The translations under genes and the position numbers were made by a program. A stretch of 39,394 nucleotides of DNA from Archaeoglobus sp. JdFR-27 (lineage in GTDB: Archaea > Halobacteriota > Archaeoglobi > Archaeoglobales > Archaeoglobaceae): contig MTMO01000025.1 of assembly GCA_002011235.1 (NCBI GenBank), positions 1-39,394 on the forward strand. Reading direction: 5' to 3'. Each line of letters begins with the position of its first letter. The first letter of the stretch is position 1. This document shows, in pieces, positions 1 to 39,394 of the stretch. The notes below the pieces were generated by a model that searched no databases, was not told the origin of the DNA, and worked only from the letters and a program-made list of their open reading frames with translations.

Positions 1-149
1 AAATGTTTAGTTGGTGACTAAAATTTTTAGTTGTTAATTAAATAAAATTTAAGTATTTTGAAAGTGTAGCTTTAATTGTCGGTGGGGTGGTGAGATGTTG
101 AAGAAGTTCCATAACCTTTCCCGAACCAAACGAAAGACAGCTCAATACA

Positions 150-698
150 ATGAGAGAGTTGGAGGGAAGGAATATTACAGTGGGAGAATATATCGAAAAG
201 GTTTATCCCGAACTGTTGAAAGAAATTCCCGAAGCTGCAAAGAAAAGGTTGTACTCAAGCAAAATTGTATGGCCTTCTGGAAATCCAATTGCAAAGAAAA
301 CACAATCTACTAAGGAAACCCAAGTACAGCCTCAACAGGTTCAGCTTATACTTTTGATTCACAATTCTGCTGTTGAGAGCCTATCTTGGCCTAATATTAA
401 ACAGAGTTCGTGGAGCTACGAAATATGGCCGCCTATTTCTAAAATAAACTTGCCCTTTATGGCGGTTGAGTCATATCTGTGGTATAGAGAAACTCCGGAC
501 TCACCCATTCACTTTAAGTCTTTTACCGCGAAATCGTGCTTTAACTGCTACGAAGTAAACGCTGAAAAGACCTATACAGCCAGTGAAGGAGGATACTGGG
601 ATGTAACTGGACATCACTGGGGAGATTATCCTCCTGACTACAATCCGCCAGACTACGATGTACGAACTGATTCTGGCTGGCATTATTTCGGACCGTAA
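150..698 (+). CDS. Unrecognised 182-residue protein, start possibly frameshifted
   Basis: I do not recognise this protein. It has no signal peptide or membrane segment. The first third is charged and helical. The middle is rich in Trp/Tyr/Pro, with a Cys pair in SCFNCYEV. The C-terminus is Tyr/Pro/Asp/Gly-rich, which looks more like an ordered beta or structural domain than noise. The in-frame ATG at 150 has no convincing ribosome site. A much better start (GGTGGTGAG then ATG at 95) lies in another frame and encodes a basic peptide (MLKKFHNLSRTKRKTAQYNE) that runs past 150. A one-base shift near 150 would join the two, so the gene is either frameshifted or starts at the weaker ATG. It sits two bases before a 50-codon membrane gene, suggesting one transcript. 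Confidence 0.5.
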   Translation: MRELEGRNITVGEYIEKVYPELLKEIPEAAKKRLYSSKIVWPSGNPIAKKTQSTKETQVQPQQVQLILLIHNSAVESLSWPNIKQSSWSYEIWPPISKINLPFMAVESYLWYRETPDSPIHFKSFTAKSCFNCYEVNAEKTYTASEGGYWDVTGHHWGDYPPDYNPPDYDVRTDSGWHYFGP

Positions 699-700
699 CC

Positions 701-853
701 ATGCGAGTTGGAAGCATTGTGATCACAGCTGCAACACATGGAGACCTTATATTTGTAATATTCTATCTTATTTTCTTATTATTATTTTTTTGTTTTGTAT
801 TATGGATATACAAGAGAATTAAAAACAAGCTCAAAGATAGGAAAGGTAAGTAG
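701..853 (+). CDS. Small single-span membrane protein, 50 residues
   Basis: ATG at 701 follows the stop of the upstream gene by two bases and opens a 50-codon frame ending TAG at 851-853. About 17 N-terminal polar residues precede a very hydrophobic helix (roughly residues 17-36, Ile/Leu/Phe-rich with one Cys and Trp). A strongly basic tail (YKRIKNKLKDRKGK) follows, so an N-out/C-in single-span topology is expected. The tight spacing implies translational coupling with the 182-residue protein, perhaps as its membrane partner. The function is unknown. The clean hydrophobic/basic layout argues that it is real despite its size. Confidence 0.55.
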   Translation: MRVGSIVITAATHGDLIFVIFYLIFLLLFFCFVLWIYKRIKNKLKDRKGK

Positions 854-1111
854 TTAGTGATGTGACGGTAGAATAATTGTTGGTTAGGCCGTAGAGGATG
901 CAGAAGATGGGGAGCGTAATAACATTAATTATCAACTCATATACCTTTGCCTGAGAAACCCTCTCCACTTTCCTTTCAGTCTTCTTATTTGTCTATTCGG
1001 AAAAGTTCCTTTTCCAAGATTTGCTACTAGTTCATTTAAATTTCGATTGGAGGTTTAGCTGACTTCTAAACTGTTTAGTTAGTGACATTTTTCCCTTCAA
1101 TCAGCCAAACC
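854..1111. other. Gene-free stretch with short direct repeat
   Basis: No open frame with a plausible start was found. The sequence TTAGTTAGTGAC near 1073 closely matches TTAGTTGGTGAC near 7, and a partial match (TAGTTAGTGAT) lies at about 851. The repeats therefore bracket the two genes at the left edge. Confidence 0.4.
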
Positions 1112-1627
1112 TCAAACCTCAACCAAGAATTTTTCAAAATCTTTCACAACGTACTTCTTCCCTTTTTTAACGATTTCGTGTCCCTCTTTTTCCAGCAATT
1201 TTATCTGAGTTTCTATCCCGCCAGGATACTTCTCATTTATTACCCCTCCAGCTTTTAAAGTTCTCCAGTAGGGTGTTATGTTCTTCTTTCCTTCTTTCGC
1301 TTCTTCTTCAGCCGCATGGGCTGCGATCCAAGCGAAGATTCCTGTTGTAATGGGACATCCGATGGTGGCGTTATGCTTCTTCGCAAGTTTTTCTCTGATC
1401 TGATTGATTGTAATCAGCTTTCCTTCCGGAACTTCCTTCATGATCTCATCAACTTCTTTTGGAGCTGGTATAACAACAGTACCCTCTCCCCATTTTTTAC
1501 TCATTTTTTCAGTAATTTCAACAACCTTTGGTAGATCCTTGCTGTCTTCTAGCTTCTCTTTCCAAGATTTTTTGGTTTTACCTTTACCCTTCCTCGATTT
1601 TTCTGAGTTAGATTTCATCAAATTCAT
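1112..1627 (-). CDS. MGMT-family (alkyltransferase-like) DNA-binding protein without the acceptor cysteine
   Basis: The C-terminal half resembles the DNA-binding domain of O6-alkylguanine-DNA alkyltransferases. There is a helix-turn-helix-like region after VPEGKLITINQIREKL (about residues 66-81), then PYWRT at 119-123 where active enzymes have PCHRV, then a glycine-rich wing (GGVINEKYPGG). The alkyl-accepting Cys is replaced by Tyr120, so it should bind DNA but not repair it, as alkyltransferase-like proteins do; that role is inferred. The N-terminal 20 residues are Lys/Ser/Gly-rich and probably disordered; family members I recall begin near SWKEKLEDS, so a later start is possible. A GGGGAAC element lies about ten bases before the chosen ATG. 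It is transcribed away from the symporter genes. Confidence 0.7.
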   Translation of the reverse strand: MNLMKSNSEKSRKGKGKTKKSWKEKLEDSKDLPKVVEITEKMSKKWGEGTVVIPAPKEVDEIMKEVPEGKLITINQIREKLAKKHNATIGCPITTGIFAWIAAHAAEEEAKEGKKNITPYWRTLKAGGVINEKYPGGIETQIKLLEKEGHEIVKKGKKYVVKDFEKFLVEV

Positions 1628-1764
1628 TTTATGTTCCCCATTTAAACCTTTGTCGCTAAATATAATGATTGATTGTCTTAATTCATATCTCTGAATTTAT
1701 CAAAAAGAAAGATTTTTAAACAATCCATGTATGCTACAGTGTTACACAATAACATGGTGAGAAA

Positions 1765-1887
1765 ATGCTAGGATTCGCTGACGTTTGGACGGAGCTGGGA
1801 TTTCTACTAACTTTGGCTTCAGTAGTGGGATGTATACTCTATGGAATCCTAAAATGGCTGTATTATAAAATGGCTGTATTGAGGTGA
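1765..1887 (+). CDS. Symporter small accessory protein, 40 residues
   Basis: A 40-codon frame starts at ATG 1765 behind GGTGAGAAA and ends TGA at 1885-1887, one base before the symporter ATG. The peptide begins MLGFADVWTELGFLL and contains one hydrophobic helix ending in ILYGILKWLYY. This matches what I remember of the small accessory proteins encoded just ahead of some sodium/solute symporters (typically MLGxDDPW..., one helix, then YGxxNW). The C-terminus is lengthened by an imperfect duplication of AAAATGGCTGTATT (1850-1863 and 1867-1880). The symporter's ribosome site, GAGGTGATATG, overlaps this stop codon, so the two are probably translationally coupled. It likely acts in the membrane, stabilising or targeting the carrier. 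Confidence 0.7.
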   Translation: MLGFADVWTELGFLLTLASVVGCILYGILKWLYYKMAVLR

Positions 1888-1888
1888 T

Positions 1889-3517
1889 ATGATGGATGTG
1901 CTTTTGATGGTTTCTGTAATAGCCATCTACATGGTCGTTACAATCTATCTGGGCTATTTCGGGTTTAGATTGACGAAAAATAGTGAAGACTACCTAGTTG
2001 CAGGCAGAAAAATGAATTCAGCCATAATGGCTCTATCCTATGGCGCTGCTTTCATCTCAACTTCAGCGATAATTGGGTTTGGAGGCGTAGCAGGATTGTT
2101 TGGATTCTCATTGTTATGGTTGAGTTTCTTAAACATATTCATTGGCATCTTCATAGCCTATGCGATAATCGGAAAGAGGGTTAGAAGAATCGGTTCAGCT
2201 TTAGGGGCTTTAACATTCCCTGAGCTATTAGGAAAGTTGTACGATTCAAGATTTCTACAGGTTTTTTCGGGGATGATAATTTTCCTGTTCATGCCCTTGT
2301 ATGCTGGGGTTGTATTAATTGGAGCTGCAAGATTTGTGGAGGTTTCTCTATCCATTGATTACAAGATTGCCTTGCTGTTTCTCTCTACCATCATAGCCCT
2401 GTATGTTGTTTATGGTGGGCTTATAGCCGTGATTTATACGGATGCTTTCCAAGGAGCGATCATGCTATTGAGCATGATTTTCCTCTTGATTTCAACTTAC
2501 GCACTGTTTGGAGGGATTATTCAGGCTCATGAGGCTTTAACATCCTATAACAGTCTAGCAATAGAGATGTTTGAGAGCAAGATTCCAGGACACCTAGGAT
2601 GGACGGTATTTCCAGCTCTAGGCTCCCCAGCGTGGTGGGTTCTGGTTTCAACGATAATCCTCGGAGTAGGCATTGGGGTTCTCGCGCAACCACAGCTAGT
2701 TGTCAGGCTGATGACTGTAAAGTCAGATAGAGATTTGGATAAGGCTGTGCCAGTGGGGGCCTTCTTCATATTCATAATGGTCGGTACATCTTTCATCGTT
2801 GGCTCCCTAAGCAATGCTTACTTTATCGAGACTACAGGAGAGCCCAGTGTATCCATTGCAGAAGGAAACGTTGACAGGATCATTCCTTCATTTATAAATG
2901 CTGTAATGCCAAAATGGTTCACCGCTATTTTCATGGTCACATTGCTAGCTGCTGCGATGTCTACGCTAAGCAGCCAGTTTCATACGATAGGCTCGGCTTT
3001 GGGAAGGGATGTTTTCCAAACAATTTTGAGAGATAGCGAAAGAACGATAAAAATAACTAGAATTGCCATTTCTATTGGTATCCTTTTCAGCATCGTTTTG
3101 GCATACATTCTGCCTCCAGGAGTCATAGCCAGGGGGACTGCGATATTCTTCGCCCTTTGCGCATCTTCTTTCCTTCCAGCATACCTTGGAGGACTTTACT
3201 GGAGGAGGGCAACAAGGCAGGGAGCCATCCTCAGCGTGATTTTTGGCTTTGCCGCTTCGCTGATTTATCTGGCTTTCATCCACGCAAAAGAGGCAAAAGA
3301 GCTTGGAATTTCCAAACTTATCTTTGGTAAGGAGGTTCTTGCGAGTTTTCCATGGACGGTAATAGATCCTCTCGTTATCGTGCTTCCTGCATCAACTGTT
3401 ATTTTTGTATTAGTGAGTCTTTTTACTTGTAGGAAAGTTAAAGAGGCAAAGGCATACACCGAAGCACAAATCAAGGTTCGAAAATCCAAAGAGGGTTCCA
3501 AATGCAAACAAGAGTAG
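1889..3517 (+). CDS. Sodium:solute symporter (SSS/SLC5 family)
   Basis: A 542-residue polytopic protein with about 13 hydrophobic segments, the usual size for the SSS family (LeuT-like fold, sodium-driven uptake). Family marks include an N-terminal segment with DYLVAGR, a first helix with FISTSAIIGFGGVAG, the signature-like VYGGLIAVIYTDAFQG near residue 175, and LLAAAMSTLSSQFHTIGSA in the core helix that usually supplies a sodium ligand Ser/Thr. The C-terminus is short and basic, ending in cytosol-like KEGSKCKQE. The substrate cannot be read from sequence; monocarboxylates, amino acids or pantothenate are all possible. Two adjacent ATGs (1889, 1892) follow the ribosome site. It is cotranscribed with the 40-residue accessory gene; a TATA-like TTTTTAAAC lies near 1709. 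Confidence 0.9.
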   Translation: MMDVLLMVSVIAIYMVVTIYLGYFGFRLTKNSEDYLVAGRKMNSAIMALSYGAAFISTSAIIGFGGVAGLFGFSLLWLSFLNIFIGIFIAYAIIGKRVRRIGSALGALTFPELLGKLYDSRFLQVFSGMIIFLFMPLYAGVVLIGAARFVEVSLSIDYKIALLFLSTIIALYVVYGGLIAVIYTDAFQGAIMLLSMIFLLISTYALFGGIIQAHEALTSYNSLAIEMFESKIPGHLGWTVFPALGSPAWWVLVSTIILGVGIGVLAQPQLVVRLMTVKSDRDLDKAVPVGAFFIFIMVGTSFIVGSLSNAYFIETTGEPSVSIAEGNVDRIIPSFINAVMPKWFTAIFMVTLLAAAMSTLSSQFHTIGSALGRDVFQTILRDSERTIKITRIAISIGILFSIVLAYILPPGVIARGTAIFFALCASSFLPAYLGGLYWRRATRQGAILSVIFGFAASLIYLAFIHAKEAKELGISKLIFGKEVLASFPWTVIDPLVIVLPASTVIFVLVSLFTCRKVKEAKAYTEAQIKVRKSKEGSKCKQE

Positions 3518-3687
3518 GTTGGTCTTAGTTTGATTGATAGGGATTGCCAGAACCGGACATCTAAGATTTTCACTACTGCAATCAGAAAATCCAATGATCA
3601 ATCTAAAATCCAACCTAAAAGCCAATCCAAGAGCCACCAGCAAAACTTAAATAAAGAATCACAAATTAGCAAACGGAGGTGTTTGTT

Positions 3688-3885
3688 GTGGGAACGGTAA
3701 AACCTGCATACATCAAGGTAATCGCTCTTGAGCTCATGAAAAAGTATCCAGATGTGTTTACAGAAAGCTTCGATGAGAACAAGAAGCTGGTTGCTGAATA
3801 TGCCAAGATCAACAGCAAGACGATAAGGAACAGGGTGGCAGGATACATCACAAGAAAGGTTAGAAGGGGTTATCTAAATGTTTGA
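3688..3885 (+). CDS. rps17e: 30S ribosomal protein S17e
   Basis: A 65-residue archaeal/eukaryotic-type small-subunit protein. The body [18 protein letters not shown], the [15 protein letters not shown] segment and the basic tail are characteristic of S17e, which has no bacterial counterpart. I place the start at GTG 3688 ([10 protein letters not shown]) because a full GGAGGTG site ends seven bases upstream; a longer reading from GTG 3679 would place the start inside that site. A TATA-like CTTAAATAAAG lies at about 3646-3656. The 3' end overlaps dapA by eight bases, making this the leader gene of a translation-lysine operon. Confidence 0.93.
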
Positions 3886-4750
3886 GTTGAAAGGTGTTAT
3901 TCCTGCTTTAGTAACACCTTTTGACGATGAGTTAAACGTGGATTATAAAGGAATCGATAAAAACCTCGAATTTCTCGAAAAGCATGTTAATGCAGTGGTA
4001 CCAGCAGGAACAACTGGCGAGGCTGCAACTTTAAGCTATGAAGAGCATATCGAGGTTGTAAAATACGTTAAGGAGGTTTCAAAGCTTCCTGTAATAGGTG
4101 GAGCTGGTTCAAATTCAACCAGAGAAGCACTATATCTAGGAAAAGAAGTTGAGAAGGCAGGCGTCGATGCAGCGATGTTCGTGACGCCCTACTATAACAA
4201 ACCAAATCCTGAAGGGTTGTATCGACACTACAAAACCCTTTCAGAAGAACTCTCAATTCCGATAATTGTTTACAATGTTCCTTCGAGGACTGGCATAAAC
4301 CTAACTCCAGAGGTTGTAAGGAGGCTTTCAGAGATTGATGGGGTTGTCGCTATAAAGGAGGCAAGTGGTAATTTAAAGCAGATTTCTGAAATTATAAGAG
4401 CAACGGCCGACGACTTCACCCTCCTTTCAGGAGATGATTTTCTAACGTTTCCCATTCTATGTTTAGGGGGAAAAGGAGTTATAAGTGTTGCAGCAAACGT
4501 TGCACCACATCTAATGAAAGAGATGTACAACAACTTTGTTTCAGGAGATATTGATAAAGCCAGAAAATTACATCACAAGCTCACCCCTTTGTTTGATGTT
4601 CTTTTCATAGACACAAACCCAATTCCAGTTAAAAAGGCCTTGAACCTGATGGGTCTTGCAGCCGGAAGGCCTAGACTACCTCTGGTTGAACTAGACGAGA
4701 CTAAGACCGAAAAATTAAGATCGGTTTTAAAATCCCTCGAGCTGCTATGA
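3878..4750 (+). CDS. dapA: 4-Hydroxy-tetrahydrodipicolinate synthase
   Basis: A 290-residue TIM-barrel lyase of the DHDPS family. It condenses pyruvate with aspartate semialdehyde, the first committed step to diaminopimelate and lysine, in the cytosol. Visible marks are [11 protein letters not shown] (42-52) with the active-site Thr pair, YNVPSRTG (132-139) with Tyr132 and Arg137, and the Schiff-base lysine Lys160 in VAIKEASGN. Length is typical. It overlaps rps17e upstream and dapB downstream (ATGA), so all three are likely coupled. Some paralogues are aldolases for sugar acids, but the tight link to dapB makes the lysine role firm. Confidence 0.95.
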
Positions 4751-5526
4751 TATCCGTTGCAATTGCTGGAGCAGCCGGAAGAATGGGAAAGCTCCTAGTG
4801 AAAAACGTTGTAGAGGATGAGGATCTCGAGTTAAAGCAGGTCTTCGATATAACCAGAGTCGGTGAGGATGCTGGAGAGATTGCTGGAGTGGGAAAAACCG
4901 ATGTTAAGATATCGGATAACATAAATGAGTTAAATTCGGACGTTCTGATTGACTTCACGATCGCAGAAGCTGCTGTTAAAAACATCAAAGTTGCCTCTGA
5001 GAAGGGAGTTAAACTCGTTGTGGGTACAACAGGCTTCTCAGATGAGCAATGGAAAGAAATTGAAACAGCGATCAAAGTTCCGGCGGTAATCTCTCCAAAC
5101 TTCAGCATTGGCGTAAACCTTTTCTGGAAAACTTTGGAGTTCGTGACACCCTATCTGCTCAGTTATGATGTAGAAATACTTGAACTTCACCATCGCTTTA
5201 AAAGAGACGCTCCTAGCGGAACGGCTATAAAAGCTGCGAATGTTATAAAAAAGATATTTGAGGAAAAAGGGATAAAAAGAGAGTTAAGATTTGAGAGAAG
5301 TGGTATAAGCCCAAGAGGAGATGAGATCGGAGTATTTGGTATCAGGGGCGGAGATGTAGTTGGAGAACATACCGTTTTTTTCCTTGGAGATGGAGAGAGG
5401 CTTGAGATTACACACAGAGCAGGAAGCAGGCAAGCTTTTGCTTCGGGAGCGATTAAAGCGGTAAAATGGATTGCAGGCGTTGATGAGCCAGGAATATACA
5501 CAATGGATAACGTTCTTGGCTTCTAA
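4747..5526 (+). CDS. dapB: 4-Hydroxy-tetrahydrodipicolinate reductase
   Basis: A 259-residue NAD(P)H-dependent reductase that acts directly on the DapA product. The nucleotide-binding motif GAAGRMG spans residues 8-14. Further marks are VVGTTGFS near 91 and the active-site block HHRFKRDAPSGTA (148-160) with His148 and Lys152. The length is standard for archaeal DapB. The ATG overlaps the dapA stop codon in an ATGA, so the pair is translationally coupled. Remaining lysine-pathway genes are not in the window. Confidence 0.95.
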   Translation: MISVAIAGAAGRMGKLLVKNVVEDEDLELKQVFDITRVGEDAGEIAGVGKTDVKISDNINELNSDVLIDFTIAEAAVKNIKVASEKGVKLVVGTTGFSDEQWKEIETAIKVPAVISPNFSIGVNLFWKTLEFVTPYLLSYDVEILELHHRFKRDAPSGTAIKAANVIKKIFEEKGIKRELRFERSGISPRGDEIGVFGIRGGDVVGEHTVFFLGDGERLEITHRAGSRQAFASGAIKAVKWIAGVDEPGIYTMDNVLGF

Positions 5527-5788
5527 TTTGATTATTAATTTGATTATGACTCATTTTTATTTGATGGCGTTAACTGGACTGTTAATCCTATGACTGTCGG
5601 CTCTATCTTTCATGCAGTTTTCAGCATCTCGATCTCAGCATCTCGATCCGATCCCGCCTGTCCTGCTTATCCAAATTTTGTATCCAAACCAACCGGCCTT
5701 TTTGGGCTTTAAAAAGTTTTAAAACCTCGAATTGGTATTTTCTCCAATCTCTACTGTCTACAAAAAAGTGTAAACAGAAGTTGATCAT

Positions 5789-6961
5789 TTAAAAGAGATT
5801 AAGTAATGGAAGCAGAATAGGAGCGATTTTTAACTTAAATGGTATTCTAGCATGGAGAATGTTCCACATATCCTTATCACTGAGGAGCTTGAAGTGCTTG
5901 GCAATCTTCTCGTCGCTCTCGGATATTTTGTCCCAGAGACTTTTTATGAAATAGGCCCTTTCCATAGCACCCAGCATAAGTTTCCTCCACCGCTCATCAA
6001 AACTTTCCAACCGAGAAAATTCTCCGCTTTCAAAGCATTCGTTTATAATCCGAGCGGCAACATCTCCGGCGATCATTGATGTGGGAATTCCCGCACCAAC
6101 ATGGCTTATTACCATGCTCGCCGCATCTCCAACCAAAAGCGTTTTTCCATGCACAGTTTTTTCTAGAGGCAGATCAACAGGCACCACAGCCCCGATCTCA
6201 CTCAAAACTCTTGCATGCTTAAGAAATATGGAGCTGTGAGGATATTCTTTAATAAATCTTTCAAGAGCTTTTATTATGTTGTCTCCTCTTTCAGCCTTCT
6301 GCCTCACGAATCCAACTCCAACGTTAGCGATTCCGTTCCCTTTGGGAATTATCCACGCATATCCACCGGCTGCAATCTTTTTCCCTACGAACATGTAAAC
6401 CGTATCCTCATCGCATTCAACGTTCTCCATCACATACTGCTTCGAAGGTACTACTGTTAATTTTCTCACCTTTAAGGCTGATGCGATTCTTGAGTTCGCT
6501 CCATCGCAGCCGGCAACAACTTCAGCTTTAACCACTCCATTCTCCAGCTTGAGTGCACTCTTTGAGTGCAATGGAGTAAAGCGGATTATTCTGGATGATT
6601 TCAAGATCTCATGACCACTCTTTTCAGCAACTTCGGAGATCATTCTATCTCTTTCAACAACATGCATTTTAAAGTCAACAACGAACTCCTTTCCGTCTGG
6701 GCCTGTAAAGCTTATGAATTTGGTTTTATTGCTCTCATATCTCTTGGGGATGTCGAAAAGGGAATAATCCTCAAGATCGGGAAGTAAAATCTTCATTTCC
6801 TCTTTAAAAGGAACTATTTCCCCACATTCAACCGGATAACCGAGTTTTTCCCTCTTATCGATACCAACAGCCTTGATGTTTCTATTCAAGCCCCTAAGCA
6901 AGAATGCGCCTGCGATTCCAACTCCAGCAACAGCAACCTCCACTTCAATCTGATTGGGCAT
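5789..6961 (-). CDS. Geranylgeranyl reductase family FAD-dependent oxidoreductase
   Basis: A 390-residue flavoprotein of the archaeal geranylgeranyl reductase/ChlP family, which saturates double bonds of isoprenoid chains in archaeal lipids or quinones. It has an N-terminal FAD-binding GVGIAG (13-18), a GYPVECGE motif with the family Cys46, a DG motif in GCDGANSR (151-158), the substrate-region YAWIIPKGNGIANVGVGF (201-218), and the second FAD contact LLVGDAASMV (275-284). The C-terminal helix ILLPLLNLF is hydrophobic and may touch the membrane. It stands alone, divergent from the small gene at 7116. Whether it acts on archaeol lipids or on menaquinone side chains cannot be told. Confidence 0.85.
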   Translation of the reverse strand: MPNQIEVEVAVAGVGIAGAFLLRGLNRNIKAVGIDKREKLGYPVECGEIVPFKEEMKILLPDLEDYSLFDIPKRYESNKTKFISFTGPDGKEFVVDFKMHVVERDRMISEVAEKSGHEILKSSRIIRFTPLHSKSALKLENGVVKAEVVAGCDGANSRIASALKVRKLTVVPSKQYVMENVECDEDTVYMFVGKKIAAGGYAWIIPKGNGIANVGVGFVRQKAERGDNIIKALERFIKEYPHSSIFLKHARVLSEIGAVVPVDLPLEKTVHGKTLLVGDAASMVISHVGAGIPTSMIAGDVAARIINECFESGEFSRLESFDERWRKLMLGAMERAYFIKSLWDKISESDEKIAKHFKLLSDKDMWNILHARIPFKLKIAPILLPLLNLF

Positions 6962-7115
6962 GTTAATCCCAGATGGGTGCTCTTTTTAAAAAGGTTCTTT
7001 TTGATCCGTGGTTTGAATGGCTTACATTTTTTATTTATTATTTCACAATATTTATTTGTGCCTAATCCTAAACAGAAAATTTCAAGTATAGTTTTTACAT
7101 TTAACTTTCAAGAGG

Positions 7116-7424
7116 ATGAACAGCATTGAAGTGAGGAAAGAATTTCTAAAGAAGATAATCGAGTCTTTTGATTTGATAAAAAAGCTCCTAAAGGAGAAGG
7201 CGATCTGCGAAGAGAACAGAATAGTCGTTTTTGACCCTCCATTTACCCTCCACATCCTCAGAAATCAGGGTTGTATATGTCTTTATCACGAGGAAGAGGA
7301 ACTTGGATATATTTCCTTGAAGGACTACAAGTTCTATGATACTGAAGCAGAGGTTGTGATGGATTCCTGGCTTAAAACCCTCACCTCCTTTGGTTTTAGA
7401 AGGTACATCGTTAAAAGGAAGTAA
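7116..7424 (+). CDS. Unrecognised 102-residue soluble protein
   Basis: I do not recognise this protein. It starts at ATG directly behind CAAGAGG. The first 30 residues form a charged helix (KEFLKKIIESFDLIKKLLKEK). The rest alternates short hydrophobic and aromatic stretches (RIVVFDPPFTLHIL, CICLYHEEEELGYISL) that look like a small beta-sheet domain, with Cys residues in QGCICLY. It contains no signal peptide or membrane helix. It runs divergent from the flavoprotein reductase and convergent with the membrane-bound regulator. Confidence 0.6.
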   Translation: MNSIEVRKEFLKKIIESFDLIKKLLKEKAICEENRIVVFDPPFTLHILRNQGCICLYHEEEELGYISLKDYKFYDTEAEVVMDSWLKTLTSFGFRRYIVKRK

Positions 7425-7525
7425 ATCTTAGTTTTTACCAGTTAATGGAGGAATCTAGAATAGTTTAATATTCTTTAACTCTTTTTCTCTTATCTTGTAA
7501 CAGACACTTAAAACTAAAAATCCAG

Positions 7526-8188
7526 CTATCTCCTTCTGTAAAGAACAAAAAGGATAAGCATGAGTACACCAAAAACAACAAGTCCCACTGCTATCGGATC
7601 GATGGTAGGAACTATTTCTGCCTTCAGTTCAGGAGTTGGAGTTGGGATTATCTTCGGAGTTGGAGTTTGAGTCGGAATTGGTGTTGGAGTTGGAGTTTGG
7701 GTTGGAACTGGCGTTACTGGTGTTGGTGCTGGAGTTGGTGCTGGAGTTGGTGCTGGGATGGGAGTTTCCAAAACACCCGGGGTTTCTGCTGGTTTTGGCA
7801 CTCTATCGATTTCAATTGCTTTCTTGGCAACTGGGGCAACTCCTGGAATCCTCTGAGTGGTAAGAAACCGATATGCAGAGGTTAGAATCGATAGCACTGC
7901 AACAACCAACAGACCAACGAGCTTTATTGTATCCTGCCTAATAACTCTCTTTCCCTTTTCTGTAAGCTCGTAGTAAACCCATTTCCTCTCGTTCTCAACT
8001 CTCCTAACCATTCCCGTCTCACAGAGTTTCTCTAAATGGTAAACGAGAGTTGGTTTTGAGTAACCGGTTGTCCTTGCAAGCTCGGAGACGGTGTGTGGTC
8101 TTGACTCAAGCTGAAAAAGTATCTTGCTCCTTGAAGTAGTGAAAATATCCCTCAAGCTACTTATCACAGATTTTAATGCCTTTTTCAT
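7526..8188 (-). CDS. Membrane-anchored winged-helix regulator with exported Pro/Thr linker
   Basis: Residues about 13-86 form an ArsR/MarR-like winged helix: the recognition helix lies in [20 protein letters not shown] and the wing in [21 protein letters not shown] first membrane helix follows (about 88-108). A long Pro/Thr/Ala-rich segment (143-186, repeated PTP units) leads to a second membrane helix (199-217) ending in YRRR. Topology should be DNA-binding domain inside, Pro/Thr linker outside, C-terminus inside. Such one-component membrane regulators may sense an envelope signal; the ligand is unknown. It is divergent from pscS with 84 bp between them, so the intergenic region could be its operator. 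Confidence 0.8.
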
Positions 8189-8191
8189 TAA

Positions 8192-9400
<1,209 letters not shown>

Positions 9401-9493
9401 AACAACTGAAAACACTGAAGCTGTAGGGATAAATTTGAATCTAGAACTCAAAACCTCATCAATCTTTTATCTCTTCTTTGTTTGCTAAGTCTA

Positions 9494-10225
9494 ATGTTAA
9501 AGGATTGGATAGAAAGGAAAAACGATCGAAAATATGCATACAACTTTGCAACAATCAGCGAGCTCACAAGTTACGTTTACTGCCCAAGGCTTTGCTACTT
9601 CCGACAAAGATACGGTGAGCAGCCAGGCGTTCTGAATGCCGCCAAAGAGATTTACCTAAGCTTGAGAAAGGGTCTGGATCTGAAATGGGCAAGGAATAGA
9701 TTTCTGAACATTGGTGGAACCGAAGAGGTATTCGATGTTGCAAAAAGAGATTTCTTAATTAAGGATTCGCTCGAGGATTTAGAAGACTACAAACCGATGG
9801 ATTGGGAAGTTACGCTTGCATCAGAAAAGTACAGGTTGAAAGGGATTATCGATGAAATCGTGCTCAAAAATTCGGAGATTAAGCCATTAGCTATTTCCCT
9901 AAGAGGGCCCAAGGAGGGGGTTTGGTTTAAGGATGCCATAAAAGTTGTCTCTCAAATTATGCTCATGAATGAAGAGAATAGGATGGTAAATCTTTCTGGA
10001 GGTAAGATTGAAGGGGGTTTGGTTTACTACTGCTTCGATGGTAAGATAAGAGAAGTAAAGCTGGACAGAAGAATGAGATTTCACGTGATCAAACTTGTGG
10101 AGAGAGTTCTGAGACTAAAAAAGGGGTTCATTCCAGAAAGAATCGAGGGGAAGAAGTGCCAAAACTGTGGTTATAAGAGGGACTGTCAAACTACAGCCAG
10201 TACATTTGCTTCGAAATTTCTTTAA
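9494..10225 (+). CDS. Cas4-like (DUF83) Fe-S protein with degenerate nuclease site
   Basis: A 243-residue protein with the Cas4/AddB-type layout: an N-terminal SYVYCPRLCYFR with Cys30 (and Cys34) and a C-terminal cluster CQNCGYKRDC (Cys222, 225, 231), so the four Fe-S ligands are present. The PD-(D/E)XK core keeps GIIDEI (Asp120), but the expected E-x-K strand reads P-L-A-I-S (Ala133, Ser135). The Q-x-x-x-Y motif has lost its Tyr (VSQIMLM). It may therefore be a nuclease-dead Fe-S protein that binds DNA or a partner. There is no CRISPR array or other cas gene nearby. I use ATG 9494; a TTG at 9482 would add four residues. It follows pscS in the same direction with 93 bp between. Confidence 0.75.
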   Translation: MLKDWIERKNDRKYAYNFATISELTSYVYCPRLCYFRQRYGEQPGVLNAAKEIYLSLRKGLDLKWARNRFLNIGGTEEVFDVAKRDFLIKDSLEDLEDYKPMDWEVTLASEKYRLKGIIDEIVLKNSEIKPLAISLRGPKEGVWFKDAIKVVSQIMLMNEENRMVNLSGGKIEGGLVYYCFDGKIREVKLDRRMRFHVIKLVERVLRLKKGFIPERIEGKKCQNCGYKRDCQTTASTFASKFL

Positions 10226-10256
10226 AATTTGGAGGTAAAATATAAATTTTAAAAAG

Positions 10257-11564
10257 CTATTTCAGCTCATCAAATGCCTTTTTGTGCTTGTAACGCGAGA
10301 TCGCTATAGCGGCTGCTCCACCTCCACCAATAATAATCGCAACTACAGCCCCTATAAGCACAAGTCTGTCTCTCTGCTCAAAGAAGAAGAGTTGAGGAGT
10401 TGGGCTCTGTGTAGGGGTAGGAGTGGGTGTTGGGGTTGGCGTTTTCTTTGCCTCATCAATCTTTTTCCTCAACTCCGCTATGAGCGAGTTTGCCTGCATT
10501 GTCAAGGCAGCCGTTTCGTTAATGATGTTGTTCGATCTCTTTATAACGTCGTCGAATTTGTCCTTTTCCAGATAGTCTGCTGTCTTATCGTTTTTCTCAA
10601 CCAAGTTCGTATATTTGCTCTTTAAGGTGATTAACTGAAACTCGTAGCTTGAGACTGGTATATTTTCATCTTTGGCCTCCCTGATTGTATAATCGAACTG
10701 CACAAGTGCAACTGATAGTTTCTCAAGTTCATTTCCAGCTTTTTCGTAGATGAAGTTTGCTTCTGACTTAGATAGCTCAAAGGCAGCTTTACCAAGTAAA
10801 TCTTCAACATTTGTTAGCTTATCGTCCGCATTTGAGTAATCTCCAATTTTGTAGTAATTCTCGGCAACTGTTAGATTGTCTCTCGCTTTTTCTAAATAAT
10901 CCTTTGCTTCTGCCGTAACTGCTCCTTCCTCCTCAAGCTCATTAGCTCTTTTCTGGAGGTTTGTGTACTTTTGCTTAAGAGTATCTATGTCCTCCGTAAA
11001 TTGATTGAGATTGAAGACTTTTATTTCAACTAGTGGTAAGGCGTTGGCATCTGCATCCGAGATTTCGACATAGAGTGCTTTAACCGCTTCAAGCCTTTTT
11101 TGAGCAGTTGGAACTATCCCTTTAACTACCACTTCGATATAATCCACACCATACTGGGCTGTATCCCCTATTCTAAAAGACATTTTTACAGTTCCGTCTA
11201 GAAGATCACAGGCATCTTCAGGGTTTTGACATTTTCCATTCACATACTGGTGTTTTATAGATGCTCCTGTTGCTAAAAAAACTGTAGCTTCAAGAGTGGC
11301 TGTATCAAGTGAAGAATATAAGGTATAATAACGATACACAGAACCTTCCCCATCTAAAGCCGTTTTCTTGCTTTCTGAGGCAGGCCTTATATAATATATA
11401 AACTCAAGTCTCTCTCCAGGCTGGTAATACTCTTTTTCAACACCCTGTGGTGTTGGATTTCCAAAATCACTTGAATTAAGATGTTCGATAGCCATAACAA
11501 GTGGCATACTCGATACCGATATGATAAAAATTACTAAAAAATTAATTAGTATCCTCTTCTTCAT
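10257..11564 (-). CDS. Secreted, membrane-anchored coiled-coil protein with Pro/Thr linker
   Basis: A 435-residue surface protein. An N-terminal signal peptide (KKR, hydrophobic core, cleavage near VMA at 23-25) precedes a beta-rich domain with a CQNPEDAC cysteine pair. A long helical/coiled-coil region (about 190-375) follows, then a repeated TPTPTP linker (about 377-391), a membrane helix (about 400-422) with GGGGAAA, and a basic cytosolic tail. It should be anchored in the membrane with most of the chain outside. Its ATG follows an AGGAGGG site that overlaps the cetZ stop region, so it is the second gene of a cetZ operon. This suggests a physical or developmental link between the tubulin-like filament and the envelope, which is inference. 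Confidence 0.75.
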   Translation of the reverse strand: MKKRILINFLVIFIISVSSMPLVMAIEHLNSSDFGNPTPQGVEKEYYQPGERLEFIYYIRPASESKKTALDGEGSVYRYYTLYSSLDTATLEATVFLATGASIKHQYVNGKCQNPEDACDLLDGTVKMSFRIGDTAQYGVDYIEVVVKGIVPTAQKRLEAVKALYVEISDADANALPLVEIKVFNLNQFTEDIDTLKQKYTNLQKRANELEEEGAVTAEAKDYLEKARDNLTVAENYYKIGDYSNADDKLTNVEDLLGKAAFELSKSEANFIYEKAGNELEKLSVALVQFDYTIREAKDENIPVSSYEFQLITLKSKYTNLVEKNDKTADYLEKDKFDDVIKRSNNIINETAALTMQANSLIAELRKKIDEAKKTPTPTPTPTPTQSPTPQLFFFEQRDRLVLIGAVVAIIIGGGGAAAIAISRYKHKKAFDELK

Positions 11565-11573
11565 ATTACCCTC

Positions 11574-12746
11574 CTAGAAAAGAGGTTCTATATCCTCATC
11601 AAACAAGGCAAGGGTTTTTTCAAGTCTGCTCTTTTCTGCCCCCTCAACCTCTTCTTTGGCTTCAGCAGCTAGCCTTTGAAGTTGCTTTACTCTCGGGATA
11701 TCAGTTACATTTGCAAGAACGACTAAAGCGGCGACGTACTTCGTTCTCCTTGTCGGATAGTCTCCTGCTCTAACCTCCACTCCAGAGATTTGCTCTTCTA
11801 ACCATAGTTTGGCTTTCTCAATTCCTTTCCTGTCAAGGTGCTCAGGTGGTCCAGCCACCAGAACGAGGGCTTTTTCAGCACTTTTGATGTTGCAAGGAAC
11901 AGAAAGCCTGCCCAGGGCTGCTCTTCTAACCAGAGAGGCTATTTTCATCGATTTATCCTCATCATAAGTGCCCTTTTCTTCTCTCTTGAAAAGTCCCTTA
12001 AGTCTGAATCTCCTTTTCTTCTCCCCCGTTTCAGCCATTGATGTTGCATAACCAATAGATGAGATTCCTCCTCCCTTAAACGTGTTTATTACTTCAGAAC
12101 TGTCTACAACCATTTCACCAACCATTCCCTCTTCTATCGGCTCTCCTGCCCTTGCGAGAATAGCTAACCTCCTTACTATCTCCTCATTTATCTTAGCAAA
12201 CGATTCTTTAAGGCTAGCTCCTTCAAATTTCCACGCTCCATTGTCGATGAGGATTAGATTGTCAACATATTTTAAGAGAGTGATTACACTTCTAGCTGCA
12301 TTTAATGAGTAAAGTTTGCCCTCTTCGGGAGCGGGAAGAATTCCGACCGCATATACTGGCTCGGAGTACATCTCGCTGAGATATCTTGCAAGAACCGGGC
12401 TCCCCCCACTACCAGTTCCTCCTCCAAGCCCGGTGATGATTAGAAAAGCATCAACATCGTGGGTTCCTTTCTCATCTATCGCGTTCAGTATTGTTTCAAT
12501 TTCATCTTGGGCAATTTTTGCACCCATTTTGTTATCAGTTCCAACTCCATGACCTTTGACAACAGTCTGACCGATGAGGATCCTATCTTTCATTGGTATA
12601 TGATTGAGGCCCATCAAATCTGTTCTAGCGGTATTCACAGCAAGAGTATGGAGCTTTATTCCCGCTCCTCTCTTTTTCTCATTCTCGACAAATAAATCGA
12701 GGATCTTGCCTCCTGCCTGCCCGAAACCAATTGCAAAGAATCTCAT
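11574..12746 (-). CDS. cetZ: CetZ tubulin-like cell-shape GTPase
   Basis: A 390-residue member of the archaeal CetZ group of the tubulin/FtsZ superfamily, GTP-dependent polymers that control cell shape in haloarchaea. The N-terminal IGFGQAGGK (6-14) and the tubulin signature GLGGGTGSGGSP (106-117) bind GTP. The Asn/Ala stretch AVNTARTDL is the usual CetZ nucleotide contact. Residues about 240-265 carry a very basic insertion (KKRRFRLKGLFKREEK) in the C-terminal domain. The C-terminus ends acidic-hydrophobic (DEDIEPLF), a possible partner-binding tail like that of FtsZ. A GGTGAAAA site precedes the ATG. It is followed after nine bases by a membrane-anchored surface protein. Confidence 0.9.
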   Translation of the reverse strand: MRFFAIGFGQAGGKILDLFVENEKKRGAGIKLHTLAVNTARTDLMGLNHIPMKDRILIGQTVVKGHGVGTDNKMGAKIAQDEIETILNAIDEKGTHDVDAFLIITGLGGGTGSGGSPVLARYLSEMYSEPVYAVGILPAPEEGKLYSLNAARSVITLLKYVDNLILIDNGAWKFEGASLKESFAKINEEIVRRLAILARAGEPIEEGMVGEMVVDSSEVINTFKGGGISSIGYATSMAETGEKKRRFRLKGLFKREEKGTYDEDKSMKIASLVRRAALGRLSVPCNIKSAEKALVLVAGPPEHLDRKGIEKAKLWLEEQISGVEVRAGDYPTRRTKYVAALVVLANVTDIPRVKQLQRLAAEAKEEVEGAEKSRLEKTLALFDEDIEPLF

Positions 12747-12968
12747 TTTTTCACCTTTTCTTTGTTGTTATCCGATTTACAATTTAAGGCTTTCTGTTAA
12801 TGATAATGATATAATTATAATCCAGCCTGAACTTAAACTTTTTGGAAATTTAGCATCGATTTCGGGAAAAATATTTTCGTTTTTTGTTTATCGCAAAGGT
12901 TGATGCCTTTCTTGAATTCAAAATTTTAGCTATAAGAACGTTTTACTATAGATAACCCAACTGAATTT

Positions 12969-13967
12969 TTACAGAATTTCATCAATTTTATGATTGTTCC
13001 AATCCCTGATTCCAAGCAAAATTTCAAATTCTTGCGGAGATAGTACGGGTTTTTCATATTTCTCATAGTCGTCATAGGTTATTCTTGGGCATGCAGTATT
13101 CACATAAAAGCCATATGGGAAATTTGCCAGCCCCTCTGGGAGGATTTCGTTGAAAAGAAGGATGTCTGAATTTATTCCCTTATTTTTAGCAGCTAATTTC
13201 AGTTTTAAAGCTAATGATATCCTCTTCTGGCCTATTTTAGACGATACAACTATGCCTACTCCTTCTCCCAATTTCTGCATTGCTCTTGAGATCTGAATAA
13301 ATCTTTTTTTCAAAAAATCCTCGACAAACTCTTTATCAAAAACATTAAACTCGTTTGCTAAAGGATTGAAGAAATAAACCTTTTTACCAGTATAAATGGC
13401 TGCTCCCTTTGGGTGAAAGGTACCATCGCCGATAAATAGAATTGCTTCAGCACCGGTTTTTTTCAAAATTGAGTAATTGCATCCGAGAATTTGGCCTGGA
13501 ATTTTGATTCTTCCTTTTCCTTCACTTAATTTAACCTCTATTCCTTTTTCTTCCAAAAATTTTTTCACTTCAGGGAACTTCCAAGCATAATGTGCGGTTC
13601 CAGCCAGAGCAATTTTTTTTTCTTCTATCTTATCCACCCAATTCAATAGATTTCCAATTTCATAGTCGTAACGGTAGGGTACATAAATAACCCTTTTAAC
13701 CGATTTAATGGGAAGATGGGCAAAGTGAACAAGAATATCAACCTCTTTAAGGAGTTCTAAATCAACATCGCATGCTCCGTAAGAAGCAGAACCAGATACT
13801 ATAACTTCATAGCCCTTGTCCTTAAAATTTTTAGTGATCTCTTTTGAAAAGAATTTCAATCCGTCAGGAAGCTGGATCCCTACTCTTTTAACCCTCTTCT
13901 TTTCGAGTTCACTAAATACTCTAGAGAAGTCTATTCTTTCGAGAGTTTTTCTGAAAGTAGTTTTCAT
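12969..13967 (-). CDS. dph2: Diphthamide synthase catalytic subunit Dph2
   Basis: A 332-residue radical-SAM-like [4Fe-4S] enzyme that transfers the 3-amino-3-carboxypropyl group of SAM to the diphthamide histidine of elongation factor 2. The three cluster cysteines that define archaeal Dph2 are visible: Cys66 (YGACDVD), Cys163 (LGCNYS) and Cys293 (NTACPRI). The N-terminal GIQLPDGLK and DGTFHPKGA are also family marks. Length is typical. It lies 31 bases downstream of ppsA on the same strand and may be read from the same transcript; no good ribosome site is visible. Confidence 0.93.
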   Translation of the reverse strand: MKTTFRKTLERIDFSRVFSELEKKRVKRVGIQLPDGLKFFSKEITKNFKDKGYEVIVSGSASYGACDVDLELLKEVDILVHFAHLPIKSVKRVIYVPYRYDYEIGNLLNWVDKIEEKKIALAGTAHYAWKFPEVKKFLEEKGIEVKLSEGKGRIKIPGQILGCNYSILKKTGAEAILFIGDGTFHPKGAAIYTGKKVYFFNPLANEFNVFDKEFVEDFLKKRFIQISRAMQKLGEGVGIVVSSKIGQKRISLALKLKLAAKNKGINSDILLFNEILPEGLANFPYGFYVNTACPRITYDDYEKYEKPVLSPQEFEILLGIRDWNNHKIDEIL

Positions 13968-13998
13968 AAAATATTAAGTTAATAAATCTATAATAAAT

Positions 13999-16254
13999 CT
14001 ATAGCTTCCTCAACTTGTCAAGCATTATTTTTCTCTCAATCCTGTAGATTGTTTCTCTCACTGCTTTTACGGCATCCTGATTTGCTGATACGCTATCTAT
14101 TCCAAGTTCCACGAGCTTTTCCACCACATGTGGGTAGCTTCCCGCCTGTCCGCATATCGATGTTTTTACTCCATACTCTCTGCAAACCTTTATAACCATC
14201 TCAATCAGCTTCATAACCGCTGGATGGGTCTCATCGAAGAGGTAAGCTACGTTTTCGTTGTTTCTATCAACGGCGAGAGTGTACTGAGTTAGATCGTTCG
14301 TACCAAAGGATATGAAATCAAGGCCTTCCTTAACCAGGTCCTCTATTATTAAGGCCGATGCAGGGGTTTCAACCATGATGCCAAATTCTATCTTGTTCAA
14401 AGGGATTCCCTCTTCGAGCAATATCCTTTTAGCCTTTCTTACCTCTTCAACGTTTGAGACTAGAGGTAACATTATTCCAACGTTAGTTAATCCTTCATCG
14501 ATTAATTTCTTAATTGCCCTGAACTCAGCTCTTAAATGCTCTTCTTCGAAAAGATCCCTTCTTATACCTCTAAATCCAAGCATCGGATTTGCCTCGATCG
14601 GTTCATCCTCTCCACCTTCCATGGCTCTGAACTCATCTGTGGGAGCATCGAGAGTTCTTATCCAAACCGGCTTCGGATAGAATGCTTTCAACACTTTCCT
14701 CATCTCTTTGTAAAGGGCATCGATGTAGAGGTCCATCTGTCCTTCCTTTATATACTTCATAGGATGCTTATCCAAGCCGAGAACCATGTGCTCGATCCTG
14801 AAAAGTCCTACTCCATCCGCTCCAGTAGCTGCCGCTCTTTCTGCAGCATCAGGAATTGAGACGTTGACTTTTACCTCAGTAGCGGTGATAAGAGGGGCTG
14901 ATGCTGCGAGTTCTACTTTCTCCTCTTTTTTAACCTCGGCAACAGAACCTGCGTAGACTATACCCTTCTCACCATCTACAGTAACCATCATTCCATCTTT
15001 CAAAATCTGGGTTGCTTTCTTTGTCCCTACAACAGCTGGAACGCCCAATTCCCTAGATACTATGGCTGCATGACATGTCATACCTCCTTCATCAGTAACG
15101 ATTGCTGCGGCCCTTCTCATAGCAGGAACCATATCTGGAGTGGTCATTGTTGTGACAAGAATGTCCCCTTCTTGAACCTTAGATATCTCCTTCTCACCTT
15201 TTATCACCTTCACAACCCCAGTACCGAACCCAGGGGATGCTCCTAGACCTTTAATGAGTACTTCTGCTTCACTTTCTTCAGTCATTTCTTCAGTCTCTGT
15301 CTTCTTTTTTATAGTTGTTACAGGCCTGGATTGAACTATGAATATCTTCCCATTTTCTATTGCCCATTCAACATCTTGGGGGGTTCCATAATGTGATTCT
15401 ATAATTTCTCCAATCTCTACAAGCTTTAAAACCTCTTCATCACTGAGGACTCTCTCCTTTGCTTTCTTCTCATCAAGCTCGATTTCAACAGTCTTACCGT
15501 TCTTTTTTGTTATCATCATCGATTTTTCACCGACTTTTACATCAACAAGTTTCCTCTTCACCCTGTCAAAAACATACGTATCTGGGGTCACCTTTCCACT
15601 GACTATCGCTTCTCCCAGTCCAAAAACTGCCTCCACTATCGTAAGAAGCTCGCCCGTAACAGGGTGTGATGTGAACATGACTCCACTCTTTTCGCTGTTC
15701 ACCATTTTCTGCACAACAACAGCTATGCTTACATCTTCATGCTTGAAGCCTTTCTGGACTCTATAATATATCGCCCTAGGTGTATAAAGGCTGCTCCAGC
15801 ATTTCCTAACATAATGAATTAGATTTTTTTCATCAACGTTTAAAAATGTGTCCTGTTGTCCGGCAAAGCTTGCACCCGGCAGATCTTCAGCTGTAGCAGA
15901 GCTCCTCACAGCAACGTAAACCTTTGATCCTTCAAGCTTAACCAGTTGCTCATAAGCAGCTTTAATCTCCTTTTTTATATCTTCTGGAATGGGTGTGGAT
16001 TCTACTAACTTTCTTATTCTCTGAGAGACCTTCGATAGGGTTTCGGTATCTTCAACATCAAGATTTTCAAGTTCTTTTTCAATTTTCTCCTTTATTCCTG
16101 TTTTTTCAATAAAATCGCGATAAGTTTTGCTGTCGATAACAAACCCATTTGGAACCGGTATTTCATTCCTGAACATCTCACCAAGGTTTGCTCCTTTCCC
16201 TCCCACTACAGGGACATCCTGTTTGCCAATCTCATTGAACCAGAGTACGCCCAT
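13999..16254 (-). CDS. ppsA: Phosphoenolpyruvate synthase
   Basis: A 751-residue pyruvate, water dikinase that makes PEP from pyruvate and ATP for gluconeogenesis. An N-terminal ATP-grasp domain (GGKGANLGEM near 18; VAVRSSATAEDLPGASFAGQ at 114-133) is followed by the phosphohistidine domain with the catalytic His395 in GGMTCHAAIVSRELG. The C-terminal PEP-binding barrel has GVGLFRIEH near 481 and the conserved Cys701 in TSICGQAGSYP. A Lys/Glu-rich linker (316-330) separates the ATP-grasp and His domains. It is divergent from the membrane protein at 16590 and upstream of dph2. Confidence 0.95.
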   Translation of the reverse strand: MGVLWFNEIGKQDVPVVGGKGANLGEMFRNEIPVPNGFVIDSKTYRDFIEKTGIKEKIEKELENLDVEDTETLSKVSQRIRKLVESTPIPEDIKKEIKAAYEQLVKLEGSKVYVAVRSSATAEDLPGASFAGQQDTFLNVDEKNLIHYVRKCWSSLYTPRAIYYRVQKGFKHEDVSIAVVVQKMVNSEKSGVMFTSHPVTGELLTIVEAVFGLGEAIVSGKVTPDTYVFDRVKRKLVDVKVGEKSMMITKKNGKTVEIELDEKKAKERVLSDEEVLKLVEIGEIIESHYGTPQDVEWAIENGKIFIVQSRPVTTIKKKTETEEMTEESEAEVLIKGLGASPGFGTGVVKVIKGEKEISKVQEGDILVTTMTTPDMVPAMRRAAAIVTDEGGMTCHAAIVSRELGVPAVVGTKKATQILKDGMMVTVDGEKGIVYAGSVAEVKKEEKVELAASAPLITATEVKVNVSIPDAAERAAATGADGVGLFRIEHMVLGLDKHPMKYIKEGQMDLYIDALYKEMRKVLKAFYPKPVWIRTLDAPTDEFRAMEGGEDEPIEANPMLGFRGIRRDLFEEEHLRAEFRAIKKLIDEGLTNVGIMLPLVSNVEEVRKAKRILLEEGIPLNKIEFGIMVETPASALIIEDLVKEGLDFISFGTNDLTQYTLAVDRNNENVAYLFDETHPAVMKLIEMVIKVCREYGVKTSICGQAGSYPHVVEKLVELGIDSVSANQDAVKAVRETIYRIERKIMLDKLRKL

Positions 16255-16589
16255 CGTCTCACCTGTGCTTCGGTATACTCAAGATAATAAAAGACTTTTT
16301 ATCCTTATGTTTCGATTGCTTCAGTTACCCAGATTTGCACTTTGGAGGTTGGTTTCCAAATTTGGTTTTTCAAAAATTTGGTTTCTAAATTCAGACGGGT
16401 CTTCTGATTCACATGCTTTACTTAAACTCAATAGAGCCGCAAAATTTTCTCAATAAAACATCAGGTGATTCATAATTTGAATTTTGAGAGTTGTTCAAAA
16501 AATCACAAACTAAAACATAAACTCATAAAAAATCCAAAGATTTTTAGATTCAAGGTAACTCTTAAAAAGTTAAAACTGAAAGATAAACT
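16255..16589. other. Divergent promoter region between ppsA and a membrane protein gene
   Basis: No gene is seen here. A CCAAATTTGG palindrome near 16350 is followed by AAAAATTTGG, a possible operator-like repeat. CTTAAAAAG at about 16561 lies near 28 bases before ATG 16590, the spacing expected for a TATA box of a leaderless transcript. Confidence 0.4.
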
Positions 16590-17762
16590 ATGGATCCGGT
16601 TACAGAAAAAAAGTGGCTTTGTCTTTTTATAATTCTCGGCGGAATTGGAACGAGTTTAATGGTGAACGTTCCTGCGATTTTTCTGGGATACGGCTTCGCT
16701 TACCTAACAATGCTCCTGGCAGCCTGGCTTTTTAAGCCAAGAGATGCCTTTCTTGCTGTCCTTGGAGCTACAATCCTGGCTCTTCCATTCTTGATTTTGC
16801 CAAAATCAGGATTTATCGAGGTGGCTTTGCTCAATGTCTTAGTGCGGCCTATTGTGACCTATCCAGCATCGATTATAAGGTGGAGGGGTGGCTTGCTCGT
16901 TTCAGCTCTAAGTTTGACAGCTTTGGAAGGGGTTGCTGCCTTGGCAATTGCGATTCTTTACTATGGCGATGATGGAATTCATACCGGGCTAGCGGTCTTT
17001 GGATTGTTCCTCGCTCCCTTTGCTTACGCAATCTACGGATCTCTGGAGAGGAGAAGTAGTGAGAAAATTGTGGGGGCTTTTGGAGGGTTTATTGCAAGTA
17101 TGGCCTTTTACTTCTCTCTGTTTACCTTTCCTGCAGTTCCAACAGTTCTCTTTTCAGTTATTGCCTTGCTTCTACTCCTCTACTGGTTAGTAAGACGTGA
17201 GAGGGTTACGATCCCAGCAATCGGAATTATAATTGTCGTCATTGGACTGGCTTTAGGTGGAAATGCGATCCAAGCGAATCTTAAAACCGCTCTTTATCCC
17301 TTCGAGCCCTCGAGCTGGACTGACCTTCGATGGACACAAGATAATTCAAGCTGTATTCAAACAACTAACGTTTTTGAATACACCCACACACCATCCAGGC
17401 TGAGAATCGTTGATACTTGCGTCGAAACTGTCGGTGTGGTTAAAATCCCACCCTTCATCGCTGGAGATGGGGATTACTGTTTTGATGTCGTGCCAGAAAA
17501 TAAGAATCTCCTCGGAATTGGAAACCTCATTCTCAGAAAAGGTGGTCTACACATCGAGGTTGTTCCAGCCGATCAAGAAAGGGTGCTTGGGGAGATTGGA
17601 GGTGTTTGTCCAGGAGATGTGGTAAGGGTTAGGGGTGTTTGGGTTATAGATACCGATCATGGAATGTGGACGGAGATTCATCCGGCTGAGAAAATCGAGG
17701 TTATAAAGGCAAGCAATAAAAGATGGCCCGAATGCGTTATAGGAATGGAACTTGAGGAGTAG
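16590..17762 (+). CDS. Multi-span membrane protein with exported Cys-containing C-terminal domain
   Basis: A 390-residue protein I do not recognise by name. The first 230 residues hold about seven hydrophobic segments. The remaining 160 form a soluble, probably extracellular domain with cysteines (SSCIQ, DTCVE, DYCFD, GGVCPGD, PECV) that could form disulphides. Its later part GDVVRVRGVWVIDTDHGMWTEIHPAEKI resembles small OB/beta-sandwich modules ending in W-x-E-I-H-P that are seen in secreted bacterial and archaeal proteins. No enzyme motif was found. The likely leaderless ATG is about 28 bases after a TATA-like CTTAAAAAG. It stands alone. Confidence 0.65.
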   Translation: MDPVTEKKWLCLFIILGGIGTSLMVNVPAIFLGYGFAYLTMLLAAWLFKPRDAFLAVLGATILALPFLILPKSGFIEVALLNVLVRPIVTYPASIIRWRGGLLVSALSLTALEGVAALAIAILYYGDDGIHTGLAVFGLFLAPFAYAIYGSLERRSSEKIVGAFGGFIASMAFYFSLFTFPAVPTVLFSVIALLLLLYWLVRRERVTIPAIGIIIVVIGLALGGNAIQANLKTALYPFEPSSWTDLRWTQDNSSCIQTTNVFEYTHTPSRLRIVDTCVETVGVVKIPPFIAGDGDYCFDVVPENKNLLGIGNLILRKGGLHIEVVPADQERVLGEIGGVCPGDVVRVRGVWVIDTDHGMWTEIHPAEKIEVIKASNKRWPECVIGMELEE

Positions 17763-17845
17763 TTGGGTTTGATTTAAGTAGATAACTTTGTTTTTTTATA
17801 ATTTCTTCACCCTCGCGTCCTTCTCTAATTTTTTCACTAATTTTA

Positions 17846-17899
17846 ATTTGAGTTGAGTTGACTCGTTTTCTTATTTGAGTTGAGTTGACTCGTTTTCTT
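17846..17899. repeat. Perfect 27-bp tandem duplication
   Basis: Two identical 27-bp copies (17846-17872 and 17873-17899), each containing TTGAGTTGAGTTGACTCG. They lie in the gene-free stretch between the membrane protein and the transposase remnant. They may be a replication-slippage duplication or a paired binding site. Confidence 0.8.
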
Positions 17900-18112
17900 T
17901 GTTCTTCTTTCATTTCTTGCTCTGGCCTCAAGGCTTTTCAAATTCAAAGTTTTTAATCCAGAGCACTCAGATAATTTAAATTAGAGCAAATAAACAAATA
18001 TGATATCTAAACAGGGTGATTTGTGCAGAGTTGCCGTTAATTGCTATGGATTAATTTTTAGGGTGCTTACATAATCGATTGCCTAATCTCCTTTTTCACA
18101 CTTCTAAATAAT
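17900..18112. other. Gene-free stretch before the transposase remnant
   Basis: No intact frame is seen. The stretch just before 18113 may contain further decayed transposase sequence, but I could not align it confidently. Confidence 0.3.
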
Positions 18113-18266
18113 CTTTCACCTTATTCCCCTGATCTGAATCCCATCGAGTTTGGCTGGAAGGATTTAAAAGAGAACTAAGCAGTATTCTTGATTTTGATGA
18201 GATGGTTGAAGATATGATGAAATTGCATTAAAGTTATTTGGAGAGGGGAAGTATTCAGGATATTGA
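18113..18266 (+). pseudogene. IS630-family transposase C-terminal remnant
   Basis: Conceptual translation from 18113 gives LSPYSPDLNPIEFGWKDLK, the conserved C-terminal DDE block of IS630/Tc1-like transposases (PPYSPDLNPIE, with the last catalytic Glu). The frame then breaks. A neighbouring frame continues RELSSILDFDEMVEDMMKL and a third gives ALKLFGEGKYSGY before a stop at 18264-18266, the expected short tail of the enzyme. At least two frameshifts and loss of the N-terminal two thirds make it dead. It marks an old insertion between the membrane protein and the hydrolase. Confidence 0.8.
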
Positions 18267-18341
18267 GTTAAAAAATTTATATGTGCAGAAAATTAGAAGA
18301 ATAACTATAAAAAGAAATTAATACCTTTGAGGTGGCTAACG

Positions 18342-19196
18342 GTGCCTTATGTTAAGACCGACGATATTGTAACATACTATGAGGTTTACGGGGAAGGTTA
18401 TCCCCTTGTTTTTATTCATGGTGGCTGGTCGGATCATGAGATATGGAGGCCTCAGATAAAGTATTTTTCTAGTAGTTATGAGATTATTGTATATGATCTT
18501 AGAGGTTATGGGAAAACAAGCGAGTCTGGGATTAAGAAGCATTCTTTAGAGTTACTTGCAGATGATCTTAAAGCCCTTCTAGAGGCTCTTTCCATAGAAA
18601 AACCGATTATATGTGGTAGGTCTTTAGGAGGCTTAATTGCCCAAGCCTATGCTATAAAATATCCTGACTTGAAAGCACTAATACTAGCAAATACTTCACC
18701 TATTACACCTTTCTCATTCTCTGATAAGATTCGAAGACGTCTAGAAAAACCAATAATTCTAGCAAATACTGGAATTGCTCATTTAATAGGTGTGAAAAGA
18801 TTTGTTAACCTAGGTTTTAAGGTAATTAAGATGTTTCATGGGGAGAAAAGGATTAGTGTAAAAAAGGATGTGCTTAAACATGTCCAAGAAACATTGATTA
18901 ATTTAAGCGAGGATGAATTCTTCAAATTATTTAACATGTTTTTAACATCAACTTCGCTAGATTTTTCAGAAATTAAAGTTCCAACACTTATAATAGTGGG
19001 GGAGTTTGAACCTAAAGTTGCTTTAAAACAAGCGGAAAAAATTAAAAGAGTGTTAAGGAATTCTTCAGTTGCTATAATATCTAAGGCAGGTCATTTCTCA
19101 AACGTAGATAACCCTAAGGAATTTAATGAAGTAATAGTGAATTTTCTTAAACAATTGAGGTTTTTCAAATCTCAAAAAATCTTAAAATTCATTTAA
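18342..19196 (+). CDS. Alpha/beta-fold hydrolase
   Basis: A 284-residue single-domain hydrolase. The oxyanion region FIHGGWSDHEIW (about 24-35) precedes the nucleophile elbow ICGRSLGGL with Ser94, and the catalytic His251 lies in KAGHFSNVDNP. The acid is expected near VGEFEPKV, where Glu takes the place of the usual Asp. The substrate is not predictable: ester, lactone or C-C bond. I choose GTG 18342 because GAGGTG lies seven bases ahead, inside what a longer TTG start (18327) would translate. It directly follows the IS630 remnant and reads more AT-rich than its neighbours, so it may have arrived by transfer. Confidence 0.82.
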   Translation: MPYVKTDDIVTYYEVYGEGYPLVFIHGGWSDHEIWRPQIKYFSSSYEIIVYDLRGYGKTSESGIKKHSLELLADDLKALLEALSIEKPIICGRSLGGLIAQAYAIKYPDLKALILANTSPITPFSFSDKIRRRLEKPIILANTGIAHLIGVKRFVNLGFKVIKMFHGEKRISVKKDVLKHVQETLINLSEDEFFKLFNMFLTSTSLDFSEIKVPTLIIVGEFEPKVALKQAEKIKRVLRNSSVAIISKAGHFSNVDNPKEFNEVIVNFLKQLRFFKSQKILKFI

Positions 19197-19241
19197 ACAT
19201 CATGCCAAAAATTTTTAATCATTAAAGTTTTAGTGGCAATA

Positions 19242-20825
19242 ATGAAGGTTCTTGTCTCGGATCCAATACCGGAAGAAGCTGTTTTGATGATGAAGAATGC
19301 AGGAATATGGGTAGATGTAATGACAAACCTCTCTCAGGATGAATTAATCAAGATAATTCCTGATTATGATGGCTTGATAGTTAGAAGCGGAACTAAGGTT
19401 ACAAAAGAAGTGATAGAGGCTGCAAAGAAGCTTAAGATAATTGGGAGGGCTGGAGTCGGAGTAGATAACATCGATGTGAATTCTGCAACTCAGAAAGGCA
19501 TAGTTGTTGCAAACGCACCAGGAGGGAATTCGGTCTCCACAGCAGAGTTGACTTTAGGTATGATCTTTGCTGTTGCAAGAAAAATCCCCCAAGCGGTTTC
19601 GAACGTTAAAAGTGGAAAATGGGAAAGAAAGAAGTTCTTAGGGACTGAGCTTAGGGGTAAAACTCTAGGTGTAGTTGGTTTGGGCAGAGTTGGATTTGAG
19701 GTGGCAAAAAGGGCTCGCTCAATGGAGATGAGCATTGTAGCTTACGACCCTTATATAGGTGAGGATAAGGCTAGGGAAATTGGAGTTGAACTTGTTGAGT
19801 TTGATGAGCTCATAAAAAGATCCGACTTTATCACAATTCACGTTCCAAAAACAAAAGAGACTGAAAAAATGTTCTCGAAAAAAGAATTTGAGCTAATGAA
19901 GGATGGAGCGTACATAATCAACTGTGCAAGAGGGGGAATAGTTGATGAACAGGCTCTATACGAGGCTTTGAAAAATGGGAAAATTGCTGGAGCAGCGTTG
20001 GATGTTTATGAGATCGAGCCTCCTTCTCCCGATAATCCCCTTCTAAAGCTGGACAATGTGGTCACCACACCCCACATCGGAGCTTCCACCAGAGAGGCCC
20101 AGATAAGTGTTGGGTTAACGATAGCTGAAGAAATCATCAACGTTTACAAGGGATTGCCAGTAAGAAATGCCGTAAATTTGCCCAGTCTGGATCCAACCGT
20201 GTATCAAAAGATCTTCCCATACATGCTTCTTGCTGAGAAAATCGGCAAGATAGCCTCTGCAAGACTGAATAACATCGTGAGGGGAGCTAGAATTACTTAT
20301 AAAGGTAAGATCGCAGGTTTTGACACCGCCTATATCACGAGGTCTATGCTGATGGGTCTGTTACAAAACATTCTTGGATCCAACATAAACTTAGTTTCAT
20401 GCATGCCCATAGCCAAAGAAAGAGGAATCTGGGTTGAGGTGAGTAAGAGCGAGACCTCTGAATACTACGATAGCACCATAGAGGTGTTCGTGGAGAGTGA
20501 TGACAAGTCGATAACGATAGAAGGCACTTGCTTTGGAAAGGAGGATTGCAGGATAATAAGAATCGATAAATATAAAGTCGATTTTGTGCCAAAAGGAAAC
20601 TACATTATATCTCTCCATGAAGACGCGCCGGGAGTTATTGGCAGAGTTGGTACCCTTTTCGGCAAAAACAACATAAACATTGCCAGTATGATAGTTGGAA
20701 GACATGGAGGGCCCGGAGGCGTGCAGCTCATGCTCCTACTTGTCGATGATGTGCTTTCCAAAGAGGTTTTGGATGAAATGGTAAAGCTTGATGGAATCAT
20801 TGACGCAACCTATATAGAACTTTAA
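19242..20825 (+). CDS. serA: D-3-Phosphoglycerate dehydrogenase
   Basis: A 527-residue type-1 PGDH, the first step of serine synthesis from 3-phosphoglycerate. It has the D-isomer dehydrogenase fold with VGLGRVGFEVAKRA (NAD site), the GRAGVGVDNID substrate loop, HVPKTKET, NCARGGIVDE and PHIGASTREAQ carrying the catalytic His. An intervening ASB domain follows, then a C-terminal ACT domain (ISLHEDAPGVIGRVG, GVQLMLLLVDD) that may bind serine as feedback inhibitor. ATG 19242 matches the usual MKVLVSD start; an in-frame GTG at 19233 would add three residues. Serine also supplies the phosphoserine that charges tRNA(Cys) in the SepCysS route encoded at 8273. Confidence 0.95.
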   Translation: MKVLVSDPIPEEAVLMMKNAGIWVDVMTNLSQDELIKIIPDYDGLIVRSGTKVTKEVIEAAKKLKIIGRAGVGVDNIDVNSATQKGIVVANAPGGNSVSTAELTLGMIFAVARKIPQAVSNVKSGKWERKKFLGTELRGKTLGVVGLGRVGFEVAKRARSMEMSIVAYDPYIGEDKAREIGVELVEFDELIKRSDFITIHVPKTKETEKMFSKKEFELMKDGAYIINCARGGIVDEQALYEALKNGKIAGAALDVYEIEPPSPDNPLLKLDNVVTTPHIGASTREAQISVGLTIAEEIINVYKGLPVRNAVNLPSLDPTVYQKIFPYMLLAEKIGKIASARLNNIVRGARITYKGKIAGFDTAYITRSMLMGLLQNILGSNINLVSCMPIAKERGIWVEVSKSETSEYYDSTIEVFVESDDKSITIEGTCFGKEDCRIIRIDKYKVDFVPKGNYIISLHEDAPGVIGRVGTLFGKNNINIASMIVGRHGGPGGVQLMLLLVDDVLSKEVLDEMVKLDGIIDATYIEL

Positions 20826-21050
20826 AGTCCTAATCTCACCTCAATTGCTTTAATTGCTTGTTTTTTAATTGGATTACTTGTCAAGTCACAAAACTCGTTT
20901 TCAACTGATTATAGGCATTTTCAATTTAACCAGTGGATTTAATCTAAATTCTACAAATTTCCATATCTTAATTTTTCAGCTGATTTTCAGTTAATTTTCA
21001 GCTAGTTTTGCCAGGCTGATCTCTTCTATATTTTTTAATAATTAATCATT

Positions 21051-21067
21051 CCCACCCCCTTTATTTC
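21051..21067 (-). repeat. Copy 1 of GAAATAAAGGGGGTGGG
   Basis: The minus strand reads GAAATAAAGGGGGTGGG just beyond the stop of the kinase-like gene. The identical 17-mer occurs inside that gene. Confidence 0.7.
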
Positions 21068-21076
21068 CTTTGGAGA

Positions 21077-21688
21077 TCAGGAGAGCAGGTGATAAAAGAC
21101 CCCAGCAAACAATGGAACGCTGAAATTGTCGTTTATGTAGATTTCTTTAATCTTAATGGGCTTACTCTCGATTATCGCCCCAACCAAACATGATAAAGCT
21201 ATTATCCTTAAATCAAAATCAAAATTAACGTTTCCGATGTTTAGATAAGATATTAGAATTAAAAATAGAAAAGAAGTTAAGAACATCCCAATTAAAGGTA
21301 TCTTTTTGGAATTTAACAAACCTTCTTTCAACCCTTCTTTTAACCGATCCTTTTGATATGCTTTAATCAAGCCAGCAACCCCATCACCAATACTTCCTAC
21401 AATAACTCCCGTCACAGCCGCTTCTGGTGACAAGAGAGCAGTAAGAACAAGAGCTGCAAAACCAAAATAGAGGTGTGCCCCCACCCCCTTTATTTCATAT
21501 GGATCCAAGATCCAATCGGGTACTATCGTGAATCTCCTCCTTAAAATTTCAATTAAGATGGAAAAGAATGTTAGGGTAGCTACAATCTCTAAAGTTACAA
21601 ACCTACCATAATAAGCGTAAAGAAGAAAATAAAACGTTCCAAGGAAGTGAATTGATTTTCTGAAGAGTTTTCTCTTTAAGTTCTCCAT
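21077..21688 (-). CDS. Dolichol/phytol kinase-like (SEC59/DGK1/VTE5 family) integral membrane protein
   Basis: A 203-residue protein with about six hydrophobic segments. Marks of the CTP-dependent polyprenol/diacylglycerol kinase group are RKSIHFLGTFYF at the N-terminus, EIKGVGAHLYFGFA near 64-77, the nucleotide-region VGSIGDGVAGLIKAY, and the C-terminal NDNFSVPLFAG, where family members have a conserved DN...P. It probably phosphorylates an isoprenoid alcohol or archaeal lipid precursor in the membrane; the exact substrate is unknown. It stands alone on the minus strand. The IKGVG codons are part of a 17-bp sequence repeated elsewhere in the window. Confidence 0.8.
   Translation of the reverse strand: MENLKRKLFRKSIHFLGTFYFLLYAYYGRFVTLEIVATLTFFSILIEILRRRFTIVPDWILDPYEIKGVGAHLYFGFAALVLTALLSPEAAVTGVIVGSIGDGVAGLIKAYQKDRLKEGLKEGLLNSKKIPLIGMFLTSFLFLILISYLNIGNVNFDFDLRIIALSCLVGAIIESKPIKIKEIYINDNFSVPLFAGVFYHLLS
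21480..21496 (-). repeat. Copy 2 of GAAATAAAGGGGGTGGG, inside coding sequence
   Basis: The minus strand is identical over 17 bases to the copy at 21051. Here it encodes the E-I-K-G-V-G stretch of the kinase-like protein. Confidence 0.7.
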
Positions 21689-22172
21689 ATTTCTGAATTT
21701 ATTTTTTCGTTTATTTACCTTATTGGTAAATATTTCTTAGAGTAAGTGAACCAAAAATCAAATGACAGTTATGTTCAGAATGATTTCCGTAGATTTATTC
21801 GATCATTGATTTACCTCAATCATTTTACCATTCAAATAAGACAATGAAATGCTGCAACATTAGGATGTTAAATACTGTAACTCACGTGGTGAAACCTCTG
21901 ATGATGAGATAGTTCTCTCTATAAACTCACCGAGAGGTATTCATGAAGAAAAATGTGCCCAAAAATCACAAATTAAAATCTTACCTTTAAAAATCAATAT
22001 AGTCTGGGTTAGGTTATAAAGATAGATAGTAGAAATATGCCAAGATAGCAGTCAAATTAATAGTTAAATAGCCAAGTTGATAGTTGATAAAACCCACACT
22101 CACTAAAATAAGTTGAACAACTATAAACAACTATCCAGCAAATTTAACCTTAAACTCCTCTTCACTTAAAAG
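21689..22172. other. Gene-free AT-rich stretch
   Basis: No convincing gene is seen. Around 21895-21935, ACCTCT and AGAGGT could pair across a purine-rich loop containing TGATGATGAG. This is suggestive of a structured RNA but not diagnostic. Short ATAGTT-type repeats occur near 22060-22090. Confidence 0.3.
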
Positions 22173-22433
22173 TCACTCATCAACTGAGATCCTTTCAAGC
22201 TGGCTTGAGACATTCCAGATTAGTGTCCTTACATGCATCGGAAGGTTTGGATCTGAGGCAATATCTTCCAATATAGAGATCGCCGAAGAAGCTCTAACAG
22301 CTAGAGTGTCCTCTCCATGAAGTAAACTCTCCTTAATCTCGCTAGCGGTCTTTCTTATGTTTCTCGGAACGGAATCGTCCTGTATTATTCTATCTAAGAC
22401 GTCCAAAACTTCTTGCGGTACATCTTTCGCCAT
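22173..22433 (-). CDS. UPF0147 family protein
   Basis: An 86-residue, all-helical, acidic protein matching the archaeal UPF0147 family (VLDRIIQDDSVPRNIR, IKESLLHGEDTLAVRASSAI, LEDIASDPNLPMHVRTLIWN). The family is near-universal in Euryarchaeota and of unknown function. The start follows a GGGGTGATGACTC element. It is divergent from the zinc-ribbon gene at 22489 with 55 bp between, so they may share a bidirectional promoter. Confidence 0.92.
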   Translation of the reverse strand: MAKDVPQEVLDVLDRIIQDDSVPRNIRKTASEIKESLLHGEDTLAVRASSAISILEDIASDPNLPMHVRTLIWNVSSQLERISVDE

Positions 22434-22488
22434 GAGTCATCACCCCTGAGAACTGAAGATTTTAATATCGCTTCACACACCTTATGCC

Positions 22489-23022
22489 ATGGAGGATAAA
22501 AAAATTTCGGAAGCAATCAGGTTACTTTACAAAGGAGCGAAGATGCTTCCTTATCACTGTCCAGAGTGTGGCACACCAATTTTCAAGCATGAAAATAAAA
22601 TGATTTGTCCCTCTTGCGGTAAAGAAGCTGTTTTTGAAAGTGAGCTTAAAGAAAAAGGTATAAGTTTGAATGAAATCAGAGATATGGAAGTTATAACAGA
22701 TAGAAGCTCAAATAAGGAAGTTGAGAGTAAGATAAACATAAATGAGGATATCAACCACCCTCAAGAAAGTCCAACCCTATTGAATTCAAGACCAGAATCA
22801 AGTGGTAAAAAGAAAGATCTTGATTCTATTGAAATACAATCTAGAAATTTTGAGAAATATGAATTGAAAGAGTATGCGGCTTTTAAAAAAGCTCTTATAA
22901 TCAAACTCAATGATGTTTCCAAAATGCTATTAGATGCTAAGTCCTTAGATGAAATTGATAGAATTTTAAACCTATCTGAGAGAATCCTCTCCCTTCTTAG
23001 AGATATTGATAGAAGAGAATAA
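22489..23022 (+). CDS. Zinc-ribbon protein of the Sjogren/scleroderma autoantigen 1 family
   Basis: A 177-residue protein. An N-terminal helix (KISEAIRLLYKGAKMLPYHC) runs into a zinc ribbon with Cys24, Cys27, Cys40 and Cys43, exactly the p27 autoantigen family arrangement (L-L-x-G-x-x-M-L-x-x-x-C-P-x-C). A polar Ser/Asn-rich linker (about 75-120) follows and then a C-terminal helical hairpin rich in Leu/Lys/Asp. Archaeal members have no assigned function; nucleic-acid or protein scaffolding is plausible. Head-to-head with UPF0147. Confidence 0.85.
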   Translation: MEDKKISEAIRLLYKGAKMLPYHCPECGTPIFKHENKMICPSCGKEAVFESELKEKGISLNEIRDMEVITDRSSNKEVESKININEDINHPQESPTLLNSRPESSGKKKDLDSIEIQSRNFEKYELKEYAAFKKALIIKLNDVSKMLLDAKSLDEIDRILNLSERILSLLRDIDRRE

Positions 23023-23180
23023 GTGGATTATTCGGATTTTGGATTAAATTCGGATTAATCATTATTTGATTAGCTACAATTAATCAGAGAATCTAGAAGC
23101 TCAGCCACTATAGGTTTGGGTTAATAGATTATTTTTCAGATTTTTTTCAAAGTTATTAGTATAGTATCGTGTTAAGTTAA

Positions 23181-23342
23181 GTTTCAAGACGATTAAGCAT
23201 TAATGTTAAGCAACCGCTCGAAAAACTAAAGGCTTTTTTCTTAAATTTACTACTCACAATTACCCAATTCTGTGAAAAATCAAGAGATGAGAAAGATTTA
23301 ATTGAAGTGTGTACTGAATGGTTTATTGACTTTCTCTATTAA
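23181..23342 (+). pseudogene. Start-less 53-codon coding-like fragment
   Basis: After an in-frame stop, 53 codons remain open on the plus strand, giving a peptide with amphipathic helix character (KQPLEKLKAFFLNLLLTITQ, then EKSRDEKDLIEVCTEWFIDF). No ATG/GTG/TTG start is available. It may be the tail of a decayed gene; I do not recognise the family. The rest of 23023-23356 shows nothing. Confidence 0.25.
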
Positions 23343-23356
23343 CTAATATCAACAAA

Positions 23357-25057
23357 TTATTTAAATGGAACTCCAAACTCCTTTAAATCCCTTTCACTCT
23401 CCAAAAGTTGCTTTATTATACTCTCCAGTTCCTCTTCGTTAACTCTAATTTGTCCGGTTGTGTCTCTGTCTCTGATCGTAACTGTAGAGTCCTCAAAGGT
23501 TTGGTGGTCTATCGTAATGCAGAAAGGTGTGCCAATCTCATCATATCTTCTATATCTCCTTCCTATACTGCCAGAATCGTCCTTTTCGGTATAAAATCCA
23601 GCTTCCTTCAGCTTTAAGGCTATCTCATCTGATTTTGAAAGGAAAGGCTCCCTTGAAAGAAGTGGGAGAACGGCAATTTGCACGGGAGCCATCCATCTTT
23701 TCAATCGCAAAACTCTTCTTTCCTCACCATCAACGACATCTGTCTCAAACGAATGTTCCAGTATTGCATAGGTAATTCTATCAAGACCAAATGAAGGTTC
23801 TATTACATGTGGGACTATTCTCTCACCGTAGACCGTCTCCTCTTTCTCTTCGATATCGAAGAAGGAAGAATCTATTTCGAGATTCTCTCCTTCAACCTCG
23901 ATCTTTATCTTTCCATCTGAAATCTCTCCACTATAATTCTCAATTGCTTCGGCAACTTTTTTAGACTTTTTTCTAAATTTAGGCCCTAATGAACTCATTT
24001 TCGGAACAAATCTCTTTACTTTAATCTTTACAGGTTCCACATAAGGGATAAAGATACTCAGATCCTCCCTACTATATTGATTATGTCTCGTGAGATCGTA
24101 ATCACCCCTATCGGCTATTCCAACGACCTCTATCCATCCATAAGAAGTGTATGCTTCGGCGTCCCAACAATCCTCAGCATAATGAGCTCTCTCATCATCT
24201 TTGTGCTGTCTGAATCTGAGTTTATCCTTCTTTATTCCTGCTTTGATCAGAAATTCTGCAGTTCTCCCTATAAAGTATGCCAAGAGCTCATGGGCAATAA
24301 TACCCTTTTCAACAGCCTCTCCTAGTGAGATGTTGTGTTCTTCATCCATTTTATCGACTAATTTAATTGAGAAATCTTTATACTGCTGGAAATTAGGATG
24401 CTTTTTCTCTCCAGGGTGGACAAAATATTCCAGCTCAGCTTGGTTGAATTCTCTGAGTCTAATCACTCCTTGTCTAGGGCTTATTTCATTTCTGTAAGCT
24501 CTTCCTATCTGACAAACACCAAAAGGAAGTTTTTCTCGAAAATAGTCTGCCAACCTCTTAAAGTCGATAAATATGCCTTGAGCGGTCTCGGGTCTTAAAT
24601 AACCATCCTTCCCCCTTCCCGGACCTATTTTAGTTGAAAACATTAGATTGAAGTTCTCAGGCTCTTTAAACTTACCACCACACTCACATCTCACATCGTA
24701 GGTCGAAAGAACCTCACTAGCGAAGTCTATTGTTTCCTCAGTCTCTATTCCTAGTTTTTCTTTGATATAATGATCCGCTCGATAGATCTTTCCGCACCTC
24801 TCACATTCTATTGCGACATCGGTAAAGGAGGAAGCATGACCAGAAGCGATAAAAACCTCCTCTATACCTATTGTTGGTGTATCTATTTCAACAGCCCTTT
24901 CATTTATAACGAAATACTCCCTCCAAAGTCTCTCGAGATTTCTCCTCAATCCATTTCCTAAAGGACCATAATCAACAAATCCAGCCATTCCACCATATAT
25001 TTCAAATGACTGCCACAGGTATCCTCTTCTTATTAGCATCTCTGTTATATCTGCCAT
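23357..25057 (-). CDS. glyS: Glycyl-tRNA synthetase, archaeal/eukaryotic dimeric type
   Basis: A 566-residue class II synthetase. Motif 1 includes GFVDYGPLGNGLRRNL (about 26-41). A zinc-binding insertion with CERCGKIY and CECGG follows, then FSTKIGPG. Motif 2 is YRNEISPRQGVIRLREF and motif 3 is EPSFGLDRITYAILEHSF. The C-terminal anticodon-binding domain runs from APVQIAVLPLL to the end. It charges all tRNA(Gly), including the CCC species encoded at 31 kb. A TATA-like ATTTAAAAACC lies about 50 bases before the ATG. Confidence 0.96.
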   Translation of the reverse strand: MADITEMLIRRGYLWQSFEIYGGMAGFVDYGPLGNGLRRNLERLWREYFVINERAVEIDTPTIGIEEVFIASGHASSFTDVAIECERCGKIYRADHYIKEKLGIETEETIDFASEVLSTYDVRCECGGKFKEPENFNLMFSTKIGPGRGKDGYLRPETAQGIFIDFKRLADYFREKLPFGVCQIGRAYRNEISPRQGVIRLREFNQAELEYFVHPGEKKHPNFQQYKDFSIKLVDKMDEEHNISLGEAVEKGIIAHELLAYFIGRTAEFLIKAGIKKDKLRFRQHKDDERAHYAEDCWDAEAYTSYGWIEVVGIADRGDYDLTRHNQYSREDLSIFIPYVEPVKIKVKRFVPKMSSLGPKFRKKSKKVAEAIENYSGEISDGKIKIEVEGENLEIDSSFFDIEEKEETVYGERIVPHVIEPSFGLDRITYAILEHSFETDVVDGEERRVLRLKRWMAPVQIAVLPLLSREPFLSKSDEIALKLKEAGFYTEKDDSGSIGRRYRRYDEIGTPFCITIDHQTFEDSTVTIRDRDTTGQIRVNEEELESIIKQLLESERDLKEFGVPFK

Positions 25058-25708
25058 TCTATCACTCTCACTTTTGCTATGGCTACTTTAACAAACTCGG
25101 TTTTTAAATATTCGTTAAATATTCGTTAAATTTGGGAATAGTTGTTGATTTAGGCAACTATTAATTTTTTACTATTCGGTCGTGAAGTAGTATTTAAACA
25201 CCGAGATGTGAAAATGACATTAGATCTGTATTAGATCTGTTTAGTGTATAATGTAGATCATAAAGTAGGGCCTAGTTTTCACCTTTTTATCTATAGAGTA
25301 TCAAGAGAATATTAGTTTAAGGAATATAGTTTAAGGAATGTAGACAAAATAAAAGTCAGGTAAAGGCGTCTAAGGAAAAATTGAAAATAAAAAAGAAAGT
25401 GGCTATTCGTCAACTCATAAACTGGAGAATTACGAAATAAACATAAATTCCAGACGAAACATTAAATTCAGTTTTTCTTGGGCTCTTAGCTTTTTGTAAA
25501 AATAAAGTACAATGTAGTTGAACCCCTCCACATGAAATAAAGGGGGGTGGGTGAAAGGTGTTTCGATTTTAGATTTCAGTAGAAGATCTTAAAAGGTATA
25601 ATTTCGAAAAACCTAGAGTGCCCTTCTTGCTTAACCAACCATTTATTAATGATTTGTTATTTAATCATTGTATGGTGGTGTAAAGTATTTGGTTCTGGGG
25701 GTGATTTG
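25058..25708. other. Gene-free stretch upstream of the TPP enzyme
   Basis: About 650 bases contain no convincing gene. The only marked element is the GAAATAAAGGGGGGTGGG copy at 25534, preceded by CCCCTCCAC, which could partly pair with it. A GGGGGTGAT ribosome site for the next gene ends the stretch. Confidence 0.4.
25534..25551 (+). repeat. Copy 3 of the G-rich motif with one extra G
   Basis: GAAATAAAGGGGGGTGGG differs from the copies at 21051 and 21480 only by one additional G. It lies about 160 bases before the TPP-enzyme start. Confidence 0.65.
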
Positions 25709-27433
25709 ATGGTAAAGGTATCTGGAGGAGAAGTTCTGGTAAGGTGTCTTATTGAAGAAGGTGTAAAATACGTTTTTGGAGTTCCTGGAGCCCAATTGCT
25801 AACCTTTCTAGATGCTATTAAGAGGGTTGGTGAAAAGCATGGTTTGAAGTTTATAAGTTGTAGGCATGAGCAGGCAGCTGCTAACATGGCGGATGCCTGG
25901 GCCAGAATGACAGGAGAGCCAGGAATCTGTGTTGGAACCGTTGGCCCTGGAGGAGCGAACCTCGTTCCTGGGGTTTATCCCGCTTGGGCTGATGGAATAC
26001 CGATGATTGTTTTGACAGCTCAAAACCAAACTTGGAGAAGCTATCCAGATCATGGATCCATGCAGGCTTTGGATCAGTTCCATCTTTTCAAGCCGATAAC
26101 CAAATGGAATGCCGTGATATCACACTGGGAGAGAATTCCTGAGCTTGTTCAGCGTGCTTTTAGGGTCGCAACGTCTGGTAGACCGGGCCCTGTGCATTTG
26201 GATTTACCGTCTAATGTGCTTTTCAATGGGAAGGAGGAAAATCTTGCTAAAATCTATCCACGCCATAGATACAGAGCAACAAAAATGCCGCTCGGAGATC
26301 TGGAGCTTATAGAGAAAGCAGCTGAAATGCTTGTAAATGCAGAATCCCCTCTAATCCATGCTGGAGGGGGTGTTTTGAGGGCTAAAGCATGGAACGAACT
26401 CAGAATGCTTGCAGAACATCTTGATGCTGTTGTTACCACCACTCTGGCTGCGAGAGGTGCAATCCCAGAAGACCATACCCTATCAATAATCCCAGGAAGT
26501 CCGGCAGCATTAATGGCTCAGAACGACGCAGATCTTGTGCTGGTTGTGGGGAGCAGGATGGGCGATATCGACTTCTGGGGGAAGCCACCTGCTTGGGGTG
26601 ATCCGGACAAGCAGAAAACGATTCAGATAGATGTCGATGCTGAGTCTATAGCTTTGAACAGGCCGGTAGACTTGGCTATAGTGGGTGACGCGAAAAGTAC
26701 CCTTTCTATGCTTCTAGATGCCGTTAAGAACAAAACTGAGAAAAGAGAAAACAAGAAAATCGAAAACTACAAAAAGGTCCAGGAGAGTTGGATTGAAAAC
26801 TTTCTGAAACAGGCTGAAAGTGAGGAAAAGCAAATCCACCCGCTAAGGTTGATGAAAGAAATCAGAGAATTCTATCCCAGGGATGCAATAGCTTGTGTTG
26901 ATGGTGGAAACACTCCAGTATGGGCTTACTATCTCCATCGGATTTATGAACCTGGGAGCTTTTTATGGGCTGCAGATTCAGGCCATTTGGGCGTTGGATT
27001 GCCCTATGCAATCTCAGCGAAACTAGCGTCTCCCGATAAACAGGTTTATCTGATTACAGGAGACGGAGCTTTTGGGACAGCTATTCAGGAGATGGAGACG
27101 GCAGCAAGGCTTGGAATCAAGATTACTGTCATCATCGCCAATGATCGTGCGTGGGGGATGATTAAAGGCTCTCAGAAACTCTCTTTTGGAGAGAGGTACA
27201 TTGGTGTTGATTTCAGCGATGCAAGATATGACAAAATCGCCCAGGCAATGGGCTGGTATGGAGAAAGAGTAGAGAATCCCGAGGACATTGCAGCAGCACT
27301 TGAGAGGGCTGAGAGCAGTAAAAAACCTGCATTGCTTGATGTTGTGGTCTCTCAAGAACACCATCTTACGCCACCGGATCTTGCAACTTTGGGAATGATC
27401 TGGCTCGAGGGCTGCACACCTCCTGAAGTTTGA
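25709..27433 (+). CDS. Thiamine-pyrophosphate-dependent enzyme, acetolactate synthase-like
   Basis: A 574-residue three-domain TPP enzyme. The N-terminal Pyr domain has the catalytic Glu54 in CRHEQAAANMADAWAR and a GTVGPGGANLVPGVYPA loop. A central Rossmann-like domain follows, and the C-terminal PP domain has GDGAFGTAIQEMETAARLG ending in AND, the Mg/TPP motif. Start ATG 25709 is chosen for its GGGGGTGAT ribosome site; a longer in-frame reading would begin within hydrophobic non-family sequence. It could be acetolactate synthase, but no regulatory subunit or ilv genes are adjacent, and the alcohol dehydrogenase partner fits a 2-oxoacid decarboxylase or 2-hydroxyacyl lyase equally well. Confidence 0.8.
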   Translation: MVKVSGGEVLVRCLIEEGVKYVFGVPGAQLLTFLDAIKRVGEKHGLKFISCRHEQAAANMADAWARMTGEPGICVGTVGPGGANLVPGVYPAWADGIPMIVLTAQNQTWRSYPDHGSMQALDQFHLFKPITKWNAVISHWERIPELVQRAFRVATSGRPGPVHLDLPSNVLFNGKEENLAKIYPRHRYRATKMPLGDLELIEKAAEMLVNAESPLIHAGGGVLRAKAWNELRMLAEHLDAVVTTTLAARGAIPEDHTLSIIPGSPAALMAQNDADLVLVVGSRMGDIDFWGKPPAWGDPDKQKTIQIDVDAESIALNRPVDLAIVGDAKSTLSMLLDAVKNKTEKRENKKIENYKKVQESWIENFLKQAESEEKQIHPLRLMKEIREFYPRDAIACVDGGNTPVWAYYLHRIYEPGSFLWAADSGHLGVGLPYAISAKLASPDKQVYLITGDGAFGTAIQEMETAARLGIKITVIIANDRAWGMIKGSQKLSFGERYIGVDFSDARYDKIAQAMGWYGERVENPEDIAAALERAESSKKPALLDVVVSQEHHLTPPDLATLGMIWLEGCTPPEV

Positions 27434-27457
27434 GGTTTGAAGTTTGAGGTTTGAGTC

Positions 27458-28684
27458 ATGAGGGCTGTTGTAGCTGATTTCGGCTTAGCTAAGGCAGCGA
27501 TAACCCTAGCCCTATCTAAGATATCTAAAAGTGCTTTTTACGGACCTTTTTCTATTTTATCCTTCTATAGCGATTATCCAGAGCCTAAACTACCGGGTGA
27601 GAGGTGGGTTAAGATAAAGACAACTCTTTCAGGGATATGTGGCTCGGATCTGAGATTGATAATGCTGGAGGAAAGCTTCTATCTTTACCCTCTCACCTCT
27701 TTTCCACTCATACTTGGTCATGAGGTTGTTGGGAGAGTTGAAGAGGTTGGAAAGGGTGTTGATGGTATAGAAGAGGGTGAGAGGGTTGTCATCGATAATG
27801 TCCTTCCTTGCAAAGTGAGGGGATTAGAGGAATGTCCGGCTTGCAGAGAAGGTAGATATTCGATTTGTTACAACTTTGATCGAGGAGCGATCTCGCCTGG
27901 AATCTTTACGGGCTACTGCAGAGACACGGGAGGTGGATGGAGTGATTACTTTGTCGCCCATCAACATCAGCTGATAAAGGTTCCAGATGGTTTGAGTGAC
28001 GAAAAGGCTGTTTTTGCAGAACCGTTTGCGATATGCCTCCATGCAGTCTTAAAGTCTTTTCCCAAAGAGGATGATATTGTCGCCATCATTGGATGTGGAA
28101 TGATGGGAATTGGGATTGCTGCAGCTCTGAGGGCTTTGGGGTTTAGAGGTGAAATTGTAGGAATAGACGTGAGCAAGTTCCAGACGGAAATGGCAAAGAA
28201 GTTTGGGGTGGGCAAAACGATATGTTTAGAGAGAGGAGAGAGAGCGATTGAGGGAGTAGCAGAGTTTACTGGAGCCAGAGTATATTATCCACCTCGAGAA
28301 AAGCCAATGTTTGTTGGTAGAGGTGTCGACATCGTTTTTGAGTGTGTAGGAAAATCTCAGACAGTGGACGACTCTTTGAGAATTGTGAGACCAGGGGGCA
28401 AAGTAATTCTATTAGGCACTGCTGGAAAGCTTGCTGGAGTTGACTTCGCACCTGTTTTCTCAAAGGAGATTGAAATAAAAGGAGTCTTTGGATCCGGACT
28501 GGAAAAGATTAATGGAAAAAGGAGGGCTTTTGAGTTGGCTATAGAGCTATTTCAGAAAGAGGTTGATCTCTCTCCTTTACTGACCCATAAGTTCCCAATT
28601 GAGAAATATAAGGAAGCGCTTTGGACGGCAATGAACAAGAATAAATCGAAAGCTGTGAAGGTCGCTTTTTCTTTTGAGAATTGA
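27458..28684 (+). CDS. Zinc-dependent medium-chain alcohol dehydrogenase
   Basis: A 408-residue MDR-family oxidoreductase. Catalytic zinc ligands appear as Cys61 (GICGSDL) and His88-Glu89 (LGHEVVG). A structural-zinc lobe has Cys118, 126, 129 and 137. The NAD(P) fold has IIGCGMMGIG near 211. It is longer than standard because of an N-terminal extension (ALSKISKSAFYGPFSIL) and an insertion around 245-275. The substrate is unknown; a sugar- or secondary-alcohol type is possible. It follows the TPP enzyme by 24 bases, which contain a GGTTTGAAGTTTGA tandem, so the two are probably one operon. Confidence 0.85.
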   Translation: MRAVVADFGLAKAAITLALSKISKSAFYGPFSILSFYSDYPEPKLPGERWVKIKTTLSGICGSDLRLIMLEESFYLYPLTSFPLILGHEVVGRVEEVGKGVDGIEEGERVVIDNVLPCKVRGLEECPACREGRYSICYNFDRGAISPGIFTGYCRDTGGGWSDYFVAHQHQLIKVPDGLSDEKAVFAEPFAICLHAVLKSFPKEDDIVAIIGCGMMGIGIAAALRALGFRGEIVGIDVSKFQTEMAKKFGVGKTICLERGERAIEGVAEFTGARVYYPPREKPMFVGRGVDIVFECVGKSQTVDDSLRIVRPGGKVILLGTAGKLAGVDFAPVFSKEIEIKGVFGSGLEKINGKRRAFELAIELFQKEVDLSPLLTHKFPIEKYKEALWTAMNKNKSKAVKVAFSFEN

Positions 28685-28746
28685 ATTAGCAGCTAAGTTA
28701 TTATTGACTATAAATGAGAGTTAAATGAATTTGAGAGTTTAATGGC

Positions 28747-28777
28747 CTTTATATTCTAAGTGCGGAAGAATATAAAG
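28747..28777. terminator. Perfect 11-bp inverted repeat between convergent genes
   Basis: CTTTATATTCT and AGAATATAAAG are exact reverse complements separated by nine bases. They sit between the convergent alcohol dehydrogenase and 3-hydroxyacyl-CoA dehydrogenase genes. It may be a bidirectional 3' end or a protein site; archaeal terminators usually rely on T-runs instead. Confidence 0.45.
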
Positions 28778-28945
28778 TAAATATGAGGGTATGAGGGCAA
28801 AGGACAAAGCAGACGATATCGCACAATCCCAATTACCTTTTTCTTTAATTCTTTAATATTCATCAAAAAGTCTTGAAACAGTTACCTATTCAGAAAGACA
28901 CCCTTATCTACTAGCCGCACCCGACAAACTGCTGGATTCCTAAGC

Positions 28946-30061
28946 TCACCTCTCCGAAACAGCCTTGAGCTTTTCTGCAGGCTTATAGATTTCAGCTCCC
29001 CTCTCCCGGTAGAGTTTTTCCAGTACCTCAAGAATTGTCTGGTATCCGAGCATCTCTGCAACTTCAAAAACACCTAAAGATGAGCCTGTTGCCAGTTTGT
29101 ATGCATCGTTTATTGTCTCTTTATCGGCAATCCCTTCCTCAAGCTCAAGAAAAGCCTCATTCACCACGGCAGAAATTATAGGGGTTATATCACAAGGAGT
29201 TACCTCTGGAATCATCGCTTTTCCTTCAATCCATCTGTAGAAGCCCCCTCCTGACTTTTTTCCAAGCTTCCTCCATTCAAGCATCTTTTCGAGGAAAAAT
29301 GCCAACCCTTTAGGGAGATCGAATTTTTCACCGTAAGCATCTCTAAAGCTGTTGAGAACATCCATCACGACATCTATGCCTATTAAATCGAGTAGTTCGA
29401 AAAAGCCATAGGGTGAGCCTAATGCTTTCAAGGCAGCATCGATCTCTTCAGGGCGAGCATGCATCAGCTCCCAAGCACCAGCAACTCCTGCAACACCGAG
29501 AAATCTGTTGAATATGTGCCCTCTACACTCCTTTTTAAGCAGTACGGGCTCCTTACCTATTTCTCTCGCAATCTCAATCGCTTTTCCAATCGCATCCTTT
29601 GAGGCTAACTCGCCCGCAATTTCGACTATTCTCATGAGAATAGGGGGATTTGAGAAGTGGAATAGGACCAGTCTTTCGGGCTTTTTTAGACTAATAGCAA
29701 CCTCTGATGGTTTGAAGGATGATGTGTTCGTTGCGAGTACGCAATCATCACTCACCAAACTCTCGATTTCGCTCATAAGTTCTATTTTCAACTCAAGTTT
29801 TTCGGGTATGGCTTCAACTACGAAACTACACTCCTTAATATCTCTGAGGTTTGTCGTGTACTTTATCTTAGAAGATATCTCACCCCTCTTTTTCAATCCT
29901 GCTTGCTTAATCTGTTCAAAATCCTCACCTTCATGCCTTTTTCTCGCTTTCTTCAATGCATCTTCCACTACATCAACTAAAACGACATCGTAGCCAGCAT
30001 TAGCGAGCAAGGCAGCTATCGCGGTCCCCATCGTTCCGGCTCCAATTACTCCTGTTTTCAT
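28946..30061 (-). CDS. 3-Hydroxyacyl-CoA dehydrogenase
   Basis: A 371-residue NAD-dependent dehydrogenase of beta-oxidation type. It has an N-terminal GVIGAGTMGTAIA (4-16) with Asp30 for NAD, LATNTSSFKPSE (109-120), the catalytic His135 in LVLFHFSNPP and Glu147 in RIVEI. The C-terminal helical domains occur twice in short form, with GKKSGGGFYRW. The His motif reads HFSNPP rather than the common HFFNP. It acts in fatty-acid or aromatic acyl-CoA degradation, which Archaeoglobales carry out. No hydratase domain is fused. It is convergent with the TPP enzyme/alcohol dehydrogenase pair. Confidence 0.9.
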   Translation of the reverse strand: MKTGVIGAGTMGTAIAALLANAGYDVVLVDVVEDALKKARKRHEGEDFEQIKQAGLKKRGEISSKIKYTTNLRDIKECSFVVEAIPEKLELKIELMSEIESLVSDDCVLATNTSSFKPSEVAISLKKPERLVLFHFSNPPILMRIVEIAGELASKDAIGKAIEIAREIGKEPVLLKKECRGHIFNRFLGVAGVAGAWELMHARPEEIDAALKALGSPYGFFELLDLIGIDVVMDVLNSFRDAYGEKFDLPKGLAFFLEKMLEWRKLGKKSGGGFYRWIEGKAMIPEVTPCDITPIISAVVNEAFLELEEGIADKETINDAYKLATGSSLGVFEVAEMLGYQTILEVLEKLYRERGAEIYKPAEKLKAVSER

Positions 30062-30537
30062 ACAAAACCTCCAAGAAATTTCTAAAATTTAATACCTTGC
30101 TAAATATCTTTTTAAAATTTTATAATTTTTGCCCTTTTTAATTCGGTGTTATTTTTTATAATTTTAAACTATCAAAAATCTAAAATTAGAAATTTAGGAT
30201 CCAGTCAGCATAGTTGGATTGAACTTCTCGTTAGTAACTGTGTTGAGTGGCCCCTAAGAAAAGTTGCTGAACAAAAAGCATCTCGCTAGATGATCGAATC
30301 TGGTGTAACGTGTAAAACATGTAACTCACATCTATACTTTTCTGTATCTTCCTTATCGTATCTTCCTTATCCATCCCTACGTTATTTCTAAATTTAGAAA
30401 ACATAATTTGTTCTTGATCATCCGTTTTACTCAAATCCAAGCGATTAACAAACAACAGACTAAAACCCAACAAAGCATCGCAAATCGTGTAAAGCATTTA
30501 ACCGAAAAATCTTAATTTCAACCAACAAACAGAGAGT
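30062..30537. other. Divergent intergenic region
   Basis: No supported gene is seen. An 88-codon minus-strand frame (30231-30497) lacks a ribosome site and recognisable motifs. A duplicated TATCTTCCTTATC lies near 30345-30372. The region should hold promoters for the two flanking divergent genes. Confidence 0.35.
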
Positions 30538-31071
30538 ATGGAAAAAAGCGATAAGCTTGGGGCTGAAAAATTAGATAAGATGAGATTGCCGAAGTTAAAC
30601 GAGGTTTTGGAGAGATACCCTCTTCTCAAAAATTATGAAATAAGAAGACTCAATCCTACTGAACTCAGGCCTGATGTAAGAACGAGATGGAAATGTATGT
30701 TTGGATGCGACTATTATGGAAAAAGAAAGTCCTGCCCACCTTTCGTTCCTGAAATAGATGAAGCAGAAAAATTTTTAAAAAGTTACAGTTCAGCAATCCT
30801 GTTTTTGGTCAGATTTGAGGATTACGATGAATACATGGACACGAAAAAACAAATCCAAAGTTTTCTTGTAGAGCTTGAAGGGAAACTCGTCAAGGAGTAT
30901 CCCATGGTCTTCACGCTCTTCCCAGGAGGATGCGATCTTTGCGATGAATGCGCGCCCAATTACGAAAAATGCCAAGCTAGGCCGACGGTTTCATCTGTGG
31001 GAATAAGGATCTCAGATTTGGGTGTTGAGCTCGGGGATAAATGGCTTGTAAGTATGATTTTACTTGAATAG
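30538..31071 (+). CDS. DUF2284 predicted metal-binding protein
   Basis: A 177-residue cysteine-rich protein of the DUF2284 family. The N-terminal block is WKCMFGCDYYGKRKSCPPF, with three Cys. The C-terminal block is GGCDLCDECAPNYEKC, with four Cys ahead of RPTVSSVGI. The two clusters suggest an Fe-S or zinc site; no reaction is established. The first 20 residues (SDKLGAEKLDK) look like a disordered extension, so a start at the internal ATG (MRLPKLNE) is possible. Its 3' end lies 18 bases from the tRNA-Gly, which is read convergently. Confidence 0.85.
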   Translation: MEKSDKLGAEKLDKMRLPKLNEVLERYPLLKNYEIRRLNPTELRPDVRTRWKCMFGCDYYGKRKSCPPFVPEIDEAEKFLKSYSSAILFLVRFEDYDEYMDTKKQIQSFLVELEGKLVKEYPMVFTLFPGGCDLCDECAPNYEKCQARPTVSSVGIRISDLGVELGDKWLVSMILLE

Positions 31072-31310
31072 ACTTGAATAAAAAATCGATGCGGCCGCCG
31101 GGATTTGAACCCGGGTTAGAGGCTCGGGAAGCCCCTGTCCTGCCGCTAGACTACGACCGCTTGTGATTGTTTTACCTTCATTCTGCATATAATAATTTCC
31201 GTTATTTAAATTGCCATTCACGATACTTTCAATAATGTTTTCTAACCTCTTAAGTCTTTCTTCAATATCCTTCCCGATTCTTGTTGCAAACTGCTAGTAG
31301 TCCGCTCCAA
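31060..31310 (-). pseudogene. Possible SSV-type integrase N-terminal remnant overlapping tRNA-Gly
   Basis: Upstream of the tRNA on the same strand, 77 codons (31293-31060) are open, giving FATRIGKDIEERLKRLENII followed by a polar linker, then continuing in frame through the whole tRNA (ending ...TRVQIPAAASIF). A further piece, LERTTSS from TTG 31310, lies in another frame with one shift, behind a TATA-like TATATAAATAAAT. A charged helix of this kind followed by tRNA-encoded residues is how partitioned archaeal integrases look, as I recall the family. No catalytic C-terminal half was found in the window. This is inference from pattern, not a confirmed homology. Confidence 0.4.
31090..31160 (-). 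tRNA. tRNA-Gly (anticodon CCC)
   Basis: On the minus strand the full cloverleaf folds. The acceptor GCGGUCG pairs with CGGCCGC (one U-G). The D stem is GUCU/GGAC. The anticodon stem GGGGC/GCCUC holds loop UUCCCGA, anticodon CCC. The T arm is CCGGG-UUCAAAU-CCCGG. It is intronless with discriminator A, and CCA is not encoded. A T-run (ATTTTTTA) follows as terminator. An open frame overlaps it completely. Confidence 0.96.
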
Positions 31311-31358
31311 GAAAATTTTAAATTTATTTATATAGTTAGATGATATTATCTCATAAAG

Positions 31359-31508
31359 TTATTTGAAAATATTGCGAATCCCTACTAGCAAGAACACGGC
31401 TCCGATTAATAAGGCTACCTGCCCACCTTGATTCCAAATATCTCTAAAGCCTGCATAAATCAATACAACTCCAATAATTAGATAGGCTAAGGTTCCATCT
31501 CTACCCAT
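31359..31508 (-). CDS. Two-helix membrane peptide, 49 residues
   Basis: ATG at 31508 opens a 49-codon frame ending TAA at 31359-31361. The peptide has two hydrophobic helices (about 7-20 and 30-44) joined by FRDIWNQGGQ, with basic ends (MGRDG..., ...IRNIFK). Both ends are likely cytosolic. It starts ten bases after the stop of the PD-(D/E)XK-like gene behind TGTGATATC, so it should share its transcript. The function is unknown; it could be an effector or immunity membrane component of the nuclease array. Confidence 0.6.
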   Translation of the reverse strand: MGRDGTLAYLIIGVVLIYAGFRDIWNQGGQVALLIGAVFLLVGIRNIFK

Positions 31509-31518
31509 GATATCACAT

Positions 31519-32409
31519 TCAGTACTTTATTCTTATTTCTCTACTTTTTCCTTTTCTTTTAATCATTCCTCGTAAAATGACGACTTTAACTCCAAGCTTT
31601 TCTAGCATATCTCTGTATTTCCGAACATCTACCTTGAATCCTACATCTAAAATAACGGCGACTAATTCATCCAATTGTTCGGAATACTCCATTGCCTGTC
31701 CTACCAATTCCTGTAACTTTTTTCTTTTGTCTGCAATTTTTAACTCAATCCCGTAATTATCATTAATTACTATATCGATCCTATTTCCACCCACTCTAAC
31801 CTGCCTTTCTATTCTGTAATCTCTGAAAAATGGATTGTTCTTAAAGTACCCCTTAAGATAATTGAAAAGCTGTTTTTCAAAATCTTCTTCACTTTTAACG
31901 ACTTCTGGCTCGAATTCTTTTATCAGTTCCAGTATTTCCTCAAATGGTCCACCTACATCTCCTGTAACACTTTCTAGTTTTTCTTCTCTTTCTTTATATA
32001 ACTCTTCAGAAACATGTTCCTCTTCTTCTGATTCCTCATATAATTGTCTCTCTATTTCTTCAAGTTCCTCAATTACGTCCTTGAATTTTATTTTGTATCT
32101 TTTAGCATAATCTACTATGTCATCCAGTGAGACCACTAGCATCTTGTCAACCAAATCAGACTTCTTTCTTATCTCCACCTTTCTTTCAGAAAATGGGTCT
32201 AACGGGTCTGTTTCGTAATAATAGGTTGGAATTCCCTCGATTTTACATATCTTCTTAAGGTCATCCATTTTAAATCTCATTAAAAGCTCGATTTTAGCTT
32301 TTCTGACTGCCTGCCGGTATTTGATTTCTCTGGCCGCAGCACTGGCTGCAGCACCCAGTACCTCTTTCGTTTTACTTCCCGCTTTTTTTAGAGCATCAAA
32401 GAAGCCCAT
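31519..32409 (-). CDS. PD-(D/E)XK nuclease-like protein with coiled-coil N-terminal half
   Basis: A 296-residue protein. Residues 1-60 are helical and Ala/Lys-rich. A charged linker/coiled coil (about 95-150, Glu-rich) follows. The C-terminal domain has a complete restriction-like core: RQVRVGGNRIDIVI with Asp212, GIELKIADK with Glu222 and Lys224, and QAMEY (Gln238, Tyr242), the accessory motif common in Holliday-junction resolvases, Vsr-like and defence nucleases. ATG 32409 is chosen because GGGTGA precedes it; GTG 32418 would add three residues. It lies between an HNH gene and a membrane peptide on the same strand. The DNA or RNA target is unknown. Confidence 0.75.
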   Translation of the reverse strand: MGFFDALKKAGSKTKEVLGAAASAAAREIKYRQAVRKAKIELLMRFKMDDLKKICKIEGIPTYYYETDPLDPFSERKVEIRKKSDLVDKMLVVSLDDIVDYAKRYKIKFKDVIEELEEIERQLYEESEEEEHVSEELYKEREEKLESVTGDVGGPFEEILELIKEFEPEVVKSEEDFEKQLFNYLKGYFKNNPFFRDYRIERQVRVGGNRIDIVINDNYGIELKIADKRKKLQELVGQAMEYSEQLDELVAVILDVGFKVDVRKYRDMLEKLGVKVVILRGMIKRKGKSREIRIKY

Positions 32410-32424
32410 ATGGCTCACCCTTAT

Positions 32425-32844
32425 TTAAAACAAATCAAACCCGAATTCATCTTTTTTCTTTCTCTTTTTTCTTTTGCTTTTCTTTCCACCACCAAAGATG
32501 TCTGGCACATCTAAGGCAAATTCATCTTTCTTCTTTCTACCTCTTTTGCTACTTGATACACTGAGTCCAAATACGTTTTTTTCTTTCTTCTTAGTTCTTG
32601 CAATTTTCTTTTTGTCTTCTTTCGTCTTTATATGGTGACAGTCTGGACACAAAGCCTGTAAATTTCTAATAGAATTGGTGCCACCTAAAGCCAACGGTTT
32701 TTTATGGTCTAGGTGATATCTTCCCGGTCTCAATATTTTGCCACACCTTGCACATTTCCATTTTTGTTTTTCTAAGAGTTTATCTTCGTCGGCTTTGGAA
32801 ATGTACTTTCTTCTTTTCTTTTCCTCACCAAAAATGTCAAACAT
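32425..32844 (-). CDS. HNH endonuclease with repeated basic/acidic C-terminal tail
   Basis: A 139-residue protein. The HNH core (about 20-75) carries zinc ligands Cys31, Cys34, Cys66 and Cys69, catalytic YHLDHKKPLALGG with His44/Asp46/His47, Asn61 and His70-His71. The C-terminal 60 residues are very Lys-rich and repeat KKKDEF (twice) and DIFG (also at the N-terminus, FDIFGEE), ending EFGFDLF. These look like short linear docking motifs on a basic DNA-binding tail. A GGTGA site lies seven bases upstream. It precedes the PD-(D/E)XK-like gene by 15 bases. A role in element mobility or defence is inferred. Confidence 0.85.
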   Translation of the reverse strand: MFDIFGEEKKRRKYISKADEDKLLEKQKWKCARCGKILRPGRYHLDHKKPLALGGTNSIRNLQALCPDCHHIKTKEDKKKIARTKKKEKNVFGLSVSSSKRGRKKKDEFALDVPDIFGGGKKSKRKKRKKKDEFGFDLF

Positions 32845-32877
32845 TTAAATCACCTATACAAATAAAACATCTTTTTT

Positions 32878-32895
32878 TCTTTTATAAAGATTTCT
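32878..32895 (-). promoter_or_regulatory. BRE/TATA-like promoter of the HNH gene
   Basis: The minus strand reads AGAAATCTTTATAAAAG, a purine-rich BRE followed by a TATA box, about 40 bases before the HNH start. This suggests that the HNH, PD-(D/E)XK-like and membrane-peptide genes can be transcribed apart from the PIN pair. Confidence 0.5.
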
Positions 32896-32958
32896 TTTCT
32901 CCAATTCAAAAACGCAATTAAGATTTATTTGACAATCTAGAATATACCTCCATTCGAT

Positions 32959-33561
32959 TTAATTCTCGTATTTTTGACTAATTTCTCTCAGCAACGTTTT
33001 TGGACTTAAAATGCTCAATCCGAATTGGTTTTTTGAACCCCTCATTTTCCTAGCTAATCTCTCGTCTCTCGTGACAAAGTAATCAATTTCATTAAATATT
33101 GCAGTAGTAAGCAAAATGGCATCATGAGTTCTTATACCTCGTATTAGAACGAGGTGACTTAAAATCTCTAAGTCGAAAACGTCATCAAGTATTTCAACAA
33201 ATAAAAACAATTCATCAAATCTTTCCATGATTCCTTTATAAATCCCGTAAGCTTCTTCTTCATTTAGTTTTTCTTTCTCTCTTATACCTAATCTATTCCA
33301 AGTGACAGTTGGAAAGCCCTTCATATACAATTTTAGATTTATTGCATCGTCGTATATTACTGAAAAGATTTCTCCAATAGCCAGCTGAGAAGTGTATTTT
33401 TCTAATTTAAGCGATTGAAGCCTCTCAATAAGATTATACGAAAAACCTAAATTCCTATATCTCTCAGACAATACCGAATCTTCTTCTAAATCTATTGATG
33501 TACGTCTCTTTTTAACGAGAATCCAATCTGCTATGACATTGGCGTCAAGAAACATTCTCAT
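32959..33561 (-). CDS. PIN-domain ribonuclease-like protein
   Basis: A 200-residue PIN-fold protein with the four acidic positions visible: Asp6 (MFLDANVI), Glu64 (AIGEIFS), Asp147 (RTHDAILL) and Asp166 (VTRDERLA). PIN proteins are Mg-dependent ribonucleases, most often VapC toxins. This one is longer than a typical VapC (about 130-140) because of a helical insertion (about 20-55 and 75-120). No VapB-like antitoxin is adjacent. Instead a 54-residue very basic protein ends one base before its ATG, an arrangement that could form a two-gene unit. Confidence 0.85.
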   Translation of the reverse strand: MRMFLDANVIADWILVKKRRTSIDLEEDSVLSERYRNLGFSYNLIERLQSLKLEKYTSQLAIGEIFSVIYDDAINLKLYMKGFPTVTWNRLGIREKEKLNEEEAYGIYKGIMERFDELFLFVEILDDVFDLEILSHLVLIRGIRTHDAILLTTAIFNEIDYFVTRDERLARKMRGSKNQFGLSILSPKTLLREISQKYEN

Positions 33562-33562
33562 T

Positions 33563-33727
33563 TTAAAGCAAGTCCCAAATAGACTTTTTAGCCCTCTTTT
33601 TCTTAGGTGGATGCCATAATCCTTTGATCTGCCCTCTCCTCCCGCTTTTTGTCGTCTTCTGCCTTACTGTATAGTATTTACCCGTAACGGGATTATGAAT
33701 TCTTTTCTTCCTTTTTTTGGATGGCAT
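33563..33727 (-). CDS. Small highly basic protein, 54 residues
   Basis: ATG at 33727 opens a 54-codon frame ending TAA at 33563-33565, one base before the PIN ATG. The peptide is rich in Lys/Arg (MPSKKRKKR..., SGRRGQIKG, PPKKKRAKK), with a central HNPVTGKYYTVRQKTT that looks like a short beta hairpin, and ends SIWDLL. It probably binds nucleic acid or the PIN protein; if the PIN protein is a toxin, this could be its partner, although known antitoxins are usually acidic or neutral. The base composition and tight junction support coding. Confidence 0.6.
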   Translation of the reverse strand: MPSKKRKKRIHNPVTGKYYTVRQKTTKSGRRGQIKGLWHPPKKKRAKKSIWDLL

Positions 33728-33822
33728 ACATTTGATTCTATTTCAAAATTTAAAAAATTTTACCATCCTTAAATAAAAGAGTATTCTTAATATCTCACTT
33801 AATAAATTTTTGAGTTTTAATT

Positions 33823-34514
33823 CTAAACAGAAATCCTTGGAGTATATGCCCTTTCAAGCTCTTTGAACCCCTTTCTGTTTACCAGATGTATGTTAATCCT
33901 GTTATCATCAGTAAGCACCTTAACGAGCGAAGAATACCATTCAAAATCGAATTTTTCAGGAACTTTGTCCGACACGATCAGTATGTCGAGATCGGAAGAG
34001 AGGGTGTGCTCTCCTCTTGCATAGCTGCCGACTATGAAAACCTCGCAATCATCGAAGATTTTTATTGCTTTTTCTTTAATTTCTTTTGCTATCTCCACTG
34101 CTTTGCTGAAAAACTCCTCATTTTTGTCGAGCATTTTGTAATAGGTTCGATAGAGCTCATCACTCCCAATGCTTACCATCTCAAGAAACTCCTTTGCAAG
34201 CTTCAGACTCTTCTCAGCGATCGTATCGCTGTACTCGATATCCAAATATCTGGAGGCTATGTACGATAGCTCAATCTCTCTGAAAGTGTCGAGATTCTGT
34301 TTGTAGAAATTGATTAGCTTGTCGTCTTTACTTAACTCGAAAAGGGATTTTAAGCTGTGTATTTTCGGGAAATCCCCGTATCTCTTTCCTATTAGATACT
34401 TTAAGGTAAGTTGAAAGAACTGCTCGACAAAGAACATCGTAAAATTAAACTCTCTGCTTTAAAACTCTCTTCAGCTTTCTTCAGGAATTTCATGGCGTTC
34501 TTTATTTGTTTCAT
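33823..34514 (-). pseudogene. Frameshifted HEPN-nucleotidyltransferase (MNT) fusion
   Basis: The main frame (33823-34437) gives a HEPN-like helical region starting FFVEQFFQLTLKYLIGKRYG and a C-terminal minimal nucleotidyltransferase with VGSYARGEHTLSSDLDILIV (Gly137, Ser138, Asp149, Asp151). The start is truncated. Upstream, another frame from ATG 34514 or 34493 encodes MKQIKNAMKFLKKAEESFKA, the normal first helix of a HEPN domain, and joins to REFNFTMFFVEQF with a single shift near 34455. So the gene is probably broken, or starts internally at 34437. HEPN/MNT pairs act as toxin-antitoxin systems in which the MNT AMPylates the HEPN RNase; here they are in one chain. The third acidic residue seems missing (INIHLV). 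Confidence 0.7.
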
Positions 34515-34553
34515 TTTTTATGATTTAACTTTTTTTGAGTATTTGTTATAAAC

Positions 34554-34604
34554 TTTCCCTCTAATAGGGAAAAATTTTTTAAAAAGTTTCCCTCCAATTG
34601 GTAA
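34554..34604 (+). promoter_or_regulatory. Palindromic operator-like sites around a TATA box
   Basis: TTTCCCTCTAATAGGGAAA (34554-34572) is an inverted repeat with seven-base arms. A related TTTCCCTCCAATTGGTAA lies at 34587-34604. Between them is TTTTTTAAAAAG, a TATA-like element about 25-30 bases ahead of the GTG start at 34606. The likely transcript is leaderless with a repressor site on each side of the TATA. Confidence 0.55.
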
Positions 34605-34605
34605 T

Positions 34606-35871
34606 GTGATAAAAAAAGATGTGATAGACTACCTAAAAGAATATGAGCGTTTTGAGCCGGAAATTGTGGGGAGGGAATTGAAGGTCCCGGTGGACTCGGA
34701 ATTCGTGGTATCTATAATTGGCCCGAGGAGGGCTGGCAAGACTTACTATCTGTTCCAGCTTTCCAGACAGCTGGGAAATTACCTTTATTTGAATTTCGAG
34801 GACTCTAGGCTCTATGGTGTAAAGTACAATGAATTAAGAGATATAATCAGGACGTATGTCGAGGTTTATGGAAAAGAGCCAAAACACCTCTTTCTGGATG
34901 AAATACAGAATGTTAAGAACTGGGAGATTGTGGTGAGAGAGCTCCACGACCTAAAAAAATACAGAATTTTCGTTACGGGCTCATCTTCAAAGCTTTTGAG
35001 TAAAGAAATCGCAACCCAGCTTAGGGGTAGGACACTTTCGTACCTACTCCTTCCCTTCAGTTTTAGAGAATCTCTGGTCGCAAAGGGCTTAAGTTTTGAA
35101 AAATACGTTAACAAGGATGAGATAGCGAAAATAAAGCACGAATTAAAGGAATATTTGGACTATGGAGGATTTCCCGAAGTTGTTTTGTCGCAAGAGAAGG
35201 TTAAGATTCTTAAAGAGTACTCAGATTTGATTCTTTTCAGGGATTTCATTGAAAGGCATGGAATAAAGAATTTGGAGGTCGCAAGATTCCTGCATTCCTT
35301 TATCATTCAAAATTTTTCAAAGGAAATTTCTGCAAATTCGCTTTTTAATCGCATCAAAGCCATGGGGGTTAAAGTTTCTAAAAATACCATATATGATTAC
35401 CTGTCAAAAATTGAGGACACAGTTTTCTTTTTCTTTTTGAGGAGATACTCCAAAAAACCCCATCTAAGGGAGACTTATCCTAAAAAGATTTACCTTTGCG
35501 ATACAGGGTTAACAAAAATCCTTAGACTTTCAGAAGATGCTGGGAAGTTGATGGAAAACTCGGTCTTCCTTGAACTTCTCCGAAAAACAAACCAAAATCC
35601 TCTGATTGAGATTTTTTATTGGAAAGATTATCTGCAAAAGGAGGTGGATTTTATCGTGAAAGAGGGAAATCAGTTTACTCAGTTAATTCAAGTAACTTAT
35701 GAACTCACGCCAGAAAATGAGAAGAGAGAAGTAAATGCCTTGCTAAAAGCAGGAAAAGAGCTGGGATGCAAAAACATGACCATTTTGACATGGGATCAGG
35801 AAGATTTAATAAAAAAGAGTGGGAAGGAGATATTTGTAAAACCGCTGTGGAAATGGATTTTGAGTGTTTGA
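34606..35871 (+). CDS. AAA-type ATPase with DUF4143 C-terminal domain
   Basis: A 421-residue archaeal ATPase. Walker A is GPRRAGKT (39-46), Walker B HLFLDEIQ (94-101), and VTGSSSKLL is sensor 1. An arginine-rich linker (QLRGRTLSYLLLPFSF) leads to a winged-helix region. The C-terminal DUF4143 domain resembles a PD-(D/E)XK fold (FYWKDYLQKEVDFIV), but the usual E-x-K strand reads LIQVTY. The family is expanded in thermophilic archaea and often sits among mobile or toxin-antitoxin genes; its biochemical role is not settled. GTG 34606 is the start. The palindromic sites upstream suggest autoregulation. It is divergent from the HEPN-MNT gene. Confidence 0.85.
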   Translation: MIKKDVIDYLKEYERFEPEIVGRELKVPVDSEFVVSIIGPRRAGKTYYLFQLSRQLGNYLYLNFEDSRLYGVKYNELRDIIRTYVEVYGKEPKHLFLDEIQNVKNWEIVVRELHDLKKYRIFVTGSSSKLLSKEIATQLRGRTLSYLLLPFSFRESLVAKGLSFEKYVNKDEIAKIKHELKEYLDYGGFPEVVLSQEKVKILKEYSDLILFRDFIERHGIKNLEVARFLHSFIIQNFSKEISANSLFNRIKAMGVKVSKNTIYDYLSKIEDTVFFFFLRRYSKKPHLRETYPKKIYLCDTGLTKILRLSEDAGKLMENSVFLELLRKTNQNPLIEIFYWKDYLQKEVDFIVKEGNQFTQLIQVTYELTPENEKREVNALLKAGKELGCKNMTILTWDQEDLIKKSGKEIFVKPLWKWILSV

Positions 35872-35988
35872 TTTTTGAGTGTTTAATGTATCTGATTTTG
35901 AACATTAAACTGAAAAGCTCAAGAAAATTAAGAAGTTAAAAAAGAGGGTTTTTAAATCCTGCCAAATTTTGATTTTTGAGTGATATTC

Positions 35989-37239
35989 ATGTCCGAATTT
36001 GGTAGACGAACGTCCGATATAGAATCAGGATACAGAAAAATCGAATGGGCAGAGAGGCACATGAAGGTTCTTGCCAAAATAAGAGAGGAATTCGCTAAGG
36101 AAAAACCCCTTGAAGGATTCAGGATTGGAATGGCCCTGCATGTTGAGGCAAAGACAGCAGTGCTGGTTAAAACCCTCATCGAAGGAGGGGCAGATGTAGC
36201 AATAACGGGCTGCAATCCTCTAAGCTCTCAAGATGACGTATCCAATGCTTTAAGGGATATAGGTATAAAATGTTATTCAAAGAGAGGTATGAGCGAGGAA
36301 GAGTACTATTCTGCCCTTAACAAGGTTCTGGATTCAAAGCCAGATGTTGTTATAGATGATGGAGCCGATTTGATTTTCCTTCTTCATGGGGAGAGGGCTA
36401 AACTTGCAGACAAAATTCTTGGAGCCAGCGAAGAAACGACAACTGGGATAATAAGGCTGAGGGCAATGGAAAGAGAAGGAGTTCTCAAATTCCCAGTCAT
36501 CGATGTAAACGATGCAAAAACGAAGTATCTCTTTGACAACAGATATGGCACCGGACAATCTACTTGGGATGGAATCCTAAGATCTACAAATCTTTTGATC
36601 GCCGGAAAAAAGGTTGTTGTAGCTGGCTATGGCTGGTGTGGAAGGGGTATTGCGATGAGGGCTCGCGGCTTGGGAGCGAAGGTAATCGTAACGGAGGTTG
36701 ATGAAGTAAGAGCGCTCGAAGCGTTTATGGATGGTTATGAAGTCATGCCCATGCTTGATGCGGCAAAAATCGGAGACATTTTCATAACAGCTACCGGAGA
36801 TAAGGATGTAATAACGGCAGAACACTTCAAGCTGATGAAGGATGGAGCAATTCTTGCCAACTCAGGTCACTTCAACGTTGAGATAAACATTCCCGATCTT
36901 GAAAGACTCAGCAAAGCGAGCAGAAAGGCGAGAGAAGGTGTGACTGAATACGACCTTGGGGACAAGAAACTCTATCTCCTGGCTGAAGGAAGACTCGTCA
37001 ACCTTGTGGCTGGAGATGGCCATCCGGTTGAGGTAATGGACATGAGCTTCTCCGATCAGGCTTTGTCAGCTAGATACATAATCGAAAACCATGAGAAGCT
37101 TGAAAAGAAGGTTTACAGATTGCCGGAGGAGCTTGATAGAAAGGTTGCGAGGCTAAAGCTTGAAGTTCTAGGTGTAAAAATCGACTCGCTTACGGAGGAG
37201 CAGAAAAGGTATCTTTCCGATTGGAGGGAAGGAACTTAG
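35989..37239 (+). CDS. ahcY: Adenosylhomocysteinase (S-adenosyl-L-homocysteine or -inosylhomocysteine hydrolase)
   Basis: A 416-residue NAD-dependent hydrolase that clears SAH after methylation. Marks are [45 protein letters not shown] with the catalytic Lys and Asp, and the NAD fold [28 protein letters not shown] and [16 protein letters not shown] follow. The C-terminus ends SDWREGT, so the KPxxYRY tail of bacterial and eukaryotic enzymes is absent, as in other archaea and some thermophiles. Archaeal enzymes may act on S-inosylhomocysteine. ATG 35989 follows GAGTGATATTC; GTG 35980 would be inside that site. A TATA-like TTTTTAAAT lies near 35949. Confidence 0.95.
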
Positions 37240-37324
37240 TGTTTTTAAGACTATCTATCATTATGGTTACTTACTTTCAAGATAGACAAAAATTTTAATA
37301 ATTAATTTTTTGTCTTTAGCTTCA

Positions 37325-37987
37325 ATGGAAATTAGGGATCCTATTCATGGATTCATTCATCTAACTGATGCAGAAAAGAGTATTATCGACTCTGAACCAT
37401 TTCAGAGACTGAGAAATATCAAGCAGCTCGGAATGAGCTATTATGTATACCCTGGAGCCAGTCATACGAGGTTTGAACACTCTTTGGGGTGTTTGTATGT
37501 TGCTGATAGAATATTTGAGATACTTGCCCAAAAACACAAAAAATCTTAGAAATCATTTTTGGAAGCGATAATGAGATTAATGTTGTGAAGAGACTAAAAA
37601 GACCGTTAGGTTGGCAGCATTATTGCATGATGTCGGTCATTCTCCATTTTCCCATGCAACGGAGGAGATTTTCCCAGAAGACCTTAACCATGAAAGAATG
37701 AGTTCAAAAATAATCAAGGAAAAACTTGAGCATATTTTTGAAAAAGATGAGATAAAAAGAAGTGGAATCAGAAAAGAAGATATAATGTATCTTATTTACC
37801 CAGAATATCGCTACGACATCTCAGAAAAAGATGAAATCTCATTTAAAATCCTGCAGCAAATAATTTCAGGAGACATTGATGCTGATAGGATAGATACCTC
37901 ACAAGAGATTCGTATCATGCAGGAGTAATTTACGGAAGATTCGATTATATCAGATTAATGGATACTTTAGCCATAGTTCCTTACATC
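37325..37987 (+). pseudogene. HD-superfamily phosphohydrolase (dNTPase-like), frameshifted
   Basis: The N-terminal frame (37325-37549) reads MEIRDPIHGFIHLTDAE and SHTRFEHSLGCLYVADRIFE and then stops. The next frame (from about 37608) carries the HD motif ALLHDVGHSPFSHATE and ISGDIDADRID and stops at 37928. A third, overlapping frame continues DSYHAGVIYGRFDYIRLMDT. Put together these are the conserved blocks of the archaeal SAMHD1-like HD family, and about half of the C-terminal sequence is gone. With at least two frameshifts it cannot be functional. ATG 37325 has no ribosome site and may have been leaderless. It is bounded by ahcY and the MFS gene. Confidence 0.85.
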
Positions 37988-37988
37988 G

Positions 37989-38146
37989 GACGAGCTTATG
38001 GTTTGCGTCTTAGAAGTCAGCAGAGCCCTTAAAGATGTGGAAAGAGAAAGTCCGATAAAATTCTGACCCCCGATGAAAACGTGGGCAGAGTATACCAGAT
38101 AACTACTGTAGGTGAAGAGGTTGCGGAGAAAAGAGGGTCTAAATAA
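37989..38146 (+). pseudogene. Decayed winged-helix regulator C-terminal fragment
   Basis: Translation from 37989 gives LEVSRALKDVERESPIKF to a stop at 38064. A +1 frame from 38063 continues LTPDENVGRVYQITTVGEEV to TAA at 38144-38146. Joined, this is the end of an archaeal winged-helix regulator (V-S-R-A-L-x-x-L-E, then LTP...GRxYxLTxxGxEV). The N-terminus is missing, replaced by the HD pseudogene; the two broken genes are fused by a deletion. It ends one base before the MFS stop codon. Confidence 0.6.
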
Positions 38147-39343
38147 CTATTCTAAACTTATACTCCTGTCTCTCCTATACATGACTGATGCTCTGTGTAG
38201 TATCAGAGCAGAAAGCAAAGAGAATATTACGGCAATAAAATATATTCGGCTCAACATCCAAATGTCTATTATTGGCCCGATTACAAGAACAAAAACCCCC
38301 ATTATAAGAGAGGAGAGAGTGCTTATGAATGAAAGTAGTGTTGCTCTATGGGAGGAGGAAATAATCTCATTTCTCCACACCATACTGGTAGGAAACCATA
38401 GTCCTATGCACACTTCAATCAAAATTAGGCCAATTACAGCTGTTATTATGTTTTGGGCAATTGCCATCACAGTATATCCCATGCCCAGAATCACCGGTGC
38501 CCAGTAGTTGAGTTTTGTATAGGAGATTCTTTTTCCAAGAAAACCGCTTAAAAAGCTGAAAAGCGCTCTTACAAACATCAAAAGAGAGAACACCCATCCC
38601 AGAAAAACTATATCCAGACCTTTTTTCAGAAGGAAAGGTTGATAGGTGAACATATAGAAGAGATAAGCAACGTTGAACATCGCAATACCAGCAACCAACC
38701 ACTTTAAGGTATCAGATTCAGAGACTTTTGAAAAAGCCTCTTTTAAGAAAGCCGTATAAGGGGTTCTACGCTCTCCGTAGTTTTCATTTAATAAAAGTGA
38801 AGCGAGTAAAGCTGTTACAAGTAGAAAACCTCCTGAAGCAAGAAAAGGGAGTGAAACGTTTACCTTCGCAAGAAATGTTGCAAAAAATCCTGCTAATATT
38901 GCAGTAATATTCATAAGGCCCATCCCCATACCAAATGTGCCAGCAGCTTTTTGCTCAGCATCATCCTGAAGTTCGTCGTAGAACCAGGCTTCCAGCGAGC
39001 CGCTCATAAGGGCAGCTCCTAAGCCAACGAAGAATTCTCCCACTGCAAACGTTACTATCTCTCTTGCCATTCCATAAAGTATCATTCCGAAACCTACAGA
39101 TACGGTTGCAAAAACAATGCTTTTCTTTCTTCCATACCTGTCGGCGAAATTACCGGTTGGAAAATCAAGGACGCCTGTGGTGATTGCTGATACAGCAAAT
39201 ATAATGCCCATTTCAGTGTAGTTTAACCCATTAAACTTCAAGAAAGCGATATAGTATGCGCTGAAGATGAAGAAGGGAAAGTTGGTAAGCACCGTCAAAC
39301 CAACAAAGAGCTGAGAAGCTGAGAAAACTCTGTTCTTGGCCAT
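38147..39343 (-). CDS. MFS transporter
   Basis: A 398-residue protein with about 12 membrane segments and the major-facilitator signature in the loop after helix 2, GNFADRYGRKKSIVFA (about 63-78), with a degenerate repeat in the second half (FLGKRISYTKLNYWAP). The interdomain loop includes NENYGERRTPY. The substrate is unknown; drug/sugar-phosphate-type efflux or uptake carriers look alike at this level. A GGAGGAATACAA site precedes the ATG and overlaps the stop of a gene that begins outside the window. Confidence 0.9.
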   Translation of the reverse strand: MAKNRVFSASQLFVGLTVLTNFPFFIFSAYYIAFLKFNGLNYTEMGIIFAVSAITTGVLDFPTGNFADRYGRKKSIVFATVSVGFGMILYGMAREIVTFAVGEFFVGLGAALMSGSLEAWFYDELQDDAEQKAAGTFGMGMGLMNITAILAGFFATFLAKVNVSLPFLASGGFLLVTALLASLLLNENYGERRTPYTAFLKEAFSKVSESDTLKWLVAGIAMFNVAYLFYMFTYQPFLLKKGLDIVFLGWVFSLLMFVRALFSFLSGFLGKRISYTKLNYWAPVILGMGYTVMAIAQNIITAVIGLILIEVCIGLWFPTSMVWRNEIISSSHRATLLSFISTLSSLIMGVFVLVIGPIIDIWMLSRIYFIAVIFSLLSALILHRASVMYRRDRSISLE

Positions 39344-39354
39344 TTGTATTCCTC

Positions 39355-39394
39355 CTATGTAAATTCAGTTGGGAAACTCTCAAGAAGTTCGCAT
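39355..39394 (-). CDS. C-terminal end of a gene running off the window
   Basis: The last 40 bases on the minus strand are open (CELLESFPTEFT) and stop with TAG 12 bases before the MFS start, inside its ribosome site. This is the normal layout of an upstream operon partner. It is too short to identify. Confidence 0.35.
   Translation of the reverse strand, partial: CELLESFPTEFT

Follow-up and report, generated by a model that had tools for sequence, protein, structure and literature searches.

A Cas4-like protein of Archaeoglobus sp. JdFR-27 belongs to an archaeal clade that keeps the predicted Fe-S cysteines and lacks the nuclease residues

Cas4 proteins (PF01930/TIGR00372) occur in association with CRISPR and as solo genes, and combine a RecB-type fold with four Fe-S cluster cysteines. 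In the consulted sections of a Cas4 phylogenomic study, the catalytic motifs are described as conserved in all Cas4, and a virion protein of TTV1 is the only inactivated Cas4 named (PMC5704561). This protein, TP1, is presented in the consulted part of its own report as an inactivated Cas4 that coats the viral dsDNA; it has lost the motif III Glu, uses the Cas4 fold non-enzymatically, belongs to a split viral gene, and is without an Fe-S cluster (PMC4625639). Fe-S cysteines placed around a RecB-like core are also a feature of the nuclease domains of Dna2, AddB and EXO5, and HerA-NurA forms an end-resection pair that includes a HerA-type ATPase.

The gene described here lies in a 39,394-nt contig of Archaeoglobus sp. 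JdFR-27 (the window), and its product resembles each of these systems in part. It shares with Cas4 the RecB-type fold, the four cluster cysteines and the order of the motifs, and has Cas4 as its best fold match, whereas its family has neither the acid of E-x-K nor QhxxY, carries an added C-terminal tail, has no cas linkage and forms a separate branch. In contrast to Dna2, AddB and EXO5 it is a single, small protein without helicase, and the catalytic residues are lost. It recalls HerA-NurA in that some loci form an operon with a HerA-type ATPase, but no match to the NurA domain (PF09376) was obtained for the window protein among families up to E 1, and NurA has its own gene at another site (51 of the 55 genomes). 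Unlike TP1, the gene is cellular, apparently vertically inherited, and consists of one unsplit ORF with all four cluster cysteines, and one scan of viral contigs gave no relative. No account of an inactivated cellular Cas4 matching this clade was recognised in the literature searched.

The gene occupies positions 9494..10225 of the forward strand (stop included) and is real as an ORF, with 243 aa from the ATG at 9494, from which residues are numbered here; a TTG at 9482 is also in open frame. Its designation as a gene for a Cas4-like, nuclease-dead Fe-S protein is based on the ORF, on Pfam, NCBIfam and PADLOC matches, and on a structure model. The protein scored 27 bits against Pfam Cas_Cas4 (cut-off 22.7), 68 bits against PADLOC Cas4d, and 60.2 bits against TIGR00372 (cas4), below the 65-bit equivalog cut-off, which it thus failed. 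In a sample of four other members, two passed this cut-off (L099, 67.3 bits; L109, 76.9 bits) and two failed (L105, 63.4 bits; L068, 58.2 bits). Because some dead members pass the NCBI cas4 cut-off, they can inflate counts of archaeal solo-Cas4, and part of what is tallied as Cas4 nucleases probably has another function.

A sequence search of solved structures with the window protein gave Dna2 as best match, only near E 0.1. Structure modelling had been proposed as a check by the first-pass annotation of this DNA; the AlphaFold model, built on 22 aligned sequences (pLDDT 88.1, pTM 0.85; low confidence at N-terminal residues 2-13 and at the C-terminal end), shows the RecB-like fold of the Cas4 family. 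The nearest solved structure was Cas4 as it occurs in a Cas4/Cas1/Cas2 complex (7mi4_A; Z 17.3, rmsd 2.7, 176 aligned; VIA-align), and comparison of the model with other structures matched Dna2 (5eax_A; Z 14.5, rmsd 5.9, 229 aligned) and EXO5 (7lw8_A; Z 10.6, rmsd 3.7, 162 aligned). Foldseek agreed on Cas4 and Dna2 as the closest folds, and the matched solved structures include DNA complexes.

For comparison of motifs, an alignment (A1) was made of 37 Archaeoglobaceae members (group A), 24 more distant members (group B; 20 of the approximately 101 hits outside the class and four from sister families within the order and class), and 23 Cas4-like controls (group C). The controls comprised 17 Cas4 or Cas4-like proteins, of which 16 came from Archaeoglobaceae genomes (one, L104, is partial) and G057 supplied the last, together with six products of c11, an intact Cas4-like nuclease gene (motifs GRIDA, IEIKTSR and QA-IYNWL; e.g. 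L042:6935-7501 and L040:8399-8974). Excluded beforehand were sequences cut by contig ends (L037, L083), sequences with stops or a frame problem (L052, L079), L081 and L082 (broken copy), L075 (near copy of L073), the further near copies L043, L059, L061, L072 and L078, and a Cas4 (L084).

All four cysteines expected of a Cas4 family cluster were reported for the window protein in the first-pass annotation, and all are present: Cys30 of a C-P-R motif as first ligand (9581..9583), and Cys222, Cys225 and Cys231 as the remaining three (10157..10186). Each is Cys in 61/61 members, the cluster itself being predicted. The Asp of G-I-I-D is likewise retained, as Asp120, followed by Glu121 in a GxxD-E motif (9851..9856). 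The E-x-K strand is degenerate and indeed reads A-I-S (Ala133-Ile134-Ser135; 9890..9898): at the position of the Glu (133) an acidic residue was found in none of the 61 aligned members, including 24/24 group B members inspected, versus Asp or Glu in 23/23 controls. The Lys of E-x-K is present in all 23 controls, and group B has Lys in 11, Arg in 11 and a gap in two of its 24 sequences; in group A it never stands in that column (lost in 37/37), where the strand is gapped by one column, and the exact pairing is less sure than the absence of the acid. The sites of the QhxxY Gln and Tyr correspond by alignment to Lys150 and Gln154 (9941..9955). The Gln is found in 21/23 controls, 8/24 of group B and 0/37 of group A, and the Tyr in 23/23 controls; the absence of the motif Tyr had therefore been read correctly, and the motif Gln has to be reassigned, since it corresponds to Lys150 and the Q of VVSQ is not the motif Gln. 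The Cas4 catalytic motif set (D, E-x-K, QhxxY) is thus not retained as a whole by this family. Judged from the alignment, loss of the metal-binding Glu is common to the whole clade, with further decay varying by lineage; since none of the 61 members retains the Glu, the first-pass view that the Fe-S scaffold was kept and catalysis lost is well supported, as a family-wide feature and not a quirk of one genome.

Of 55 Archaeoglobaceae genomes, 47 carry the gene according to protein and profile searches (48 in the raw count, minus G045, which matches only through a Cas4; a broken copy in G010, one with in-frame stops in G031, and copies cut by contig ends in G044 and G011 are included), and 146 of 294 genomes phylum-wide gave a match at E 1e-18. 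In a tree, the 61 members separate from the 23 controls (87/89), and the Archaeoglobaceae members fall together (98/94); the clade is best explained as ancient and mostly vertically inherited within this archaeal phylum. Values of dN/dS (omega) were 0.07-0.24 in eight of nine pairs, and the ninth pair was saturated. With the catalytic residues lost, this purifying selection acts on something other than cutting; vertical inheritance, purifying selection and the near-invariant tail described below mark a real cellular role. Some hosts are presumably Methanosarcina-type organisms, which would open this role to genetic testing. An old cellular clade of this kind breaks the rule of conserved Cas4 catalytic motifs, as that rule is worded in the consulted sections of the phylogenomic study (PMC5704561).

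A viral origin was rejected, with no relative detected in one scan of viral contigs; the BFVD matches, among the 50 listed, were PD-(D/E)XK nucleases of 11-18% identity, a few lower. The broken copies are a match in four pieces in G010 (L082, C14:78907-79605) and a copy with three in-frame TGA codons in G031 (L052:7884-8534), and therefore the gene can decay in single lineages, unless these are assembly errors. Genome G000 has two further copies, on the short contigs C5 (L081) and C6 (L075); these contigs are 99.9% identical to G010 and 99.6% identical to G003, respectively, and are probably contaminants of the assembly.

The gene had been placed away from any CRISPR locus, with no cas gene nearby, and this was borne out: a search of the window for CRISPR-like arrays was negative, no cas model was the main match of any other window protein tested (overlapping sets of 8, 8, 10 and 10, a subset of the ORFs), the genome's only Cas1 match sits on another contig, and there is no linkage to cas1/cas2 as in the Cas4 family. 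Across the family, presence of the gene is independent of Cas1 (14 of 16 Cas1-free genomes and approximately 33 of 39 with Cas1, broken and cut copies counted as present), and a CRISPR link was rejected on the 14 Cas1-free genomes.

Directly upstream in the window is the gene for SepCysS (pscS; 8273..9400, forward strand; 569.6 bits). The first-pass annotation had noted this neighbour and raised the question whether orthologues keep it; they do not, as pscS adjoins the gene in only two of 49 loci (the window and L036), and the link was rejected as a general feature. A second HerA-type ATPase gene (HerA2) precedes the Cas4-like gene in the same orientation at 10 of 49 loci, of genera g1, g4, g8 and g12, and in nine of these ten a DUF555 gene follows HerA2 to give the order HerA2, DUF555, Cas4-like gene (profile matches of 141.6 bits to DUF87 for HerA2 and 162.7 bits to DUF555 for the neighbour). 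The g12 carriers form the basal branch of the family tree (midpoint root only), and hence the linkage looks ancestral. HerA2 is distinct from the NurA-linked HerA; in G013, the HerA-NurA pair is located at 333-336 kb and HerA2 at 613 kb. HerA2 and the Cas4-like gene are unlinked in most lineages, the window's own included, where HerA2 and DUF555 are still adjacent on another contig (L160). Among the 55 genomes, 39 have both genes, eight the Cas4-like gene only, four HerA2 only and four neither, a weak co-occurrence (Fisher p 0.06, uncorrected for kinship or completeness). The HerA2-DUF555 operon and the conserved tail are better clues to the role than pscS; neither of them, nor the breadth of the family, had been noticed in the first-pass annotation.

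Other neighbours comprise, in the 24 loci outside the Archaeoglobaceae, Orc1/Cdc6 directly upstream in two and a PAPS-reductase/PUA/ferredoxin gene directly downstream in five; a PAPS-reductase/PUA protein in Methanosarcina-like genomes, Cgi121 and a GPN-loop GTPase were also seen, the latter two names being read from sequence and not from a profile match. HerA2 with DUF555 nearby is a recurrent pair well beyond the Archaeoglobaceae (L038:8453-10433, L160, L182-L201), with DUF555 near HerA2 in 12 of 20 loci fetched. DUF555 itself is described, in the consulted parts of two reports, as an uncharacterised family present in most euryarchaea and compatible with essentiality (PMC6393860, PMC9425974).

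The protein ends in T-F-A-S-K-F-L (10202..10222, forward strand), likely a docking peptide. The form S/T-F/L-A-S-K/R-F-F/L-COOH is nearly invariant (57/61 members by pattern, 0/23 controls); after the last Cys the prevailing sequence is T-F-A-S-K-F-L within Archaeoglobaceae and S-L-[AL]-S-K-F-F elsewhere, the exceptions being L040 and L045 (extended) and L117 and L118 (K-[RK]-L-S-D-[IL]-[IL]). Packing of the tail is poor in the AlphaFold model (last block pLDDT 46), which would fit a docking peptide. A PCNA-binding PIP-box, which at the C-terminus has the consensus Q-x-x-h-x-x-aromatic-aromatic, was ruled out; the first-position Gln is absent and the h position is mostly Ala. A similar amphipathic tail is found on HerA2: one regular expression, composed after both tails had been seen, matches 10 of 11 HerA2-cluster members, 58 of 73 in the cluster of the Cas4-like gene, and one of 1043 other ORFs. 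In other archaea, the HerA2 tail is of the GLFKKIFG type, a common kind of amphipathic peptide. Genome-wide in G013, the ending S-[KR]-F-[FL] gave 49 pattern matches versus 54 for a reversed control. Of these 49, 20 were inspected: besides the gene itself, 15 were S-[KR]-F-[FL]-stop, none in an open frame longer than 74 codons with the stop counted, and four of five T-K-F-type matches lay likewise in short open frames, the remaining one (L180) being left unjudged; the 4-residue tail was not found on another evident gene among these 20 matches, under the codons searched.

Our preferred reading, put tentatively at a probability of roughly 0.42, is a non-catalytic Cas4/Dna2-type RecB-fold Fe-S subunit that binds DNA and uses its tail to dock on a DNA-processing machine, which is probably HerA2; we infer cluster binding, DNA binding, docking and the identity of the partner alike. 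The catalytic metal would no longer be coordinated, and for this reason the protein would not cut; the retained fold and the Fe-S-clamped C-terminal lobe would most likely retain a grip on DNA, with ends or single strands as the probable targets; and the C-terminal peptide may anchor the protein to machinery for DNA processing or replication, for which, in Archaeoglobaceae, the best candidate is the HerA2 translocase together with DUF555. This reading is favoured by the HerA2-(DUF555)-gene linkage, the Orc1/Cdc6 neighbour, the similar tail of HerA2 and the precedent of TTV1 TP1. Counted against it are a HerA2 gene that does not strictly co-occur and is unlinked in most lineages, varied neighbours, a net charge below that of the Cas4 controls (medians +6 and +2 vs +8), and a HerA2 tail of a common peptide type, matched by an expression composed after the tails had been seen. 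The repurposed DNA-binding or structural role suggested in the first-pass annotation thus appears plausible. A narrower version, in which the pseudo-nuclease and HerA2, with DUF555, form an undescribed DNA-handling complex and both dock on one partner via a shared C-terminal peptide ([LF]-x-[SKR]-[KR]-h-F), is doubtful; if true, the dead Cas4 would be the DNA-gripping subunit, comparable to the inactive nuclease-fold domain of RecC that serves RecBCD.

Since every catalytic feature has decayed and cysteines and tail persist, and since tRNA and sulfur genes are among its varied neighbours, the protein might also serve as a structural or redox-sensing Fe-S protein that does not act on DNA directly, its nuclease fold a mere scaffold and its tail bound to some other partner. 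We consider this unlikely, as the operons with HerA2 and Orc1/Cdc6 point to DNA, and the folds of Cas4, Dna2 and AddB hold DNA, in keeping with the DNA complexes among the matched structures. An accessory role in tRNA or sulfur metabolism, suggested by pscS upstream in the window and L036 and by the downstream PAPS-reductase/PUA/ferredoxin gene, is very improbable given the rarity of the pscS arrangement and the absence of an RNA-binding domain among the Pfam family matches of the window protein. It is equally hard to credit that the protein still cuts by means of catalytic residues moved to other positions, such as Asp120/Glu121 together with a Lys or Arg at 137 or 150: Archaeoglobaceae members keep Asp120 in 35/37 (Glu in the other two), Glu121 in 37/37 and Lys or Arg at 150 in 37/37, but in group B the Asp is kept in 17/24 and lost in 7/24, Glu121, invariant only in Archaeoglobaceae, is lost in 22/24, and no acid replaces the E-x-K Glu in any of the 61. 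Finally, the protein might regulate CRISPR adaptation or an active Cas4, or serve as a decoy in either; in favour of this, the nearest relatives are Cas4, and the intact c11 gene adjoins the dead gene divergently in six loci (g3 and g11 genomes). This too is improbable, since the gene is present irrespective of Cas1 and close c11 copies are confined to seven of 55 genomes (g3 and g11, all seven without HerA2).

At 10257-12746 of the window, a CetZ-type tubulin gene (220.9 bits) is paired with a gene for a 435-aa protein whose N-terminus is signal-like and whose C-terminus has a membrane stretch, and the two recur as neighbours in about a dozen loci. Positions 7526-8188 encode an ArsR-type HTH protein that also has a linker of Pro-Thr-rich repeats and a membrane segment at its C-terminus, and two tandem 27-nt repeats, 93% identical, are located at 17841-17894, just past the end of an ORF.
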